Notes under the pieces: model-generated | The model's input: the letters and a program-made list of their open reading frames with translations, nothing else | Told to the model about the DNA's origin: nothing | Databases searched by the model: none | Assembly (NCBI GenBank): GCA_013289695.1 | Contig: JABCZK010000001.1 | Span: forward strand, 62,001 to 126,000 | Origin: Acidobacteriota bacterium | GTDB lineage: Bacteria; Acidobacteriota; Terriglobia; Acidiferrales; UBA7541 | Length of the DNA stretch: 64,000 bases | Reading direction: 5' to 3' | Shown here: positions 1 to 64,000 of the stretch, in pieces | Position numbering within the stretch: the stretch's first letter is position 1 | Layout: each line of letters opens with the position of its first letter | Translations under genes and position numbers: made by a program

Positions 1-355
1 TGTATCAGATTCCTGGGGGCGTGGGATGGTTGCGACAGATTTCGAGTTGGTTAGTTGAGAACCCCTTTGATTCTGTTGAAATCCGCGGCTTTGAGAAGGA
101 GCGAAATCGCGGGGCGGGAGTATATAGCGCAGCGACGCGGAGTGCGCAGAGAAACGCCACAGCCATGCGGCGCGCCAGAACAGAGATCCTTCGCTGCGCT
201 CAGGATGGCGAGGCGCAAATACAAGGGCGGGCGAGGTAAGCCTCGCCCGGCTCGTTTGGTTGCCGGAAATCGGGGTTCAACGAAAGCGGCGGCAAGCCGC
301 CGCACTCCATATAAATCGTGGCGCGCCATAGGATTGGCTCGCGGCGCGATGTGCG
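1..355. repeat. Intergenic repeat mosaic (families R1/R2/R3)
   Basis: I see no convincing gene here. The stretch holds an acagag-type R1 fragment (about 120-180), an R2 core reading CCTTCGctgcgctCAGGAT near 187, and a full R3 unit (about 226-330). R3 reads cctcgcc...gttggttgccgg...gaaagcggcggcaagccgccgcactcca. The short ORFs across it on both strands are translations of the repeats. Confidence 0.75.
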
Positions 356-928
356 TTACGGCTGGGCCAGGAATTTTTCGAGGGGCTCCCAGTAGTTTTT
401 GTTCCAGCCATCGAGGAGGCTTTGGCCGTCGCCATCGGGAAAGCCTCTGTGGTCGAGCGTGAGTTTGGTGCCGGAGCCGTTGGCCGCGAGTTCGAACTTT
501 ACGATTGAGTAGACGCCGGGGTTCCAGTACATCGGACGCCAGGCTTGGACGATTCTTTGGCCCGGGAGCAGTTCGATTTGCCTACCGGTGACGATGCCAC
601 CGAACATGGAGAAAGTGCCGCCGGCTTCCTGGCTGATTTGCACGGGCGGCGCTCCGGAGGGCATGCGCGTCTTCATGGCGCTGCTGAGTTCGACGACGCG
701 CTGAAACTGTTTCGCGTTGGTGAGAGCTTCGTAAACACGCTTGGGGCTGGCCGCGAAGGTGACCTCCTGGTGAATGGATTCGGTGGTATGAGAAATAGGG
801 TCGTCCGCGTTCGCATGAGCCTGGGTTGAGCCGAGGATGAGTCCGCTGACGGCCATCGCTACGCCAGCGAGGACTTGGCGACGCGCAGGGCCCCTGGGTA
901 GCGCCGCCAAATCGGTGTTGTCGCTCAT
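356..928 (-). CDS. Tat-exported START/SRPBCC (AHSA1-like) domain protein
   Basis: This 190-residue protein carries a twin-arginine signal near the N-terminus (RRQVLAGVAMA followed by a hydrophobic stretch ending AHA), so export by the Tat pathway is likely. The rest resembles the SRPBCC/AHSA1 hydrophobic-ligand fold: a start like VTFAASPKRVYEALTNAKQF and a C-terminal stretch on the pattern LTLDHRGFPDG followed by GWNKNYWEPLEKFL. The ligand is unknown. I chose the ATG at 928 over the track start at 982 because GGAGGAA lies just upstream of 928 and the longer form adds 18 uncharacteristic residues. It stands alone, with repeats downstream. An exported SRPBCC domain is less common than a cytoplasmic one. 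Confidence 0.8.
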   Translation of the reverse strand: MSDNTDLAALPRGPARRQVLAGVAMAVSGLILGSTQAHANADDPISHTTESIHQEVTFAASPKRVYEALTNAKQFQRVVELSSAMKTRMPSGAPPVQISQEAGGTFSMFGGIVTGRQIELLPGQRIVQAWRPMYWNPGVYSIVKFELAANGSGTKLTLDHRGFPDGDGQSLLDGWNKNYWEPLEKFLAQP

Positions 929-1004
929 TATGTTCCTCCGGAGCGCTGCTGGATTCGTGCGCTCGACCACGGCTGCTGGCATGAAATGGAAACCCGAAGA
1001 GGCG

Positions 1005-1391
1005 CTATTTGTTCGGAGCGATTAAACCGGTTCTCCGGTATTGATCGAAGGCCGCAAGGCACAGGCCCGACATCATCAGCAACGCCGACACCCGGATGTG
1101 AGGGCTGTCTAGGCGTCCAATCACGATTAAAGCGAATGCAACCCACCTTGGCCCGCTGCGCCGTGATTTTGGCTCAGCATCGTCGCCAGAGATTAGCAAA
1201 GAGAGCTTTGGTCGCGATGTAAGTAAGTACAAATCGAAACAAATCAGCAAACTGGACACGCCCACGAACAATGTCCACCACCGCCTGCTGTCCGTGATGA
1301 AGACGAACTCCAAGCCAGCGAAGAGAACCGCCAGCGCCAACCATCGGACTGCGCTAAATTTATCGCTCATGTTTGATTTCGCGGCCTTCAC
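1005..1391 (-). CDS. Small multi-pass membrane protein, unknown function
   Basis: A 128-residue ORF with two hydrophobic helices near the N-terminus (RWLALAVLFAGLEFVFI and WTLFVGVSSLLICFDLYLL). A basic cytoplasmic-looking loop follows, then one or two more hydrophobic segments (WVAFALIVIG and VSALLMMSGLCLAAF). I do not recognise a family. The track start is GTG; an ATG seven codons in (about 1370) is equally possible, and neither has a strong ribosome-binding site. The gene lies 76 bp upstream of the START-like gene on the same strand, so co-transcription is possible. Reality of the gene is moderately supported by the coherent membrane topology. Confidence 0.5.
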   Translation of the reverse strand: MKAAKSNMSDKFSAVRWLALAVLFAGLEFVFITDSRRWWTLFVGVSSLLICFDLYLLTSRPKLSLLISGDDAEPKSRRSGPRWVAFALIVIGRLDSPHIRVSALLMMSGLCLAAFDQYRRTGLIAPNK

Positions 1392-1529
1392 TGACCGCCG
1401 CGCCAGATATTAACTAAGCGTGACTGTAAATGCCAGCCTGTGTGCGCGGGAGTTCCGTATCAATCAAGAATTAAGCGGTACCGCGCTCGTGTACAAGCTG
1501 CGGGGATTCCCCTAAAATGAAAAGCGGCT

Positions 1530-2531
1530 ATGAAACATACAATTACTTTGATTCCCGGCGACGGGATTGGTCCGGAAGTATCGCACGCGGTGCAGCAGAT
1601 CATTGGCGCAGCGGGAGTGGACATTGCGTGGGAAGAAATTCCGGCGCGGGCGGAGATCGAGCGGCGGGGGCAGGACTTCATGCATTCGGGAGTGCTGGAA
1701 TCGATCCGCAAGAACCGGGTGGCCTTAAAGGGGCCTCTGGCGACGGCGGTGGCTGGCGGGCCGCCGAGCATTAACGTGGGATTGCGGAAGGCGTTGGATT
1801 TGTATGCGAATTTGCGGCCGGTAAAGAATTTGGAGGGCGTGCAGTCGCGGTATCTGGGCGTGGATATTGTGCTGATCCGCGAGAACACCGAGGATCTTTA
1901 CGCGGGGCTGGAGCACACTGTGGTTCCGGGCGTCGTCGAGAGCTTGAAAATTATTACGGAGAAGGCTTCGACGCGGGTGGCGAAGTTTGCGTTTGAATTT
2001 GCGCGGAAATATGGACGGAAGACAATTCACGCCATTCATAAAGCGAACATCATGAAGCTTTCGGATGGGCTGTTTCTGACATCGGTGCGCAAGGTGGCGG
2101 AAAACTATCCGGACATCGAGTACAAGGAATTGATTGTGGATAATGCGTGCATGCAGATGGTGATTAATCCGCACCAGTTTGACATGCTTTTGCTGACGAA
2201 TTTGTATGGCGACATTATGAGTGATCTGGCGGCGGGATTGGTGGGCGGATTGGGAGTGGTGCCTAGCGGGAATATGGGAGAGACGGTGGCGATATTTGAG
2301 GCGGTGCATGGGACCGCGCCGGATATTGCTGGTAAGGGGATTGCGAATCCAACGGCGCTGCTGATGAGCGCGATTTTGATGTTGCGGCATGTGGGGGAGA
2401 TGGCGGCGGCTGCGAGAATCGAAAATGCTTTGCACCGCGTGTATCGGGAGGGCAAGGTGCTCACGCGGGATGTGGGGGGGACGGCTTCGACCGCGGAGTT
2501 TACTGCGGCGGTTATCTCGGCTTTTGCGTGA
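1530..2531 (+). CDS. icd: NAD-type isocitrate dehydrogenase (isocitrate/isopropylmalate family)
   Basis: This 333-residue beta-decarboxylating dehydrogenase oxidises isocitrate to 2-oxoglutarate in the TCA cycle. Visible motifs are LIPGDGIGPEV near the N-terminus, the substrate-loop sequence RENTEDLYAG (about residue 117), the metal-binding DLAAGLVGGLGVVPSGN region, and the cofactor-loop sequence EAVHGTAPDIAGKGIANP. Length and the ENTEDLYAG loop fit the short NAD-linked IDH3-like group better than the approximately 415-residue NADP enzyme or LeuB; no leucine genes are nearby. The start is an ATG with a weak purine-rich upstream region. Confidence is high for the family and moderate for isocitrate as substrate. 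Confidence 0.9.
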   Translation: MKHTITLIPGDGIGPEVSHAVQQIIGAAGVDIAWEEIPARAEIERRGQDFMHSGVLESIRKNRVALKGPLATAVAGGPPSINVGLRKALDLYANLRPVKNLEGVQSRYLGVDIVLIRENTEDLYAGLEHTVVPGVVESLKIITEKASTRVAKFAFEFARKYGRKTIHAIHKANIMKLSDGLFLTSVRKVAENYPDIEYKELIVDNACMQMVINPHQFDMLLLTNLYGDIMSDLAAGLVGGLGVVPSGNMGETVAIFEAVHGTAPDIAGKGIANPTALLMSAILMLRHVGEMAAAARIENALHRVYREGKVLTRDVGGTASTAEFTAAVISAFA

Positions 2532-2889
2532 GGGGCGGAACGTCAAAGGATTTAACACAGAGTTCACAGAGGAAAGGCGGAGAAAATCTGAGAAAGACGG
2601 AGTTGAAAGGTGACAGCCAAGAGTTAAATGCGATCGGCGGGTGGAGGCTTTTGCCGCAGAGACGCTGAGGACGCAAGGAAGCGCACTGGCGAGGCCGCGA
2701 CGTGGTTCACATTGTGGCAAGCTGGGGCGCAGCAAGCAGCGCCCCTACCTTGGCTGATGCCTGGAAGTGGCGCGAGGGCTACGATGGCGGTCTGAAGACC
2801 GCCACTACCAAAGCGATTCAGGCGCTGATTGACTTCCCTGCCCTGGGCGTTGAGAATGTGGGCGAGTCTGGTGGATCATTGGAGCGACG
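2532..2889. repeat. Intergenic repeats (R1, R4, R8 units)
   Basis: Holds an R1 unit (gtcaaaggatttaacacag at about 2544, continuing as acagag-rich sequence), an R4 unit (about 2710-2755, gcaagctggggcgcagcaag then cagcgcccctacc) and an R8 hairpin (about 2780-2812, ggcggtctgaagaccgcc). No gene is evident. Confidence 0.75.
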
Positions 2890-3267
2890 GTGACTGAATA
2901 TACCCCGGCAGTGGCGCGTTATGTGAATGGCGAAATTGAGAAGTATGAGCCGATTTCCGAAGGAACGACCGCCAAGCGGAAGCGCAAGCCGCATATTGTG
3001 GCGGTGATCAACGAGATGTGCACCGGGTGTGCGGGGTCGCCGGCTTGCGTGGAGTATTGTCCGGTGGCGGACTGTATGTTCTGGGTGCCGGACGCGGATC
3101 ATCCACCGTTCGGGAGGATTTTAGTCGATCCGCTTTTGTGCATAGGGTGCAAGCTTTGTACTAGCAAGGGACCGGATGGATCGTTTCTGGAGGGGTGCCC
3201 TTGGGATGCGATTGATATGGTGCCTTTGGCGGAGTTTGAGGGGAAATATGGGGTGATGCCGTTTTAG
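2890..3267 (+). CDS. 4Fe-4S dicluster ferredoxin-like protein
   Basis: A 125-residue soluble iron-sulfur protein, probably an electron carrier or a detached redox subunit. The first Cys set reads CTGCAGSPACVEYCPVADC (from about residue 44). The second reads CIGCKLC, followed after a longer loop by GCPWDAI. That is enough for two 4Fe-4S clusters in the bacterial 2[4Fe-4S] arrangement, with an elongated linker that carries the conserved VDPLLCIGCKLC. The GTG start follows a GGAGCGAC sequence. It lies 358 bp after the isocitrate dehydrogenase and may be transcribed separately. The redox partner cannot be named from this window. Confidence 0.85.
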   Translation: MTEYTPAVARYVNGEIEKYEPISEGTTAKRKRKPHIVAVINEMCTGCAGSPACVEYCPVADCMFWVPDADHPPFGRILVDPLLCIGCKLCTSKGPDGSFLEGCPWDAIDMVPLAEFEGKYGVMPF

Positions 3268-3549
3268 ATTTCCTGGTGGTTACGGAAGTCAAAAGATTCA
3301 ACACAGAGAAAGACAAGAATTACCGCAGCGACGCAGAGAAAGGCTAGAGCTTCTGCAAAAAACTTCTGAGAAAGTCGACAAAGAAAAACTTCGGTTTGAT
3401 TTTCTGCTTTGATTTGCCTGGCGTGCTCCTAGTTTTAAATTTGTTTCGCATTTTGAACGCGTGGGGTCGCTGCGTCTAAACTCCCAGCTTCTGGTAGTGA
3501 TTTTCGGCGGAATTGACACCGCACAGGCAAGTTTGCCTATGCTACCGAA
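3268..3549. repeat. AT-richer spacer with R1 repeat and a short hairpin
   Basis: An R1 unit starts at about 3286 (gtcaaaagattcaacacag). It is followed by an unusually AT-rich stretch (about 3350-3460) that matches no gene and might be another small insertion. A caggcaagtttgcctatgc hairpin of the R8 type follows near 3520. Nothing else is recognisable. Confidence 0.55.
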
Positions 3550-4035
3550 CTAGCGGGGTTTGCGGCAGTCGGAGCAGAGGCCGCCAACTTCGGTGCGGGT
3601 AACCGTGATTTCGATGCCGCAGTCGCGCGAGATCTGGCTCTTCAGTTGTTCGTAGAGCTCGCTTTCGAATTCGCGGACTTTGCCGCAGCGGATGCAGGCG
3701 ACGTGGATGTGGTCGCGCGGGCCGTGGCTTTCGTAGAAATGGCGATCGCCGCGAAGATGCAGCAGGTCGAGCTCGTCAATTAGGCCGTGGCGCTTCAGGA
3801 GATCGAGAGTGCGATAGACGGTGACGCGGGTTACGCGCGAGTCGAGTTTCTGTGCGCGTTGCAGGATTTCGTCGGCGTCGAGGTGGCGGCGGGCTGTGTC
3901 CATAACTTGCAGGAGGACGCGGCGCTGGCGAGTCAGGCGAATGCCACGCGCGCCCAGCTCGCGTTCAAGATGGCCGGGGAGTTCGTGATTGATGCGTTCG
4001 CCGGTGGAGACACGATGTGCGGGTGTGGCGGACAT
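3550..4035 (-). CDS. Fur-family transcriptional regulator
   Basis: A 161-residue metal-dependent repressor with an N-terminal winged helix (RLTRQRRVLLQVMDTARRHL and RVTRVTVYRTLDLLKRHGLI). The dimerisation/metal domain carries HFYE, DHIHVACIRCGKVREFE and a C-terminal CSDC. The two CxxC pairs would form the structural zinc site. Whether it senses iron (Fur), peroxide (PerR) or zinc (Zur) cannot be told from sequence. I use the ATG at 4035 because the upstream 27 codons of the track ORF are atypical and cross a TATAAT-like hexamer (4048-4053), which could be the -10 box. Confidence 0.88.
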   Translation of the reverse strand: MSATPAHRVSTGERINHELPGHLERELGARGIRLTRQRRVLLQVMDTARRHLDADEILQRAQKLDSRVTRVTVYRTLDLLKRHGLIDELDLLHLRGDRHFYESHGPRDHIHVACIRCGKVREFESELYEQLKSQISRDCGIEITVTRTEVGGLCSDCRKPR

Positions 4036-4589
4036 GTGTATGAGGAGATTATACCAAAAGGTGGCAAGGGGGCGAGGGGCGGAGTTGAGAGTTGGAAGTT
4101 TAGCTTTGACGGTCAAGAGTTAAGAGCACGTGCGAGCAGGAGTTCCTACCGCCGACACGCAGAGTGCGTGGACTAAGGCAACGGCGAATCGGCGGCGTGG
4201 ATGACATCGTGGCAAGCTGGGGCGCGGCCCTTCGAACCGGAGCTGCCGGTTCTCAGGATGAATCGCCCTGTCGGGCGATTCACAAGCAGCGCCTCTACCC
4301 TGGCTGCGCAGCGAAGTGTTGGCGGGAGCGGGCGAGGCAAGCCTCGCCTAGTTCGTTTTGTCGCGGGAAATTGAGGTTCGGCGAAAGCGGCGCCAAGCCG
4401 CCGCACTCCATAGGAATCGCGCCACGTCACAGCCTTGGCTCGCGGAGTTAGCTTGGCCGTCCGGCTTTGAGGGCCGCTGCAACGAATTCAAGGGCTGCGG
4501 CACCGAGCGGACAATTGACAGACCTTGCGACGAGCAGCTGCCCTTGTTCGTCAATTGGAGCGGCTGACCGATTGAGACCTCTCAGGGGA
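4036..4589. repeat. Repeat mosaic with an R5 insert inside an R4 unit, then an R3 unit
   Basis: Contains an R4 unit whose loop is interrupted by an R5 module (4227-4282: ccttcg, a GAACCGG/CCGGTTC hairpin, ctcaggatga, then AATCGCCctgtcGGGCGATT). The R4 sequence then resumes with caagcagcgcctctacc. An R3 unit follows at about 4330-4430. The remainder to 4589 shows no gene or known motif. Confidence 0.75.
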
Positions 4590-5099
4590 TTATGGCTTCT
4601 TCGGCGTCGCGATGCTGAGGCCTGCGGATTTAATGAGGAGTGGTCCTTCGGCAGGATCCACCAGCTTCAAGAGCAGCTTATTATTACCGGGGAGAACGCG
4701 GAGGTAGTACACGTTGCCTGCTTCGGCCGTGAGACTTGCCGCGGCGGCCATCTCGGAGATCCGCTTGAGGCTGGATTGCAACGCGACGCAGACGCGATGA
4801 TCGCCTGGTGGGATGGAAAAAAAAGAATAGGAAGTGTGCTCCAACGCGCCGACCCACGAGCCATCAATTCCCATCTTTACGATGGCGCAGCCCAGGCAAG
4901 CGCTACCCAGCTGAGCGAAAACGACGACCGTAGCTTTGCCTGGTTCCGCCTGCGGGAGCGGGTGGCTTTTCTTGTCCACCTTCAAGGTGAATTCGGTCTC
5001 GGGCGCGCCGCATCCCGCAGCGGCGAGGGCTGCTGCGCCGTTGTCTTGTGCGCGTGTTGGTAGGGCGAAGAGAATAAACGCCAGCATGATTTTTGTCAT
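4590..5099 (-). CDS. Secreted DUF2846-like protein
   Basis: A 169-residue protein with a short signal peptide (MTKIMLAFILFALPTRAQ). The mature part alternates beta strands: ATVVVFAQLG, VGALEHTSYSFFSIPPGDHRVCV, and NVYYLRVLPGNNKLLLKLVD. This pattern fits the DUF2846-type beta-sandwich of small lipoprotein-like proteins, but there is no lipobox, so it is probably periplasmic. Several Cys (AAGCGAPE, GSACLGCAIV) could form a disulfide. Function is unknown. It is flanked on both sides by repeat-rich gaps, with no operon partner. Confidence 0.65.
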   Translation of the reverse strand: MTKIMLAFILFALPTRAQDNGAAALAAAGCGAPETEFTLKVDKKSHPLPQAEPGKATVVVFAQLGSACLGCAIVKMGIDGSWVGALEHTSYSFFSIPPGDHRVCVALQSSLKRISEMAAAASLTAEAGNVYYLRVLPGNNKLLLKLVDPAEGPLLIKSAGLSIATPKKP

Positions 5100-5287
5100 G
5101 ATGACTTCAGACTCCAGAATCTCTCGAACGACTAGCGCTACGAAATCAAATGCAACCGCGGCTGCGAAGAGAGATCCTTCTCCCGCATCCGCGGGATCAG
5201 GATGACGACGCTTGTCACAGCGTCAAAGCCGCACAACCAGGAGCGGCTGTGCCACCAAAACCGAATCGCGGCGCTGACGGTTATCGG
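5100..5287. repeat. Spacer with R2 core and an R8-type hairpin
   Basis: A gagagatccttctcccgcat...caggatgacgacgcttgtc unit (about 5170-5215) is a diverged R2 copy. A caaccaggagcggctgtgcc palindrome follows at about 5234. No gene is seen. Confidence 0.6.
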
Positions 5288-6622
5288 TCACCGGTGGCTT
5301 TGGACGGCTTTTAGGATGTCGCTGTACATTACGAAGGCGAAGATGCCTAGCAGGAAGACCAGGCCTACCTGGACGAAGCGTTCTTTTACGGTGATGCTTA
5401 AGTCGCGGCGGAGAATGCCTTCGATTGCGAGCATGAGGATGTGGCCGCCGTCGAGAATTGGGATGGGGAGAAGATTCAGCAGGCCTAGGTTGAGGCTGAT
5501 GACGGCCATGAACTCGAGCAGCGTGGGCAGGCCGCGTTTGGCAGCTTCACCGGAAATGCGCGCGATGCCTACTGGACCGGCGAGTTGGCGGATGGAAACT
5601 TTGCCGCTGAACAGGCCGACGAGAACCTGGCCGATCTGGCGGATGCCGGACGCGGTGGAAGCGGCGGCGTCTTTGCCAGCTTCAAGAAAGGACTGGCGCT
5701 CGTAGTCTTCATCCGTGTTGGGCAGCACGCCGATTTGCCAGACGGGCTGGCCTTCGAGGTCAGTGCCCTGCATGGGAGTGATGTCCAGCTGGAGTTGTTG
5801 GCTGTCGCGACGAACTTCAAACTGGATTGGATGTCCACCGGATTGATGAACGCCCTCGACCAACTGCGGCCAAGTGACGACCGGCTTGCCATTCATAACG
5901 ATGATCGCGTCGCCTGGTTTTAATCCGGCGCGATCCGCGGGCGTGCCGCCATCCACTTCGGCGATGACTGCAGGCCGCGGAGGATATCCCAACAGATCAT
6001 CCGGCGATGCGAGATGCTCCGGCACAGTGGCGGTGATGATCTGGTTCGCGCCGCTGCGCGAGACGGCGATCGTAATCGGACCACCGGGCTGGGCTTTCTC
6101 GTATTCCGAATAAACTTTTTTCCACGTTGGGGTTGGGACGCCGTTCACCCCGATGATGCGATCGCCCGGCTGGATGCCTGAAGCAGGCATGGTCTGGGGG
6201 ACGGCTACGACGTCGGCGCTCTGATGTTCGAAGACTAGCGAGGGAATGCCGAGACGCCAGAAAATTCCCCACAGGATCACCAGTGCGAGGACGAAATTCA
6301 TTACTGGTCCGGCGACGGCGATGATGACGCGCTGCCAGCGCGGGCGAGAGAGGAATTCGTATCCTGCGCCAGTCCGTTCCTCCAGAGGGTTGTCACCAGC
6401 CATGCGCACGTAACCGCCGAACGGCAGGGCGCTGATGCGGTAATCGGTGTCGCCGCGTTTTACGCCGAAAAGGCGCGGACCGAAGCCGAGAGAGAAAACG
6501 TCCACCCGCACACCGCAGAGTTTGGCGGCCATGAAATGGCCCCACTCGTGGACAAAAATCATTATGCCGAGAACGATGGTGACGGTGACGAGATCAACCA
6601 AGAATGACTGCAAATTATGCAT
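5288..6622 (-). CDS. rseP: RIP metalloprotease RseP (site-2 protease)
   Basis: A 444-residue inner-membrane zinc protease that cuts anti-sigma factors or signal-peptide remnants within the membrane. Helix 1 contains the catalytic HEWGH (about residues 25-29), followed by the FGFGPRLFG-like stretch (SLGFGPRLFG) and the ALPFGGYVRM loop. Two PDZ domains span roughly residues 115-200 and 205-285. The third metal ligand sits in LLPIPILDGGHI (about 375-386), near the C-terminal transmembrane helices. It ends the minus-strand cluster and starts 18 bp after dxr, the usual dxr-rseP pairing. Full length for the family. Confidence 0.95.
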   Translation of the reverse strand: MHNLQSFLVDLVTVTIVLGIMIFVHEWGHFMAAKLCGVRVDVFSLGFGPRLFGVKRGDTDYRISALPFGGYVRMAGDNPLEERTGAGYEFLSRPRWQRVIIAVAGPVMNFVLALVILWGIFWRLGIPSLVFEHQSADVVAVPQTMPASGIQPGDRIIGVNGVPTPTWKKVYSEYEKAQPGGPITIAVSRSGANQIITATVPEHLASPDDLLGYPPRPAVIAEVDGGTPADRAGLKPGDAIIVMNGKPVVTWPQLVEGVHQSGGHPIQFEVRRDSQQLQLDITPMQGTDLEGQPVWQIGVLPNTDEDYERQSFLEAGKDAAASTASGIRQIGQVLVGLFSGKVSIRQLAGPVGIARISGEAAKRGLPTLLEFMAVISLNLGLLNLLPIPILDGGHILMLAIEGILRRDLSITVKERFVQVGLVFLLGIFAFVMYSDILKAVQSHR

Positions 6623-6640
6623 AAGGCCTCAAAGAGTATT

Positions 6641-7831
6641 TTAATTCTTTCCGCGCCGGAGTACGAGTTGGATTTCGAGACGCGCAAGACGGCGGGCTTC
6701 GGCGTCGGCTTCAAGCACGTCGGCGATGCTGTGCAGCGCGGTGCGCGGCATTTTTTCAAGCACTTTTTCGATCACTGCTGCGATTCCCAGGAAAGGCAAG
6801 CGTCCCTCCAAAAATGCCGCGACTGCTATTTCATCCGCTGCGTTTAGCGCGCATGGGAGCGGGCCTCCCTGGCGAGCGGCTTCCTTTGCCAGAGTGAGGC
6901 ACGGGAACTTCTTCGCGGGCACTGCGGCAAATTCAAGTTTGCGCAGGGTGGACCAGTCCAAGGCACATGTATTGGACGGGACCCGCTCCGGATAGGTTAG
7001 CGCATATTGAATGGGCATGCGCATGTCAGTTGGGCCGAGTTGTGCCAGGATTGAACCATCTACAAATTCGACCATGGAATGAATTGTGGATTGCGGATGG
7101 ATGACCACCTGGATTCTGTCGAGGTCCGTGCCGAAGAGCCACTTGGCTTCGATTACTTCGAAACCTTTGTTCATCAGCGTGGCGGAGTCGATTGTGATGC
7201 GCTGGCCCATCTTCCAGTTTGGATGCGCCAGGGCTTGTTTTGGTGTGATCCTTGCGAATTGGGATAGCGGCGTCTTGCGGAAGGGGCCGCCGGAGGCTGT
7301 GAGGATGAGGCGTTTTACTTCCTTGGCTTCGCCGGCGCGGAGACATTGGTGGATGGCGTTGTGTTCGGAATCAACGGGGAGTAAGGCTACTTTGTGGCGG
7401 TGGACAGCGGCCATTACCACTTCACCGGCAGCGACTAGGACTTCTTTATTGGCTAGGGCTATGTGCTTCCCTATTTCGATCGCTTTGTAGGTGGCGGGGA
7501 GGCCGACTACTCCTACTGCTGCTGACACGACCATCTCCGCTTCTTCGTGCGTCGCCACTCGTTCCATGCCTTCTGGGCCGAAGAGGATTTCAGGTTGCGG
7601 CTGATTCTTTTCGCGTGTGGTTTTTAGATTTGCGCATAATGCTTTCGCGGCTTCTTCTGTGGCCACGGAGACTACTTGCGGGTGGCATTGTTGGGCTTGG
7701 GCGGCGGCTAGTTTTACGTTGTTGCCCGCGGCTAGGGCTACTACTTGGAATTTGCCAGGATTGGTCGCGACTACGTCCAGGCATTGGCGGCCTATGGAGC
7801 CTGTGGAGCCGAGGATGGAGATTCGTTTCAT
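6641..7831 (-). CDS. dxr: 1-deoxy-D-xylulose 5-phosphate reductoisomerase
   Basis: A 396-residue NADPH-dependent enzyme converting DXP to MEP, the committed step of non-mevalonate isoprenoid synthesis. The N-terminal GSTGSIGRQ is the dinucleotide-binding loop; ANKEVLVAAGE and PVDSEHNAIHQCL carry the metal and substrate ligands; TASGGPFRK is the flexible loop region; NKGFEVIEAKWLFG is diagnostic. Length is normal. It sits directly upstream of rseP (18 bp) and downstream of uppS-cdsA across a repeat-filled gap. This links isoprenoid precursor supply to the undecaprenyl-PP made by UppS. Confidence 0.97.
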   Translation of the reverse strand: MKRISILGSTGSIGRQCLDVVATNPGKFQVVALAAGNNVKLAAAQAQQCHPQVVSVATEEAAKALCANLKTTREKNQPQPEILFGPEGMERVATHEEAEMVVSAAVGVVGLPATYKAIEIGKHIALANKEVLVAAGEVVMAAVHRHKVALLPVDSEHNAIHQCLRAGEAKEVKRLILTASGGPFRKTPLSQFARITPKQALAHPNWKMGQRITIDSATLMNKGFEVIEAKWLFGTDLDRIQVVIHPQSTIHSMVEFVDGSILAQLGPTDMRMPIQYALTYPERVPSNTCALDWSTLRKLEFAAVPAKKFPCLTLAKEAARQGGPLPCALNAADEIAVAAFLEGRLPFLGIAAVIEKVLEKMPRTALHSIADVLEADAEARRLARLEIQLVLRRGKN

Positions 7832-8236
7832 TTGTTCGCGTGGATTATTTTATAGGGGTTCGGGGCGGAATGCGAATTTCGGTTTTGGAATGTGTGTTGT
7901 TGCGGAAGTCAAAGGATTTAACACAGACGTCACAGAGGGAAAGCGGAGGGCACAGAGAAAGCCGGAGAGATCCTTCGATGCGCTCAGGATGACGATGCTT
8001 GTTGCGTGGCACTGGTGATTCAATGGCAACAGCAAATGCGAAGAGCCGGCTGGACGCCGGCGCTACGACTGCAAGGGCAACGGCGAGTCCGCGAGGTGGG
8101 TGACATCGTGGCAAGTTGGGGCGCGGCCATTCGAACCGGCGCTGCCGGCTCGAAGGATGAATCGCCCTGTCGGGCGATCGACAAACAGCGCCCCTAACCA
8201 TTCCGGAGAATCATCGAGACATTGTGACGCTGCAAC
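7832..8236. repeat. Repeat cluster between cdsA and dxr (R1, R2, R8, R4 with R5 insert)
   Basis: In plus-strand order there is an R1 unit (about 7905), an R2 unit (about 7965-8000), a gccggctggacgccggc hairpin (about 8044) and an R4 unit. The R4 loop is filled by an R5 module (about 8126-8181, ending atcgccctgtcgggcgat). No gene is seen. The cluster splits an otherwise compact cdsA-dxr operon. Confidence 0.75.
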
Positions 8237-9097
8237 TTATTGGGGGCGGGCTAGCCATTGGTAGAGGATCCAGACCGCGGGGGTGGCTAGGATTAGGCTG
8301 TCGATGCGGTCTAACATCCCGCCGTGGCCGGGGAGCAGGCCGCCGGAATCTTTTACTGCGGCGCCTCGTTTGTAGGCGGATTCGATTAGGTCGCCGGCTT
8401 GTCCGGCGATATTGGCTACTCCGGCGATTACCAGCAGGGTGAGAACGTCGGTCTGCATCCAGCGGGCGAAGAGGACGGCTACGATCATGGAGGCGAGGAC
8501 GTTGCCCATCGCGCCCTCCCAGGTCTTTTGGGGGCTTAGCGCGGGAGCCATCGGAACACGGCCTAATGATTTTCCTACGAAGTAGGCGAGCATGTCTCCG
8601 GCCCAGACCAGGACCAGGGTGAAGAGGACTAATTGGCGGCCGACAGGTTCGAGTTCGTCGAGGCGCACGATGTAGCTGAAGGGCAAGACGACGAAAAGCA
8701 GCGCGGCGGAGCCGATGGCGATTGCGGGGAGGACGTCGTGCAGCGGGCGCTTGGTTAGCAGGGCGAGGACTACGGAACCGAAGAGAAAGATTAGCAGAGC
8801 GGCTTCGACGGAGAGAGTGCCGCCGGCGGCATCGCGGACCATGGAGAGGCCGCCTGCTAGGGTATGCGTCTCGATGCGGCCCAGTGAGAATTGCGCGTAG
8901 AAAATCAGGACAGCGCAGAAGTACGTCCAGAGTTTGAAGCCGCGCAGGCCGATGCGTTCGCCGAGATTCAAGAATTCCACCAGCGCCAGGATTGCCACTA
9001 CGGCGGCTATGCCTGCGAGGATGACAGCCGGCGCCCACCAGACCAACGCGACAACAATCGGAATCAGGACTGCAGCAGTGGCTAAGCGCAGGAGCAT
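8237..9097 (-). CDS. cdsA: Phosphatidate cytidylyltransferase
   Basis: A 286-residue polytopic membrane enzyme making CDP-diacylglycerol from CTP and phosphatidate. The family signature lies near the C-terminus: ESAYKRGAAVKDSGGLLPGH followed by GGMLDRIDSL. About eight hydrophobic helices precede it, including MLLRLATAAVLIPIVVALVWWA at the start. The ATG at 9097 overlaps an AGGAG-poor region but lies only 6 bp after the uppS stop, which indicates translation from the same message. Length and topology are typical. Confidence 0.95.
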   Translation of the reverse strand: MLLRLATAAVLIPIVVALVWWAPAVILAGIAAVVAILALVEFLNLGERIGLRGFKLWTYFCAVLIFYAQFSLGRIETHTLAGGLSMVRDAAGGTLSVEAALLIFLFGSVVLALLTKRPLHDVLPAIAIGSAALLFVVLPFSYIVRLDELEPVGRQLVLFTLVLVWAGDMLAYFVGKSLGRVPMAPALSPQKTWEGAMGNVLASMIVAVLFARWMQTDVLTLLVIAGVANIAGQAGDLIESAYKRGAAVKDSGGLLPGHGGMLDRIDSLILATPAVWILYQWLARPQ

Positions 9098-9103
9098 TCG
9101 GCG

Positions 9104-9949
9104 TTAGCTCCGGCCTGAGGCGTCGTTGGATTTGTGGGCCGCGGCGCTTGCGACCACTGCCCTGCCCCGTTCGCGGGCTGTGCCTAGGCCGCCGTAACGG
9201 CGTTCGCGTTGTTGGAAATCGGCGAGGGCTTCGAGGAGGCGGGCGCGGGAGAAATCGGGCCAGAGAGTTTCGGTGACGTACATTTCGGCGTAAGCGATTT
9301 GCCAGAGGAGGAAATTGCTGACGCGCATTTCGCCGCTGGTGCGAATTAGCAGATCGGGATCGGGGAGTCCGGCGGTGTAGAGATGCTCGGAGATGGTTTG
9401 TTCGTCGGCGCGGAAGGCGGACATGCCGGTTTCGCGGACTTGATCGAGCATGGCGTTGAAGGCGTCAACCAGTTCGGCGCGGCCGCCGTAGTTCAGGGCG
9501 ACGACTAATTTCATGCCGGTATTTTTCGCGGTGAGGCGCATCCCGGCTTCGATGTCTTTGCGGACTGCTTCGGGCAATTGTTCGGAGCGGCCAATGATCA
9601 GGAGGCGGATATTATTTTTGTGGATTGAAGGGAGTTCGCGTTTTAGGTATTCGCGGAGGAGGCGCATAAGGAAGTCTACTTCGGCTTGGGGGCGGCGCCA
9701 GTTTTCGAGAGAGAAGGCATAGAGCGTGAGGCACGGGAGCTTGAGGCGCGCGCTCGTTTCGATGATTTCGCGGGCGGCTTTTACTCCGGCGCGATGGCCG
9801 GCTACGCGGGGGAGATGGCGGCGTTGGGCCCAGCGGCCGTTGCCGTCCATGATGACGGCGAGATGTTGGGGCAATTGCTTGAGATCAATTCTGTCGAGAA
9901 GTTCTGCTTCTTCGCGGTTGGCGGGTTTTAAGAGATCGCTTGCTTTCAC
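9104..9949 (-). CDS. uppS: Di-trans,poly-cis-undecaprenyl-diphosphate synthase
   Basis: A 281-residue cis-prenyltransferase that elongates FPP with isopentenyl-PP to undecaprenyl-PP, the lipid carrier for peptidoglycan. The signature VIMDGNGRWAQRR with catalytic Asp is at about residue 33; HRAGVKAAREIIE, LTLYAFSLENWRRP and DLLIRTSGEMRVSNFLLWQ follow. The start is GTG (9949), close to a cactcgggtt direct repeat. There are about 25 extra N-terminal residues and a Ser/Ala-rich C-terminal tail. It heads the uppS-cdsA-dxr-rseP cluster. Confidence 0.95.
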   Translation of the reverse strand: MKASDLLKPANREEAELLDRIDLKQLPQHLAVIMDGNGRWAQRRHLPRVAGHRAGVKAAREIIETSARLKLPCLTLYAFSLENWRRPQAEVDFLMRLLREYLKRELPSIHKNNIRLLIIGRSEQLPEAVRKDIEAGMRLTAKNTGMKLVVALNYGGRAELVDAFNAMLDQVRETGMSAFRADEQTISEHLYTAGLPDPDLLIRTSGEMRVSNFLLWQIAYAEMYVTETLWPDFSRARLLEALADFQQRERRYGGLGTARERGRAVVASAAAHKSNDASGRS

Positions 9950-10480
9950 TCGGGTTCACTCGGGGATGCGCGGAGTGAAAAGCTAGCACAGGGTGGTGGT
10001 GGGTGCAAGGTGGGAGGAAGTCAAAAGATTTTACACAGAGAAAACAGAGGAATGGCGGAGAAAAATCTGAGAAAGCAGGAGTGTTTATCGCGGAGACAGA
10101 AATGGCGCTGAGAAAGGCAGGAGAGATCCTTCGCTGCGCTCTGGATGACGACGCACAAATGATAGCCGGCGAGGCAAGCCTCGCCTAGGTCGTTTTGTTG
10201 TCGGACACTGAGGTCCGGCGAAAGCGGCGGCCCTTCGGCCCCGATACAATCGGAGTCTCAGGGCAAGCAAGCCGCCGCACTCCATATAAATCGTGGCACG
10301 CGACAGCATTGAGTCGTGTGGTTACGATGGCGCTCTAAGAACCGCCGCTACGATTGCAACGGCACCTTCAACCGCGAACAGTCGGCGGGAAGCCGGCGTC
10401 ACGAGAACCGCACAGGCAGGATTGCCCGTGCCACGAAAACCGGGCGCCGCGTCGGTGGACTGACCGGTTGTGGTGCGACC
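9950..10480. repeat. Repeat mosaic (R1, R2, interrupted R3, R8 hairpins)
   Basis: R1 starts at about 10018 (gtcaaaagattttacacag), with R2 at about 10126-10150. R3 at about 10164-10310 has its arms split by an inserted ccttcggccccgatacaatc segment before the caagccgccgcactcca arm resumes. R8-like hairpins follow (cggcgggaagccggcg at about 10383; caggcaggattgcccgtg at about 10412). No coding region is supported. Confidence 0.75.
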
Positions 10481-11827
10481 TCATGGGGAATGGATCAGGG
10501 TGCCGACTAGGCCGGCGCTCGACGGCTGCGTGATTGCGGCGTAGACCAACACCACGGTGAGGATGATCATGATGATGCTCATGGCCCAGGCGACGAGGTT
10601 GAAGCCCCAAGTGTTGGTGTGTTCGCCCATCAAATCGCGGCGATTGATCAGCAGGAGGATAAAAATCAGGACTACGGGGAGCCAGACGCCGTTGGCGACT
10701 TGTGAGAGGACCAGAATTTTGAAGAGTGGAGCGTTGGGCAGCAGGATGATGCCGCCGCCGACTACGATCAGGCCGGTGTAGAGACCGTAGAACGCAGGGG
10801 CTTCTTTTACTTTGTGGTCTATGCCAGCTTCGAAACCCAGGCCTTCGCAGATAACGTGGGCTGTGGAGAGCGGAAGGATGGAGGCGGCGAAGAGTGAGGC
10901 ATTGAGCAGGCCGAAGGCGAAGAGGTAAGCGGCGAAGCGTCCGGCGAGCGGGACGAGGGCTGCGGCGGCTTGGGCGGCGTCGGTGATGTCGGTCATGCCG
11001 TTCTTGTTCAGCGTGGCGGCGCAGCAGACGATGATGAAGAAAACGATCACCATGCAGGAAATGCTGCCGACGAGAACATCGAGGCGGGCGTGTTTATATT
11101 GTTTGGGACCGACGCGTTTTTCGACGAAGCCTGCTTGCAGATAAAAGAATTGCCAGGGGGCGATGGTGGTGCCGACGAGGGCGGTGAGCATCAGGAGGTA
11201 GTCCGTGCTGTAGTGCAGCGTGGGGGCGACAGTTTCTTTGGCTGCCTGGAACCAGTCTGGCTTTGCGAGGAAGGCGGAGACGACGTAGGAGAGATAGAAG
11301 CCGCAGGCTACAAGGAATATTTTTTCGACTTGGCGATAACTTCCCTTCACAACCAGTAGCCAGACGGCGATGCCCGCGAGAGGAACCGAAATAAATTTAC
11401 TGACGCCGAAGAGTTGCATGGAGGCTGCTACGCCGGCAAATTCGGCTACCGTGTTGCATAGATCCACTGCCAGGGCCGCGACCATCACGAAGAAGGTGGA
11501 GCGGAAGCCGAATTCTTCGCGGATCAGGTCGGAAAGGCCTTTGCCGGTGACCACGCCCATACGCGCGCACATTTCTTCGGAGACGTAGAGAGCGATGGTC
11601 ATGGGTATGAGAGCCCAGAGGAGCGTGTAGCCGAAGTGGGCGCCTGCGGTGGTGTAGACGGTGATGCCGCCGGCGTCGTTGTCCACGTTGGAGGTGATGA
11701 GGCCGGGGCCGACGACGGCGAGGAAGAGGGCGAGGCGGCGCCTGGTCATGCGCGTGCGGCGGAGCAAATTTGAGCCGCGGGCTTTCCAGGTGGTGGCGGG
11801 TTCCGAGTTGGTGATTTGGTCGGTCAT
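10481..11827 (-). CDS. Nramp-like divalent metal transporter (atypical helix-1 motif)
   Basis: A 448-residue polytopic carrier of the Nramp/LeuT-fold family with about eleven hydrophobic helices. Helix 1 reads GPGLITSNVDNDAGGIT, where classical Nramp proteins carry DPGN. Helix 6 reads GTTIAPWQFFYLQAG, where MntH-type proteins carry a metal-binding Met (MPH). These are metal-coordinating positions, so substrate specificity may differ from Mn/Fe; a Mg-type or unknown substrate is possible. I prefer the internal ATG (MTDQIT) over the 11866 start, but this is not decided by a clear ribosome-binding site. The MgtE_N/CBS gene lies just upstream on the same strand. Confidence 0.85.
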   Translation of the reverse strand: MTDQITNSEPATTWKARGSNLLRRTRMTRRRLALFLAVVGPGLITSNVDNDAGGITVYTTAGAHFGYTLLWALIPMTIALYVSEEMCARMGVVTGKGLSDLIREEFGFRSTFFVMVAALAVDLCNTVAEFAGVAASMQLFGVSKFISVPLAGIAVWLLVVKGSYRQVEKIFLVACGFYLSYVVSAFLAKPDWFQAAKETVAPTLHYSTDYLLMLTALVGTTIAPWQFFYLQAGFVEKRVGPKQYKHARLDVLVGSISCMVIVFFIIVCCAATLNKNGMTDITDAAQAAAALVPLAGRFAAYLFAFGLLNASLFAASILPLSTAHVICEGLGFEAGIDHKVKEAPAFYGLYTGLIVVGGGIILLPNAPLFKILVLSQVANGVWLPVVLIFILLLINRRDLMGEHTNTWGFNLVAWAMSIIMIILTVVLVYAAITQPSSAGLVGTLIHSP

Positions 11828-12225
11828 TGCGATTGCGTTCCGTGAATTTTTGATTCGCTCGCGCATGCTTTTCAGCCATGCCGGAAAGAATAGCTTCAGG
11901 GGCTAAAGCCCCTTCTACTTCGCTGTGTGACGGCGGGGCTGAAGCCCCGCCCCTTCGCGCACCTGTGTGAAATGCAAAATCGGAACTTCAGCGGCTGGAG
12001 CCGCGTCGTGTTTGTTTGGTTTATGTCGTGGCCCGTCGAGCCCGCCACAGGCAGGCTCTCAGGATAAACTAAAGCCACGACCTACAAAGACTCCGAACAA
12101 ATTCAAAGGCAACGTCAAAGGCGCCCAGCTAAAGCTGGCCGCTACAAGTTCAACAGCAAGGGCAACGGCTGGCGGTCTGAAGACCGCCGCTACGAATGCG
12201 CCACCACACGTCCGATGGCGTGGTG
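11828..12225. repeat. Repeat mosaic (R7 pair, R6 with R5 insert, R8 hairpins)
   Basis: An R7 pair (aggggctaaagccccttc and gcggggctgaagccccgccc) spans about 11893-11953. An R6 unit has its loop opened by an R5-type module at about 12033-12069 (cgtcgagcccgccac...ctcaggataaac) before taaagccacgacctacaaag resumes. R8 hairpins are at about 12118 (ccagctaaagctggccgcta) and about 12170 (ggcggtctgaagaccgccgc). No gene is seen. Confidence 0.75.
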
Positions 12226-13467
12226 CTAAATTTTTGCTCTCATGCGGCTTACTATGTCGTCCACCGTGATGTTGCCTATGGGACGCTGGGCGCCATCTAC
12301 TACTGTGAGGCCGCGCAAATTGTATTTGTCGAACAGTTCGAAGACATCTTTGTCGTGCGCGTCGGGCGTTACGGAAAGCAGCGGCTCGAAGGCCAGCTCG
12401 GACATGCGTTGATCGGAATCGGAGAGCAATAGGCGCGCAATGGGGACGGTGCCGGACAAAGCGGCATCCTTATTAATGAGGATTACGTTGTCGAGCTGAT
12501 CGGGCGAGAGCTCATGGAAGCGGATGTAGTCGACGACTTCGCCGCGGGTGGCTTCTTCGCCGACGACGACGATTTCCGTGGTCATCATGCCGCCGGCGGT
12601 GTTCTGTTCGAACTTGAGAAGGGATTCGACGTCGTGAGCTTCGCGATTATCCATTTCCTCGAGGACTTCATTCTTGGTTTCGGAGTCGAGACTGGCGAGG
12701 ATATCCGCAGCGGCATCGGGGCTCATCTCTTCAATGATGTCCGCGGCGCGCTCGGTGTCTAGTTTTTCGACGACTTGCGTTTGCAGACGCTTGTCGAGTT
12801 CGGCGATGGTTTCTGCGGCGGTCTCTTCGTCGAGAGAACTGATGATGCCCTGGCGCTCATCGGGTGATAGCTCTTCCATGATGTCGGCGAGGTCGGCGGG
12901 GTGCAGGGCCTCGAGCTTCTGGCTGGAAAGGCGCAGCTTGACGCGGCGGAGAGGATCGGGTTCGACGAGGTTCACGAATTCCCAGAGAATCTTGCGCGGC
13001 GGCAGCTTCAACTGAATTTGCCGGATGGCCATGGGGGGCACGATGCCCTGCAGCAGGCGACGCACCGCACCGGGGAGGCCGACGTCCACTTGCGTGATGC
13101 GCAGCTCGGTGTTGCCGTTGGTGCGCTGGTCGGAGAGATCAATGTCGTTGACGCGGACAACCTTGCGGCCGTTGGTGTCTATGATCTGCTGGTCGAGGAG
13201 GTCTTTTCCTACGGCGAGCCAGGCTTCGTTGGGGTGGTAGAGCGCGAGGGCCGATTCGTCGGTAGTGAGGATGATCCTGCCGGGCGCGACGGAAGCGATC
13301 TGGTCGTAGCGGGCGACGAGCGGGCGATATTGGCCGCGGCCGAGTAATAGGTGCGCGACGCGATTGGGCTGGTCGGCGGGTTCGACGAACATTTCTTTTA
13401 CGCGACCGACGTAGTTGCCGAGGGAATCGTAGGTTTCGGCGCCAATTATTTCGGTTGCGTGCAGCAT
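12226..13467 (-). CDS. PRC-barrel / MgtE N-domain / CBS-pair cytosolic protein
   Basis: A 413-residue soluble protein. Residues about 1-90 are PRC-barrel-like (IGAETYDSLGNYVGRVKEMF). Residues about 165-285 form an MgtE_N-type superhelix (LHPADLADIMEELSPDERQG; DTERAADIIEEMSPDAAADIL). Residues about 290-413 form a CBS pair (TAGGMMTTEIVVVGEEATRG; GLTVVDGAQRPIGNITVDDI). It has the cytosolic sensor module of MgtE magnesium channels but no channel helices. Its position directly upstream of the Nramp-like gene suggests it gates or regulates that carrier; this is inference from context. The domain assignment itself is firm. Confidence 0.88.
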   Translation of the reverse strand: MLHATEIIGAETYDSLGNYVGRVKEMFVEPADQPNRVAHLLLGRGQYRPLVARYDQIASVAPGRIILTTDESALALYHPNEAWLAVGKDLLDQQIIDTNGRKVVRVNDIDLSDQRTNGNTELRITQVDVGLPGAVRRLLQGIVPPMAIRQIQLKLPPRKILWEFVNLVEPDPLRRVKLRLSSQKLEALHPADLADIMEELSPDERQGIISSLDEETAAETIAELDKRLQTQVVEKLDTERAADIIEEMSPDAAADILASLDSETKNEVLEEMDNREAHDVESLLKFEQNTAGGMMTTEIVVVGEEATRGEVVDYIRFHELSPDQLDNVILINKDAALSGTVPIARLLLSDSDQRMSELAFEPLLSVTPDAHDKDVFELFDKYNLRGLTVVDGAQRPIGNITVDDIVSRMRAKI

Positions 13468-13737
13468 GGGTGCTCCTTCGAGGTCCGCACCGCAAGTTCG
13501 AGAGCGGTACTTCGGCGGCTAAACAGTTTGCGGACAAATAGGTTAAACCATTTCCTCAGGGGCTAAAGCCCGTTGCAACCCAAGCACTTATTGTCGGAGC
13601 GAAAGCTCCGACCCCCTAGAAAGCCGACTTTTTCCGCAAACTGCAAAGCCGCCGCCAATTCGTTAGGTCAAGGTCGTGGCTAAAGCCACGACCTACAAAG
13701 ACTCCTGACGCGTCACGATTGCTTCGCGGCTCCGAGC
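13468..13737. repeat. Spacer with R7 and R6 units between PRC/CBS gene and ncRNA
   Basis: Holds an aggggctaaagcccgttgc R7 fragment (about 13557), a gagcgaaagctccgaccccc hairpin (about 13597) and an R6 unit (about 13672, gtcgtggctaaagccacgac). No gene is seen. It separates the ncRNA terminator from the downstream PRC/CBS gene by about 270 bp. Confidence 0.65.
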
Positions 13738-13778
13738 AAAAAAAAAGCCCGCGCCGGCGAATCCTACCGGCCACGGGC
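13738..13778 (-). terminator. Intrinsic terminator of the candidate ncRNA
   Basis: Read on the minus strand, GCCCGTGGCCGG, a short loop and CCGGCGCGGGC form a GC-rich hairpin, directly followed by nine T residues. This is one of the two clearest Rho-independent terminators in the window. Confidence 0.75.
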
Positions 13779-13977
13779 GCACAGAAATCGCCCTCCGTTG
13801 CTACAGGCCGGGCCTCGCCTCCCTGTCCCCGCATAATTCGCAGGTCCAGCGAACCGATACATACGGGAAAGTTCCCTGCCCTAACCGAGCGTTCCCGAAG
13901 TGCCCGGCGGGGCGCTGACTTCCCGGTTCCGAATTGGACGGCAGCTCCATTGCGTTGTGCTGTTGTGCTTTAGTCCC
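13738..13977 (-). ncRNA. Candidate independent structured RNA, about 240 nt
   Basis: The region is bounded upstream by a promoter (TTGACA, 17 nt, TACTAG) and downstream by a GC-rich hairpin ending in nine U. In RNA sense, two arms pair over a long distance: GAAGTC...GCCC near the 5' part with GGGC GATTTC near the 3' part, and GCCGGGC with GCCCGGC. Inside lie two local hairpins (GGGAACTTTCCC; CCTGCGAATTATGCGGG). This long rod with internal openings resembles the 6S RNA architecture, but I find no 6S signature that would prove it. No ORF with a coding look is present. It does not match the M-box, TPP, SAM, FMN or SRP cores I could check by eye. An acidobacterial sRNA of unknown family is equally likely. 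Confidence 0.55.
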
Positions 13978-13983
13978 AATTGA

Positions 13984-14012
13984 CTAGTAAATGCAGACGG
14001 AAAGTTTGTCAA
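13984..14012 (-). promoter_or_regulatory. Sigma-70-type promoter for the candidate ncRNA
   Basis: Minus strand: a perfect -35 TTGACA (14007-14012), a 17-nt spacer, then TACTAG (13984-13989) as a weak -10. Initiation would fall near the GGGACT at about 13977. It lies just downstream of the CYTH gene stop, outside any repeat unit. Confidence 0.6.
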
Positions 14013-14035
14013 GCGAAGAGTGCGATTTTGGCGAA

Positions 14036-14659
14036 TTATTTTTGGGGAAAGAGCATGTTTTTCGGGATGGCGCCACGGCGGCGGCAATCGGCGACGTGGA
14101 GGTCCCAATAGGTGGCGCGAAGGTAGGCTTGATTTGTGAATCCTAGTGCGTGCGCGGCGCGATTGATCGCTTGGGGCTGGCCTTCTAATTCCAGGAACGT
14201 GCCGGCTGGCGTTTCATCGAGGTCCAGCTGAAGGTGCGGGAGACGGAAAGTAGTGCGGAATTTGTCGTAGCGGAAGGCTGGGCGGAAGCCGAGGGCGGTG
14301 AGAGCGGCTGCGCATTGGCGCGCGGTGTTAGCTGCTACTTGTTCTCGTTCGGCACGTTCTTTGTAGCGGGGCGGCCGTTTACTCGCGCGCGGGGTTCGCA
14401 GAGGAGCTTTGGATGTGAGGATTACGCGCTCGCCGCGGGTGGATCGCGCGTTCTGAATTGCTGGAGTTTCGGCGCGCAGGCGGAGGAGCATGTCGCGGCG
14501 GCGGAGGTCGGATTGGGGCGTGTCGTAGAGCGTGTTTTGCTCGAAGACTTGGCCTTGCGTCTTTGCGCCTAGGGATTCGATCTTGCGGAGGATTGTGGGG
14601 ATGTAGGTGATGCGGAGCTTGATTTCGATTTCGGGTTTTATCTTTTTGGATTTCGGCAT
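14036..14659 (-). CDS. CYTH-domain protein (class IV adenylate cyclase-like)
   Basis: A 207-residue triphosphate-tunnel fold protein. It begins with the diagnostic EIEIKLRI (ExExK) near residue 11. The tunnel ligands follow in QNTLYDTP, RRRDMLLRLR, GERVILTSKAP, RYKERAEREQ, FRYDKFRTTF and LQLDLDETPAGTFLELEG. The family includes CyaB-type adenylate cyclases and thiamine- or inorganic-triphosphatases; the reaction here cannot be fixed, though the CyaB group fits the order of motifs. The track ORF extends to 14872 through repeat sequence; the ATG at 14659 is the natural start. Confidence 0.85.
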   Translation of the reverse strand: MPKSKKIKPEIEIKLRITYIPTILRKIESLGAKTQGQVFEQNTLYDTPQSDLRRRDMLLRLRAETPAIQNARSTRGERVILTSKAPLRTPRASKRPPRYKERAEREQVAANTARQCAAALTALGFRPAFRYDKFRTTFRLPHLQLDLDETPAGTFLELEGQPQAINRAAHALGFTNQAYLRATYWDLHVADCRRRGAIPKNMLFPQK

Positions 14660-15047
14660 GGGGATAGTGTCGTTGTGCTTGCGGGAGTAAGTCAAAAGAT
14701 TTAACACGGAGGGCAGAGAGGAAAGCACGAGAGGTCCCTCGGCCGGCTGGAAGCAAAGGCGCCGTCCTCCCTTGGCAAAAACACTCAGGGCAGGATGACG
14801 ATGCTCGTCGCATCGTCCGAGACGCAGAGGGCGCAGAGAAAAACCAGTGCGAGTCAGCGGCGTGGATGGCATCGTGGCAAGCTAGTGCGCAGCGAGCAGC
14901 GCCCCTACCGCGGCTGCCGCGCCAAAGTGGTGCGCGACGACGCGCAGCGGTTGTTGCCAAAGTTGATGGGGTGCCAGCATAATCTATTTGTTGCTCGCGT
15001 TCTTGGCTGGTGATTCCCGCTGAACCGGCGTCTTAAGCGCGCGGCTT
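14660..15047. repeat. Repeat mosaic upstream of mutS (R1, interrupted R2, R4)
   Basis: R1 is at about 14692 (gtcaaaagatttaacacgg). An R2-like unit between about 14727 and 14815 has its small loop expanded by about 50 bp (ggccggctggaagcaaaggc...). An R4 unit is at about 14866-14915. The last 130 bp before mutS contain no recognisable element. Confidence 0.65.
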
Positions 15048-17885
15048 GTGTGCATGAACGAACCGACTACTCCCTTAATGCAGCAATATCACGCCGTCAA
15101 GAAGCAGCATCCGGCTGCTTTACTGCTTTTCCGATTGGGCGATTTCTACGAGCTTTTCTATGACGATGCGGTAGTGGCTTCGCGGTTGCTGCAAATTACT
15201 TTGACTGCGAGGAATAAGGAGAAGGGCCACGCTGTGCCGATGTGCGGCGTACCTTACCACGCGGCGGAAAATTATATTGCGCGATTGATACGGGCTGGGC
15301 ACAAGGTGGCGATCTGCGAGCAGATGGAAGTGCCGGGTCCCGGCAAGAAAATCGTGCGGCGGGAAGTGATACGGGTGTTAACGCCGGGGACGGCCAGCGG
15401 CGCGGGGTTGGTCGGGGCCAAAGAAAATAATTATTTGGCGGCGGTGGCGCGCAGTGCGGCGGCGGGAGTTGCTGCGGGGGCAACGGCGGGCACGCAGGGC
15501 AGCGCCGGTCTTGGTGCTGGCGCGGGTGCAGGCGTTGCTGCGTCTGCGGGTGGACGTGGCGGTGGGCGCGGGGCGGAGGCGGTGATTGGGTTGGCGTTTG
15601 TAGATCTTTCAACCGGCGAATTTCGCGCGACGGAATTTTCCGGCGAAAAAGCGGAGGCGCGGCTGCGCGATGAACTGGGGATTTTACGGCCGCGCGAGGT
15701 GCTGCTGGCGCGGGCGGTGACTTTATTTCCGGTGACCATGCCGGCAGAGATGGATGGATTGGGCGCGGTGGAGACACGTTTGGATGAATGGGTGTTCGAA
15801 GCGAATTACGCGACGCGGATGCTGGAACAGCATTTTCGCGTGGCGACGCTGGAGGGATTTGGACTGAACGGCCATGCGCAGGCGACGGCTGCTGCCGGGG
15901 CGCTGGTGCATTACTTGCGCGAGACTTCGGCGATTGGGGCGCGCACGGCGGAAGATTCGGCGACGAATCCTTCTTTGCGTCCGGCGGGGGCGGGGCTCGA
16001 GCATCTGGACCGCATCGCTTATTACGAGCAGCAGGATTCGATGATTCTGGATGCCGTGACTACGCGGAATTTGGAATTGGTCGAGCCTTCCACGGGGGAT
16101 GATGCGTCGGCAACTTTACTGAAAGCGATTGATGAGACTGCAACGGGGATGGGAGCGCGGCTGTTGCGTGGGTGGATTTTGCGTCCGGAGATTGTGCTCG
16201 CGGAAATTGAGGAGCGCCTGAATGCGGTGGGCGAGCTGAAATCGCGGACGGTGGAGCGCGAGGAAATTCATCGGACGCTGGAGGGGATACTGGATCTGGA
16301 GCGGTTGACTAGCCGGATTACTCTCGGCGCGGCGACGCCGAGGGATCTGTTGGCGTTGCGGCAATCGCTCGAGAAAATTCCAGCAATACGCGGGTCGCTC
16401 GAGGCGCTGCTGACGGCTGCACCGGGCCGGCGTTTGGCCGCGTTGCGGGAACGACTGGATGAGATGGCTGACGTGCGGGGCGTGATTGCGCGCGGGATCG
16501 CGGACGATCCTCCGGCGCTGCCGAGTGATCCGGGGGTGATTCGTCGGGGCTTCAATGCCGAATTGGATGAGCTCCACGACATTACTAAGCAGGGGCGGCA
16601 GATTATTGCGTCCATGGAAGAACGCGAGCGCAAGCGGACCGGGATTGCTTCGCTGAAGATTCGTTATAACCAGGTGTTTGGTTTTTATATTGAGATTTCG
16701 AAACCTAATTTGCATTTGGCGCCGGCGGACTATGAGCGCAAGCAGACGCTGGTGAATGCGGAGCGGTTCACTTCCACGGAATTGAAGGAGCATGAGCGGA
16801 AAGTGCTGTCCGCCGAAGAGCGCGTATTGGAAATCGAGCGGCGGCTGTACGGCGAAATTCGGGAGGCGATAGCGCGGGAGGCGGGGCGCTTGCGGCGAGT
16901 GGCAGCGGGGATCGCGCAACTGGACGTGCTGGTGAATTTCGCGCGGATTGCGGCTTCGCGAAATTATTCGCGGCCGGAATTTACGGAGACGGCGCTGGGA
17001 AAAAACGGACGGCGCGGGGTGCTGATGATTGCGGGCGGGCGGCATCCGGTGATCGAGAAATTGCTGGAGGAGCGCGGCGAGCGGTTTGTGCCGAACGATT
17101 TGTATTTGGACGACGAATCGCAATTTTTGCTTTTGATAACCGGGCCGAACATGGGAGGAAAGTCCACTTATTTGCGGCAGGCGGCTTTGATTTCGATCTT
17201 GGCGCAGATGGGATCGTTTGTGCCGGCGGCGCAGGCGAAATTGCCATTGCTGGACCGGGTGTTCACGCGGATTGGAGCTTCGGATAATCTGGCGCGGGGA
17301 AGGTCCACTTTTTTGGTGGAGATGAGCGAGGTGGCGGCGATTTTGAATACGGCTACGGCGGCTAGCCTGGTGCTTTTGGATGAGGTGGGGCGCGGGACCG
17401 CGACGTTTGATGGATTGTCTATTGCTTGGGCGGTGGTGGAGGCGCTGCATGCGGGGGCGCGGCCGCGGACGCTTTTTGCTACGCACTATCATGAGTTGAC
17501 GGAATTGGAGCAGCTGTTGCCCGGAGTTCGAAACGTGCACGTGTCCGTGCAGGAGGCTGGCAACGAGATTATTTTCTTGCGGAGGGTGGAACCGGGGAGC
17601 GCGAATAAGAGTTACGGGATTGAGGTGGCGCGGCTGGCGGGGCTGCCGAACCATGTGATTGCGCGGGCTCGGGAGATTTTGCGGAGGCATGAGCAGAGTG
17701 AGGAGAAATTGACGGCGGAGCTTTCGCCGGGGGCGGGGGCTCCCGCGGTGGCGGCGCAGCAGCAGACTGCTTTTGCTTCGATTGACGCTTCGGTGGTGGA
17801 GGCTTTGCGCGCGGCCGATTTGAATAAGTTGACGCCGATCGAGGCTATGGTGCTATTGGCGGCTTTGCAGAAGCAGCTTTCGTGA
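15048..17885 (+). CDS. mutS: DNA mismatch repair protein MutS with Ala/Gly-rich insert
   Basis: A 945-residue mismatch-recognition ATPase. The N-terminal mismatch domain has FRLGDFYELFYDDA (the Phe-x-Glu motif). The ATPase domain has Walker A GPNMGGKSTYLRQ, GASDNLARGRSTFLVEM, Walker B/signature DEVGRGTATFDGLSIAW and ATHYHELTELE, and the C-terminus holds the usual dimer helix. Between domains I and II (about residues 135-182) sits an Ala/Gly-rich stretch that most MutS proteins lack (SAAAGVAAGATAGTQGSAGL...). The start is either GTG 15048 or ATG 15054. No mutL is in the window. The insert explains a length about 60-90 residues above the usual. Confidence 0.96.
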   Translation: MCMNEPTTPLMQQYHAVKKQHPAALLLFRLGDFYELFYDDAVVASRLLQITLTARNKEKGHAVPMCGVPYHAAENYIARLIRAGHKVAICEQMEVPGPGKKIVRREVIRVLTPGTASGAGLVGAKENNYLAAVARSAAAGVAAGATAGTQGSAGLGAGAGAGVAASAGGRGGGRGAEAVIGLAFVDLSTGEFRATEFSGEKAEARLRDELGILRPREVLLARAVTLFPVTMPAEMDGLGAVETRLDEWVFEANYATRMLEQHFRVATLEGFGLNGHAQATAAAGALVHYLRETSAIGARTAEDSATNPSLRPAGAGLEHLDRIAYYEQQDSMILDAVTTRNLELVEPSTGDDASATLLKAIDETATGMGARLLRGWILRPEIVLAEIEERLNAVGELKSRTVEREEIHRTLEGILDLERLTSRITLGAATPRDLLALRQSLEKIPAIRGSLEALLTAAPGRRLAALRERLDEMADVRGVIARGIADDPPALPSDPGVIRRGFNAELDELHDITKQGRQIIASMEERERKRTGIASLKIRYNQVFGFYIEISKPNLHLAPADYERKQTLVNAERFTSTELKEHERKVLSAEERVLEIERRLYGEIREAIAREAGRLRRVAAGIAQLDVLVNFARIAASRNYSRPEFTETALGKNGRRGVLMIAGGRHPVIEKLLEERGERFVPNDLYLDDESQFLLLITGPNMGGKSTYLRQAALISILAQMGSFVPAAQAKLPLLDRVFTRIGASDNLARGRSTFLVEMSEVAAILNTATAASLVLLDEVGRGTATFDGLSIAWAVVEALHAGARPRTLFATHYHELTELEQLLPGVRNVHVSVQEAGNEIIFLRRVEPGSANKSYGIEVARLAGLPNHVIARAREILRRHEQSEEKLTAELSPGAGAPAVAAQQQTAFASIDASVVEALRAADLNKLTPIEAMVLLAALQKQLS

Positions 17886-18305
17886 TCGTGTGGCGAAGGC
17901 AGCCACAGCGGATTAGCACAACACAGAGGGTACAGCGGAAAGGCGGCGGAGCTTGCCGCAGAAACCCAGGGGACGCAGAGACAGGCCGAGGTGAGCGAGG
18001 CGAGCCTCGCCTAGGTCGTTTTGCTGCCGGCCATAGAGTTTCGACGAAAGCGGCGGCAGGCCGCCGCACTCGATATTGGGCCAGGCATGTGAAATGGGTC
18101 GAGCGCAGAGCACGCAGAGAAAGGCCAACGAGAGTCGGGACGCGTCTGACATTGTGGCAAGCTGGGGCGCGGCAAGCAGCGCCCCTACCGCAGCTCCGCG
18201 TGGACGTGGGGCGCGAAATCCGGCTTGGGCGTGTGGCAATTTGTAAACTCATCGCGAAATGGCGGTTGTAAACTGCGGCTTTGGGCTTCTAGACTTAGCA
18301 GAGTG
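17886..18305. repeat. Repeat mosaic between mutS and anmK (R1, R3, R4)
   Basis: R1-like acacagagggtacagcggaa is at about 17922, an R3 unit at about 17986-18080 and an R4 unit at about 18150-18195. The final 100 bp before anmK carry no clear signal. Confidence 0.7.
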
Positions 18306-19475
18306 ATGCTTGTACTGGGAATGATGTCTGGCACCTCGGCGGACGGCATTGACGTCGCGCTGGTGCGTATTTCGGGCGCGCCTCCTTCCCTTTCCGTGAA
18401 ATTCAAAGGACATCATCATGTGCGGTTCCCCGCGCGGGTACGCAGCGCGATTTTGCGCCTTGCTAATGGCGGCGCGACTTCGACCGCCGAGATTAGCCAA
18501 CTGAATTTTTTTCTCGGCGAAGAGTTTGCGGCGGCGGCTGTGGCTGCTTGCAAACGCTGGCGTGTGCCGATGCGCCGCATCGGATTGATCGGGTCGCACG
18601 GACAGACGATTTTTCATCAGGGTGCGGCGGCGCGGTTTCTTGGCGCGCGGAAGGTGGCTTCGACTTTGCAGATTGGCGAGCCTGACATTATTGCCGCGCG
18701 GACGGGAGTTGCGACCATCGCGGATTTTCGTCCTGGGGATATGGCTGCGGGCGGACAAGGGGCTCCACTGGTGCCGTTCGTTGATTATTTGCTTTACCGG
18801 GATGCGAAGCTGGGGCGCGTGGCGTTGAACATCGGGGGAATCGCGAACGTTACTGTGATTCCGCTTGCTGCGCGGCCTGAGGATGTATTTGCGTTCGACA
18901 CCGGGCCGGGAAATATGATCATCGACGCGCTGGTGGAGCGCAGCACCGGGCGGCGCATGGCTTACGATCAAGACGCGCGGATTGCGCTGCGTGGGCAGGT
19001 GATTCGACCTTTGTTGGAGATGATGCTGCGCAGCGCGTATTTGCGTTTGCCGCCGCCGAAGACGGCAGGGCGCGAGCAATTTGGGTTGGAGTATGCGGAC
19101 GAGCTGATTTCTTGGGCTCGAAAGCGGCGCGCGCCGAGGGAAGATTTGGTACGCACGGCGACGATTTTTACGGCGCTTTCGATCGCGGATGCGTTCCGGC
19201 GATTTATTTTTTCGCGCGTGCGGGTGAATGAGTTGATTGTAGCGGGCGGGGGGACGAAGAATCCGCTGTTGATGGCGCAACTGCGGGCGGCTTTGCCGGG
19301 AATTGAGATTGTGCCGTCGTCGCGATTCGGCGTTCCGGCGGAGGCGAAGGAAGCGCTGGCGTTTGCGGTGCTGGCTTACGAGGCGTTTCATGGGCGGGCG
19401 AATAATTTGCCTTCGGCTACCGGGGCGAAACGTGTGGCGACTATGGGAAAATTGGTGCACGGCCACGCGCGCTAG
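18306..19475 (+). CDS. anmK: Anhydro-N-acetylmuramic acid kinase
   Basis: A 389-residue ASKHA-fold kinase that phosphorylates and hydrates 1,6-anhydro-MurNAc to MurNAc-6-P in peptidoglycan recycling. Motifs: LGMMSGTSADGIDVALV at the N-terminus, GSHGQTIFHQG, TLQIGEPDIIAARTG, GGQGAPLVPFVDYLL, NIGGIANVTVIP, FDTGPGNMIID and the C-terminal VAGGGTKNPLLM. The ATG at 18306 starts exactly at the conserved MLVLGMMSGTS; the upstream 27 codons of the track ORF are repeat-adjacent. The stop lies 5-20 bp before the solute-binding lipoprotein gene, so the two are probably co-transcribed, suggesting uptake or recycling of cell-wall peptides. Confidence 0.95.
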   Translation: MLVLGMMSGTSADGIDVALVRISGAPPSLSVKFKGHHHVRFPARVRSAILRLANGGATSTAEISQLNFFLGEEFAAAAVAACKRWRVPMRRIGLIGSHGQTIFHQGAAARFLGARKVASTLQIGEPDIIAARTGVATIADFRPGDMAAGGQGAPLVPFVDYLLYRDAKLGRVALNIGGIANVTVIPLAARPEDVFAFDTGPGNMIIDALVERSTGRRMAYDQDARIALRGQVIRPLLEMMLRSAYLRLPPPKTAGREQFGLEYADELISWARKRRAPREDLVRTATIFTALSIADAFRRFIFSRVRVNELIVAGGGTKNPLLMAQLRAALPGIEIVPSSRFGVPAEAKEALAFAVLAYEAFHGRANNLPSATGAKRVATMGKLVHGHAR

Positions 19476-19494
19476 GATTTTGCCTGCGGGATTT

Positions 19495-21030
19495 GTGTCG
19501 CCTAGCGCATTTGCGATTTTCGGTGCGGTGCTGTGCGGTGCGCTTGTTTTATGTGGCTGCGACTCATCGAAAACTTCGCTCGATTCCGGCACGGTCAATT
19601 TCCTGATGGATTCCGCGCCGACGAACCTTGATCCGCGCATTGGCGCGGACGCTTATTCGGCGCACGTGGACGGGCTGATGTTTTCCAGCCTGGTGGCGCG
19701 CGACGCGCATATGAATGTGATCCCCGACCTGGCGCAAAGTTGGGACATTCCCAATCCGCTTACCTACATTTTCCATCTGCGGGCAGGCGTGAAATTCCAC
19801 GATGGCCGGCCGCTGACCTCGGCGGATGTGAAGTACACATTCGATACGATTATATTCAGCGCGCTGAAGACGCCCAAACGCGGGGCGTTCAAGATGGTTA
19901 CTTCGGTGGAGGCTCCGGACGATGCCACCGTGATTTTTCATTTGAGTGAAGCGTACGCTTCTTTGCTGACGAGCATGGTGTCGCCGGAAATCGGAATCGT
20001 GCCGCGCGGGTCGGGGGCGGAGATGGCGCAGCATCCAATTGGCACGGGTCCTTTTCGATTTGTGAGCGCGACGACGGATGAAGAAATCGTGCTGGAGCGC
20101 AACGAGAATTATTTTGCTGGCCCACCGAAGATCGAGCGGTTGCGGATGCGCATCGTGCCGGATGCGATCGTGCGCGCGCTGGAGCTGCGCAAGGGCTCAG
20201 CGGACGCGGCGATCAATTCCCTGACGCCGGACATGGTGCTGACGCTGGCGAAAGAGCGCGGGCTTGCGGCGACGGAAGAGCCGGGGACGACGATGGCTTA
20301 TTTGGCGTTCAATTTCGACGATCCGATTTTGGCGAAGCGCGAGGTGCGGCAGGCGCTGGCTTACGCGACGGATCGCGCGACGATTATTAAATATTTATTG
20401 CGCGGACAGGCGCGGCCGGCGCAGAGTTTGCTGCCACCAAATCATTGGGCGTTTGATGCGGATGTGCAGCAGTACGATTTTGATCCGGCGCGGGCGGAAA
20501 CGCTGCTGGATGCGGCGGGTTATCCGCGCGGGGCGGATGGCGTACGGTTGCGGTTGACGCTGAAGACTTCGACGGATGAGTTTACGCGGCTGACGAGCGC
20601 GGCGATCGCGGACCAGTGGAAGCGCGTCGGCGTCGTGCTGGAGTTGCGGCCTTTGGAGTTTGCGACGTTTTATACGGATATTACGCGGGGGAGTTTTCAG
20701 ATGTACACCTTGCGGTGGGTGGGAGCGAATACCGATCCGGATATTTTCGAATACGTGTTTGGGTCGAAGCGGATACCGCCTGTAGGGGCTAATCGCGGGC
20801 ACTATCGTAATCCGGAGCTGGATATTTTGTTGGATGAGGCACGCGTGGAGATTGTCCAGGAACGGCGGAAGGCGATATTGGTGCGGGTGCAGGAGATTGT
20901 GGCTCGCGATGAGCCATATATCAATTTGTGGTATGTGGATAATGTTTGCGTGCATCGGGATCGCTTGGAGGGGATTTCGCTTTCGCCTGGTGGGGATTAC
21001 GATTTTTTGCGTTCGGCGTTTTTGAAGTAG
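19495..21030 (+). CDS. ABC transporter family-5 solute-binding lipoprotein
   Basis: A protein of about 511 residues of the DppA/OppA/NikA type, binding peptides or similar ligands. A hydrophobic signal leads to a lipobox ending LCGC. The mature protein shows the family pattern NFLMDSAPTNLDPRIGADAY, DLAQSWDIPNPLTYIFHLRA, GVKFHDGRPLTSADVKYTFD, and ALAYATDRATIIKYLLRGQA. I take GTG 19495 as start (a TTG at 19480 is possible); the track start at 19303 overlaps anmK and is artificial. No permease or ATPase genes follow, so it must work with subunits encoded elsewhere. Linkage to anmK suggests murein peptides as ligand; that is inference. Confidence 0.88.
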   Translation: MSPSAFAIFGAVLCGALVLCGCDSSKTSLDSGTVNFLMDSAPTNLDPRIGADAYSAHVDGLMFSSLVARDAHMNVIPDLAQSWDIPNPLTYIFHLRAGVKFHDGRPLTSADVKYTFDTIIFSALKTPKRGAFKMVTSVEAPDDATVIFHLSEAYASLLTSMVSPEIGIVPRGSGAEMAQHPIGTGPFRFVSATTDEEIVLERNENYFAGPPKIERLRMRIVPDAIVRALELRKGSADAAINSLTPDMVLTLAKERGLAATEEPGTTMAYLAFNFDDPILAKREVRQALAYATDRATIIKYLLRGQARPAQSLLPPNHWAFDADVQQYDFDPARAETLLDAAGYPRGADGVRLRLTLKTSTDEFTRLTSAAIADQWKRVGVVLELRPLEFATFYTDITRGSFQMYTLRWVGANTDPDIFEYVFGSKRIPPVGANRGHYRNPELDILLDEARVEIVQERRKAILVRVQEIVARDEPYINLWYVDNVCVHRDRLEGISLSPGGDYDFLRSAFLK

Positions 21031-21148
21031 GGTAAGTCAAAAGATTTTACACAGAGGAGAGGGAGGAAAGGCGGAGGAAAATCTGAGAACCGCAGGATTG
21101 CCGCAGACGGCGCAGAGACAGACAAGAGAGATGCCTCGCTGCGCTCAG

Positions 21149-21243
21149 AGGATGTGACTAAATTGCCAAAAGGCGATTTTTTTTTATCTAAACTCATTGT
21201 TTTCAGCGTAGTTTTTTGCGGAAAAACAAAAAAGTCACAGCCT
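21149..21243. mobile_element. MITE-like 95-bp AT-rich insertion with terminal inverted repeats
   Basis: The ends are AGGATGTGACT and AGTCACAGCCT, inverted repeats of 11 bp with one mismatch. The element is directly flanked by CTCAG on both sides (21144-21148 and 21244-21248), which looks like a 5-bp target-site duplication. The interior is strikingly AT-rich compared with the GC-rich surroundings. It sits inside an R2 repeat, and removing it together with one CTCAG restores a normal R2 core. No ORF is present, so it would need a transposase in trans. Confidence 0.6.
21161..21185 (+). terminator. Possible Rho-independent terminator inside the MITE-like element
   Basis: ATTGCC, loop AAAA, GGCGAT is followed by a run of nine T. 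It lies downstream of the solute-binding gene and could end the anmK operon, although it belongs to the inserted element. Confidence 0.5.
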
Positions 21244-21427
21244 CTCAGGATGACGATGCTCGTCGCATCGGCTGAGACGCAGACGGCGCAGACAAGTACC
21301 AAGACGTAGGAGTGACGAGTTTGGCATCGTGGCAAGTTGGGACGCAGCCCTTCGATTCCGCACTGCGGGATCTCAGGATGAATCGCGCTGTAGCGCGATT
21401 CAAAAGCAACGCCCCTACCAAATCAGA

Positions 21428-22066
21428 TTAGGCTTGGAGGGCTTTTTGGATTTCGGAATCGGGGATGGCGCCTTCGCGGACCACGTTCCAGTGGTGGCCG
21501 TCCAGGCGGACTATTGTGGAGGCTAGGGTGCCGCCAGTGTCGCCTGCGTCCAGGACGAGGGGTAAGCGGTCGCCTAATTGTTTTACGATTTGATTGGCGG
21601 CTGTACAGCTGGGAAAGCCGGAAAGATTTGCGCTGGTTCCGGTGATGGGGCCGCCGACGGCTGCGATGATTGCCGTGGGGACGGCCATGTTCGCCCAGCG
21701 CAACGCTACTCGACCGGTATTGCCGGTGACTTTCAGCGGCAAGCGATGGGTGGCTTCGACTACTAGCGTGAGGGCGCCGGGCCAGAATTTGTGCGCGAGG
21801 GTCAGAAAGGCGTCGGGAACATCGCGGATTAGCGTGACGGCTTGTTCGATGGAATTCACCAGGATGGGGAGCGCTTTGGTTTCGGGGCGTCCCTTCACGC
21901 GAAAAACGGCTTCGATGGCGGCGAGATTGAAGGGGTCAGCGGACAGGGCGTAGAAGGTGTCGGTGGGAACGCCGACGACCTGGCCGCGTTTGATGAAGCC
22001 GGCAGCGTAGTCCACCAAGTGTTGTTCCGGAGTTGCAGCTGAAATTTTCAGGACTTCGACGGGCAA
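21428..22066 (-). CDS. tsaC: L-threonylcarbamoyladenylate synthase (YrdC/Sua5 family)
   Basis: A 212-residue enzyme that makes threonylcarbamoyl-AMP from Thr, bicarbonate and ATP for the universal tRNA t6A37 modification. The YrdC fold is seen in GQVVGVPTDTFYALSADPFN, VFRVKGRPETKALPILV (the KRP-type motif), KFWPGALTLVV, VALRWANMAVP and GGPITGTSANLSGFPSC. There is no C-terminal Sua5 domain, so the short TsaC form fits. The start is TTG at 22066 with AGAGAG about 8 bp upstream; no ATG is available in frame. Confidence 0.9.
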   Translation of the reverse strand: MPVEVLKISAATPEQHLVDYAAGFIKRGQVVGVPTDTFYALSADPFNLAAIEAVFRVKGRPETKALPILVNSIEQAVTLIRDVPDAFLTLAHKFWPGALTLVVEATHRLPLKVTGNTGRVALRWANMAVPTAIIAAVGGPITGTSANLSGFPSCTAANQIVKQLGDRLPLVLDAGDTGGTLASTIVRLDGHHWNVVREGAIPDSEIQKALQA

Positions 22067-22377
22067 GTGATCACTCTCTGCGGGTTACGCCTCAAGTTCG
22101 CTTGGCACGCTATCATATCGGCTGCGATGGAAGCAAGGTGGAGGTCGTGGTGTGTACGATTTGGTTTTTGCCCGGATGGCGCTGCTGCCGATCTGCGACA
22201 TTCCGTGCCCTTCCCACGGGCGATGAGTGGGCGAGGCAAGCCTCGCCTAGAGCGTTTTGTCGACGCTGTTTTCGATTCGACGAAAGCGGCGGCAAGCCGC
22301 CGCACTCCAAAATAGGGTCAGTGTCGCTCAATTGGAGATGGCTCGACGGGGCGTGAGGCGTTTGTTAGGCTGAGGAT
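22067..22377. repeat. Divergent spacer with an R3 unit
   Basis: This gap lies between divergently transcribed tsaC and the SpoU gene. It contains an R3 unit (about 22226-22310, cctcgcctagagcgttttgt...aagcggcggcaagccgccgc). Promoters for both genes should lie here, but I see no strong hexamer pair. Confidence 0.6.
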
Positions 22378-23268
22378 GTGGCGCAACACTTGAGTGAAGA
22401 GCTGATTACCAGCCGCGAGAACAAGTGGCTGAAGATATTTCGCGCGGCTTTGCGCGGGACGGGTCCGACGGAGGGCGAGCCGATTAGCGTCGAGGGGCCG
22501 AAGCTGGTGGAGGACGCGCTGCGTTCGGGATTGCAGGCCGAGGCGCTGCTAGTGAGCGAGGCGGGCGAGACAGAGTTGGAACGGATTTTGCGCGCGGCGA
22601 GTGAGAGTGAGGCGGGGATTCCGCGTTCGCGGGTGATGCGGACTACGGACAAATTGTTTGCTTCGGTCGCGGGGACGGAGACGCCGCAGGGAGTGGCGGC
22701 GCTTTTTCGTCAGCCTTTGTGGCAATTTGATGATGTGGTGCGCGGGGCGGCTGCCGCTGACGGGGCCTTACGCGGCGATGCGGCGCTGGTGGTGGTGTTG
22801 GCGGCGGTGCAGGATCCGGGGAATATCGGAACGATCGTGCGGTCGGCGGAGGCGTTTGGCGCGACGGGAGTGGTGACTACGCGCGGAAGCGCTGATCCGT
22901 GGTCGCCGAAGGCTTTGCGGGCGTCGGCGGGATCGGGATTGCGATTTCCTGTTCTGCGTGGGATGGCGATTCCGGTGCTTTTGGCGCAGTTGAGAGTGGC
23001 TGGGGTTAAGATCGTGGCCGCTAGCTCGCATTCTGGCGCTGTGACTGGTGCGAGGGAGGATGCTGCGGCGGATTTGCGCGAGGCTGTGGCGATTTTTATT
23101 GGGAACGAAGGTGCTGGGTTGCCGCACGAGATTGAGCATGTGGCGGATGCGCGTATTTCGATTCCGATGAGCGTCGCGGTCGAGTCGTTGAACGCTGGGG
23201 TGGCGGCTTCGGTGGTTTTGTACGAGGCAGCGCGGCAGAGGAAAGGCCTTACCACAGATGAACGCTGA
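22378..23268 (+). CDS. TrmH/SpoU-family RNA 2'-O-methyltransferase
   Basis: A 296-residue SPOUT enzyme with an N-terminal substrate-binding domain (ENKWLKIFRAALRG...VEGPKLVEDALRSG) and a C-terminal knotted SAM domain. SPOUT motif 1 is VLAAVQDPGNIGTIVRSAEA, motif 2 AIFIGNEGAGLPHEI and motif 3 RISIPMSVAVESLNAGVAAS. It probably methylates a 2'-OH in rRNA (RlmB-like) or tRNA; the target is unknown. The start is GTG. The last codons and the start of the next gene run through an accacagatgaacgc repeat (R10), so the C-terminal GLTTDER is repeat-derived. It overlaps the CPCC gene by 11 bp. Confidence 0.9.
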   Translation: MAQHLSEELITSRENKWLKIFRAALRGTGPTEGEPISVEGPKLVEDALRSGLQAEALLVSEAGETELERILRAASESEAGIPRSRVMRTTDKLFASVAGTETPQGVAALFRQPLWQFDDVVRGAAAADGALRGDAALVVVLAAVQDPGNIGTIVRSAEAFGATGVVTTRGSADPWSPKALRASAGSGLRFPVLRGMAIPVLLAQLRVAGVKIVAASSHSGAVTGAREDAAADLREAVAIFIGNEGAGLPHEIEHVADARISIPMSVAVESLNAGVAASVVLYEAARQRKGLTTDER

Positions 23269-23587
23269 TAAAAGCTCAGGCAATGACGCCCGAAACGGAA
23301 GCGAGAGCGGAATGTTGCCGAACACCAACAAGCCCTGGGAAAAAGAAAAAGCATATCGATGTCCATGCTGCAGGTACAAGACGCTGCATGGCCGAGGGCA
23401 GTACGAAATCTGCAAGGTTTGCTTTTGGGAAGACGACGGACAGGACGATCACGATGCGTCCGATGTGCGCGGAGGACCAAATTACGAGCTCAGTTTGACG
23501 CGGGCGCGAGAAAACTTTAAGGATTTCAAAGCCTCCAGGCGGTGCTCCTGCGCCAACGTGAGACCGCCGAAGCCCGACGAAATCTAG
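23258..23587 (+). CDS. Cys-rich CPCC-domain protein
   Basis: A protein of about 109 residues with the CPCC-type motif YRCPCCRYKTLHGRGQYEIC followed by KVCFWEDDGQDD, then the conserved RGGPNYELSLTRARENF. Two CxxC pairs suggest a small zinc ribbon. The function of this family is not known. It overlaps the methyltransferase gene by 11 bp and the rarA ATG follows 27 bp after its stop, so the three genes form one unit. The first 18 residues derive from repeat sequence; an internal ATG (GMLPNTNK) may be the true start. Confidence 0.75.
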   Translation: MNADKSSGNDARNGSESGMLPNTNKPWEKEKAYRCPCCRYKTLHGRGQYEICKVCFWEDDGQDDHDASDVRGGPNYELSLTRARENFKDFKASRRCSCANVRPPKPDEI

Positions 23588-23613
23588 AATTGACGTTGGA
23601 CGGTAATTTGACG

Positions 23614-24957
23614 ATGGGATTATTTCAAACTATTCAACCTGAGGAAGATTCGCCGGCGGGGCGGCCGCTGGCGGACCGGATGCGTCCGCAGACTTTGGAT
23701 GAATTTATTGGGCAGGAAGAATTGCTGGGGCCTGGTAAACCTTTGCGCGTGCAGATTGAGCGCGACGATTTGGGTTCGATGCTCTTGTGGGGGCCTCCGG
23801 GGTGCGGCAAGACGACACTGGCGCGAATTATTGCGCGGACTACGAAGTCGGAATTCATTCCTTTCAGCGCGGTCCTTTCCGGGATCAAGGAAATCAAGGA
23901 AGTGATGGCCAAAGCGGAGGCCACGCGGCGCTACGGGCGGCGCACGATCGTGTTCGTGGATGAAGTGCACCGGTTCAATCGCGCGCAGCAGGATGCGTTT
24001 TTGCCACACGTGGAGGCGGGGAACATTTTATTGATTGGCGCGACTACGGAAAATCCGTCGTTCGAGGTAATTGCGCCGCTGCTTTCGCGGATGAATGTGT
24101 ATGTGCTGAAGGCGCTGACGCAGGAGCAGATCGTTTCGCTACTGGAACGCGCGCTGGCGGATGACGTCCGCGGCCTGGGAAAATTGAACGTGGCGGCGAA
24201 CCTGGAGATCTTGCATCGCATCGCGATTCTGGCTAATGGAGATGCGCGGGCGGCTTACAACACTTTGGAAGCGCTGGTGATGGGGACGGAGCCTGGGCCC
24301 GAGGCGCGGCGCGTGCTGACGCAAGAGCGGCTGGAGGATGTTCTGCAGCGGAAGTTGCTGCCGTATGACAAGTCGGGCGAAGAACATTTCAATCTGATTT
24401 CGGCGCTGCACAAGTCTGTGCGGAATTCGGATGCGGATGCAGCTTTGTACTGGATGGCGCGCATGATCGAATCCGGGGAGGATCCGCTGTACATCGCGCG
24501 GCGGCTGGTGCGCATGGCGAGTGAAGATATTGGATTGGCGGAGCCGCACGCCGTGGAAGTTACGATCGCGGCGATGCAGGCGTTTGAATTGTTGGGACCA
24601 CCGGAGGGGCATTTGGCGCTGGCGCAGGCGGCGGTGTATTTGTCGCTCGCGCCGAAATCGAACGCCGTGTACAAAGCTTATGGCAAAGTGCAGGACGATT
24701 TGCAGAGCACCATGGCGGAGCCTGTGCCGCTGCAGATCCGGAATGCGGTGACGGGGTTGATGAAGAATATCGGGTATGGGAAGGGCTATCAATACGCTCA
24801 CGATTTCGAGGATAAGGTTACGGACATGAGTTGTTTGCCGGAAAGTTTGGCGGGACGGACTTATTACAATCCTACGGATCAGGGATTCGAGGCGCGGATT
24901 CGGTTGCGGCTGGAGGAAATTCGGCGGATTCAGAAAAAGCCGGCGGAGAAATGCTAA
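23614..24957 (+). CDS. rarA: Replication-associated recombination protein A (RarA/MgsA)
   Basis: A 447-residue AAA+ ATPase related to clamp loaders that acts at stalled replication forks. Order: RPLADRMRPQTLDEFIGQEE, Walker A GPPGCGKTTLARI, Walker B region VDEVHRFNRAQQDAF, sensor 1 LIGATTENPSFEV, then the RarA-specific helical C-terminal domain (ISALHKSVRNSDADAALYWM, EPVPLQIRNA, LPESLAGRTYY). The ATG at 23614 begins the typical MGLFQ start; the track ORF starts 24 codons earlier inside the preceding gene. Full length. Confidence 0.95.
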   Translation: MGLFQTIQPEEDSPAGRPLADRMRPQTLDEFIGQEELLGPGKPLRVQIERDDLGSMLLWGPPGCGKTTLARIIARTTKSEFIPFSAVLSGIKEIKEVMAKAEATRRYGRRTIVFVDEVHRFNRAQQDAFLPHVEAGNILLIGATTENPSFEVIAPLLSRMNVYVLKALTQEQIVSLLERALADDVRGLGKLNVAANLEILHRIAILANGDARAAYNTLEALVMGTEPGPEARRVLTQERLEDVLQRKLLPYDKSGEEHFNLISALHKSVRNSDADAALYWMARMIESGEDPLYIARRLVRMASEDIGLAEPHAVEVTIAAMQAFELLGPPEGHLALAQAAVYLSLAPKSNAVYKAYGKVQDDLQSTMAEPVPLQIRNAVTGLMKNIGYGKGYQYAHDFEDKVTDMSCLPESLAGRTYYNPTDQGFEARIRLRLEEIRRIQKKPAEKC

Positions 24958-25451
24958 GTTATTGGCGGAAACGAAATCGCCGGCAAGAGTGTGCCGCGCG
25001 CCCGATCAAGGCTGTGTCGCACCGACGGCGCTCCGGATTATCTTTACGATTTTTCCCAGCCCTTCCGGGCTGGGCTAAGTTGTGCCGCGCCTGCGGCGCT
25101 GGGGTCAGGGAGTTCATGGAGAAGAGAGCCGGCGAGACAGCTGGATGGAAGCGCGGGTCCGAGAAGGCCAAGGCGGAACTTCAGCGGCTAAAGCCGCTCG
25201 GATTCCGCGCGGATTATGTCGTGGCTAAAGCCACGACCCACAAAGATTCCCGCGCCCTTACACACGATCTGACCCCCCGGCCTTTCGCTTCGCCTCTTCA
25301 AATCCGAATCCTAAGAACCGGGAGGACGCTCGCGTTAGGAAAGGTAACGGCAAACCAACCGCAACGGCTGCCCGGTTCGGTCAACCTGAACCGGCCGCTA
25401 CAAAGGCCGCGGCTACGTCGTGCGATAACCGCGAAGTATATTTTCTGGGCC
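24958..25451. repeat. Repeat mosaic upstream of the beta-propeller gene (R9, R7/R6, R8)
   Basis: An R9 unit (about 25010-25110: ctgtgtcgcaccgacggcgc ... cagcccttccgggctgggct ... ctgcggcgctgg) is followed by R7-like agcggctaaagccgctc and R6 gtcgtggctaaagccacgac (about 25174-25245). An R8 hairpin follows (about 25370-25410, gcccggttcggtcaacctga). The R8 unit ends only about 30 bp before the signal-peptide-coding sequence of the next gene. Confidence 0.7.
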
Positions 25452-26576
25452 GTGGTGCTGTGCGCGCTAGTTGTGCCGGTGTTGGGGCTGGCGGAAATAA
25501 AGCAGGGGGCGGTGTTTGACCAGGACGTGCAGGCGTTTGCGATTTCGCAGGACAATCATGTGGTGTACGCGGTGGAGCGCATGAAGCGGATCAAGAAGCT
25601 GATTGTGGAGCACGACGATTTCTGGGTGGGCGATGTTGACGGAAAAAAGCGCAAGATTATTGATGGCGACAAGTTTACGCCGGTGCCCTTCTCTCCTGAC
25701 GAGGAACCGAGCGATCCGGGTGATTCCAAGCACCCGCCTTTGCCGCATCAGCACAGCTACCAGGTGGACACGCTGACTTGGTCGCCGGACAGCAAGCGGA
25801 TCGTGGTGAAGATGGATACTTCGGAGCTGGCGCAGCCGCGCGGGAGCATCGTGCAGCAGTTGGATGAGCAGCAGACGGTGCGGCCGAACACGATTTTGTA
25901 TTTGATGGATGCGGATGGGCGGGAGATTTCGATTTCTGGATCGAAGACCGCGACGCTTTCGGATGCGTTTAATGCGGCGTGGCTGGCGGATGGACAGACT
26001 TTGGTGTATCTGTCGAAAACTGACGGCGGGCTGAGCCAGATTAATGCGTTGCGGCCGGCGGATGGAAAGAAGCGAGTGCTTTTTGAAGGGTTCACTTTTG
26101 CCGCGGTGGCTTGGGACACGAAGCGCAACCAGGCGTTTGCGGTTGAACAGAATACGCGGCTGGTGGGTGCGCCGAAAATCATGCAATTGGATCTGGTGGC
26201 GGAGAGGGTGACGGAATTGGGGTCTGTGGAGGAATACGCGGGATTTTTGACGGTGGCGCCTTCGGCTAAGAAGATCGCCTATTTCAAGGATGGGGATACG
26301 CTGGAGGTGCGGGACGTGGTGGGCAAGGCGAAACCGGTGGTGGTGCGCGTGGCGATTGGGGAATTTCAGTGGGCGCGCGACGAACAGCACATATTGCTGA
26401 AGCGCGGGCAGCCGCAGCAGTCGAATAATTTGGTCTGGGTGGGAGTTTACAACGGAACGTTCGAGCCGTTTTTTCACGGATTGGAGTTTCATAGTTTTGC
26501 GATTGCGCCGGATGGAGAGACGGTGGGGGTGACGGAGCCGGGGAAACGGGCGCTCGTGATGTATCGGTTGCAGTGA
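25452..26576 (+). CDS. Exported beta-propeller (TolB/WD40-like) protein, start uncertain
   Basis: A protein of about 374 residues or slightly more, with repeating blades of the PD40/TolB kind: VDTLTWSPDSKRIVVKMDTS, AFNAAWLADGQTLVYLSKTD, FLTVAPSAKKIAYFKDGDTL, and HSFAIAPDGETVGVTEPGKR. A hydrophobic export segment (IFWAVVLCALVVPVLGLAE) precedes it. No ATG is available; GTG at 25452 or 25455 is the nearest start but removes the basic RLRR n-region, which lies in repeat-derived sequence. An unrecognised start or 5' disruption by the repeat is possible. The ligand or partner is unknown. Confidence 0.7.
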   Translation: MVLCALVVPVLGLAEIKQGAVFDQDVQAFAISQDNHVVYAVERMKRIKKLIVEHDDFWVGDVDGKKRKIIDGDKFTPVPFSPDEEPSDPGDSKHPPLPHQHSYQVDTLTWSPDSKRIVVKMDTSELAQPRGSIVQQLDEQQTVRPNTILYLMDADGREISISGSKTATLSDAFNAAWLADGQTLVYLSKTDGGLSQINALRPADGKKRVLFEGFTFAAVAWDTKRNQAFAVEQNTRLVGAPKIMQLDLVAERVTELGSVEEYAGFLTVAPSAKKIAYFKDGDTLEVRDVVGKAKPVVVRVAIGEFQWARDEQHILLKRGQPQQSNNLVWVGVYNGTFEPFFHGLEFHSFAIAPDGETVGVTEPGKRALVMYRLQ

Positions 26577-26947
26577 GGGGCTGGCGTTTGCGCGCGATTG
26601 TTGATCGTGACAGGGTGCCGTGGTTTAGGTCGGGCCCAAGGCACCACAGATGAACGCAGATGAACACAGATAAACGCGATTCGACTGAAACTCGCCGTAG
26701 TGCGTCTGATTGACTGCCGACCTAGACGAGCGAAAAGCAGATCCCTGTCTACGTCCCGCGCCGGCCACACGGCGGCGGGACGGAAAAAGCGCGGGACTTC
26801 GTTCGGGATGACACGCGATTCTTTGCTGCGGCCGGGCTGGCATCGTAGCAAGCTGGGGCGCAGCAAGCAGCGCCCCTACCACGCCTCGTCGGAATTCCAG
26901 CTGCAATCGATGCCGCCCCACATTGCAGGATCGCCGCTACGAAGGCG
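26577..26947. repeat. Convergent spacer with R10 and R4 units
   Basis: An R10 unit (about 26641-26680, accacagatgaacgcagatg) and an R4 unit (about 26838-26882) are present. The middle (about 26700-26830) contains a diverged R2-like sequence (ggacttcgttcgggatgaca). No gene is seen. Confidence 0.65.
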
Positions 26948-27439
26948 TTAGCTGCTGGCGGGATCTTTTGTTAGGCGGAGGCGGCGGACGTGTTCTTTTA
27001 GGATGCAGGAATTCATTTGGACGAAGAGGCCTGCGCGGCGGGCGCGCTCGGCGGCTTCGGGATCGATTACGCCTTCTTGCATCCAGATGGCGCGGGCGCC
27101 GATGCGGATGGCCGAGTCCACGATGTCCGGCACGAATTCGGATCGGCGGAAGATGTTCACGATATCCACTTTTTCGGGAATGTCTTCCAGGCGCGCGTAG
27201 CACTTCTCGCCAAGTATTTTGCTTTCCAGCGGATTCACGGGGATGATGCGGTATCCGGCGGATTGTAAATAATCGGCAACACCGTAGCTGGGGCGGAATT
27301 TGCGATTGGAGAGGCCGACGATGGCGATGGTGCGGCTGGCCTTTAGAATCTCCATCGTCGGATCGCGAGGCGCGGCCTGCGTGCTTCCGCTTTCGAGCGA
27401 GTTTATGGACGAGTCGGATTCGTCGGCGGATTCAGTCAT
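26948..27439 (-). CDS. CoA-binding (YccU-type) protein
   Basis: A 163-residue Rossmann-fold CoA_binding_2 protein. ILKASRTIAIVGLSNRKFRP is the nucleotide loop, followed by SYGVADYLQSAGYRIIPVNP, VDIVNIFRRSEFVPDIV and ARAIWMQEGVIDPEAAERAR. It resembles the CoA-binding half of succinyl-CoA ligase but acts alone; its cellular role is unknown. Its ATG overlaps the hisC stop by one base (TAATG), so translation is coupled. The first 25 residues are a Ser/Asp-rich leader not typical for the family. Confidence 0.88.
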   Translation of the reverse strand: MTESADESDSSINSLESGSTQAAPRDPTMEILKASRTIAIVGLSNRKFRPSYGVADYLQSAGYRIIPVNPLESKILGEKCYARLEDIPEKVDIVNIFRRSEFVPDIVDSAIRIGARAIWMQEGVIDPEAAERARRAGLFVQMNSCILKEHVRRLRLTKDPASS

Positions 27440-28599
27440 TAAATGTCCCGGGAATCCCCTTCCAGAAATTGGCGGATGGACGGTTGCGATTCGCGCGGCG
27501 TAGTGTCTCTTACCAGTGCAAGCGAGTCCAGAAATTTATTGTTTTCTTCGGGGGTGCCGACCGAGACGCGGATGGCGGTGGGCAGGCCCATCCAGCGCAT
27601 GGGCCGGACGATGACGCCGCGGGTAAGAAGCTCTTCGCTGATGGGTTCGGCGTCGCGTCCGAATTCGACGAGCAGGAAATTCGCGACCGACGGGACGAAT
27701 TGGATCGCCAGTGATTTCAAGCCTGCCGAGAGTTGTACCTGGCCAGCGCGATTGGATTCGACGGAATGGCGGACGTGTTCTCGGTCGTCGAGTGCTGCCA
27801 GGGCAGCCGCTTGCGCGACGCCGGAAGTGTTGAAGGGGCCGCGCAGCTTGTTCATTTCGTCGAGAAGGTCGGCGGGGCCGATGCCGTAGCCGATGCGCAG
27901 GCCTGCCAGGCCGTACACTTTGGAAAAAGTGCGGAGGACGATTACGTTGCGGCGGCGCTGGGCTACGGCGATAGAGCGCGAATAATCGGGGCGCTCGACA
28001 TATTCGAAATAGGCTTCGTCCACGACCACGAGGACGGTTTCCGGAACGCGCGCGAGGAAGGAATCTAGTTCGTCGGCGGTGAACATAGTGCCGGTTGGAT
28101 TGTTGGGATTCGCGAGATAGACAATTTTGGCTTCGGGCGGGAGATTGCGGGCGATGGAGTCTAGATCGAACGCATAATTTCGCAGCGGAATTTCGAGAAG
28201 GCGTGCTCCGGCGGCGCGAATCGCGATGTAGTACAGCGGGAAAGAACCGTGCGAAGTGACACCGCAATCGGCTTGGGTGAGCATGATGCGCGCGGCGAGG
28301 TCAATCAATTCGGTGGAGCCTGCGCCGAGAATTATATTTTCGGTGGGGACGCTGTGCTTCTTTGCGAGAGCTTCGCGGACGTAGAAGCCGCTGCCGTCGG
28401 GATAGCGATTAGAATCGGCGAGAGCTTTTTGCGCGGCGGCGATAGCGAGGGGCGACGGGCCGAGCGGATTTTCATTGGAAGCGAGTTTGATGGGATGCAT
28501 TTTCAGTTCGCGTTCAACCTCTTGGATTGGTTTTCCGGGCACGTAGGGAGCCAACGCGCGAATGTGAGGGGGGACGAGATCATGAATGTACTTGGTCAT
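27439..28599 (-). CDS. hisC: Histidinol-phosphate aminotransferase
   Basis: A 386-residue PLP fold-type I aminotransferase. It starts ALAPYVPGKPIQEVERELKM and carries KLASNENPLGPSP, ILGAGSTELIDLAARI, YLANPNNPTGTMF, VVVDEAYFEYVE, and the PLP-lysine segment VLRTFSKVYGLAGLRIGYGI. It should convert imidazole-acetol phosphate to histidinol phosphate; activity on aromatic or other substrates is possible because no other his genes are nearby. It starts 13 bp after the RsuA/RluB-like gene and overlaps the CoA-binding gene by one base. Confidence 0.9.
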   Translation of the reverse strand: MTKYIHDLVPPHIRALAPYVPGKPIQEVERELKMHPIKLASNENPLGPSPLAIAAAQKALADSNRYPDGSGFYVREALAKKHSVPTENIILGAGSTELIDLAARIMLTQADCGVTSHGSFPLYYIAIRAAGARLLEIPLRNYAFDLDSIARNLPPEAKIVYLANPNNPTGTMFTADELDSFLARVPETVLVVVDEAYFEYVERPDYSRSIAVAQRRRNVIVLRTFSKVYGLAGLRIGYGIGPADLLDEMNKLRGPFNTSGVAQAAALAALDDREHVRHSVESNRAGQVQLSAGLKSLAIQFVPSVANFLLVEFGRDAEPISEELLTRGVIVRPMRWMGLPTAIRVSVGTPEENNKFLDSLALVRDTTPRESQPSIRQFLEGDSRDI

Positions 28600-28612
28600 T
28601 CGCTGGGGTGGC

Positions 28613-30229
28613 TCAGCGCCTTCCCTTGGGGCCTGCGAAATTTCCTGGTCTTGGTTTGTGATGGCCCGGGCCGCTACCGCTGCGTTTTGGTGCGCCGGGG
28701 CGCGGCTTCATGCCGGCCGGGCCTCCGCCGGGTTTTGTGAATTTGCCTTTCGAACGGCCGAATGCGCCGGGTTCGGAGGGTTTGCGCGATTTCCAGGGGG
28801 CGCCGGGTTTGCGGCTGCCTCCTCCTGCTGTCCCACTGCTGCGGAATTTTGAGCCTGGGCCTGCGCTCGGGCGCCCTGCGTGCTGCGATGATTCGGCGCG
28901 GCGCCACGGAGCTTCTGATTTTTGTTTGATTGGGCGATCGTAGTCCGAGTCTTGCTCGCGGCGCTGGAAGGTATCGGGGCGGAATTTCTGGAACGGCTTT
29001 CCGCCGTGATGTGGTTTTGAGTCGGCGGGGCCTTCCCTTCTGAGCGGCGGGCGCGGTTTCCACGGGCCGCGCGTTTTTTCGCTGTGCGATTTCGAGTCGT
29101 GTGATTTTTCGCCGAATGATTTTAAGAATGGCGGTTTTGAAGGGCGTCCGCCTGCGGCTGCTGGGCGCGATTTGAAATCGGGGCGCGCGGGATGGCCTTG
29201 GCGCGAATTCTGAAAGCCTTTTTGTGGCGGCGCAGAGAATGGAATTGTTGCGGCCGGCGCCGGCGGCACGGGGCGATCGTGCGGTGCGTTCTTGAAATTC
29301 TGATGCGGACGCGGCGTGTAGCTGTCGCGCGGAACGAACGGTTGAGTCGTACGCTTTGCTTCGCCTGGTTTAGGTTTCGGTTGATAGGGGCGGCGTTTGA
29401 CGAAGGGGCGGCGCGCGCTCGCGGGTGCGAACTGCAGCTTGGGAATGCCTGTTGCAGCACTCGGCGACGCTGCCGACAAAACCGGCTGGGCGCTCGTGAG
29501 CATTGCTGGATGTGCTGTTGGACCGATTTGCGCAGCGGCTGGCTGGACCATGCGGCGCAGAGTGTTTACTTCAGCGTCTGAAAGCGGGCGATAAGTTCCC
29601 GCGGCGAGCGATTCGAGCGTGAGGTTGCCGATTTTTACGCGCTTGATTTTTTCCACGGGGTGGCCGGTCTGGAACAGGCGGTTGCGCAGCTGGTCGCGGC
29701 GAGCTTCGGAGAGTGTGACTTCGTACCACGGAGCGTCTTTGCCTTTGATGCGCGTGATGCGGGCGCCTGTCGATTGCGCTAGGCTTTCGATTTCTTCAAA
29801 GGTTAGAAGCGTTTTCAATTTCAGATTGTAGGTTTGCGGCAGGTGATGGGCTTTGAGCATCAGGTTCGCTAGTTCGCCGTCGTTGGTGAGGAAAACGAGG
29901 CCGAAGGAGTGATATTCCAGGCGGCCTACGGGAAAGACGCGCTGCGCGACGCCGTGGAGCATATCGGCGAGGGAGCGGCGCCCTTCGGGGTCAATCATGG
30001 TGGAGACTACTTCGGGCGGTTTATTCAGCAGCAGATAGACGCGCTCGGTTTCGGGGCGCAGGAGTTTGCCCTGGACTTTGATGTGATCGTTGGATTCGTC
30101 GGCTTTGCTGCCAAGTTCGGTGATGGTTTGGCCGTTCACGGTGACTAGGCCGGATTTGATGAGTTCTTCGGCGTGGCGGCGGGAGGCGATGCCGGCGCGC
30201 GCAATAATTTTCTGTAGTCGTTCGAGCAT
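28613..30229 (-). CDS. RsuA/RluB-family pseudouridine synthase homologue with Asp-to-Glu change and long basic tail
   Basis: A 538-residue protein. Residues 1-60 form an S4 RNA-binding domain (LQKIIARAGIASRRHAEELI). Residues about 65-245 form the RsuA/RluB catalytic fold (LLNKPPEVVSTMIDPEGRRS; FLTNDGELANLML). The catalytic motif, normally GRLD, reads VGRLEYHSFGLVF, so residue 105 is Glu. Residues about 246-538 are a low-complexity Lys/Arg/Pro/Gly-rich tail (FVKRRPYQPKPKPGEAKRTT; RPAAAGGRPSKPPFLKSFGE) that is probably disordered and RNA-binding. The start at ATG 30229 matches the S4 domain; the track start is 26 codons too long. Location after scpA-scpB is the usual rluB context. Confidence 0.85.
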   Translation of the reverse strand: MLERLQKIIARAGIASRRHAEELIKSGLVTVNGQTITELGSKADESNDHIKVQGKLLRPETERVYLLLNKPPEVVSTMIDPEGRRSLADMLHGVAQRVFPVGRLEYHSFGLVFLTNDGELANLMLKAHHLPQTYNLKLKTLLTFEEIESLAQSTGARITRIKGKDAPWYEVTLSEARRDQLRNRLFQTGHPVEKIKRVKIGNLTLESLAAGTYRPLSDAEVNTLRRMVQPAAAQIGPTAHPAMLTSAQPVLSAASPSAATGIPKLQFAPASARRPFVKRRPYQPKPKPGEAKRTTQPFVPRDSYTPRPHQNFKNAPHDRPVPPAPAATIPFSAPPQKGFQNSRQGHPARPDFKSRPAAAGGRPSKPPFLKSFGEKSHDSKSHSEKTRGPWKPRPPLRREGPADSKPHHGGKPFQKFRPDTFQRREQDSDYDRPIKQKSEAPWRRAESSQHAGRPSAGPGSKFRSSGTAGGGSRKPGAPWKSRKPSEPGAFGRSKGKFTKPGGGPAGMKPRPGAPKRSGSGPGHHKPRPGNFAGPKGRR

Positions 30230-30568
30230 GGGAAGGCTGAGCGGCTCCGTGGTGCTTGTATAGCTTAACGGAAAAAGCGTCTCAGCGCGAATGAGGAACC
30301 GCAGCAACAGCTGTGTCGCACCTACGGCGCTCCGGATTTTCTTCGTGAGTTTTCCCGCCGCTTCCGAGCTGGGCTAGCTTATGCCGCGCCTACGGCGCTG
30401 GTGCGACGGCTTGCGTCGGATAAAGAGCCGGCGAGACGCCGGCTCGATCGACGGCAACGGCTGTCCGGTCCCGCGTTGCAGGACTGGCCGCTACAGATGC
30501 AACACCAACCGCAGGGTTAAAGGCGCCCGCGTGAAGGCGGCCGCTACAAAGGCAAATTCAAAGGCGCG
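30230..30568. repeat. Repeat mosaic between scpB and the RsuA/RluB-like gene (R9, R8)
   Basis: A second R9 copy spans about 30310-30420 (ctgtgtcgcacctacggcgc ... gccgcgcctacggcgctggt). Then gccggcgagacgccggctc (about 30429) and several R8 units follow (gtcccgcgttgcaggac; cgcgtgaaggcggccgctac). No gene is seen. Confidence 0.7.
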
Positions 30569-31372
30569 CTAGGTTTCCGAGTCGGAGGATTGACTGGCAG
30601 AGCCGGCGGAGGCGGCAGCGGCGCGGGATTTGTCGCTGTCTTCGGGCGTCGTATGGGATGTGGCTTCGGATTCGGCAGCGGTAGAGATATCTTGAGCGGC
30701 CGCGACTGCGGATTCGCCGACTGCGATTCCGGCTCCGGTGGCGACTTCTACTTCGACAACTTCCGCGTCGACAATTTCTGAGCCGATTGCGGCGGATTCT
30801 TCTGGCTCGGCTTCGGCTATGCCTTCGTCGGAACCGAGGGCGGCTTGGGCGAGGGCTTCGAATTCTTTCAGGCTGGGGAGCTCGTCGAGATCGGAAAGGC
30901 CGAAGCGCATCATGAATTGTTTGGAGGTGCGATAGAGGATAGGGCGGCCGATGACTTCTTTGCGGCCAGCGGTGGTGATCAGGCGCTTTTCGAGGAGGGT
31001 TTTAATCACGCCGCCTACGTGGACGCCGCGGATTTCATTTATTTCGGGAACGGTGACTGGTTGTTTGTAGGCGATGACCGCTAGAGTTTCCAGCGCGGGC
31101 ATAGTAAGGCGCAGCGGCGGTTGCAGGCTCTTGATAAATTTGCGGACTACGTCGTGATGCTGGGCTTTGGTGTAGAACTTCCAGCCGCCGGCGACTTTGC
31201 GGACTTCGATGCCGCGGTCGTCGGTCTGGTAGGCGGCGGTGAGTTGTTCGAGCGCGGCGCGGGCTTCGGGTTTTTCGATGCCGAGGGCTTTGGAGATTTG
31301 GTCGAGCGTGGCGGGCTCGTCGGCGGCATAGATGATGGCTTCTAGTGAGGATTGGATTTCTTGTGGCGTCAT
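30569..31372 (-). CDS. scpB: Segregation and condensation protein B with acidic tail
   Basis: A 267-residue winged-helix subunit of the SMC-ScpAB condensin. The core matches the family: EIQSSLEAIIYAADEPATLD, GIEVRKVAGGWKFYT, PALETLAVIAYKQPVTVPEI and GRPILYRTSKQFMMRFGLSD. After about residue 170 there is an approximately 95-residue acidic, Ala/Ser-rich tail (AEAEPEESAAIGSEIVDAEV) that the family normally lacks. I use ATG 31372 with AGAGG upstream rather than the track start. It is separated from scpA by about 210 bp of repeats. Confidence 0.92.
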   Translation of the reverse strand: MTPQEIQSSLEAIIYAADEPATLDQISKALGIEKPEARAALEQLTAAYQTDDRGIEVRKVAGGWKFYTKAQHHDVVRKFIKSLQPPLRLTMPALETLAVIAYKQPVTVPEINEIRGVHVGGVIKTLLEKRLITTAGRKEVIGRPILYRTSKQFMMRFGLSDLDELPSLKEFEALAQAALGSDEGIAEAEPEESAAIGSEIVDAEVVEVEVATGAGIAVGESAVAAAQDISTAAESEATSHTTPEDSDKSRAAAASAGSASQSSDSET

Positions 31373-31583
31373 TTGGTTTTTTGCCTCTTTGCGTTTGTCG
31401 GTCGTGCTTACGGCGGGCACGGCATGCCGTGCCCCTACGGCCTAGAAATTGTTTGAATGCAAAACATCTTGCAGCAAAACCACAAATCCGGCCTCAGGGG
31501 CTGAAGCCCCAAGGATAGAGCGCGATTTACGTCGGGGCTAAAGCCCCGCCCTTCCCTACTCCGCAATCCGACGGATCGACGTG
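31373..31583. repeat. Repeats between scpA and scpB
   Basis: Holds a ggcacggcatgccgtgcc palindrome (about 31418) and an R7 pair (about 31495-31555, caggggctgaagccccaagg and gtcggggctaaagccccgcc). Nothing coding is seen. Confidence 0.65.
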
Positions 31584-32357
31584 TCACAGGTATTGCTCCT
31601 CGATTTGTGACAGGGCGTCGGGGCCGGCGAAGACTGCATCGAACATTTTGTGTTTGCGCAGGCGGATGTCTTCGAAGAGGTCGGATTGCACTAGCAGGAC
31701 GGCTTGCATGCGGACCATTTCGAGGACGGCTAGCAGCGCGACGATCATGGCGTTGCGCGTTTCGCAGGTTTCGAAAAATTCGATTAGGGAGACGGGATCG
31801 TCGGTGACGATCAGGCGCTGGCGCAGGCGGTCCATCATCTGCGCGATGGAGACGGTATCGTGGCGCAGGCCGAATTGCGGGACTTCCTTGCGGCGTTCGA
31901 GAACTTGTTGGAATGTTTTGACGAGATCAACTAGCGAGACGACTAGCTCGCCTTGGACTTCGTCGCCGCCGTAGAGGGACTTATCGGGATGCGACCAGAC
32001 GTTCGCTTCGACCTGTTGCTTCTGGTAGAGGAGCTGCGCGGCGTTTTTGAATTTTTCGTGTTCTAGTAGGCGGTGGACTAGTTCATCGCGCGGATCTTGT
32101 TCTTCGGCGGCCAGGAGCGGGTCCACTGGCAGGAGCATTTTGGATTTGATGTGGATTAGCGTAGCGGCCATGTAGATGAAATCGGCGGAGACGTCTATGT
32201 CTAATTTTTCGAGTTGGTGGAGGTAGTCGAGATATTGCTCGGTGATTTTGGCGATAGGGATATTGTGGATGTCCATCTCCTGCTTGCGGATTAGATCGAG
32301 CAGGAGATCGAGCGGTCCTTCGTACGATGGTAGATTGATGCGATAGGGTGATGCCAT
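31584..32357 (-). CDS. scpA: Segregation and condensation protein A
   Basis: A 257-residue kleisin that bridges SMC heads in chromosome condensation. The N-terminal segment YEGPLDLLLDLIRKQEMDIH with PIAKITEQYLDYL is the family hallmark, followed by the acidic RDELVHRLLEHEKFKNAAQL. The C-terminal winged helix reads VALLAVLEMVRMQAVLLVQS and FEDIRLRK. Normal length. It precedes scpB on the same strand. Confidence 0.95.
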   Translation of the reverse strand: MASPYRINLPSYEGPLDLLLDLIRKQEMDIHNIPIAKITEQYLDYLHQLEKLDIDVSADFIYMAATLIHIKSKMLLPVDPLLAAEEQDPRDELVHRLLEHEKFKNAAQLLYQKQQVEANVWSHPDKSLYGGDEVQGELVVSLVDLVKTFQQVLERRKEVPQFGLRHDTVSIAQMMDRLRQRLIVTDDPVSLIEFFETCETRNAMIVALLAVLEMVRMQAVLLVQSDLFEDIRLRKHKMFDAVFAGPDALSQIEEQYL

Positions 32358-32403
32358 TCTAAGAGTTATGCTCCTGTGGAACGGGCTTCAGCCCGTTCGC
32401 ACT

Positions 32404-32664
32404 TCATTGCACTGGACGCGGATTGACGGGTGTGATGTTGAACTTGCCGCCGGAGTTATTCACCGACACAAGGTCGCCCGCTTCGATCCGCAGCATGCCC
32501 GCAAGCCAGTCTTTGATTTCAATAACCAGGAACCCGCCCTTTACTTCTGAAATTCCGCGAGAACATTCAACAAACTCATCACCACCGGCCGCGAGCGAAA
32601 TCCGCTAGACGAGGATTCCGTCCACTTTCTCTACGGGTCCTTGAAGTGATGCAGGTTCATCCAT
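32404..32664 (-). pseudogene. Small conserved-looking gene interrupted by in-frame TAG
   Basis: From ATG 32664 the frame reads MDEPASLQGPVEKVDGILV, then TAG (32605-32607). The same frame continues without interruption as RISLAAGGDEFVECSRGISE...GGFLVIEIKDWLAGMLRIEA...GKFNITPVNP to a TGA at 32404. The downstream part has good amphipathic beta/alpha character and no frameshift, so an 86-residue protein was probably inactivated by a single TAG. I do not recognise the family. It starts 12 bp after the trpS stop. TAG serves as a normal stop in other genes here (anmK; the 54116 orf), so recoding is not expected. Confidence 0.55.
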
Positions 32665-32675
32665 CGGTGTAAGGT

Positions 32676-33917
32676 TTACGTCCCCTGCTCGCGCGCTTCG
32701 TCCCATTGGAAGATCGCGTTGCGGACGCGGTTCATGGTTTTGCGCGCGACCTTCTGGGCTTGCTTCGAACCGGTGTCGAGGATATCCCAAACTTGCTGTG
32801 GATTGGCCTCAAATTGTTTGCGGCGTGCCTGGATAGGCTCGATCCACTTCACCAGGCCTTCGGCCATTTCTTTTTTGCAGTCCACGCAGCCGATGGCGGC
32901 GGAGCGGCAGTCGCGGTCAATGCGGGCTACCGTGTCGGGCGGCGAAAATAATTTGTGATAGGCGAAGACCGGGCAGATTTCCGGGCGGCCGGGGTCGGTG
33001 CGGCGGACGCGTTGGGGGTCGGTGAGCATGTGCTTCAAGACCTTGTTACGAATCTCCTCAGGCGAGTCGGTAAGCCATATTGCATTGCCGTACGATTTCG
33101 CCATGCGGCGGCCGTCGAGACCGGGAAGGCGGGGGGTTTCGGTGGGGATGTAGGCTGGCTCGCGCAGTATGGAATTCATCTTGAAGTATTTCGCGAATTC
33201 GCCGACTTCGCGCACGAAGTTATCCCAGCCAATTTGGGAAGCCCTCCACTTGAATGCCCACGGGTTCTTCGCGAGCGTTTCCTCGGCAGGAAGGGCCGCG
33301 TCCACCAGCGAAGGAGGAAGCTCCACTAATTGTTTTAGCTTTTTCAGAGCGTCGTGATACCCAGCCAAATCCTTTTTCACTTCAAATCCGAAATGCGTGT
33401 TGAATCTGCGCACAACTTCGCGAGTTAGTTCGACGTGCGGAGCTTGATCTTCGCCGACTGGAACGAGCAAGTCTTGTTTCGGCTCGCCGTACATTACGAT
33501 GTCGGCGGATTGGAGGAGGGGGTAGCCCAGGAAGCCGTAGGTGCCCAGGTCGCGGCCTCTCAGGTTTTCAATTTGTTCTTTGTAGGTGGGGACGCGCTCT
33601 AGCCAACTTAGCGGGGTGGTCATGGAGAGGAGGACGTGGAGTTCGGCGTGTTCGAGAACTTGGGATTGCACGAAGAGGGTGGATTTTTCTGGGTCGAGGC
33701 CTACGGCCAGCCAGTCCATGGCAACTTGCAGGGTGTTTTCGGCGATGGAGGAGGTGTCTTCGTAGTGCGTGGTTAGGGCGTGCCAGTCGGCTACGAAGAA
33801 GTAGCAATCGTATTCTTGCTGGAGTTTTAGCCAGTTGGAGAGGGCGCCGAAGAAATGGCCCAGGTGGAGGCGGCCGGTGGGGCGCATGCCGCTGAGGACT
33901 CGTTTCGGTTTCGTCAT
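32676..33917 (-). CDS. trpS: Tryptophanyl-tRNA synthetase
   Basis: A 413-residue class Ic aminoacyl-tRNA synthetase charging tRNA-Trp. The HIGH-type motif is SGMRPTGRLHLGHFFGALSN; the KMSKS-type motif is GRRMAKSYGNAIWL; LLVPVGEDQAPHVELTREVV is also diagnostic. It is about 80 residues longer than the E. coli enzyme, with an insert in the middle (DALKKLKQLVELPPSLVDAA). A Cys pair occurs in GCVDCKKEMAEG. The ATG at 33917 overlaps the VOC gene stop in ATGA, giving coupled translation; the track start is 42 codons upstream inside that gene. Confidence 0.95.
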   Translation of the reverse strand: MTKPKRVLSGMRPTGRLHLGHFFGALSNWLKLQQEYDCYFFVADWHALTTHYEDTSSIAENTLQVAMDWLAVGLDPEKSTLFVQSQVLEHAELHVLLSMTTPLSWLERVPTYKEQIENLRGRDLGTYGFLGYPLLQSADIVMYGEPKQDLLVPVGEDQAPHVELTREVVRRFNTHFGFEVKKDLAGYHDALKKLKQLVELPPSLVDAALPAEETLAKNPWAFKWRASQIGWDNFVREVGEFAKYFKMNSILREPAYIPTETPRLPGLDGRRMAKSYGNAIWLTDSPEEIRNKVLKHMLTDPQRVRRTDPGRPEICPVFAYHKLFSPPDTVARIDRDCRSAAIGCVDCKKEMAEGLVKWIEPIQARRKQFEANPQQVWDILDTGSKQAQKVARKTMNRVRNAIFQWDEAREQGT

Positions 33918-34246
33918 GCTTTCGCGGTTCCGATGCGAAGGCGGTTGCCGTCCGGGTCGCGCAGCTCGATTTCGTGCGCCCAGGGCTTCTCGCCGACTTT
34001 CACTTGAAAATCTTTGGCGATTGGTAAGACGTCCTGGACCCACAGATAGACGAGGGTGTCCGGACGCGCGTCTCCTTTATGTTCGGAAAGAAACATGCGC
34101 ACCGCACCTCGGGCGATGGAGACGAAGGCGGGAAGGTGCGGCTCGAAGCGGCGTTCCCATTCTTTTTGGAAGCCGAGGCGTTGGTACCACGCCGCGGAGT
34201 TCGCGGCATCGGCGACGTGCAGGATGGGGATGACTTGTTCGTTCAT
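33914..34246 (-). CDS. VOC (glyoxalase/bleomycin-resistance) family protein
   Basis: A 110-residue single-domain vicinal-oxygen-chelate protein. It begins VIPILHVADAANSAAWYQRL, continues with PAFVSIARGAVRMFLSEHKG and ends AHEIELRDPDGNRLRIGT, the classic VOC strand pattern. The residues fit binding of a metal or small hydrophobic compound, or bleomycin-type resistance; the substrate is unknown. Its stop overlaps the trpS start by four bases. The ATG at 34246 is preceded by AGGAGC. Confidence 0.88.
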   Translation of the reverse strand: MNEQVIPILHVADAANSAAWYQRLGFQKEWERRFEPHLPAFVSIARGAVRMFLSEHKGDARPDTLVYLWVQDVLPIAKDFQVKVGEKPWAHEIELRDPDGNRLRIGTAKA

Positions 34247-34505
34247 TGGTTCAAGCTCCTAGGAATTCTGCGTGACGAAGATGCCACCTAGTCAACGGCG
34301 CCCGCCTGAGGGCGGCCGATACAAATTCAAAGGCAACAGCGAAGGCTGGCGGTCTGAAGACCGCCGCTACAAGGTCAAAGGCGATCGCAACACCTGTGCT
34401 CCAGCAGCTGAAGCCGCACTCGCTTGGCCGCGATCATGTCGTGGCTAAAGCCACGACCTCCAAAGATTCGACCCGCCGCTACGAATTCAAAACCGACATT
34501 TCCGC
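34247..34505. repeat. Repeat mosaic (R8, R7/R6)
   Basis: R8 units are at about 34297 (ccgcctgagggcggccgata) and about 34345 (ggcggtctgaagaccgccgc). They are followed by gcagctgaagccgcac and an R6 copy at about 34437 (gtcgtggctaaagccacgac). No gene is seen. Confidence 0.7.
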
Positions 34506-35726
34506 TCAGTGGCGCAGCAGATCGCGAGCTATTACCAGGCGCTGCATTTCGCTGGTGCCTTCGTAGATTGTCAGGACGCGGGCGTCGCGATAGTAGCGCT
34601 CGACATCCGTTTCGCGCGAATAGCCGCTGCTGCCGTGGACTTGGACGGCCTTGTAGGCTACGCGGTTAGCCATTTCGCTTGCGTAGAGTTTGGCGCGAGA
34701 GGCGTGCGAGCCGCGCGGGCGGCTTGCGGTATCGCGGCCTTCGGCCCGGCTTGATTGTGTAGCGCCCACTTCCCTGCCTCGTGTCTCTTTGTCGCGCAAT
34801 TCTTTATCTCGTTGCCACGCTGCGAAGTGCGTTAGGGCGCGGGCGGCGGAGACTTCTGTTTCCATGTCGGCCAGCATCCATTGGATGGCTTGATATTCGG
34901 CGATCGGGTGGCCGAAGGTTTTTCTTTGCTTGGCGTAGCGCGTTGCGGCTTCTAGCGCCCCTTGGCCTACGCCCACGGATTGGGCTGCGATGCCGATGCG
35001 GCCGCCATCGAGCGATTCCAGAGCGATTCTTAGGCCTTGGCCCTCTTCGCCCAAGCGATTTTCGGCTGGGACGCTGCAATCTTGCAGCGAAATTTCCGCG
35101 GAGCGCGAAAGGCGCAGGCCCATTTTATCTTCGTAGCGGCTAATGCGGAAGCCAGGAAAATCGGGCTCGACCAAAAAGGCGGTGACGCCGCGGCTGCCTG
35201 CGGCGGGATTGGTTTTCGCGAAGACGATGTAGAGGCCGGAGACGCCGCCGTTGGTGACCCAGGCTTTCGTGCCGTTCAAGATGTAGTGTTCGCCATCGCG
35301 GACGGCGCGGGTTTGGACACCGGCGGCGTCGGAACCGGCTTGCGGTTCGGTGAGGCAGAAGGCGCCGAGAATTTCGCCACGGGCGAGGCGGGGGAGATAT
35401 TTTTTCTTTTGTTGATCGGTGCCGGATTTCCAGAGCGGGACGGCGACGACCGAATTCGTGACGCTTAGGGCTACGGCGGTGGAGGCGTCCACGCGGGCTA
35501 CCTCTTCCAGCATCAGAGCGTAGCTGACGGTGTCTGTGCCGGCGCCGCCCCATTCTTCGGGGACTAACATACCGCAGCAGCCTAGGTCGCCTAGTTTTTT
35601 GAGTTGGTCGGCGGGAAATTTTTCGGCGCGCTCGTATTCACGGAGGATCGGACGCATTTCCGTTTCCATGAATTGGCGGACGGTGTCGCGGATGAGAATT
35701 TGGTCGCTGCTGAGTGAAAAATCCAT
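34506..35726 (-). CDS. Acyl-CoA dehydrogenase with an internal Arg-rich insert
   Basis: A 406-residue FAD flavoenzyme of the short/medium-chain acyl-CoA dehydrogenase family, acting in fatty-acid or branched-chain amino-acid breakdown. FAD and substrate motifs: GAFCLTEPQAGSDAAG, KAWVTNGGVSGLYIVFAKT, RQKTFGHPIAEYQ-like TFGHPIAEYQAIQW, and QVHGSSGYSRETDVERYYRD; the catalytic Glu is in RVLTIYEGTSEMQRL. Between AHFAAW and AKLYASEMANRVAYK there is an extra approximately 28-residue segment (TRGREVGATQSSRAEGRDTA...) that normal members lack. I use ATG 35726 (MDFSLSSDQ). Confidence 0.92.
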   Translation of the reverse strand: MDFSLSSDQILIRDTVRQFMETEMRPILREYERAEKFPADQLKKLGDLGCCGMLVPEEWGGAGTDTVSYALMLEEVARVDASTAVALSVTNSVVAVPLWKSGTDQQKKKYLPRLARGEILGAFCLTEPQAGSDAAGVQTRAVRDGEHYILNGTKAWVTNGGVSGLYIVFAKTNPAAGSRGVTAFLVEPDFPGFRISRYEDKMGLRLSRSAEISLQDCSVPAENRLGEEGQGLRIALESLDGGRIGIAAQSVGVGQGALEAATRYAKQRKTFGHPIAEYQAIQWMLADMETEVSAARALTHFAAWQRDKELRDKETRGREVGATQSSRAEGRDTASRPRGSHASRAKLYASEMANRVAYKAVQVHGSSGYSRETDVERYYRDARVLTIYEGTSEMQRLVIARDLLRH

Positions 35727-35899
35727 CGAGAAGTGTACGAGCGATGCTAGCACACTGTGGAGGGCAAAGGCACCACTGATGAAGGTGGATAAACACTGAC
35801 ATACGCAGTGCTGAACGCGAGCGAAGTGAAAGGCGAAGAGAGATCCTTCGTCGCTTAGCTCCTCAGGATGAGCGGCGCGCGGATTTTCGAGGGCGCCAG
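35727..35899. repeat. Spacer with R10 and R2 fragments
   Basis: Contains accactgatgaaggtggata (R10-like, about 35771) and gagatccttcgtcgcttagc with ctcaggatga (R2-like, about 35841-35872). No gene is seen. Confidence 0.55.
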
Positions 35900-36322
35900 T
35901 TATTCGACGTCGTTTTTCTTTTGGAGTTCGGGGGGTTTTAGGCGCTCGCTTAGTTTTGATTTTTTGCCGGCTTTTACTTCGACCGTCTGGGTTTTTGTTA
36001 TCAGGCCTTTAGATTCGAAGACTACGGTGTAGTGGCCGGGCTTCAGGTCATCGAAGCTGTAGGCGCCGGTGCCGTCGGTGGAACCGTTAGTGGCTTCTTT
36101 GGTGCTGAGATTGGTCAGGGTGACTTGCGCGCCGGCTAGCGGAGCGCCTTGATGATCGGAGACGTTGCCGGAGATGGAGCCGGTGTCGGATTGGGCGTGC
36201 GCGCGTGCTGGCGGTGGGGCGGTTGCTTGCGCTGGTGCGGCTGGCGCGACAATTAAGAAAGAAATCGCGATGATGCAGGTTGCTATTGGCGTGAGACCGA
36301 GAAAGCGTTTATTGCGTGGCAT
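35900..36322 (-). CDS. Secreted carboxypeptidase-regulatory-like domain protein
   Basis: A 140-residue exported protein. A signal peptide (TPIATCIIAISFLIVAPAAP, AQA) is followed by a single beta-sandwich domain of the CarboxypepD_reg/Cna-B type: GSISGNVSDHQGAPLAGAQV, GAYSFDDLKPGHYTVVFESK, and a Lys-rich end (KAGKKSKLSERLKPPELQKK). Such domains serve as adhesive or structural modules; no catalytic residues exist. The ATG at 36322 follows GGGGGC. It is a solitary gene. Confidence 0.8.
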   Translation of the reverse strand: MPRNKRFLGLTPIATCIIAISFLIVAPAAPAQATAPPPARAHAQSDTGSISGNVSDHQGAPLAGAQVTLTNLSTKEATNGSTDGTGAYSFDDLKPGHYTVVFESKGLITKTQTVEVKAGKKSKLSERLKPPELQKKNDVE

Positions 36323-36559
36323 GGTGCCCCCTGAAAAATTAGGATGCTGCGGTGGAGTCGTCCGGGTTGCTTCGAAACTATTGAAATCCATCCATAAACA
36401 TCCATCCTCAATGGAAACTCAAGGCTTCAGGGGCTAAAGCCCCTTTCGTCCGCGTGACGTTACGGCGGGGCTGAAGCCCCGCCCTTCCGTCCAACCATTT
36501 TCCGCGTGGCTGAGGCCCAGCGCTTCCGTGCAGCAATGTGTCGGGTTGCTTCGAGACAT
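36323..36559. repeat. Spacer with R7 pair
   Basis: An R7 pair is at about 36424-36490 (caggggctaaagcccctttc and gcggggctgaagccccgccc). The rest is unannotated sequence between two minus-strand genes. Confidence 0.65.
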
Positions 36560-37348
36560 TTAGAGTTTCAGAAGCTCGCGCAGCCGTTTGGTTTGGGCGC
36601 GCGAGACGGGAATTTCGCTGGCGCGCTTGTCGTTCATTTTCAGCATGTAGCTGGACTTGAACCAGGGGACGACTTCCTTGATGTGATTGATGTTGACGAG
36701 GTAAGAGCGGTGCGCGCGCCAGAAGCGATCGGCGTCGAGAGAGGCAGAAAGCTCCTCGATAGTGCGGTAGTTGGAGACGCCTTCGAAATCGCGGGTGAAA
36801 ATTGTGATGGTGCCGTCCTGGATCGAGGAATAGATCATGTCGTCGGCGTCTACCAGGAACATACGTTCTTGGGCTTTTACCAGGAGCTTTACGGGTTGCG
36901 CGGATTTGGCGGACGCGGCGGAAGGCAGTGTGAGCTGGCCCATTAAGGTTTCGAGGCGTTCTACGGGCGAGGTGTGGGCGTCCACCATTTTCTTGGCGCG
37001 TTGCAGGGCTTTGGCGATGCGGGCTTTGTCGAACGGCTTGAGGACGTAATCTACCGCGTTCACGTCGAAAGCTTGAATGGCGTAGTTGTCGAAGGCGGTG
37101 GCGAAGACGATTTGCGGGACGCGGAGCTTGCGTTCGAGAAGCTTTTTGATTACGCCGAAACCGTCGAGGCCGGGCATCTGGACGTCCAGGAAGACCAGGT
37201 CGGGCTCGTGTTCTTTGATCAGGGTGACCGCTTCGAGGCCGTTCTTGCCCAGGGCTACTACGTTTACCTCTGGAAAGCCCTTCAGTAAGTAGAGGAGTTC
37301 GTCGCGGGCTGGGCGCTCGTCGTCGACGATGACTGTGTTTATGGGCAT
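36560..37348 (-). CDS. LytTR-family response regulator
   Basis: A 262-residue two-component regulator. The receiver domain (residues about 1-120) has the acidic pocket VIVDDERPARDELLYLL, the phospho-acceptor VFLDVQMPGLDGFGV, the Thr/Ser-region FATAFDNYAIQAF and the Lys-containing YVLKPFDKARI. The C-terminal LytTR DNA-binding domain (about 160-262) shows DDMIYSSIQDGTITIFTRDF, FWRAHRSYLVNINHIKEVVP and MNDKRASEIPVSR. No histidine kinase is adjacent, so it is an orphan here. LytTR proteins bind direct-repeat operators upstream of target genes; the targets are unknown. Confidence 0.93.
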   Translation of the reverse strand: MPINTVIVDDERPARDELLYLLKGFPEVNVVALGKNGLEAVTLIKEHEPDLVFLDVQMPGLDGFGVIKKLLERKLRVPQIVFATAFDNYAIQAFDVNAVDYVLKPFDKARIAKALQRAKKMVDAHTSPVERLETLMGQLTLPSAASAKSAQPVKLLVKAQERMFLVDADDMIYSSIQDGTITIFTRDFEGVSNYRTIEELSASLDADRFWRAHRSYLVNINHIKEVVPWFKSSYMLKMNDKRASEIPVSRAQTKRLRELLKL

Positions 37349-37587
37349 GGGGTTTGTTTGCCGGAAGCAGTATATGCAACGGGGATACGGGCGGCAAGAA
37401 ATCAGGCGAGGTGGCGCGGACGCTGAATCGAGTGTACCTCAGAGACGCAATGGGAGCAGAGAAAGACAGAAAATTTAACACAGAGAAGACGGAGGAAAAT
37501 CGGAGGGCCCAGAGACGGCAACGGCAAGCTCTTGCAGGCCGAAGCTGCGTTAGTATGTTTGTCGAGTTTGGAGTTACAGGAGCGATT
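37349..37587. repeat. Divergent spacer with R1 fragment
   Basis: An R1-like unit at about 37466-37520 (aaatttaacacagagaagac, gaggaaaatcggagg) is present. The gap lies between the divergent LytTR and NUDIX genes; no clear promoter was found. Confidence 0.5.
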
Positions 37588-38139
37588 GTGGCGAAGAAAA
37601 ATGCTACTGCGAAGGTGTTGAGCAGCGAGTTGGTTTTGCATACGCGGGTGTTTGATGTGCAGCGCGAGAAAGTGATCGAGCCGAGCGGGGTGGAGGCTAC
37701 GCGGGACATTATTGTGCATCCGGGATCAGTGGTGGTTCTGCCGGTATTGCCTGACGGAGGCATTGTGCTGATCCGGCAGTACCGGCACAGCGTGCGGCAG
37801 TATTTGTGGGAGTTGGTGGCGGGGCGCCGGGACGGGAATGAGAGTTTTGTGGCGGGGGCGCGACGGGAGCTGCGGGAAGAGACGGGATACACGGCGGGGA
37901 GGATGCAGCAGTTGCTTGACCTTTTTCCTAGTCCAGGGTTTTTGCGGGAAAACATGGTGATTTTCTTGGCTGCTGGATTGAAGAAAGGTGCGGCGAATCC
38001 GGAGCCGGACGAGAAGATCACACAGATGATTGTGACGTTGCGTGAAGCGGAGAAGTGGATACGGAGCGGGAAAATTCGCGATGGGAAGACGGTGGCGGGG
38101 ATTTTGTATTATGCGAAATATTTTGCGAAGAAGAAATGA
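37588..38139 (+). CDS. NUDIX hydrolase (ADP-ribose pyrophosphatase type)
   Basis: A 183-residue hydrolase that should cleave ADP-ribose or a similar nucleoside diphosphate-X. The Nudix box is visible as GRRDGNESFVAGARRELREE followed by TGY. VVLPVLPDGGIVLIRQYRHS and LWELVAGR upstream, and LLDLFPSPGFLRENMVIFLA downstream, match the NudF/ADPRase group. I place the start at GTG 37588, preceded at 5 bp by AGGAG; the track start at 37354 would translate repeat sequence. Confidence 0.9.
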   Translation: MAKKNATAKVLSSELVLHTRVFDVQREKVIEPSGVEATRDIIVHPGSVVVLPVLPDGGIVLIRQYRHSVRQYLWELVAGRRDGNESFVAGARRELREETGYTAGRMQQLLDLFPSPGFLRENMVIFLAAGLKKGAANPEPDEKITQMIVTLREAEKWIRSGKIRDGKTVAGILYYAKYFAKKK

Positions 38140-38463
38140 GTGGACTGTGGTGTGAATCAAACCAGGCAAGCCTCGCCTAGGTCGTTCTGTGGCTGGGCAC
38201 CGATCTTCGACGAAAGCGGCGGCAAGCCGCCGCACTCCAAAATGGGCTTGGCGGCGCTCGGTTGGAGACGACCGACAACGGCGCTCGGGCCGGCCGTGAG
38301 GAATGCCAATCGGGAGATTGGCGTTCGCGGGCGTGGGCTGTACTTCCGTTCAATGGGTGATTGAGCACCCCAGATTGGTTGTAAACCTTCAGTTCCCTTC
38401 CTTGCTGCTAGGCTGGGATTTCGGCGTTTATTGGTGCGGTATCGCGGCATAGGAGCATGGCTT
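38140..38463. repeat. Spacer with R3 unit and short hairpin
   Basis: An R3 unit lies at about 38160-38245 (aggcaagcctcgcctaggtc...cggcggcaagccgccgc). A ccaatcgggagattggcg hairpin is at about 38307. An AGGAG for the next gene lies at about 38451. No gene is seen. Confidence 0.7.
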
Positions 38464-39177
38464 ATGGCTGATTCGAAACTGTTGGGAAAACTTTACAAGA
38501 TATTGAGTTGGAGCAGTTTGGCGGCTTTGATTTTGACGGTTGTGCTGGTGTTGCACAAATCGCCGGCGCCGAATATTCCGTTTGATCCTGGTGCGGCGGC
38601 GCGCGCCGAGCAGAAGTTCGCGGCGGCGGATCAGGCTAAGGCTTCGGGGCAACCGGGGCAGGTGGCCTTGGACCGCAGCGAATTGAATTCGTATCTGGCG
38701 CAGAGTTTGCAGACGGAAGCCGCGGCTCCTGGTGGGACTTCGACCGGAGTTTCTGGCGGTGGTTCGGGCGCCGCGCCTGTTGTGCCGGCGGCGGATGGCG
38801 GCGGAAATGCGGCGAATGATCCTGGCGCGGCTTTGGCGGCTGGGGATCCGCAGTCGCTCGCGGATGTGCAGTCTTCGGTGAAGGATGTGAAGGTGGATAT
38901 GGTGGGCGATCTGGTGAAGGCATATGTGATTTTTGATTTTCATGGGAAGGATATTTCGTTGGAATTGGACGGGCATTTGAGCGCGGAGAACGGGATGCTG
39001 AAATTTGAGCCGGTGGGCGGGAAATTGGGGTCGTTGCCTCTGCCGCAGTCCACTTTGAATGCGGCGGTGGAGAAAATGATGGCTTCGCCGGAGAATCGGG
39101 ATAAGTTGCGTTTGCCGGTGGATATTAGCGATATCAAGATTGTGGATGGGCAGGCGGTGATTCAGTACAAGCAGTAA
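38464..39177 (+). CDS. Membrane-anchored hypothetical protein
   Basis: A 237-residue protein with one N-terminal transmembrane helix (WSSLAALILTVVLVLH), then an Ala/Gly/Pro-rich linker (about residues 75-115). The C-terminal domain is conserved-looking: VQSSVKDVKVDMVGDLVKAY, FDFHGKDISLELDGHLSAEN, and PLPQSTLNAAVEKMM. The VKAYVIFDFHGK stretch suggests a beta-rich lipid- or protein-binding domain facing the periplasm. I recognise no family. The ATG is supported by AGGAG 9 bp upstream. Confidence 0.7.
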   Translation: MADSKLLGKLYKILSWSSLAALILTVVLVLHKSPAPNIPFDPGAAARAEQKFAAADQAKASGQPGQVALDRSELNSYLAQSLQTEAAAPGGTSTGVSGGGSGAAPVVPAADGGGNAANDPGAALAAGDPQSLADVQSSVKDVKVDMVGDLVKAYVIFDFHGKDISLELDGHLSAENGMLKFEPVGGKLGSLPLPQSTLNAAVEKMMASPENRDKLRLPVDISDIKIVDGQAVIQYKQ

Positions 39178-39417
39178 TGAGTGGGTTAGGGAAAGTCAAA
39201 AGACTTAACACAGAGTGCAGTGGAACCGCGGAGGAAAATCTGAGACGGCAACGGCGTTTCACCGCACAGACGCTGCGTACGCAGAGAAAATCAAAGACGA
39301 GAGAGAGCCTTCGCTGCCTCTCAGGATGACGGCGCGCGCTTTGCAACTGTGACGCGATTTAAAACGCCAATCGGGAGATTGGCGTTCCCAAGGGGTGGCG
39401 CTCTCGGCCGACTGGCG
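39178..39417. repeat. Convergent spacer with R1, R2 and R8-type hairpin
   Basis: R1 is at about 39193 (gtcaaaagacttaacacag), R2 at about 39300-39330 (gagccttcgctgcctctcag) and ccaatcgggagattggcg at about 39368, an almost exact copy of the hairpin at about 38307. No gene is seen. Confidence 0.65.
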
Positions 39418-40335
39418 CTATAGATTTGTGCGATCGTGGATGGCGCGGGCTGTGGCTTGGGCTTGGACGGCTACTTGGGGTGACATGCCATTAGCGCCGC
39501 GGACGAACGCGTTTACGTAGGGTAAATCTTCTCGGCGGCCGGTGAGGAACAGAGCGCGCAGGGCTTCCCAAGCCATGCTTTCGTTGGGGGCTAGGGCCAG
39601 GATCGGTTGGCCGGCGGAGACCGTGGCGCCGTCTTTCACCAGCCAGTGATCTACCGTTCCGGGTACGTTCGCGCGAACCTCGTCGCTCTTGGCTGCAGCC
39701 TTTCCTGCTGCACCACTCTTCCCCGCTGCGTCAGCACTTCCTGTCAGTTCGATGTGAGCTACCAGCGTGCCGGGATTTACGATGTCTCCGGGCCTCAGGC
39801 GCGTTGCTAGCACGCCTGATTGCGGGGCGCTCATCACGTAGGGTTGGAGCATGGATACGATCTGGACGTGGCCGGAATCGTCTTGAAAGCGGACGAGCGA
39901 GAGCGCGGCGTTGCGTTGGACCATGGGGTTGGGATCGTTCAGCATCGGTAACAGGGCTTGGTGAAATTCCGGCGCGGTGTTGTCCTGGCCCATTACCCAG
40001 GCGTCGGTGACGCGGATTTCGTCGATCGGATCTTTCGAGAGTGCGACCATTTGCGGATACCACTTGCGTACGGAAGTGTCGCCGCGTTCGATGCGAGTTT
40101 CGAACTGCGAGAGGACGTGCTGGATTTCGCGCGGGTGGGAACGGTCGGCGAGAGCTTTCGCGATTTGCGCGTCGGTGATGGGGCGGCCGAACCAGGTGGC
40201 GTTCCAGAACAAGAACGGCATCACTACGAAGGAGAGCGTGAGGACTACGATGCCTAGCGCCCAGCGTCCACCGAACGATTTCGTCGGCTTGGCTGCGTCG
40301 TCCATGGGAGCGGAAGTTAGAGCAGATGAATTCAT
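39418..40335 (-). CDS. Membrane protein joining HEAT-like repeats to a barrel-sandwich domain
   Basis: A 305-residue protein. After a short leader there is one transmembrane helix (WALGIVVLTLSFVVMPFLFW). Residues about 55-165 look like HEAT/Armadillo helices (EIRVTDAWVMGQDNTAPEFH; LLPMLNDPNPMVQRNAALSL). Residues about 170-255 look like a lipoyl/HlyD-type barrel-sandwich hybrid (VRANVPGTVDHWLVKDGATV; SAGQPILALAP) without the modifiable EAMK lysine. It closes the bc-complex/ctaAB cluster, so a role in assembly or stability of respiratory complexes is likely, by context only. Confidence 0.7.
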   Translation of the reverse strand: MNSSALTSAPMDDAAKPTKSFGGRWALGIVVLTLSFVVMPFLFWNATWFGRPITDAQIAKALADRSHPREIQHVLSQFETRIERGDTSVRKWYPQMVALSKDPIDEIRVTDAWVMGQDNTAPEFHQALLPMLNDPNPMVQRNAALSLVRFQDDSGHVQIVSMLQPYVMSAPQSGVLATRLRPGDIVNPGTLVAHIELTGSADAAGKSGAAGKAAAKSDEVRANVPGTVDHWLVKDGATVSAGQPILALAPNESMAWEALRALFLTGRREDLPYVNAFVRGANGMSPQVAVQAQATARAIHDRTNL

Positions 40336-40372
40336 TTGTTGCTGTTGCGCGCGGGCCGAACAGAGGTGTAAA

Positions 40373-40804
40373 TCATTTTGTGGGCGGCTCGCCCGGGGTT
40401 GATGAAGGCGTGGCTGGCGCGGGTTTCGGCGTCGGCGCGGCTTGCGTTGCGGCTGGAGCGTTTACCGCGGCTGCAGGAGCTGCGGGAGGTTTTGGCGGTG
40501 CCGCAGTTGCAGCAGGAGTAGCGGCAGTTGCTGCAGGCTTCGCGGGCGGTGCTGCTGCTTTCGCTGGAACCGTTGTTGCGGGCGCGGGCTTCAGGAACGG
40601 AATCAGGCCGGCTTGCCAGAGCATGTGGGCGAACATAAGGCTGAAAATGCCGCCGATCATCAACGCGATTAGGAGCAGCATGATGCCGTCAATGCCGCTG
40701 GTTATCAGGCCGCTGGTGATGTCCCAGACGATTCCCCAAAGGCAGATCAGGATTGCCGCGCTACAGAGTGCACCGATTTCGATGCGGTGCGCTTTGGACG
40801 TCAT
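40373..40804 (-). CDS. Small two-helix membrane protein with Ala/Pro tail
   Basis: A 143-residue protein with two hydrophobic helices (GALCSAAILICLWGIVWDI and GIMLLLIALMIGGIFSLMFA), followed by about 60 residues of Ala/Pro/Lys low complexity (PAKAAAPPAKPAATAATPAA). I do not recognise a family; small subunits of cytochrome oxidases or bc complexes look similar. The ATG at 40804 has a perfect AGGAGG seven bases upstream, so the longer track start is rejected. It begins 30 bp after the ctaB stop. Confidence 0.75.
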   Translation of the reverse strand: MTSKAHRIEIGALCSAAILICLWGIVWDITSGLITSGIDGIMLLLIALMIGGIFSLMFAHMLWQAGLIPFLKPAPATTVPAKAAAPPAKPAATAATPAATAAPPKPPAAPAAAVNAPAATQAAPTPKPAPATPSSTPGEPPTK

Positions 40805-40833
40805 GACCACGCCTCCTGTTGTGGCCGCGGCGG

Positions 40834-41730
40834 TCATCGGGAGACTTTGTCCAGAATCATCCAGCCGAGGAGCAGCGGAATATGCGCGACGGTGGCGTGC
40901 ATCAGCCACTTCGCGCGAAGGTTGGTGCGCAGGCGACTCGCCCAGTAGGAGATCAGCAATAGCAGTAGTCCCAGGATGAGAGCGCCGTAGAAATAATTGA
41001 TGCCTGCCATGCCGAGGACGGCGGGCAGCAGACTCACCGGAATCAAGATCGCGGCGGTGGCGATGATCAAGCGGAAGGTGCGGTCGCCGGAGCGGTCAAC
41101 CACGGGGAGCATCAGGATGCCGGCGCGGCCGTAGTCTTCGCGGTACATCCAGGCGATGGCCATGAAGTGCGGGAACTGCCAGAAAAATAAAATCGCGAAG
41201 AGAATCCAGGCGCCGGCTGCTAGCGAGCCGCTGGCAGCGGCCCAGCCGATCAACGGCGGCAGCGCGCCAGGAATGGCGCCTACAGCGGTGGCGAGCGTGG
41301 TGCGCGTCTTCAGCGGAGTGTACGCGCCGAGATAGGAGACGCTGGTGGCGAGGGCTATAAATGCCGCAAGGCCGTTTACTGCGAGCGCGAGCCAGATGGT
41401 GCCGGCGATTATGGTGGCGACGCCAAAGAGCAGAGCTTCTTTTGGCTGCAAGATTCCCAAAGGCAGCGGGCGCGACGCGGTGCGTCGCATGACGCTGTCC
41501 ATGTGGCGTTCGACGTATTGATTGAGCGCGGCGGTGCCACCGGCTACCAGCAGGGTGCCGCAGAGGGTGTTCAACAGGCGCGCCCATTCCATGGGGCCGG
41601 TGCTGCCGAGGTAAAAGCCGGCGACGGTAGTGATGACGACGAGGAAGGTGACGTCCGGCTTAGTTAGGACGACGTAGGCCCAAGGCTTTTCGTACGCGGA
41701 GATAGCTTCGGCACGGCCGTTGCTGCTCAT
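40834..41730 (-). CDS. ctaB: Protohaem IX farnesyltransferase (haem O synthase)
   Basis: A 298-residue UbiA-family membrane enzyme that adds a farnesyl group to haem B to make haem O. The prenyl-diphosphate site is in LNQYVERHMDSVMRRTASRP, and the second Asp-rich loop in YREDYGRAGILMLP. AYTPLKTRTTLATAVGAIPG is also typical of the CtaB branch. About nine helices are visible. The ATG at 41730 (MSSNGRAE) is preferred; the longer track ORF runs into ctaA. It follows ctaA by about 50 bp. Confidence 0.95.
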   Translation of the reverse strand: MSSNGRAEAISAYEKPWAYVVLTKPDVTFLVVITTVAGFYLGSTGPMEWARLLNTLCGTLLVAGGTAALNQYVERHMDSVMRRTASRPLPLGILQPKEALLFGVATIIAGTIWLALAVNGLAAFIALATSVSYLGAYTPLKTRTTLATAVGAIPGALPPLIGWAAASGSLAAGAWILFAILFFWQFPHFMAIAWMYREDYGRAGILMLPVVDRSGDRTFRLIIATAAILIPVSLLPAVLGMAGINYFYGALILGLLLLLISYWASRLRTNLRAKWLMHATVAHIPLLLGWMILDKVSR

Positions 41731-41779
41731 GGCGTAATGTCCGTTGTTGGCGTGGCACCAATCGTGTTCATGTTGTTGC

Positions 41780-42724
41780 TCATGCGCGGGAGCCTTCAGT
41801 GTGCGAGCCCGCGACTTTGGTTGCGGCGGAGACTGTAGCATTTCCATGAATCGCGCGGAAGGCCGAAAGCGCCAGGACTACGCTGGCTGCCAGGGTGAGC
41901 GCGCCTACCAGGACGTGGGCTACCGTGAGGATCACGTACGTGGTGGTGGGTTGCTGGGCTTTAATTTCCTGCACTACTGCCCAGTATGCGGCGATTCCCA
42001 GCAGGAATTGCGTGCCGATGAAGGATGCCAAGAGGATGCCCCAGCGACGGAGGTGCGCGACAGTGCCGAAGCGGACGCGGACGGTGCGGCTGGTCCAAAT
42101 CGCCAGGAACAGCACGACGAATGCGCCGATGATGTGCGGGAGGATCTGGAATGCTCCGTGGCGGAAGCCTGCGCCTAGGATTAATTGCACGAAGATTGCG
42201 CCTGCAGTGATGGCTGAGAGCGTGCGGAGCGGTGGTGTGGCTGAGTCGTCGAGTTTGGAAGGGGCGCTGTTCCACCATCGGCTGGTGAAGAGGCTCAGGC
42301 TCACCACCGTGACGAAGAAAATTTGCGCGAGGATCGCGTGAATGGTCGCGGTGAGCGCTGGATTGTGGAAGAGGACGCGCATGCCGCCTAGAACCGCTTG
42401 GGCGATTACCAGAATTAGCGCGGTGAAGCCCAGATTGCGCAGGAAACGAGAACCGCTGCGGGCTAGCAGCATGGCTAGAACTAACGTGAGGATTGCAACG
42501 GTTCCGGCCATCAGGCGATGCGCGTATTCGTAGCGGATACCGCCTACTAGCGGCGGAATGATTTTTCCGTAGGCTAGAGGCCAATCGGGGACGGAGTCGG
42601 CTGCGTCGTTGCTGGTGACTAGGGCGCCGGCCATCAGGAGCAGGACCGTGCAGGCGGAGGTGGCGAAGGCGAAACGGTGGAGGCCTGGGGTGAGTTTCGA
42701 TTCGTTGTTCGCGGGTTCCGGCAT
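41780..42724 (-). CDS. ctaA: Haem A synthase (COX15/CtaA)
   Basis: A protein of about 314 residues with eight membrane helices that oxidises the haem O methyl to formyl, giving haem A for aa3-type oxidases. Haem-ligand histidines are visible in YEYAHRLMAGTVAILTL, FHNPALTATIHAILAQIFFV, RHGAFQILPHIIGAFVVLFL and ILTVAHVLVGALTL. The substrate-side motif DWPLAYGKIIPP is present. The ATG at 42724 or a GTG eight codons earlier could be the start. Pairing with ctaB implies a haem A oxidase elsewhere in the genome. Confidence 0.93.
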   Translation of the reverse strand: MPEPANNESKLTPGLHRFAFATSACTVLLLMAGALVTSNDAADSVPDWPLAYGKIIPPLVGGIRYEYAHRLMAGTVAILTLVLAMLLARSGSRFLRNLGFTALILVIAQAVLGGMRVLFHNPALTATIHAILAQIFFVTVVSLSLFTSRWWNSAPSKLDDSATPPLRTLSAITAGAIFVQLILGAGFRHGAFQILPHIIGAFVVLFLAIWTSRTVRVRFGTVAHLRRWGILLASFIGTQFLLGIAAYWAVVQEIKAQQPTTTYVILTVAHVLVGALTLAASVVLALSAFRAIHGNATVSAATKVAGSHTEGSRA

Positions 42725-42838
42725 TTTTTTAGAAAAGTACCCTAACACATTTGGAGCCGTAATTCATGTGGCGCGCGCCTCTGCAAATTGCGTCGGGGCG
42801 GGTCTCAGACCCGCCCCTACAGGCATTTGATGCCTCGA

Positions 42839-43642
42839 CTAGTCCGCTGGTGGCGCTGCTGGTGCAGCGGCATTGAATTTAAATTGGACCGTCTTCGATT
42901 CCTTGGGGCCTATGGTTACGGTCTGGTCTTGAGTGCCGAACTTTTCCTGCCACGCTTCAATGGTATAGGTGCCCGGAGGGAGGTTCTTCAGTTCAAAGGA
43001 GCCGTCCTTCTCGGTGATGGCGTAGTAGGGATTCTTGAAGACGAAAATGTAGCTCTTCATCCAGGGGTGGACGTTGCACTTCACCGGGATGGCCAGCTCG
43101 GGGCGCGCGAAGGAATCGTCGATGGGTGAGGTGCCGGGAGCTTGCGACTTGTTCCACTCGCGATTGTCCTTCGGCATTGGGTGAATGTTGTGCGTGGTCT
43201 GGTCGTCGTTCTTTACTTCAAACGTTTGACCGGTCATCACGGCGACGATGTGCGGGGAGTACATGCAGCCTTTTTGCGCAAGCGGCACGGCGTCTTTGGG
43301 AGTGTCGAAGACGTAATCGCCGAGGCCGTCCTTTACGAAGATCACGACGTTACCCAGGTCGCCTTTGTCGTCCGTTACGACCGTGGGCGGTACGACTGGG
43401 CCTGAATTCGCCTTCTGGCAATACGGCTCGGCGCTCATGTTGATGGGTTTTTCGGGAGCGGCTTTGCCGTCGAGAGTTACTTTTCCGGCGACGGAGCCGG
43501 TGGTGGTGGCGTCCACCGTTTTTCCTGCAGGCGCGGCGGGGGTCGCAGGCTGCTCGGTAGTTGTACTTTCTTTATTGCCGCATCCGGTGATGGCAAGGGC
43601 GAGGATGGCGGTTAGGGCGAGATGAAAACTTCTGTTACTCAT
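42839..43642 (-). CDS. Cupredoxin-like lipoprotein with carboxypeptidase-regulatory-like domain
   Basis: A 267-residue exported protein. The signal ends in a lipobox (ALAITGC). The central cupredoxin part carries candidate copper ligands in NDDQTTHNIHPMP (His) and IPVKCNVHPWMKSYIFV (Cys, His, Met), the order of a type-1 copper site. A CarboxypepD_reg-like C-terminal domain follows (YAITEKDGSFELKNLPPGTY). AGGAGG precedes ATG 43642. Placed between the octaheme cytochrome and ctaA, it is a plausible soluble electron carrier from the bc complex to the oxidase. Confidence 0.85.
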   Translation of the reverse strand: MSNRSFHLALTAILALAITGCGNKESTTTEQPATPAAPAGKTVDATTTGSVAGKVTLDGKAAPEKPINMSAEPYCQKANSGPVVPPTVVTDDKGDLGNVVIFVKDGLGDYVFDTPKDAVPLAQKGCMYSPHIVAVMTGQTFEVKNDDQTTHNIHPMPKDNREWNKSQAPGTSPIDDSFARPELAIPVKCNVHPWMKSYIFVFKNPYYAITEKDGSFELKNLPPGTYTIEAWQEKFGTQDQTVTIGPKESKTVQFKFNAAAPAAPPAD

Positions 43643-44148
43643 GTTGAAAAATTCCTCCTTAGCGGAACTGCATATTCTAACAAGATCGGGTACCGATGGT
43701 GCGCGAATTCTGGTGCGAGACTGAGCGCGTTTGTTAGCGGCGGTGCGAAAGGCAACGGCAAACCGAGAGCAACGGCTGCCCGGTCCCAAAAGGCGGGACC
43801 GGCCGCTACAAATTCAAGGGCAACGTCCCTTTCGTGACAGGTTTCTCGCACAGCCAGCAGTGGCTGTGCCACGAAAGAAAACGTCAACGGAGCCCGGCTG
43901 AAGCTGGCCGCTACAAAGGCACCAGCAACGTCAAAGGCGCCCGCCTAAAAAACAGGCGGCCACTGGCCTTCGATCCCGCACTGCGGGATCTCAGGATGAA
44001 TCGCACTGTGGCGCGATTCGCAAATTCAACGGCAACTACGGGACCCGGTGATGCCTACTCGTTCGCAAGCTGGGGCGCAGCAAGCAGCGCCCCTACCCAC
44101 TACAAACCAAAATCCAAAAGAGCCGGCGCGGGACGCCGGCGCTAAGAA
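43643..44148. repeat. Repeat mosaic with strings of R8 units, an R5 insert and R4
   Basis: A tandem run of R8 hairpins (about 43770, 43850, 43890 and 43935; each ends near gccgctacaa or similar) is followed by an R5 module inserted at about 43962-44019 (ccttcgatcccgcactgcgg, ctcaggatga, atcgcactgtggcgcgat). R4 follows (about 44068), then gccggcgcgggacgccggcg. No gene is seen; this spacer splits the respiratory operon between the octaheme cytochrome and cupredoxin genes. Confidence 0.75.
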
Positions 44149-47100
44149 TTACTTTCCGCCGGACTGCTTCCCTGCTGCGCTGTTGCTGGCTGATGGCGTG
44201 CGGCCCAGCAGGGCGGCTTGCTCTTGGGGCGTTAGCGTGAACATGTAACGCACCAGCAGGTCGGCCTGGTCGCCGTGATATTGCTGCATGGCGCCGGGCG
44301 TCGGGCCCGCGAATACCCAGATGTCACCGTCCTTGCGGAAGAGGCCGGAAGGCATGGCGGTGCCGGGAATAATTTTCGCGGGATCGGTGATCCAGCGGGC
44401 GGTCCAGGCCGGTTGCAGGCGCTCGTGGGCCAGCAGGAAATTCGGCGCGGAAGCGTTCTTGTCGTGCGCTTCGTTGCCGGTCATGTGGCACTTCAAGCAA
44501 GGCGCGGCGGGACTGGTGAACAGGCCGCGAGCCATGGCGCGTTCGGCGTCGCTGAGCGGCTCGACCTTCGGCGGAATGAAGGGGTCGGGCTGAGCGGACA
44601 TGGCTTCGAAAAACAACGTGAGCTTGCGGATCTCGTCATTCGAAAGCGAGAACGTGGGCATGCGCACTTGGAGATATTGGCGGACGCCGTTGCGATTGCT
44701 GTCGGTGGTGCTGAGCGCTGGATTGGCGAGAAATCCACGGAGCCATTCGGGATTGACGCGGGCGCCTTCGGTGGTGAGAACCGGAGGCAGATTGCCTTTC
44801 AGATCGCCCTGATACATCGGCAGGGTTTGCAGCACGGATTTCTGGCCGACGTCAATCTGATGGCAGCCGATGCAATTATATTTTGTGACAATCCACCAGC
44901 CGGCTTGAATGTATTTACGGCGATCGGCCGGCTTGTACATGTATTCGGGAGGCAGAGTGGGATCGGTGCTGCCCAGCAACATGGTGACGAGCGCCTGAAC
45001 TTCGTCCTGCGATTGCAGGTTGGGCTTGGGCATGCGCAGGGCATCCATCGGATTCGCGTGATATTTTCCCTGGTCGTAGATTGCGGGATTTTCTAGTTTG
45101 TGTTCGAAGAAACCTTTGGGGTCGAACCAGGGCATTTGTTTGCCGTCGCGCAGGTAAGGCTTGCCATCGGGTTGCTCGCCGCGCTTGGCGTCCTCGGTCC
45201 AGAGGGCGAAATCGAGGCGCTCGATGGGCTTGCTGCCTTCGTTCGTGAGCTCAGTGCCTATCCGGCCTTCGTCTTCCATGCCGCTGATTTCGTGGCATCC
45301 GGCGCAGCCGTAGTGGCGGACGAGGTCTTTGCCTTTGGCGGCTAGCTGTGGATCGTCCATGTAATCGGCGGCGGCGTAGGTGGCGTCGGCGTGCTTTTGC
45401 GTGATCAGGAAGCTCGCGATATCGCGCGAATCGGCGTCAGAGAGGCGCAGGCTGGGCATGATGGTCGGCTGCTGGACGAGGAGCTCGTGGCCGTCGTTCG
45501 GGCAGCGCGAGTGATCGAGATCGAAAACGTAGGGAAGATTATGCTTGGCGTAATCTTCCGGCCCGAGATCCTTTTTCTCGTAGGGGCAGTAGGGGCGCGT
45601 GCGCTGGCGCGGATTGTGTACCCAGCGGACCAGATAATCGTAATTTTCTTTTTCGCCGATGCGACTGAGGTTCGCGGCGAACGTGCCGCCGACGGCGTTT
45701 GCGCCTTCACCGATCGCGTGACAGGCGAGGCAGCCGCGTTCTTCGAGGAGTTCCTTGCCATGCGCTGAGTTTGCGGGCGCTTGTTTTTCGAGCGCGGGAC
45801 CGGGAAGCGAATCCTGCCAGATGAATGCGGAGATGGCCTGGATTTCGTCTTGCGACATGCGGAACTGCGGCATTTTTGTAGTGGGGCGGAATTCCGTGGT
45901 GTGGCCGATCCAGTAAGGGATCCATTCCTTGCGCAGTTTCTGGCGGGCTTCTTTCAGGTCCGGGCCGACTTTCTTTATTTCTTGCAGAAGATCATGGCTG
46001 CGTTGCTCGAGCGATTCGGTGGTGGCATCCATGCGTGAGATGTCCACGGTGAGGTTCGTGGCTTGCGCGTAGAAGGCTTCGGCGGCGGCGTTGCTTGGAG
46101 CGGTGTCGCCGAGTTTCTGCAGGCGCGGAATCTCCAGCAGGTCGTCGGATTTGGATTTCGCGAGCGAGAGGATTTGCTGGCGCGCGTTGACTAGCTGTTC
46201 GTCTTGATTATCAAAACCCTGGAAGCGGTGGCAGCCGATGCAGCCCTTTTGACGATAGAGCTGCTTGCCCTGGTTGAGGACGGGCGCGTGTTCGGTGACC
46301 ATGTCGGCCGAGTGGCACTGCTGGCAACCGGCGTTGTAATTTTCGGGATAGTAGAGCGGATAGAGCCAGTGCTCGTAGCGGCCGTGCCCGCGCTCGACGG
46401 AATTGACAGCGCGGCCATTGCCGCCGTGACAGGGCGAGCAGCCGAATTTTTCCAGGGGATGCGTCTGCAGAAGTAGGCCGTCTGGATGGCTGGTGTAGGG
46501 TGCGTCTTTGCTTTTGGCCATGCCGAGGTCGGCTTTGGTGAGCGTGACCTGCGACGGAACGTAACGCGTTTCCGTGCCCACGTGGCAGGATTGGCAGCGA
46601 TCGACGAGGCCTGCGCCGCCCAGATTATTTAGAGACGCGCCTGGGGGATTTACGTTGATCTGAATGATGCGCTCATCGAAATCGCGCATGGAGTGCTGCA
46701 GAAGCTCGAGCGAGGTGGAACTGAGTCCGGGCAAATGTTCGGAGGCGTATTGGTTTAGCTCGTCGCGGGCTTCTTTCGCGGGCTTGTCCACATCGCCGCG
46801 CTGGGCCACGAGTGCGGCGCGCTGAGCGATGATGCCGGTGAAAACGTCGTTGAGTTCGTCGCCGGTGAAGGGTTTGTCTTTTTGAATTCTGCCATCGCCT
46901 AGCGGCCAATCGACCTTCCAAACGCTGGCGCGGCCGGCTAGCAGATCTTTTTTGCGCGCTTCCTTTGTAGACCTGTCTGCATCAGGGACAATTTCGTATT
47001 GGTAGACGAGCGAGCCGATTTTGCCACGGGCGTCTTTGAAGGCGTCGCCTAGAGCAGCGCGTTGGTCATCGAGGAGCGCGATTTGCTTGGCGATTTGCTC

Positions 47101-47403
47101 ATCTTGGGTTTTGGCGGTTTTTTCGGCGGCGTCTACTTTGGCGAGCAGTGCTTTGTAGTCGGCTGAGGCGTACACCGCGTCTTCGTTTTTCTTTTCGTCT
47201 TTGACTGCCTTCGCGAGATACGTGGAATAGGCTTTGGCGAAGCGGCTTTGATATTCGCGCCAGGGTTGCAGGCCGTAGAATTCGACGTAGAACGACCAAG
47301 CTACCGTGAGCATCAGCAGAAGCGACGCGATCAAAAGCGGAAAGGCGAAAGAACGGCCCTTGATCGGATCGTCGGGGCCGAGCTCTGGAGAACGATCAGG
47401 CAC
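44149..47403 (-). CDS. Membrane-anchored octaheme cytochrome c of the bc complex
   Basis: A protein of about 1084 residues. One transmembrane helix lies near the N-terminus (FAFPLLIASLLLMLTVAW), then a coiled-coil-like region (about 60-220). Eight CxxCH sites follow in order: CQSCH, CSPCH, CQQCH, CIGCH, CLACH, CAGCH, CIGCH and CLKCH. It takes the place of cytochrome c1/f next to the split cytochrome b and Rieske genes. I choose GTG 47403, six bases after AGGAGG, rather than TTG 47406. It depends on the ccm genes upstream for haem attachment. Much longer than ordinary diheme subunits. Confidence 0.92.
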   Translation of the reverse strand: MPDRSPELGPDDPIKGRSFAFPLLIASLLLMLTVAWSFYVEFYGLQPWREYQSRFAKAYSTYLAKAVKDEKKNEDAVYASADYKALLAKVDAAEKTAKTQDEQIAKQIALLDDQRAALGDAFKDARGKIGSLVYQYEIVPDADRSTKEARKKDLLAGRASVWKVDWPLGDGRIQKDKPFTGDELNDVFTGIIAQRAALVAQRGDVDKPAKEARDELNQYASEHLPGLSSTSLELLQHSMRDFDERIIQINVNPPGASLNNLGGAGLVDRCQSCHVGTETRYVPSQVTLTKADLGMAKSKDAPYTSHPDGLLLQTHPLEKFGCSPCHGGNGRAVNSVERGHGRYEHWLYPLYYPENYNAGCQQCHSADMVTEHAPVLNQGKQLYRQKGCIGCHRFQGFDNQDEQLVNARQQILSLAKSKSDDLLEIPRLQKLGDTAPSNAAAEAFYAQATNLTVDISRMDATTESLEQRSHDLLQEIKKVGPDLKEARQKLRKEWIPYWIGHTTEFRPTTKMPQFRMSQDEIQAISAFIWQDSLPGPALEKQAPANSAHGKELLEERGCLACHAIGEGANAVGGTFAANLSRIGEKENYDYLVRWVHNPRQRTRPYCPYEKKDLGPEDYAKHNLPYVFDLDHSRCPNDGHELLVQQPTIMPSLRLSDADSRDIASFLITQKHADATYAAADYMDDPQLAAKGKDLVRHYGCAGCHEISGMEDEGRIGTELTNEGSKPIERLDFALWTEDAKRGEQPDGKPYLRDGKQMPWFDPKGFFEHKLENPAIYDQGKYHANPMDALRMPKPNLQSQDEVQALVTMLLGSTDPTLPPEYMYKPADRRKYIQAGWWIVTKYNCIGCHQIDVGQKSVLQTLPMYQGDLKGNLPPVLTTEGARVNPEWLRGFLANPALSTTDSNRNGVRQYLQVRMPTFSLSNDEIRKLTLFFEAMSAQPDPFIPPKVEPLSDAERAMARGLFTSPAAPCLKCHMTGNEAHDKNASAPNFLLAHERLQPAWTARWITDPAKIIPGTAMPSGLFRKDGDIWVFAGPTPGAMQQYHGDQADLLVRYMFTLTPQEQAALLGRTPSASNSAAGKQSGGK

Positions 47404-47586
47404 CAAGGGCCTCCTGCGCGGGTAGCGGAATTTTCCCGGCCAAATTCTTTATCGCTCGACTGCTGTCGGTTGTAGGGGCGGGTCTTAGACCCGTCCCTAC
47501 CAAAGTGCCTCGCGACGGTAGTCTGGGACCGGCCGGCACGGATGCGCGCTGTGGCGCAATCTCACCTACGCAGTTACGCGCGATTT
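47404..47586. repeat. Short spacer with an R8-type hairpin
   Basis: gcgggtcttagacccgtccc (about 47477) is a palindrome shared with the hairpin near 42800 (gcgggtctcagacccgcccc). No gene is seen. Confidence 0.55.
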
Positions 47587-48567
47587 TTATATGCTGAACC
47601 ACGGCGTCACCCAGACGTAATGGATTGTGAAAACCAGGCGCAGCAGAATTTTTGCCGGCAGCGAAAACATGAAAATCAGGAACGTGTACATGGTGACGAG
47701 TTGCACCAGGCTCATGCGCTGGTAAATCTTGCGGCTGAATTCGGTGCGCATACAGATCCAGTGGACCAGCAGCGCCGCGACGATGAAGAACGCGATCAGC
47801 GGGAAGATTCCGAAGATCACGCGCGCCCAGATGGCACCCTGATCTTTCGTTGTGTGGAAAATGGCGGAGGTCCACGAGCCGTCAATACCGAAAACCTGGT
47901 CGAGGTTGCGGTTCACCGCGTAGTCCACGCGCTCAGCGTCCCAAGTTCTGCCGGGCCAGAACCACATCCATCCCGGGCCGCGGATGAACGTGCCGATCAC
48001 GATCATCAGTACCCACAGCCCGACGAAACCGAACATGAACGTCCAAATGGAAAAGCGGCGCTGCTTGTAGGTGTAGTAGCCGTTGCCGAGCGGGTTTGCG
48101 TCAATGTAAGGGATGACCATGAGGCCGACGATTACGAGCGTGGGCATCACGACGCCCGCGATCCATGGATCGAAATAGACGAGCATTTCCTGCAGGCCCA
48201 GGAAATACCACGGGGCTTTTGCAGGATTCATGGTGACGTTCGGATTGGCCGGCTCTTCGAGAGGCGCGTTCAGCGTGAGCGACCAGACCATCAGCAGCAC
48301 GGTGACGATTATTGCCACCAAAAATTCCATGCGCATCAGGTAGGGCCAGGTGTGAACCTCGCGGTCCCATTTGGGATCCCATTCTTGCGTCTTGCGGTAT
48401 TTGGTTTTGGCGAGGTTGGCGTCGGATTCCAGGATGGCGATCAGTTTGTCGTTCTCGATGCCTTGTTTCAGGGCGTACCAGAGATAGAACGGAATCAGGA
48501 ACAACATGGCCACGATGGGCACGTTGTCCGGCGCCGAGGCGATTTCCCAGAGCTGATGCCAGTCCAT
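47587..48567 (-). CDS. Cytochrome b, C-terminal part (subunit IV-like)
   Basis: A 326-residue membrane protein with about five to seven helices corresponding to the C-terminal half of cytochrome b. The quinol-site motif, PEWY in many bc complexes, reads NPAKAPWYFLGLQEML, a form met in low-potential, menaquinone-using complexes. VVMPTLVIVGLMVIPYID also matches subunit IV. It is longer than b6f subunit IV because of extra C-terminal helices. It follows cytochrome b (N part) and precedes the octaheme cytochrome c. Confidence 0.9.
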   Translation of the reverse strand: MDWHQLWEIASAPDNVPIVAMLFLIPFYLWYALKQGIENDKLIAILESDANLAKTKYRKTQEWDPKWDREVHTWPYLMRMEFLVAIIVTVLLMVWSLTLNAPLEEPANPNVTMNPAKAPWYFLGLQEMLVYFDPWIAGVVMPTLVIVGLMVIPYIDANPLGNGYYTYKQRRFSIWTFMFGFVGLWVLMIVIGTFIRGPGWMWFWPGRTWDAERVDYAVNRNLDQVFGIDGSWTSAIFHTTKDQGAIWARVIFGIFPLIAFFIVAALLVHWICMRTEFSRKIYQRMSLVQLVTMYTFLIFMFSLPAKILLRLVFTIHYVWVTPWFSI

Positions 48568-48769
48568 CTGCTAGGCTCCTACGTTCGATGCTCGATGCCA
48601 GGTTCGAATCAACAATAGACCAAAGCCTCCCCGGTGCCGAAAAGCGGACCGGCCGCTACAAAGTCAAAAGCGGGCGCAGCAAGCAGCGCCCCTACCAATT
48701 CAAAACCTAACCAAAAGCAACACCAACTGCAAAGAGTCGGTCCCGCTTTGCGGGACCGGCTCTACGGAA
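48568..48769. repeat. Spacer with R8 and R4 repeats
   Basis: cgaaaagcggaccggccgct (about 48637), an R4 fragment (about 48668-48695) and gtcccgctttgcgggaccgg (about 48742) are present. No gene is seen. Confidence 0.6.
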
Positions 48770-49723
48770 TTATTTATCGTGCTGACTGATGCCGCTGGGC
48801 CGCAGGACTACCGGCCGCGGGTTGCGTTCTTCTTTGATTTCGCTTTCGAGCATTACTGGAGCTGGGCCGGAAATGCCGCCGTCTTTGCGGACGCGCCAGA
48901 AATGGACGCCTAGGAAAATTGAGACGATCAATGGGATCGCGATGCAGTGCCAGATGTAGGCGCGCAGCAGCGCGTTCGCGTCGACGATCGAGCCGCCTAG
49001 CAGCGCGAAGCGGACGTCGTTGTAAGGCGTCATGCCGAGCAGACCGCCCAGCGGGCCTTCGTGACCTAAGAATGGCGTGGCGCGGGCCATATTCGTGCCG
49101 ACCGTGACGGCCCAGAATCCCAACTGATCATCCGGAAGCAAATATCCTGTGAAGCTGAGGAGCATGGTCAAGACCATCAGGAGCACGCCGACGCACCAAT
49201 TGAATTCGCGCGGGCGCTTATAGGAGCCGGTCATGAACACACGGAACATGTGCAGCCAGACGGCGATGATCATCAGGTGCGCGGCCCAGCGGTGCATGTT
49301 GCGCAGGAGTTTGCCGAAAGGTACGTCGTTTTCTAGATAGAGAATGTCGCGGAACGCCTGCACTTTCGTCGGATGGTAATAAAACATCAGCAGGACGCCC
49401 GTGAAAGTGAGGACGATGAAGAGATAGAAAGTAATGCCGCCCATCCCCCAGGTGAAATTGTATTTGGTGGCGTCGCGATTGACTTTGGCGGGATGCAGGT
49501 GGAAGAAAACGTTGGAGAGGACACTGAGGGCGCGGTTGCGCGGCTCGTCGTCGTGCTTGACGCGAAACATGGAGCGATAGAGCTGGGTCTTCTCCGGCTC
49601 TTTCAGCCCGTCGACCTGCTGCTTGGTCTTTTCTTTCAGCGTTTCGCGCAGCGCGGCAGCGTCGGCCTGCACTTTTTCCAGGACGCTGGTTTTTTCTTTG
49701 CTGCCGCCGTTTTCTTCAGGCAT
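48770..49723 (-). CDS. Cytochrome b, N-terminal part (b6-like)
   Basis: A 317-residue protein. An approximately 75-residue charged N-terminal extension precedes the four-helix haem-binding core. Haem b ligands are seen in LLRNMHRWAAHLMIIAVWLH and, in the fourth helix, AYIWHCIAIPLIVSIFLGVH; the GSYKRPREFNW loop is diagnostic. TGYLLPDDQLGFWAVTVGTN forms part of the quinol site. AAGGGG precedes ATG 49723. It lies between Rieske and the C-terminal cytochrome b. Confidence 0.94.
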   Translation of the reverse strand: MPEENGGSKEKTSVLEKVQADAAALRETLKEKTKQQVDGLKEPEKTQLYRSMFRVKHDDEPRNRALSVLSNVFFHLHPAKVNRDATKYNFTWGMGGITFYLFIVLTFTGVLLMFYYHPTKVQAFRDILYLENDVPFGKLLRNMHRWAAHLMIIAVWLHMFRVFMTGSYKRPREFNWCVGVLLMVLTMLLSFTGYLLPDDQLGFWAVTVGTNMARATPFLGHEGPLGGLLGMTPYNDVRFALLGGSIVDANALLRAYIWHCIAIPLIVSIFLGVHFWRVRKDGGISGPAPVMLESEIKEERNPRPVVLRPSGISQHDK

Positions 49724-49954
49724 TCGGTGTGACCCCTTCGGAACCGAAATCTACGTGGCCTGTGCCGCTCGAAGCTCTCTCATAAATACGCTACGTTGCC
49801 ACGATCAAAAGGCTTGCCTTCAGGGGCTAAAGCCCCCTGCTTCCCTGAACCTGACGGCGGGGCTGAAGCCCCGCCCTTCCGAGTCGGCATCCGAGAGACT
49901 GCTTCTTCTTGCTGCTCTGTCAGCGTCAGACAATTTCCTACAGCGCGCGCGGTG
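49724..49954. repeat. Spacer with R7 pair
   Basis: An R7 pair (about 49820-49880, caggggctaaagccccctgc and gcggggctgaagccccgccc) sits between the Rieske and cytochrome b genes of one operon. No gene is seen. Confidence 0.6.
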
Positions 49955-50539
49955 TTACACGTTCAAAAAAGCTCCTGGGTCGTTGAAATGGTTTACGCCA
50001 GCGCGCGGGTCGTCCACGTAGAGCCGGCTGGTATCCACGGAAATTTTTCCCGTGGGGTCGAGCATTACGTTGGCGCGGTCCATGGGACGCGGCGCGGGAC
50101 CTTCGAAATTCACACCTTCGCTGTCGTAGCCGCTGCCGTGGCAGGGACACTTGAATTTATTTTCCGCGGGTTTCCATTCGGGCGTACAGCCGAGGTGCGT
50201 GCAGCGAGCGTAGATGACGAACAGGCGATCGGGTTCGCGCACGACCCAAACGCGGTTGGTCATCAGATAGCGCTGGTCAATACCCAAGCTGAAATCTGCG
50301 GGGAAGCCGATATTGAAGACGGTGTTGGGTTCGTACAACGCGCGCGGGAAGAAAAAACGGAGGAACATCAGGAAGTTGACGCCGAGATACCCCCAAATGA
50401 GCGCCCAGACAATTCTACGGCGGCCAGTGTTGATGGCTTTTGCCGCGGCTTGCCCTTCCGGCGACTGGGATGCGACCGCTCCCGACGCGACAGGCGACGG
50501 TGCGGCTTGACCCGACTTCCCTTCCGGAATTTCTGCCAT
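49955..50539 (-). CDS. Rieske 2Fe-2S protein of the bc complex
   Basis: A protein of about 194 residues. A transmembrane helix ([20 protein letters not shown]) anchors the protein. The cluster-binding boxes are [10 protein letters not shown] and CPCHGSGYD, giving two Cys and two His ligands. It passes electrons from quinol at the cytochrome b site to the multihaem cytochrome c. The track start (50566, GTG) is nine codons longer. It is the first gene behind the strong promoter at 50619-50647. Confidence 0.95.
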
Positions 50540-50618
50540 AGGCCCGTTAACTACTGTCACTGCCACGAAAATCTATGAGTCGAAAACTCCGCTATCAAGC
50601 GTTGCTAATCAACAAAGG

Positions 50619-50647
50619 GTTATATGATTTGCGAGTGGCTGTGTCAA
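50619..50647 (-). promoter_or_regulatory. Near-consensus sigma-70 promoter for the bc-complex operon
   Basis: Minus strand: TTGACA (50642-50647), exactly 17 nt, then TATAAC (50619-50624). Initiation would be near 50612, giving a 5' leader of about 50-70 nt before the Rieske gene. It is the best promoter match in the window and lies between hemH and the Rieske gene. Confidence 0.75.
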
Positions 50648-50716
50648 GACTTTCTCGCCGAGGATTTTCTCTAGGTATTTTCTGCATGCAGAGCTCCATC
50701 GCCGTGGCACCCGGCG

Positions 50717-51709
50717 TCAGCTTGCGAGAGAGGCGACGCCGCTGCGCATGCCGACGGAGCGCAGCACCAGGTCGGCTAGCGCGCGAATGAGGAGCGGAGA
50801 ATCATTCAGCGCGGGCATCATGCGGAATTCGGTTACACCTAGTGATTCCGCTTCTGCGCGGGCTTCGATATTAATTTCGTGTAGGGTTTCGATGTGTTCG
50901 GTCAAGAACGCGATGGGAATTACGAGCATGCGCTTGATCCCGCTGTGCGCCAACTGTTCGATCGTTGTGGTGAGCGAAGGTTGCAGCCATTTCTGCGGGC
51001 CTACTCTGCTCTGATAGCAGAGCACGTGAGGATTGGGCCAAGCGCCTAGGTCGCGGACCATTTGCACGGTCGCTTCGATCTGTTTCGGATAGGGATCGCC
51101 CTTTTCTACCAGGGTGAGAGGCAAACCGTGAGCGCTGAATACCAGATGGATATCGTCGGGCTGATCCCGGTCCGCCAAGACGCCGTTGATTCGCTCGACG
51201 ATGGCCGCGATATAATCCGGATGATCGTAGAAATGATCTATGATTTTTACCGGTGTGGTTGGCTTGTACTGGCGATTCCATTCGTTGAGGCTGCTTCGGG
51301 TGGTCGCAAAAGAATAGTGCGGATAGAGCGGGAGCAGGACGAGTTCGTCGTAGGGCTCGCGGTTTAGTACGGCGACGGCCTCTGCGGTGTTGGGATGCCA
51401 GTAGCGCATGGCGACAATGGTGCGGGCGGAAATGTGCGGTCGCAGGGCGTCTTCTAGGGAGCGCGCTTGCTGCTCGGTGAGGCGGCGAATCGGCGAGCCG
51501 CCGCCGATTTCCATGTAGTGCTGGCCGACGACTTTCGAGCGCGTGGTGGAAATTAGCTTGGCGATGGCTTTGCGGGCGAGGAAGGCGCCGGGAAAATTGA
51601 TGATGTCCGGATCGCAGAACAGATTGTAGAGAAATGGTTCGACCGCAACCTGGCTATCAGGGCCGCCGAGTTGAAACAGCACCACCGCGATTTTCTTTGG
51701 GCCGGCCAT
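50717..51709 (-). CDS. hemH: Ferrochelatase
   Basis: A 330-residue enzyme inserting Fe(II) into protoporphyrin IX. It begins KKIAVVLFQLGGPDSQVAVE and has the family segments VGQHYMEIGGGSPIRRLTEQ, MRYWHPNTAEAV, LPLYPHYSFATTRSSLNEW and the catalytic His region HLVFSAHGLPLTLVEKGDPY. YQSRVGPQKWLQPS and IPIAFLTEHIETLHEIN (second-site Glu) complete it. It starts 22 bp after ccmD, so haem synthesis is co-transcribed with haem delivery. Confidence 0.96.
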   Translation of the reverse strand: MAGPKKIAVVLFQLGGPDSQVAVEPFLYNLFCDPDIINFPGAFLARKAIAKLISTTRSKVVGQHYMEIGGGSPIRRLTEQQARSLEDALRPHISARTIVAMRYWHPNTAEAVAVLNREPYDELVLLPLYPHYSFATTRSSLNEWNRQYKPTTPVKIIDHFYDHPDYIAAIVERINGVLADRDQPDDIHLVFSAHGLPLTLVEKGDPYPKQIEATVQMVRDLGAWPNPHVLCYQSRVGPQKWLQPSLTTTIEQLAHSGIKRMLVIPIAFLTEHIETLHEINIEARAEAESLGVTEFRMMPALNDSPLLIRALADLVLRSVGMRSGVASLAS

Positions 51710-51731
51710 GTTGCACCTCTTGCCAATTCTT

Positions 51732-51872
51732 CTAGCGTTGTTGCAACTGCTGCTTGAGCCGCTCGATTTCTTCCCGCGTTTGGGTGATGCGGCGCGCGAT
51801 GCTGAGTTCGTAAGCGAAAAATACGGCCCAGACCACCATCCACGCCGTAAACAGGAATTCGAAATTCTTCAT
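51732..51872 (-). CDS. ccmD: CcmD-like small haem-exporter protein
   Basis: A 46-residue protein too short for the ORF track: MKNFEFLFTAWMVVWAVFFA begins it and the C-terminal part is charged (RRITQTREEIERLKQQL). One membrane helix followed by a basic/coiled tail fits CcmD, which helps release CcmE from CcmABC. The ATG overlaps the ccmC stop in ATGA. Position between ccmC and hemH is the usual one. Confidence 0.85.
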   Translation of the reverse strand: MKNFEFLFTAWMVVWAVFFAYELSIARRITQTREEIERLKQQLQQR

Positions 51873-52600
51873 TGTCCACCCTTTTGCAGCGCGGGGGTTG
51901 CCGCGCCTTCTGACGCGTCCAGGCCCCGCGATTCGATTTCAAATTTTAGTTCGGCGCAATCGTGGCGCAGCAGCTCCAGCCGGTAGCGATCTATCAGCAC
52001 CAATATCATTACGCAAAAGACGGCCAAGAGGCAGAGCAGCAAAACTTTGCTCATGGTGGGGTCGAGGCCCGAACCTTGCCCGCCGGCGATCACAGGTTGA
52101 GGGTGTTGCGTGCGCCACAAACGATTCGCGAGGTAGACGAGGGGAATATCGAGAGACGCGAAAATCGCGAAAACGGCGGAGAGCGAGGCTTTCTTTTCGG
52201 GGTCTTCGACCAGGCCGCGAAGGAGCAGGTAGGCGATAAACAGCAGCCACAGGATAAATGTAGACGTCAGTTTCGCGTCCCAAGTCCACCAGATTCCCCA
52301 CACGGGACGCGCCCAGAGCGGGCCGGTGATCAGGCCAATCGTGCAGCATAGGACGCCGACTTCGACGCCAGAGACCCCCAGCGCATCCCATTTGCGTTTG
52401 CCGGTGACGAGATAGGCGACGCTGGCGTAGAAGGCGACGAAGAAGGCGCAGAACATGGCGTTCCAGCTGGCGACGTGGAAATAAAAAATCCGCTGGATGG
52501 CGTGCATGGTGGCTTCGTCGGGCGCGATGAATAGAGCGGCGTAGCCTGCGCAGAGAATCAGCAGGGCTACTAGCGCGGTGATTGTGAATCGAGCCTTCAT
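51869..52600 (-). CDS. ccmC: Cytochrome c maturation protein CcmC
   Basis: A 243-residue membrane protein of the haem-handling HHP family that loads haem on CcmE. The tryptophan-rich motif is PVWGIWWTWDAKLTSTFILW; conserved His occur in IFYFHVASWNAMF and on the distal loop. Six helices are visible. The C-terminal tail is somewhat extended (about 50 residues). It is coupled to ccmD by a four-base overlap; ccmB ends 70 bp upstream. Confidence 0.94.
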   Translation of the reverse strand: MKARFTITALVALLILCAGYAALFIAPDEATMHAIQRIFYFHVASWNAMFCAFFVAFYASVAYLVTGKRKWDALGVSGVEVGVLCCTIGLITGPLWARPVWGIWWTWDAKLTSTFILWLLFIAYLLLRGLVEDPEKKASLSAVFAIFASLDIPLVYLANRLWRTQHPQPVIAGGQGSGLDPTMSKVLLLCLLAVFCVMILVLIDRYRLELLRHDCAELKFEIESRGLDASEGAATPALQKGGQ

Positions 52601-52670
52601 GGGTTACGGCCTTTTCCCTGTTCCTTGATGCCTGCGCAGGTTTTCACTTCGGCGCAGCATTCGCAACGGT

Positions 52671-53345
52671 TCATTCCGCCAAAAGATGATCGCACAAAAG
52701 CCAGGATGCGGTCAGAAACACAATATCAAATCCAGCGAGGAACGCGAACCAGGTGCGGTCGAGGGCCGGCGACTCGGCGAAGAGCGAGGCCGTCGATTCC
52801 ACCGCGGCGATCAGCAGCGGCGTGAGCAAAGGAAGCAGGAGCAACGGGAGCAGCAGTTCGCGCATGCGGGCGTGAGCCGAGACAGCGGAGAAGACTGTGC
52901 CGGTGACGGTGAGCCCCAGGGTTCCAAGCACGAGGACGAGAATCAGGCGCCAGACGATGCCTGCGAGCGAGAGGTTGTAGAGCACGGCAAAGACCGGGAC
53001 GAGGACGAGTTCGGCGAGCGACATGAAAATAAAATTGGCGAGAATTTTTCCCAGTAGGATTGCGAAACTGGAGATGGGAGCCATGCGCAGGGCGTCGAGA
53101 GTTTCGTTGTTTTGTTCGCGCGCGAAGGAGGGATTGAGCATCAGCGAGCCAGCGAACAGGATGGCGATCCATAGGAGGCCGGGGCCGTAGCGGCGGGATT
53201 CGGCAGCGGTGGGATCGAAGGCGAAGCTAAACAAAACCACGACGACGAGCGCAAAGATTACGGTGGCTGTGAGGAGTTCGCGCGTGCGGAATTCGAGGCG
53301 GAGTTCCTTGGCTAGGATGATTGCGGCGGCTTTGGCGGTGGTCAA
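52671..53345 (-). CDS. ccmB: Haem exporter permease CcmB
   Basis: A 224-residue, six-helix permease of the CcmABCD complex. Family pattern: ILAKELRLEFRTRELLTATV, FAGSLMLNPSFAREQNNETL, LDALRMAPISSFAILLGKIL and TVTGTVFSAVSAHARMRELL. I place the start at TTG 53345, immediately after the ccmA stop and eight bases after GGAG; this gives the usual approximately 220-residue length, whereas the track start lies inside ccmA. Confidence 0.9.
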   Translation of the reverse strand: MTTAKAAAIILAKELRLEFRTRELLTATVIFALVVVVLFSFAFDPTAAESRRYGPGLLWIAILFAGSLMLNPSFAREQNNETLDALRMAPISSFAILLGKILANFIFMSLAELVLVPVFAVLYNLSLAGIVWRLILVLVLGTLGLTVTGTVFSAVSAHARMRELLLPLLLLPLLTPLLIAAVESTASLFAESPALDRTWFAFLAGFDIVFLTASWLLCDHLLAE

Positions 53346-53346
53346 G

Positions 53347-54105
53347 CTACTGCTCCGTCCGCAGCGCCGCGAGCAATGCGCGCGGATCGCCGGCGGAGCC
53401 GCTATCGTTGTCGACTCTTCCACCGGCTAGCGCCACCGCGCGCGTGGCGAGGTCCAGCGATTCGTTGCGCGCGTGCGTGCTCATCAGGACGGTGCAGCCA
53501 TCGGATTTCAAGCGCGCGAGGCGGGCGCTGAACCAGGCGAGGCCGTGACGGTCGAGGCCGGCGGCTGGCTCGTCGAGTAGAATCACGCTTGGTCGATGCA
53601 GCAATGCGCGGGCGATGGCGAGGCGCTGGCGCATGCCGCGGGAGAAGGTGCGCACGAGGCTTCCGACGCGGGTGGCGAGCCCACAGTCATCGAGCGCGGT
53701 TGCGACTGTGTCGGCAATTTTGTCTAGTGCGTAGAGGCGCGCGAAAAGTGTGAGGTTTTCGGCGGCGGTTAGTTCGTCGTAGAGCAGGGTGCTGTGCCCG
53801 ACCAATCCGATAGCGTGCTTGGGCCTGACAAAAAGTGCTTGCGCGCCTACGCGCTGACTGATAACCGCAGGACCATTCGTAAACAGCACGGCGCCCCGCG
53901 TGGGATTCATGAGCAGGGCGGCCATGCGCAGGAGCGTGGTCTTCCCCGCACCATTTGGTCCCAGAAGCGCGACAAATTCACCGGCGCGGATTTCGAGGGA
54001 GACTCCGCGCAGTGCGGCTAGCGAGCCGAAACGTTTTTCGACGTTGTGGAACGATACGCCGATGGACGCGGGCGTGGCAGGCGTTTGCGTCGCGAGCGCG
54101 GGCAA
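53347..54105 (-). CDS. ccmA: Haem exporter ATP-binding protein CcmA
   Basis: A protein of about 252 residues, the ABC ATPase of CcmAB. Walker A is [15 protein letters not shown], the signature [16 protein letters not shown], Walker [13 protein letters not shown], and the switch His is in [13 protein letters not shown] hydrolysis releases holo-CcmE from CcmC/D. TTG 54105 is the best start, 10 bp inside the intergenic junction; the 411-residue track ORF is a shadow of the upstream gene. It abuts ccmB by one base. Confidence 0.9.
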
Positions 54106-54115
54106 TGCGTTGCGC

Positions 54116-55573
54116 CTAGCCTCGCACCAGGTCGCGGAGAGCTTTTTCGACGCGGGCACGTTCGCGGGTGTAGTCCTCTTCGCTGATGGTGCCGGCCTGG
54201 CGGCGCAATTCGAGGCGGAAAATATTATTTTTGAGGTCGTCGAGGCTGCCTTGGACCTGGTTGTCAACATCGGCCATGGTTTCCACCGCGCCGCGCGAGG
54301 GATTTGGCGAGGACGGCGTGATTGCGGCCGCGGGCGCTGGCGCAGCCGCTGTTGCGTAGGTTGCGGCCGGTTGCGCCGAACGCGCTGCGGATTTTTTCGC
54401 GAGGCGCGGAGTCGGAACGTCGGCTTCGGTGACCCATGCGCCATCGGCAGTGCCAGCCGGTTGCGGACGCAGCCAGAGATACGCGAAACCCAGGATGAAG
54501 ATGGAAACGAATCCACCGGTGAGAATCCACTTGAGGCTGTCGAGACGCGCGGGGATCGTCGTGGCGCTGGCTGACGGCGCATCGGCCGAGCCCACGTCAG
54601 CGCGCGAATTCAGGGAGGGATTTTGCGAATCGTCTGCGCTCGCAGCGCCGGATGCTCCAGCGGGGCCACCGCCGCCTTGCGACGCGGACGGCATGGGTGC
54701 AGTGCCGGAGACGCTTATTTCGACGGGCGCGTTCGCGGCCACGCTGTCGCGCGTGTAGACGTTGAATCCCTGGTCCTGTCCTGCGGCGGTGATGCCGACG
54801 CCGGAAATTTGTACAGTCGGCGGAGCGGCGATGATGAGGTGCTCGCTGGAGTACGGCGACGTGTTTCGCAGCGTTACGTGATTGCCTGCGTACGGCACCT
54901 TGTAGGAGAGGCGTACGCCGCTTTCGCCGGGCCGGAACGGAAAGGCGATCGCCATTTTGTTTTTGCCTTTGTCAATCGTGCCTTGCACCACCGGCATGCC
55001 GGACGCGCCCCACGCGGAGGCTTGATTAAAATCGGCGCCGTCGGGAAGCGTGAAATCGAACGAGCCATCTGCGCGATAGAACGCCAGCGGGGGCTGCGTT
55101 TTATTCGCGATCATGTATTCTTCGCCGACCATCAGGTCCGCGCCGTTCGGCTGAAGGATCACGGCGTGATTGGCGACGTTGAATGATTTGGGATCGCTCG
55201 TGGGTTCGAAGACTTCGATGTCCGCGGACATTTTTCCTGGCGTGATGGGCTCGTGGTAATTCACCCCTTTGTATACGACGCGCACCAGCATAGGGCCGGT
55301 TCCGAGCTGAGGATTATCGAAGTGGAAGTGGCCCTGCGCGTCGGTCTTGGTGTTGGCGACGGGCTGCATGCCGCCTTGCAGTTGAATGAGGATCACGTCC
55401 GCGCCTGCGGCGACTTGGCCAGTGGTGCCGTTTTTTACGGTGCCGTTGAGAGTGCCCGCTGATGCGGTGGTCGCGGCGGCTGCAACGGCGAGGAACAGCA
55501 GCACGAGCGTTGTGGCGCTGCTGCGGCGGGCGATCTTTGGGCTGGCGTGAATGCGGGCGAAGCGGTGATTCAT
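54116..55573 (-). CDS. Exported protein of the ccm operon with carboxypeptidase-regulatory-like domain
   Basis: A 485-residue protein. A signal peptide ([19 protein letters not shown]) is followed by a CarboxypepD_reg-like domain ([20 protein letters not shown]), then a beta-rich region ([20 protein letters not shown]). One transmembrane helix follows ([20 protein letters not shown]), then a cytoplasmic Ala/Pro linker and a C-terminal helical hairpin ([20 protein letters not shown]). The hairpin resembles that of the adjacent CcmI-like protein. Its start overlaps the ccmI-like stop by four bases, so it belongs to the ccm operon. No standard ccm gene matches it; its role is unknown. Confidence 0.8.
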
Positions 55574-55917
55574 GATTGGCGCACCTTTTCCGCGGCGGTC
55601 AGCCGGGTGGAGGTCTGGCGCGTGGCGGGCGTGGGAGCACCGCCGGTTAGTTGGTCCATGTCTGATAGGACGCGCGCGGCTTCTACCTCCAGCGATTGCT
55701 TGATTTCTTCGTAATCCTGCTCTGAAAATTTTCCGGAGCGGAATTCGAAGCGCAGATCGCGCAGATTTTCGTAGATTGCGTCCCGGCGTTCCATCAGTTG
55801 GTCGAGTTTGGTGCGATGCGGCGCGTGGTCGGACGCGTCGGGCTTGACACCGAAAACGAAATATATCATCAGGGCGGCGAGCAGGGCGCAGGCTACGGCG
55901 ATGTCCACGCTACTCAT
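55570..55917 (-). CDS. CcmI-like short membrane protein
   Basis: A 115-residue protein with one N-terminal helix (VDIAVACALLAALMIYFVFG), then an amphipathic region (MERRDAIYENLRDLRFEFRS, GKFSEQDYEEIKQSLEVEAA) typical of the N-terminal part of CcmI. It lacks the TPR domain that binds apocytochrome. The ATG at 55917 overlaps the ccmH stop; the track start is 14 codons longer and runs into ccmH. The name is by similarity of layout, so confidence is moderate. Confidence 0.75.
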   Translation of the reverse strand: MSSVDIAVACALLAALMIYFVFGVKPDASDHAPHRTKLDQLMERRDAIYENLRDLRFEFRSGKFSEQDYEEIKQSLEVEAARVLSDMDQLTGGAPTPATRQTSTRLTAAEKVRQS

Positions 55918-56503
55918 CGTGCTCACGTCCTGGTTCCCTGCCGGCTTCGCGTTGCGCACGGGCGAGGAACTCGGCGTTCACTTGCGGACCGCCGGCTGGG
56001 GCCAGAGTGGCTTTGTGGCGCCAGCGGCGGACTACTTCCCAGACGAGCACCAGCGCGATGAGCGGCACTGCGATGGGCATGATCCAAGCGAGCAGATCGA
56101 AACCTTTTTTCGGTGGCTCGACCAGGACTGTGGGGCCGTATTGTTCGACCATCGCTTGGAGGATCTGGTCGTCGGATTCACCGCGAGTCACGTGCGCGTC
56201 GAGGTCTTTCTGCATGCCGCGGGCGGTTTCACACGGGCCAGAGAACGTGCCGCCAGGGTGATTGCAGAGGCCGGCGGAATCTTCGCAGCCGCCGCACATG
56301 CAGAGGACACGTTTGCTGAGGGCTTTGGCGCGGGGAGTTTCTTGGGCGCTTGCGGGCGACATCGCGCTCAACGCTAGGATGGTGGCCAGAGCTACGGCTC
56401 GAACCGAGAACCTTACCACCGAGGACACAGGGAAACGGCATTGAGGACACAGAGACTTCTGTAGCTCGCGTTCATTGGTGCGCGAATCAGGGCTCTCAAT
56501 CAT
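55910..56503 (-). CDS. ccmH: Cytochrome c maturation protein CcmH, variant Cys motif
   Basis: A 197-residue thioredoxin-like reductant for apocytochrome thiols. Usual CcmH proteins carry LRCxxCQ; here the motif is KRVLCMCGGCEDSAGLCNHP, with a further Cys in SGPC. The C-terminal ARGMQKDLDAHVTRGESDDQ and ILQAMVEQYGPTVLV match CcmH, followed by one membrane helix (LLAWIMPIAVPLIALVLVWE). An N-terminal extension precedes the signal-like helix. Overlaps ccmF by eight bases. Confidence 0.85.
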   Translation of the reverse strand: MIESPDSRTNERELQKSLCPQCRFPVSSVVRFSVRAVALATILALSAMSPASAQETPRAKALSKRVLCMCGGCEDSAGLCNHPGGTFSGPCETARGMQKDLDAHVTRGESDDQILQAMVEQYGPTVLVEPPKKGFDLLAWIMPIAVPLIALVLVWEVVRRWRHKATLAPAGGPQVNAEFLARAQREAGREPGREHDE

Positions 56504-58565
56504 GGCCTTCCACTCTGCGGGCTACTGCGCCGATCGCGGGAGTGGCTTCGGCGATCGCGTCGGCCCAGGATCTTTCTGTGGCGGGGCGCAAGACTAATGC
56601 GGTGCGCCGGTTTGGCAGCAGCGCAAGACCGGTACCGAGCACTACTACGATTCCGCCGAACCAAATCCATTTAATCAGGGGTAGCAAGTAGGCGTGAATC
56701 ACCGGCTTGCCGCTTTCCGGGCTGCGGCCTGCGTACACGACGTACAAATCGCGCAGGGGCGAGGATTGAATCGCGACCATGGTTTCGGTCACTTGGCTGG
56801 CGTGGAACAAGCGGCGCTCGGGGAACAACATCATGTCTGACTTTCCGTTCTTGAATACTTCCAGCGTGGCGCGGTCGGATTCGAAGTTGGCGTTATCCAA
56901 GTGATCGAAATTCTGGCACAAGACCGTGTACGGGCCGATGCGCAGCGATTCGCCGACGGCCATCTCCTTTTGCAGGTCTTTGTTGAAAGGAGTGCCGGCG
57001 ATACCGATGAAAACCAGGACCATGCCCAAATGGATGACGTAGCCGCCGTAGCGACGAGTGTTACGCATGGTCAGCTCACCCGTGGCGGTGAAAAAATTCG
57101 TGCCGTCACGTGAGGCGATGACGCGCGCGCCGCGGAAAAATTCCGATCCGATCGTCAGCGTAACAAAGACGCCGAGAATCAGGCACAGCAGCGAATAAAT
57201 ATCGCGGAAGCCGAAAATGAATCCGATGATTCCGGCGAGGATTCCGCCGCCGAATGGCCACGCGAAATTACGCTTCAAGGCGTCGAAGGACGTCTTGCGC
57301 CAGGCGAGCAGCGGGCCGACGCCCGTGAGCAGCAGAAGGAAAAGCGCGATCGGGACGTTTACTTTATTAAAGAAAGGCGCGCCGACGCTGATTTTGCTGC
57401 CCTGCACCCATTCGGAAAGCACCGGGAACAGCGTGCCCCACAGCACCGCGAAGCACGCGGCGAGAAGGATGAGATTGTTGAACAGGAAACTGGATTCGCG
57501 GGAGACCAGCGAATCGAGTTGGTTGTCGCTGCGCAGGTAATCGCGATTTTTCCAGTACGCGGCGAAGCAGACGACAAAAGTAATGATCAGGAATCCGACA
57601 AACCAGCTGCCGATGGAAGATTGCGCGAACGCGTGCACAGAGCTGACGACGCCGGAGCGCGTGAGCATGGTGCCGAGGATGCAGAGCATGAACGTCGTAA
57701 AGACCAGCCAAACGTTCCAAACTTTCATCATGCCGCGCTTTTCCTGCATCATCACGGAATGCAGAAACGCGGTGCCGGTGATCCACGGGAGGAGCGATGC
57801 GTTTTCCACCGGGTCCCACGCCCAGTAGCCACCCCAGCCTAGCATTGCGTAGGCCCAGTGCGCGCCGAGCAGGATGCCGATGCTTTGGAAGCACCAGGCG
57901 ATCATGGTCCAGCGGCGGGTGATGTGAATCCATTTCTCGCCGGGGTAGCGGCCGAGCAGCGCCGCCAGAGCAAACGCGAACGGGACGGAGAATCCGGTGT
58001 AGCCAAGATAGAGCATCGGCGGATGAATAACCATCTCGGGATATTGCAGCAGCGGAGTTAGTCCATGGCCCTCGGACATTTTCGCAAGACGCATGACGCC
58101 CGCGCCGTCGGGTCCGGCCAGCACGCGAAAAGGAGTAGCTACGAAATTATTGAGCGTGAGGAAAAAAGTCTGCACGCCAGCCAGCACGACGCCGACGTAG
58201 GGCATCAGTTCCGGATGGCGTTTCCGATTCAGAAACAGGACTAAGAACGCGTAGATGGAAAGCAGCCAGGACCAGAAAAGCAGTGAGCCTTCCTGGCCGG
58301 CCCACAGCGCGGCAAATTTATAGAAGCCAGGGAGCGCGCGATTGCTGTGCTCGACGACGTACACGATCGAAAAATCATTGGTGAAGAAAAAATATTCCAG
58401 ACAGCCGACGGCGACCGTCACCAGGACGAATACGGCCATGCCGGCGTTGCGCGCACTTTTGGTGAGCAGCGTGCGCCGCGTGAGGATACCTGCTATTCCC
58501 GCAAGGACCGCGTAAACTGCGGCCAAGAAAGCGAGCAGCAGTGCAAATGAACCTAAAATATCCAC
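56496..58565 (-). CDS. ccmF: Cytochrome c haem lyase CcmF
   Basis: A 689-residue membrane protein with about 15 helices that ligates haem to apocytochromes. The WxWD tryptophan-rich motif is MLGWGGYWAWDPVENASLLP. Conserved His are visible in FLHSVMMQEKRG, LTPLLQYPEMVIHPPMLYLG and VIHLGMVLVFIGIAGT. A periplasmic C-terminal region is followed by a final helix. It begins the overlapping chain ccmF-ccmH-ccmI-like-orf-ccmA-ccmB. Confidence 0.95.
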   Translation of the reverse strand: MDILGSFALLLAFLAAVYAVLAGIAGILTRRTLLTKSARNAGMAVFVLVTVAVGCLEYFFFTNDFSIVYVVEHSNRALPGFYKFAALWAGQEGSLLFWSWLLSIYAFLVLFLNRKRHPELMPYVGVVLAGVQTFFLTLNNFVATPFRVLAGPDGAGVMRLAKMSEGHGLTPLLQYPEMVIHPPMLYLGYTGFSVPFAFALAALLGRYPGEKWIHITRRWTMIAWCFQSIGILLGAHWAYAMLGWGGYWAWDPVENASLLPWITGTAFLHSVMMQEKRGMMKVWNVWLVFTTFMLCILGTMLTRSGVVSSVHAFAQSSIGSWFVGFLIITFVVCFAAYWKNRDYLRSDNQLDSLVSRESSFLFNNLILLAACFAVLWGTLFPVLSEWVQGSKISVGAPFFNKVNVPIALFLLLLTGVGPLLAWRKTSFDALKRNFAWPFGGGILAGIIGFIFGFRDIYSLLCLILGVFVTLTIGSEFFRGARVIASRDGTNFFTATGELTMRNTRRYGGYVIHLGMVLVFIGIAGTPFNKDLQKEMAVGESLRIGPYTVLCQNFDHLDNANFESDRATLEVFKNGKSDMMLFPERRLFHASQVTETMVAIQSSPLRDLYVVYAGRSPESGKPVIHAYLLPLIKWIWFGGIVVVLGTGLALLPNRRTALVLRPATERSWADAIAEATPAIGAVARRVEGHD

Positions 58566-58775
58566 GGATTCTCCGGCGATGCTTTCTCAGTTATCCAGAA
58601 CACGAATACCAAATTGCATTCCGGCAAACTAAAGACGCGGCTTCAGGGGGCCAAAGCCCCTGATTTTGCGGCGATCGACGGAGGGGTCCTTCGATCCTGC
58701 CACTGGCAAGATCTCAGGATAAACTGAAAGCCCCGCCCGTCCGAATCACGCATCCATGAGATGCCTTCAGGAGAC
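58566..58775. repeat. Spacer with R7 interrupted by an R5-type module
   Basis: caggggg...aaagcccctg (about 58641) is followed by an R7 right half in which ccttcgatcctgccactggc...ctcaggataaa (about 58687-58723) has been inserted before ctgaaagccccgccc. No gene is seen; it separates ccmE from ccmF. Confidence 0.65.
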
Positions 58776-59234
58776 TTAATTTCCTGAAGGTCGCGCACCG
58801 GCGCCCGTCGAAGTTTGCCCTGGCTGCGGCGCGGCCGAAGTGCCCACCGGAGCTGCTTCGTATTTGGAGGCGCACTTGGCCTGGACTTGCTCGGCCTCGA
58901 AATGATTATCTGGCAGCATCTTGCCTTCCACCAGGGCTTGCGCGCCGTCTTTGAATGTGTCGGGCAGCGGATCGCGTCCAACGTAGCTTATCGGGAGATC
59001 CCTGCCCTGCTCCGTCAGCACAAAATCCACGCGGCCGGCCACGCGAGCGATCGAGCCTGCGCGCACGTTTCCAGAGACGCGCATGCGTTGGTGCAGCGAC
59101 GCGCCTTGCAGCGTGGAAAGCTCCGTGATCGTGTGGTAATAGGTCTTGCTTTGCGTGAAGCCGACGTAGGCCAGGGCCAGCAGCGTCGCGACGATAATTC
59201 CCGAGCCGATTAGGAATTTATGCCGAGCATTCAT
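58776..59234 (-). CDS. ccmE: Haem chaperone CcmE, Cys-type (CxxxY)
   Basis: A 152-residue membrane-anchored haem chaperone. The N-terminal helix (KFLIGSGIIVATLLALAYVG) is followed by an OB-fold barrel (MRVSGNVRAGSIARVAGRVD; PISYVGRDPLPDTFKDGAQA; VEGKMLPDNHFEAEQVQAKC). The haem-binding His of the classic HxxxY motif is replaced by Cys121 in AKCASKYEA, giving CxxxY, a variant known from some deltaproteobacteria and archaea. The ATG at 59234 is the natural start; the track start adds 63 repeat-derived residues. Confidence 0.9.
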   Translation of the reverse strand: MNARHKFLIGSGIIVATLLALAYVGFTQSKTYYHTITELSTLQGASLHQRMRVSGNVRAGSIARVAGRVDFVLTEQGRDLPISYVGRDPLPDTFKDGAQALVEGKMLPDNHFEAEQVQAKCASKYEAAPVGTSAAPQPGQTSTGAGARPSGN

Positions 59235-59628
59235 GTGAAGGCACCATCCTACGCCTGAATGAAACAGAGGGATTCTAACATAACGCGTGTGCGCGGCCGA
59301 AAGGCTATTCACCACATCGAGTTGGGCGGAGCCCCGTGGATTCGAAGTATCTCCGTGGCGGTGGAATTCAAAGCCACCACGGGTGAACGCAGATGAACAC
59401 TGATGAACACAGATAAGGCACATCGGAGATGAATCCTAACGAAAGAGCCGAGGTGAGCGCGGTTCGGTGGGGCTGGACTGGGCGCCACAAAGTCAAAGGC
59501 GCCCGCCGCAAAAGCAGGCGGCCGCTACAACGTCAAAACCTTGGCGGCGCAGGATCATTTGCCACGGCGGTAGCCGGTGGTGGCACAGGCTACCGCCGCG
59601 GTGGAGTGGTTGATGCGAAGGCGATACC
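59235..59628. repeat. Spacer with R10, R8 and a long perfect-looking hairpin
   Basis: R10 (about 59375-59420, ggtgaacgcagatgaacact) is followed by an R8 unit (about 59497-59530). Then comes a long inverted repeat CCACGGCGGTAGCC / GGCTACCGCCGCGG (about 59566-59605) just past the outer-membrane gene stop; it lacks a T-run and could act as a Rho-independent stop or mRNA end stabiliser. Confidence 0.65.
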
Positions 59629-60222
59629 TCAGAAGCGGAACGAAACACCTACGTAGGGCTCGGCCAGGTTGGTTTTGGCGTTAGTGACCTGCGTAGGAAC
59701 CGAAAAGTCAGCGGCGGTATAGACGAGCCCGCGGTATCCGGCCTGCACGCTGAAACGGTTGGTGAGTCTGTAGGCGACCCCGCCGCCATAGAGCAGCACT
59801 GGGCGATTTTGGCTTACCGCGGGGCCGGTGGAACCGGCGAAGACCGGAGAAAAGAACAATGCGCCCGTGCCGGCTTCGACGAACGGGTGGAAGCGAGCGT
59901 CGCGATCTACGCCGAAAGTGAACATATAGGCAAGGGTGGCTTCCTGAACGCGCGCTTGCGTGACCGTGCCGGTATTATAGACCTGCGAAAAAAGCGTGTT
60001 GCCGTAGTTTGCTTCGACCGCGCTCCAGCGATTGAAATGATAACGATAGTTGACCAGGAACCCGCCGGAATCAGTGGCGGTGTCCATGACACCGAAACCA
60101 TTCGCTTGCTTCTGAAAGTTTCCGGTGAAGTTCGCGGACACTTCTGAACTGCCATTCTGCGCGAGCGCGGGCAGGGACAGCAGAGCCAGCGCCGTTACGA
60201 GCAGACCTGTCTTGATTCGCAT
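59629..60222 (-). CDS. Outer-membrane beta-barrel protein
   Basis: A 197-residue protein with a signal peptide (LLVTALALLSLPALA) and an eight-strand barrel pattern. Alternating segments include SGGFLVNYRYHFNRWSAVEA, EATLAYMFTFGVDRDARFHP, LLYGGGVAYRLTNRFSVQAG and a C-terminal EPYVGVSFRF ending in Phe, the usual signal for BAM assembly. OmpA/OmpW-like small barrels look similar; the function is unknown. GGAGG lies nine bases upstream of the ATG. Confidence 0.85.
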   Translation of the reverse strand: MRIKTGLLVTALALLSLPALAQNGSSEVSANFTGNFQKQANGFGVMDTATDSGGFLVNYRYHFNRWSAVEANYGNTLFSQVYNTGTVTQARVQEATLAYMFTFGVDRDARFHPFVEAGTGALFFSPVFAGSTGPAVSQNRPVLLYGGGVAYRLTNRFSVQAGYRGLVYTAADFSVPTQVTNAKTNLAEPYVGVSFRF

Positions 60223-60545
60223 TTCTCAATGCCTCCGTTGTTTTTTTGAGCAGGCCTCTCCGCGCGCCGGCACACCCGTGGCGATAAAGGTCCACGCATT
60301 TTTTGTTTTGAGAGCTATCGGCTGACTACCAACGTGACTGAGTCCGCGAGGTCAACCGCAATCGCGTGAACACTGAGGAGCTCCAGTGCCTTGGACGGCA
60401 CGGACGCGAGGCGGGTTGCACGATTTGCCTGAAACGACGGAAAATTATTTACAAAGTTTTGGAACTTTTTGCGCGGTGAGTGCAGCGCGCAACGTGGCAA
60501 TTTTTGCGAGCGCGGCGGTAGTTGCGGCACGGCGTTTCGCTTACG
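60223..60545. other. Unexplained spacer upstream of the barrel gene
   Basis: Unlike most gaps here this stretch shows none of the hairpin repeat families. It contains an AT-rich patch (about 60438-60475, gaaaattatttacaaagttt) that could hold the promoter of the barrel gene, but no good -35/-10 pair is evident. Confidence 0.5.
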
Positions 60546-61142
60546 TCAGCTGTGGTGGGCCAGGGCTTTGGTCAGGCGATCGCCTAGGGCGGCGCCGAAT
60601 TCGGCGTGATGCCGTGGGTCGCTGTTGCTCCGATCGTCGAATGGCGCGCCATCGAGCAGTATCAAGCGGTCAGCCCAGGAGTTGCTTTGGAACAGCGCGA
60701 TGAGCGGTTGCAATGCTTGCGAAATTGGCGCGACGAATTTTGGTTTGTAGGAAGTGTTCACGCGCAGCAGGACTCTGGGGGCGAGTTTGCTGACGGCTGC
60801 GGCGAGCTGTTCGGACGATTCGATCGGACATTCGACGGCATAGGCAAGATAAAGGCCGCGGCGCTGAAATTCGGTCCAGACTGGTTCTTCCTCCGTTGTG
60901 TCGTGAGGCTTGCGGCCGACGGATTTCGCGATTTCGTCGAAGAACATTTGCGACGCGACCGAACGCTTGACGAAGCCTGCGGCGCGGTAGAAATCGTCTG
61001 CGGGCGTGGCCATGGGGGCGGCATCGAGTAAAAGTACCTGGATGTGGATCGGGCGGAAGCGCGTGGCTAATTCGAGGCGCTCGATGCGGCGGCGGATGTG
61101 GGCTTCGTCAACCTGAGCGCCGCAGCCATCACAAATTGGCAT
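60546..61142 (-). CDS. Hypothetical protein with N-terminal CxxC
   Basis: A 198-residue protein starting MPICDGCGAQVDEAHIRRRI, a half zinc-ribbon-like start. It is followed by alternating alpha/beta structure: RPIHIQVLLLDAAPMATPAD, FYRAAGFVKRSVASQMFFDE, LYLAYAVECPIESSEQL, and APRVLLRVNTSYKPKF. The pattern vaguely recalls uracil-DNA-glycosylase-like folds (LLLDAAP, a central AYAVECP strand, a final LLRVN strand), but no catalytic motif can be confirmed, so I do not name it. The ATG at 61142 has GGAG upstream. Confidence 0.7.
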   Translation of the reverse strand: MPICDGCGAQVDEAHIRRRIERLELATRFRPIHIQVLLLDAAPMATPADDFYRAAGFVKRSVASQMFFDEIAKSVGRKPHDTTEEEPVWTEFQRRGLYLAYAVECPIESSEQLAAAVSKLAPRVLLRVNTSYKPKFVAPISQALQPLIALFQSNSWADRLILLDGAPFDDRSNSDPRHHAEFGAALGDRLTKALAHHS

Positions 61143-61303
61143 TCACAATTCTCCGTTATGTGGAATGGCCAATCGCAAGGATGACACGGGGCGCGTGCGC
61201 GGTGCAAGGTGCGTAGATTTTCCCGCCCAGGGTGGCGGAGGAGATAGAGGAAGCATAGGAAGTGGAGGAAAACCGGTGCGGTAGGCTGCGCTGTTGGCGC
61301 GGA

Positions 61304-61729
61304 CTAGCGGTTGAACTTTTCGTTTTGGTTGCTGCTCTTGTTGTCGGACTTTGCGATTTCTGGCGTCGGGTCAACAGAGGGCGCGCTCGGATTGTTTTGC
61401 GCGGCGGCGCCCAGTTTGCTACGCAGGCAGCCGACCAGTTCGGGAGCCATCTCGGAAATGTTCATGCCGTCGGACACCAGAAATTTGCAGCTTAGGATGG
61501 GACGCGCCTGATCGTCATCGGAAAGCTGGCAGCTTACTTTGCAATACTGGCATTCCTGGTTCCAGCAGAAACGGCCATAGGGGATGGTTTCCGGGCTGAT
61601 GAATTGGAACGCGCGCAGCAGCGAATTTCTTTCCGGGACAAGGAACGTCTTCCCCAGAATGGTGATTTCAACCAGTTTTTCGTAAGGCCGAAAAATCTCG
61701 TCCATAAGCGGTGTGCTCGCGTCTGCCAT
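61304..61729 (-). CDS. Small 2Fe-2S ferredoxin-fold protein
   Basis: A 141-residue protein. VEITILGKTFLVPERNSLLR resembles the beta-grasp start of 2Fe-2S ferredoxins and of NuoG-type N-termini. GRFCWNQECQYCKVSCQL followed by ILSCKFLV gives Cys spacing C-x4-C-x2-C ... C, as in the 2Fe-2S site of NADH dehydrogenase chain G. A disordered tail follows. The ATG at 61729 (MADAS) is preferred over the longer track ORF. Its partner is unknown. Confidence 0.7.
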   Translation of the reverse strand: MADASTPLMDEIFRPYEKLVEITILGKTFLVPERNSLLRAFQFISPETIPYGRFCWNQECQYCKVSCQLSDDDQARPILSCKFLVSDGMNISEMAPELVGCLRSKLGAAAQNNPSAPSVDPTPEIAKSDNKSSNQNEKFNR

Positions 61730-61864
61730 TGGAGTCGTTTCCCCGCTATTGAAACTAAAGCACGACGGGGCCGAGGGCAATCGAAACACAGCCGTGACGT
61801 GTTCAATGCTCCAATGGGGAAGGTATTACGAAGCAGCTATTTTTCCGCGCTGTGTAGGCGAATT

Positions 61865-62224
61865 CTAGGCGTTGGGCGCGCGTTCGGGGACCAGCACGAC
61901 GAGCGTATAGGCGCCCAGCGCGATGCCGAGCGGACCGTTGGTCAATCCGAAGAAGGCTGCGACCAGGCCCAGGGTTCTGGCCGACGTGCCACTGGACATC
62001 AGGCCGAGACCAGCGATTATTGATACCACGCCGGCGACGATTCCGAGAATGATCGCAAAAATGAGAAAACCGTGGAATAGGTCCATCAACGTGAACGGAT
62101 TGGGCACGCGGGTGAGCAGCGCGCCCCACATGAGGGTGAGCGTGCCGTTGTAGAGAAAGAGTCCGAGAGCGCCGACGAGGCGTAGGACACCATACAGCAC
62201 CCACAAAATTCCAAGATTTCGCAT
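61865..62224 (-). CDS. Four-helix membrane protein, paralogue of the next gene
   Basis: A 119-residue protein with four hydrophobic segments: LGILWVLYGVLRLVGALGLF, LFHGFLIFAIILGIVAGVVS, IIAGLGLMSSGTSARTLGLV, and GIALGAYTLVVLVP. Its start and end match the 62416-62940 protein (LGILWLVYSIF; IGVYTLVILLP), so the pair arose by duplication. GGAGG lies just upstream of ATG 62224. Function is unknown. Confidence 0.75.
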   Translation of the reverse strand: MRNLGILWVLYGVLRLVGALGLFLYNGTLTLMWGALLTRVPNPFTLMDLFHGFLIFAIILGIVAGVVSIIAGLGLMSSGTSARTLGLVAAFFGLTNGPLGIALGAYTLVVLVPERAPNA

Positions 62225-62415
62225 CGATACCTCCGAAAGCGCCGCTAAAACGACCAACAATCGAATAGGACTACAAGGGACGCGGGGTGTCAAGGAGCGT
62301 GCGGATACAAATTCAAACCCACGTCAACGGCTGCCCGGTCCCGCTTTGCGGGACCGGCCACTACAGAGCAAACACCTTGGCGCGCAGGTATTTTCACCTG
62401 GCGCGTTATGCCATT
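62225..62415. repeat. Spacer with an R8 hairpin
   Basis: gtcccgctttgcgggaccgg (about 62338), the same hairpin as at about 48742, lies between the two paralogous membrane-protein genes. No other element is seen. Confidence 0.6.
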
Positions 62416-62940
62416 TCAGTTAGGCGTCGCGATTTGCTCGTATGCGCGAGCGGCGTGCCCGGGCAACAGTATGACAAGCGTGTAAACGCCAATCGCAGTC
62501 CCAAACGGAATGCTGATCACGCAAATGAATGCCGCTACGATGGCCAGTACGCGCGCGGTGCGCTTGCGTTGCAGCAGCGCGGCCCCCGCGAAGATTCCCA
62601 GAATTCCTGTAGCGACGCCGTAGATCGCAGTGAGCGCGTAGAACACGTGCATGAAACGAAAAATTGGAAAAGGAAAGGGAATGTTACTGTGCGAGAAAGC
62701 ATCCTGCATCGCAGGGAGAAAGTAGTGGCTGAATGCCAGCGTCCAGGCCGCCATCACGATGTGAAAAATGCTGTACACGAGCCAGAGGATGCCCAAGACT
62801 CGAACGTGATTGCTGAGGACCTGCACGGGGTCTGGGACGATGAATTGCGGTGTATTCGCTGGTCCAGGCACTGCGTTGCCGCAGGATTTGCAGAAGCGCG
62901 CGCCTTCGTCGAGTGCGCTTCCGCAGTGTTGGCAGAACAT
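62416..62940 (-). CDS. Zinc-ribbon four-helix membrane protein
   Basis: A 174-residue protein. The N-terminal zinc ribbon MFCQHCGSALDEGARFCKSC (two CxxC pairs) is fused to four hydrophobic helices (LGILWLVYSIFHIVMAAWTL; FMHVFYALTAIYGVATGILG; RVLAIVAAFICVISIPFGTA; IGVYTLVILLP). The membrane part is related to the 61865 gene. Such zinc-ribbon/DUF4064-like small proteins are common but uncharacterised. The ATG has GGAG upstream. Confidence 0.8.
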   Translation of the reverse strand: MFCQHCGSALDEGARFCKSCGNAVPGPANTPQFIVPDPVQVLSNHVRVLGILWLVYSIFHIVMAAWTLAFSHYFLPAMQDAFSHSNIPFPFPIFRFMHVFYALTAIYGVATGILGIFAGAALLQRKRTARVLAIVAAFICVISIPFGTAIGVYTLVILLPGHAARAYEQIATPN

Positions 62941-63000
62941 CGGATTTCTCCGTCGGAAAATCTGGCGCGGGCTTGCTAACTCATATCACAGAATTTCGAT

Positions 63001-64000
63001 CTAGGCGAAGAATTGGCCCATGCGGCGGAATTTTTCGTAGCGTTGGTCCACGATCTGGCGCGCAGAAAGGTGCGACAGCTCACCGAGCGCGCGGGTGAGG
63101 AAGGGATCGAGCATTTTCGCAGCGGCTTCGGGATCGTTGTGCGCGCCGCCGTCCGGCTCCGGAACAATTTCGTCGATTAATTTCATCTCCAGCAAATCCG
63201 GCGCGGTAATCTTCAAGGCTTCGGCGGCGATTTCCGCTTTGGTAGAATCGCGCCACATGATGGAAGCGCAGCCTTCCGGGGAGATCACCGAGTACACGGA
63301 ATTTTCCAGCATGTACACGCGGTCGCCGACGGCGATCGCCAGTGCGCCACCCGAACCGCCTTCGCCAGTGATGGTGATGACAATGGGCACAGGCAAGCGT
63401 GACATCTCCCGCAAATTGTGCGCAATCGCTTCGGCTTGGCCGCGCTCTTCCGCATCCACGCCGGGATATGCGCCGGGCGTATCCACGAAGACGATGACGG
63501 GACGGCCGAATTTCGCCGCCAGGTGTATGGCGCGTAGAGCCTTGCGGTAGCCTTCCGGCTTGGCTTGCCCGAAATTGCGCGCGAGGCGCTGCTTGGTGTC
63601 GCGGCCCTTTTGGCTACCGACAATCATCACGGGCTGGCCGTGAAATTTGGCCATGCCGGTGATCAGCGCGGGATCGTCGGCGAAATTGCGGTCACCGTGA
63701 ATTTCGGAAAAGTTCTCGAAGAGGAGGCGGATGTAATCGTCGGTGTAAGGGCGCTGCGGGTGGCGGGCGAGCAGCAGGCGCTGCCATGCGCCCAGGTGGA
63801 TGTAGAACTCGCGCTTGAGCTCGTCCACCTCCTTGCGGATGCGCTCGATCTCGCCGGACTGTTCTCCGGTGGGGGCGCTGAGGCGGCTCAGGTCGGCGAC
63901 GTCGCGCTCGAGCGCGTCGATGGCGCGCTGTTTCAGTTTGTCTATTTCACCCGGCGTGGGAGCAGCGGCGGATTTCAGTGCAGCCGGTTGCGGAGCTACT
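63001..64000 (-). CDS. accA: Acetyl-CoA carboxylase carboxyltransferase alpha subunit (partial at window edge)
   Basis: The gene runs off the window; in-frame coding continues upstream of the track start through a helical, charged segment (GEIDKLKQRAIDALERDVAD) to base 64000, so the true start is outside. The visible part transfers CO2 from carboxybiotin to acetyl-CoA to make malonyl-CoA with AccD. Motifs: HLGAWQRLLLARHPQRPYTD, FAEIHGDR-like FSEIHGDRNFADDPALITGM, VFVDTPGAYPGVDAEERGQA, ITGEGGSGGALAIAVGDRVY and SVISPEGCASIMWRD. The N-terminal Ala/Pro segment (VAPQPAALKSAAAPTPGE) is longer than usual. Confidence 0.95.
   Translation of the reverse strand, partial: VAPQPAALKSAAAPTPGEIDKLKQRAIDALERDVADLSRLSAPTGEQSGEIERIRKEVDELKREFYIHLGAWQRLLLARHPQRPYTDDYIRLLFENFSEIHGDRNFADDPALITGMAKFHGQPVMIVGSQKGRDTKQRLARNFGQAKPEGYRKALRAIHLAAKFGRPVIVFVDTPGAYPGVDAEERGQAEAIAHNLREMSRLPVPIVITITGEGGSGGALAIAVGDRVYMLENSVYSVISPEGCASIMWRDSTKAEIAAEALKITAPDLLEMKLIDEIVPEPDGGAHNDPEAAAKMLDPFLTRALGELSHLSARQIVDQRYEKFRRMGQFFA

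Follow-up and report, generated by a model that had tools for sequence, protein, structure and literature searches.

A divergent RluB-like protein with glutamate at the catalytic aspartate position: probable in-place erosion of a 23S rRNA pseudouridine synthase in an acidobacterial order

The closest described relatives of the protein considered here are two pseudouridine synthases of E. coli, RluB, which makes Ψ2605 of 23S rRNA (structures 4lab, 4lgt and 9cl9), and RluF, which makes Ψ2604 (3dh3). In the published description, every known pseudouridine synthase shares the catalytic Asp, and mutating it inactivates TruA, TruB, RluA and RsuA (PMC3919597). The structure of RluB with RNA shows the H93 loop anchored by Arg17 and the target base displaced by Arg108; Asp110 and Arg194 are among the motif II and III residues, and the R108A and Y140F variants show 0.6% and about 3% of the activity, respectively (PMC3919597). 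E. coli suffers little when its rRNA pseudouridines are lost (PMC11194073), and it is a standing question why rRNA-modifying enzymes with nearly phenotype-free modifications persist. A conceptual parallel is provided by RlmB and RlmKL, where the presence of the protein, and not the modification, aids subunit assembly. However, these are methyltransferases with intact active sites, and RluB had no such effect in the same study: its re-expression in E. coli lacking ten 23S-modifying enzymes improved neither growth nor assembly (PMC11194073). A search of the open literature, with subscription journals mostly outside its scope, found no description of the divergent RluB clade presented below and nothing on D-to-E mutants or natural Asp-less synthases.

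The window, a stretch of 64,000 nucleotides from an Acidobacteriota genome, carries on its minus strand an open reading frame translated as MLERLQKIIARAG..., with the N-terminus MLERLQKIIARAGIASRRHAEELIKSG (Table 1). The start codon fits the relatives, which open with M-[EL]-ERLQKI. The S4 domain is followed by PseudoU_synth_2 (PF00849, Pfam match at residues 65-183, 8e-9), both above the Pfam cut-offs, and the predicted structure matches RluF 3dh3 and RluB 4lgt (TM by target 0.81), as expected for a member of the RsuA/RluB/E/F family. RluF is the best match in sequence and fold (8e-32), while E. coli RluB shares the S4 and synthase fold along the entire domain at 30-32% identity and a TM of about 0.8. 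The model also matches 9cl9, which according to the title of the entry is E. coli RluB from a 12 °C ribosome-assembly fraction. The curated profiles score the protein below their cut-offs: 89 bits versus 290 for the NCBIfam RluB equivalog, 112.5 versus 318 for the RluF equivalog and 89.9 versus 109.3 for the TIGR00093 pseudouridine synthase subfamily. The other divergent proteins tested also fall below the TIGR00093 cut-off (84.8-98.9 bits), whereas canonical ones lie above it (156-163).

Table 1. Features of the divergent rluB-like gene and its neighbours in the window
Feature	Position	Strand	Basis or remark
Divergent RluB-like protein, 538 aa	28613..30229	(-)	ATG at 30229, stop 28613-28615
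S4 RNA-binding domain, residues 3-44	30098..30223	(-)	Pfam S4 9.1e-13
Pseudouridine-synthase fold, residues 65-232	29534..30037	(-)	Pfam PF00849 8e-9 and RluB/RluF structure match
Motif II GRLEYH, residues 102-107	29909..29926	(-)	Glu105 at RluB Asp110, Arg103 at Arg108
QTY, residues 132-134	29828..29836	(-)	Gln132 at RluB Arg138, Tyr134 at Tyr140
Rebuilt motif III, residues 173-187 (LSEARRDQLRNRLF)	29669..29713	(-)	Ala at Gly191, Asp179 at Arg194, Arg182 at Arg197
Basic, predicted-disordered C-terminal tail, residues 233-538	28616..29533	(-)	Composition and low pLDDT
CoA-binding protein, downstream neighbour	26948..27439	(-)	Pfam CoA_binding_2 and synteny
hisC-like aminotransferase, downstream neighbour	27439..28599	(-)	Pfam Aminotran_1_2 and synteny
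scpB, upstream neighbour	30569..31420	(-)	Pfam and synteny
scpA	31584..32357	(-)	Pfam and synteny
trpS-like class I tRNA synthetase	32676..34043	(-)	Pfam tRNA-synt_1b (W and Y not separated by the model) and synteny

Alignment to E. coli RluB and RluF places Glu105 (motif VGRLEYHSFGLVFLTNDGELA, codon GAA at 29917-29915) on the catalytic Asp110 of RluB, so the claim of a preliminary description that GRLE, with GAA at 29915-29917, stands in place of the catalytic Asp proved correct. Arg138, Gly191 and Arg194 of RluB are likewise replaced, by Gln, Ala and Asp, and the same catalytic losses separate the protein from RluF, while Arg17, the base-flipping Arg108, the active-site Tyr140 and Arg197 are retained. 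Motif III, canonically EGRNxQ[IV]R, reads EARRDQLR. The other pseudouridine synthases of the same genome retain Asp (TruA ASRTD, TruB GTLDP, RluD-type HRLD). A sequencing error or a strain-specific mutation is ruled out, as GRLEYH is found in 17 of the 17 members of the genus that cover the motif, in independent MAGs. Asp in close orthologues, named in advance as the sign of such an error, is thus absent from the genus, although sister genera have it; that D and E replace one another inside the clade is informative in its own right.

The homologue search covered 101 relatives and then 95 genomes of the order, and most of the genes were retrieved. As members of the divergent clade, 79 sequences were chosen by Gln, instead of Lys or Arg, at RluB position 138, and the tree was built leaving out columns 108, 110 and 138. 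Even with column 138 omitted, the 79 sequences of the order group together (support 100/98), apart from the canonical RluBs of the class. The clade was found in one order of soil acidobacteria only (Ca. Acidoferrales-like). A scan of named species met the same genes in entries named Candidatus Acidiferrales/Acidoferrales, gp2 acidobacteria and palsa MAGs; the gene of Candidatus Acidiferrum typicum (L039, genus g4) has the motif GRLD. Elsewhere in the phylum, a DNA pattern scan for P-[VIM]-G-R-[LF]-E-[YF] was run on 395 Acidobacteriota genomes other than that of the window, none of them from the same order. The scan, which left out AGR Arg codons and the GNLE/GGLE and Pro forms, gave matches in 37 genomes, none RluB-like when the frames were read: many were one ABC-permease-like protein, and the rest were unrelated, short or spurious.

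At position 110, the 80 canonical or paralogous rows, among them E. coli RluB, have Asp without exception. Within the clade the residue is Glu in 57 members, Asp in 16, Pro in five and Tyr in one, that is, Asp has been replaced in 63 of the 79 and an acid is present in 73. The tree requires at least eight changes at this position, and parsimony is compatible with a single origin of Glu and reversals to Asp, or with several origins of Glu. Close sisters differ (L233 has Glu and L234 Asp, and L218 has Asp inside a Glu clade). Pro (GRLPY) is found in all five sampled f3 members (L046, L064, L072, L075 and L082), whose genomes gave no other RsuA-type match. A branch-length share test for the eight changes gives only p = 0.027, which weakens the case for erosion; the argument for it is therefore based on the identity of the changing positions and of their new residues. 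A g4 gene (L037:3283-3987, plus strand) reads GRLYYF, with a TAC-encoded Tyr at the catalytic position, where its sisters have GRLDYA; this may be real or a local error.

The gene order trpS-scpA-scpB-rluB-hisC-CoA-binding is common to the divergent gene and the canonical RluB genes of other families of the class, and RluB orthology by the scpA-scpB-rluB order holds for both. The scpAB-linked canonical RluBs of other Terriglobia families have about 50% identity to the window protein but keep GRLD, K/R-x-Y and EGRNxQ[IV]R. Because the locus is the same, the divergent gene is the orthologue, altered where it stands, rather than a paralogue of foreign origin. It is probable that this RluB has lost its catalysis by erosion and is maintained as a non-catalytic factor that binds rRNA, probably in 50S assembly. 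The gene would be the vertically inherited scpAB-linked RluB orthologue of the order, its pseudouridine-synthase centre dismantled in place and its RNA-binding body held by selection. Most likely, the S4 domain and the cleft of the window protein would bind helix 93 of 23S rRNA, on which RluB acts, while the 50S subunit assembles; the protein would form no pseudouridine at an appreciable rate and would serve as a pseudoenzyme in rRNA folding or assembly. We infer the pseudoenzyme status from the residues and the substitution pattern. An inactive protein turned assembly or RNA factor had been proposed in the preliminary description; that part agrees best with the comparative data, while the C-terminal tail, proposed as a module of the same change, does not belong to it, as discussed below.

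The replacement of catalytic residues is clade-wide. Gln is found at position 138 in 79 of 79 members (Lys or Arg in all canonical rows), and Asp or Glu takes the position of Arg194, also in 79 of 79, versus R/N/Q/H otherwise; Gly191 is missing in all but one or two of the 79, and Arg108 in 25. Alongside the published activity losses of RluB and Asp mutants (PMC3919597), Gln138 and the acidic residue 194 argue for an eroded centre. The reference was the set of 18 positions at which 79 canonical and paralogue rows show no variation. Twelve of them (G13, S16, R17, K74, P75, D84, R88, G107, L109, G115, R197 and R212) never change in the divergent clade and G227 changes once, whereas G191 changes 18 times, D110 and N121 eight times each, and R108 and Y140 three times each. 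By mean top-residue frequency, the S4 domain is more conserved (0.86) than that of the canonical relatives (0.775), and the catalytic domain slightly less so than theirs (0.61 vs 0.65). The median dN/dS is 0.15-0.24 in the divergent groups and 0.13-0.29 in the canonical ones, and for S4 it is 0.04-0.10 in the three larger divergent groups and 0.23 in f3, all rough values since pairs are not independent and dS is high. These figures indicate purifying selection on the divergent genes with the RNA-binding body retained. The pseudoenzyme reading follows from this pattern, in which the RNA-binding body stays constant and the chemistry no longer does. The fold is predicted to be unharmed even without an acid at 110, the Pro-type protein L046 being modelled with a pLDDT of 94.8 and a TM of 0.85 to RluB, and the title of entry 9cl9, which has E. 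coli RluB bound to a large-subunit intermediate, offers an analogy consistent with a role in assembly.

Among the fetched stretches, 22 loci of genus g5 also carry a canonical RluB (GRLDY/F, K-x-Y, EGRNRQ), nearly always directly downstream; this neighbour is inverted in L226 and L231 and in pieces in L041 and L224. The tandem arrangement, a GNLE-type divergent RluB beside a canonical one, is represented by L044:3278-4955 (plus strand), L045:2265-4217 (minus strand) and L216-L232. The canonical copies of g5 cluster with family f11, and an acquisition next to the native gene is possible. The divergent copy has Asn or Ser at 108 where the neighbour is present and Arg in the five g5 genomes without it. 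It seems that Arg108 mattered until a canonical enzyme was present. This link goes back to a single evolutionary event, and Gly108 occurs in two g12 members with no canonical neighbour; both points count against the preferred reading. The divergent g5 copy without Arg108 is still an intact ORF, and the divergent gene is kept even after a canonical copy is present. The persistence of the copy is in keeping with a retained non-catalytic role and makes it very improbable that the gene is functionless and drifts towards decay after the need for Ψ2605 was lost. The low cost of rRNA pseudouridine loss in E. coli (PMC11194073) and the few order members with no detectable copy would fit such a decay, but the frames are intact, dN/dS is well below 1 across the order, and the 12 reference positions stay frozen while the catalytic ones move.

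The strongest rival to a non-catalytic factor is a synthase active with Glu, in which the rebuilt pocket (Gln138, Asp/Glu194 and a small residue 191) would accommodate a side chain one methylene longer than that of Asp and Ψ2605 or a neighbouring Ψ would be made. Such an enzyme seems unlikely, although several observations speak for it. The acid at 110 is preserved in most of the clade, and Glu is invariant in g1 (the genus of the window), g3, g8 and g10, where Arg108, Tyr140 (one Phe) and Arg197 are retained. The preserved acid, together with the invariance of Glu in the genus of the window, would be unexpected under pure relaxation and, like the retention of Arg103, Tyr134 and Arg182 of the catalytic site in the window genome, tells against the preferred reading, as does the failure of re-expressed RluB to help the ten-enzyme deletion strain mentioned above. 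In most g1 members, the PF00849 proteins number exactly two, an RluD-type one and the divergent RluB, and no other RsuA-family enzyme able to make Ψ2605 was seen in most g1 genomes, which are incomplete MAGs. The 23S target sequence GACAGUUCGGUC, U2605 included, was located in seven genus members and is intact in each of them (G000 and several other MAGs gave no match to the site), and the loss of the target is ruled out as an explanation where testable. Moreover, the members without Arg108 are mainly those that have a canonical RluB. On the other hand, the very same position carries Pro in the sister family and Tyr in one member, Asp mutations abolish the activity of four synthases (PMC3919597), and 22 Glu110 members also lack Arg108, with two more having Gly108.

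The rebuilt cleft might also act on another RNA site or catalyse another reaction. The clade has new invariants of its own (Gln138, Arg11 and Glu193, window numbering) and a full charge reversal at Arg194, both in favour of a changed chemistry or substrate, but no new catalytic-looking cluster is seen and the motif II residue varies across the clade (D, E, P, Y), which makes this explanation improbable. L222 and also L164 encode a divergent RluB with a 13-residue insertion inside motif III.

The wider claim would be that an rRNA pseudouridine synthase has been converted in place, order-wide, into a dead rRNA-binding assembly factor, with intermediates (D, E, P and Y at 110; Arg108 loss beside a canonical RluB) visible in living genera; to us it seems about equally likely to be right or wrong. 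If true, it would be a natural test of the catalytic versus chaperone roles of rRNA-modifying enzymes. With the locus unchanged, the gene under purifying selection and the intermediates graded, an Asp-less clade could tell the chemistry of RluB-type proteins apart from their rRNA binding. There is also a warning for annotation, as the label of 23S pseudouridine synthase in these genomes may be attached to proteins that make no pseudouridine.

The C-terminal tail had been described as a basic extension of 290 residues; its kind was given correctly and its length slightly too low, the tail having 306 residues rich in P, G, A, R, S and K with a net charge of about +45. AlphaFold models it at low confidence (block means roughly 40-60) with no secondary structure, while residues 1-230 are mostly above 90. 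In the genus of the window the tail varies from about 12 to 406 residues and has 32 residues or fewer in 11 of 17 members. Long basic tails are a recurrent accessory of canonical, Asp-type RluBs as well: L074, L089, L091 and L182 have such tails, those in the acidobacterial families f7, f8 and f11 measure 238-298 residues, and a Nitrospiria MAG has one of 283 residues. The suggestion that the tail is part of the same change as Glu was not borne out and is ruled out, since tails vary independently of Glu. Being long on some Asp-type RluBs and short in over half of the genus, the tail is a separate, recurrent and labile accessory and does not count as evidence for the new function. Where present, it may add unspecific RNA affinity. 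Long open frames also run on the minus strand of the window antisense to plus-strand ORFs (24139-24801, 25467-26492 and others); they resemble shadow frames of GC-rich coding DNA.
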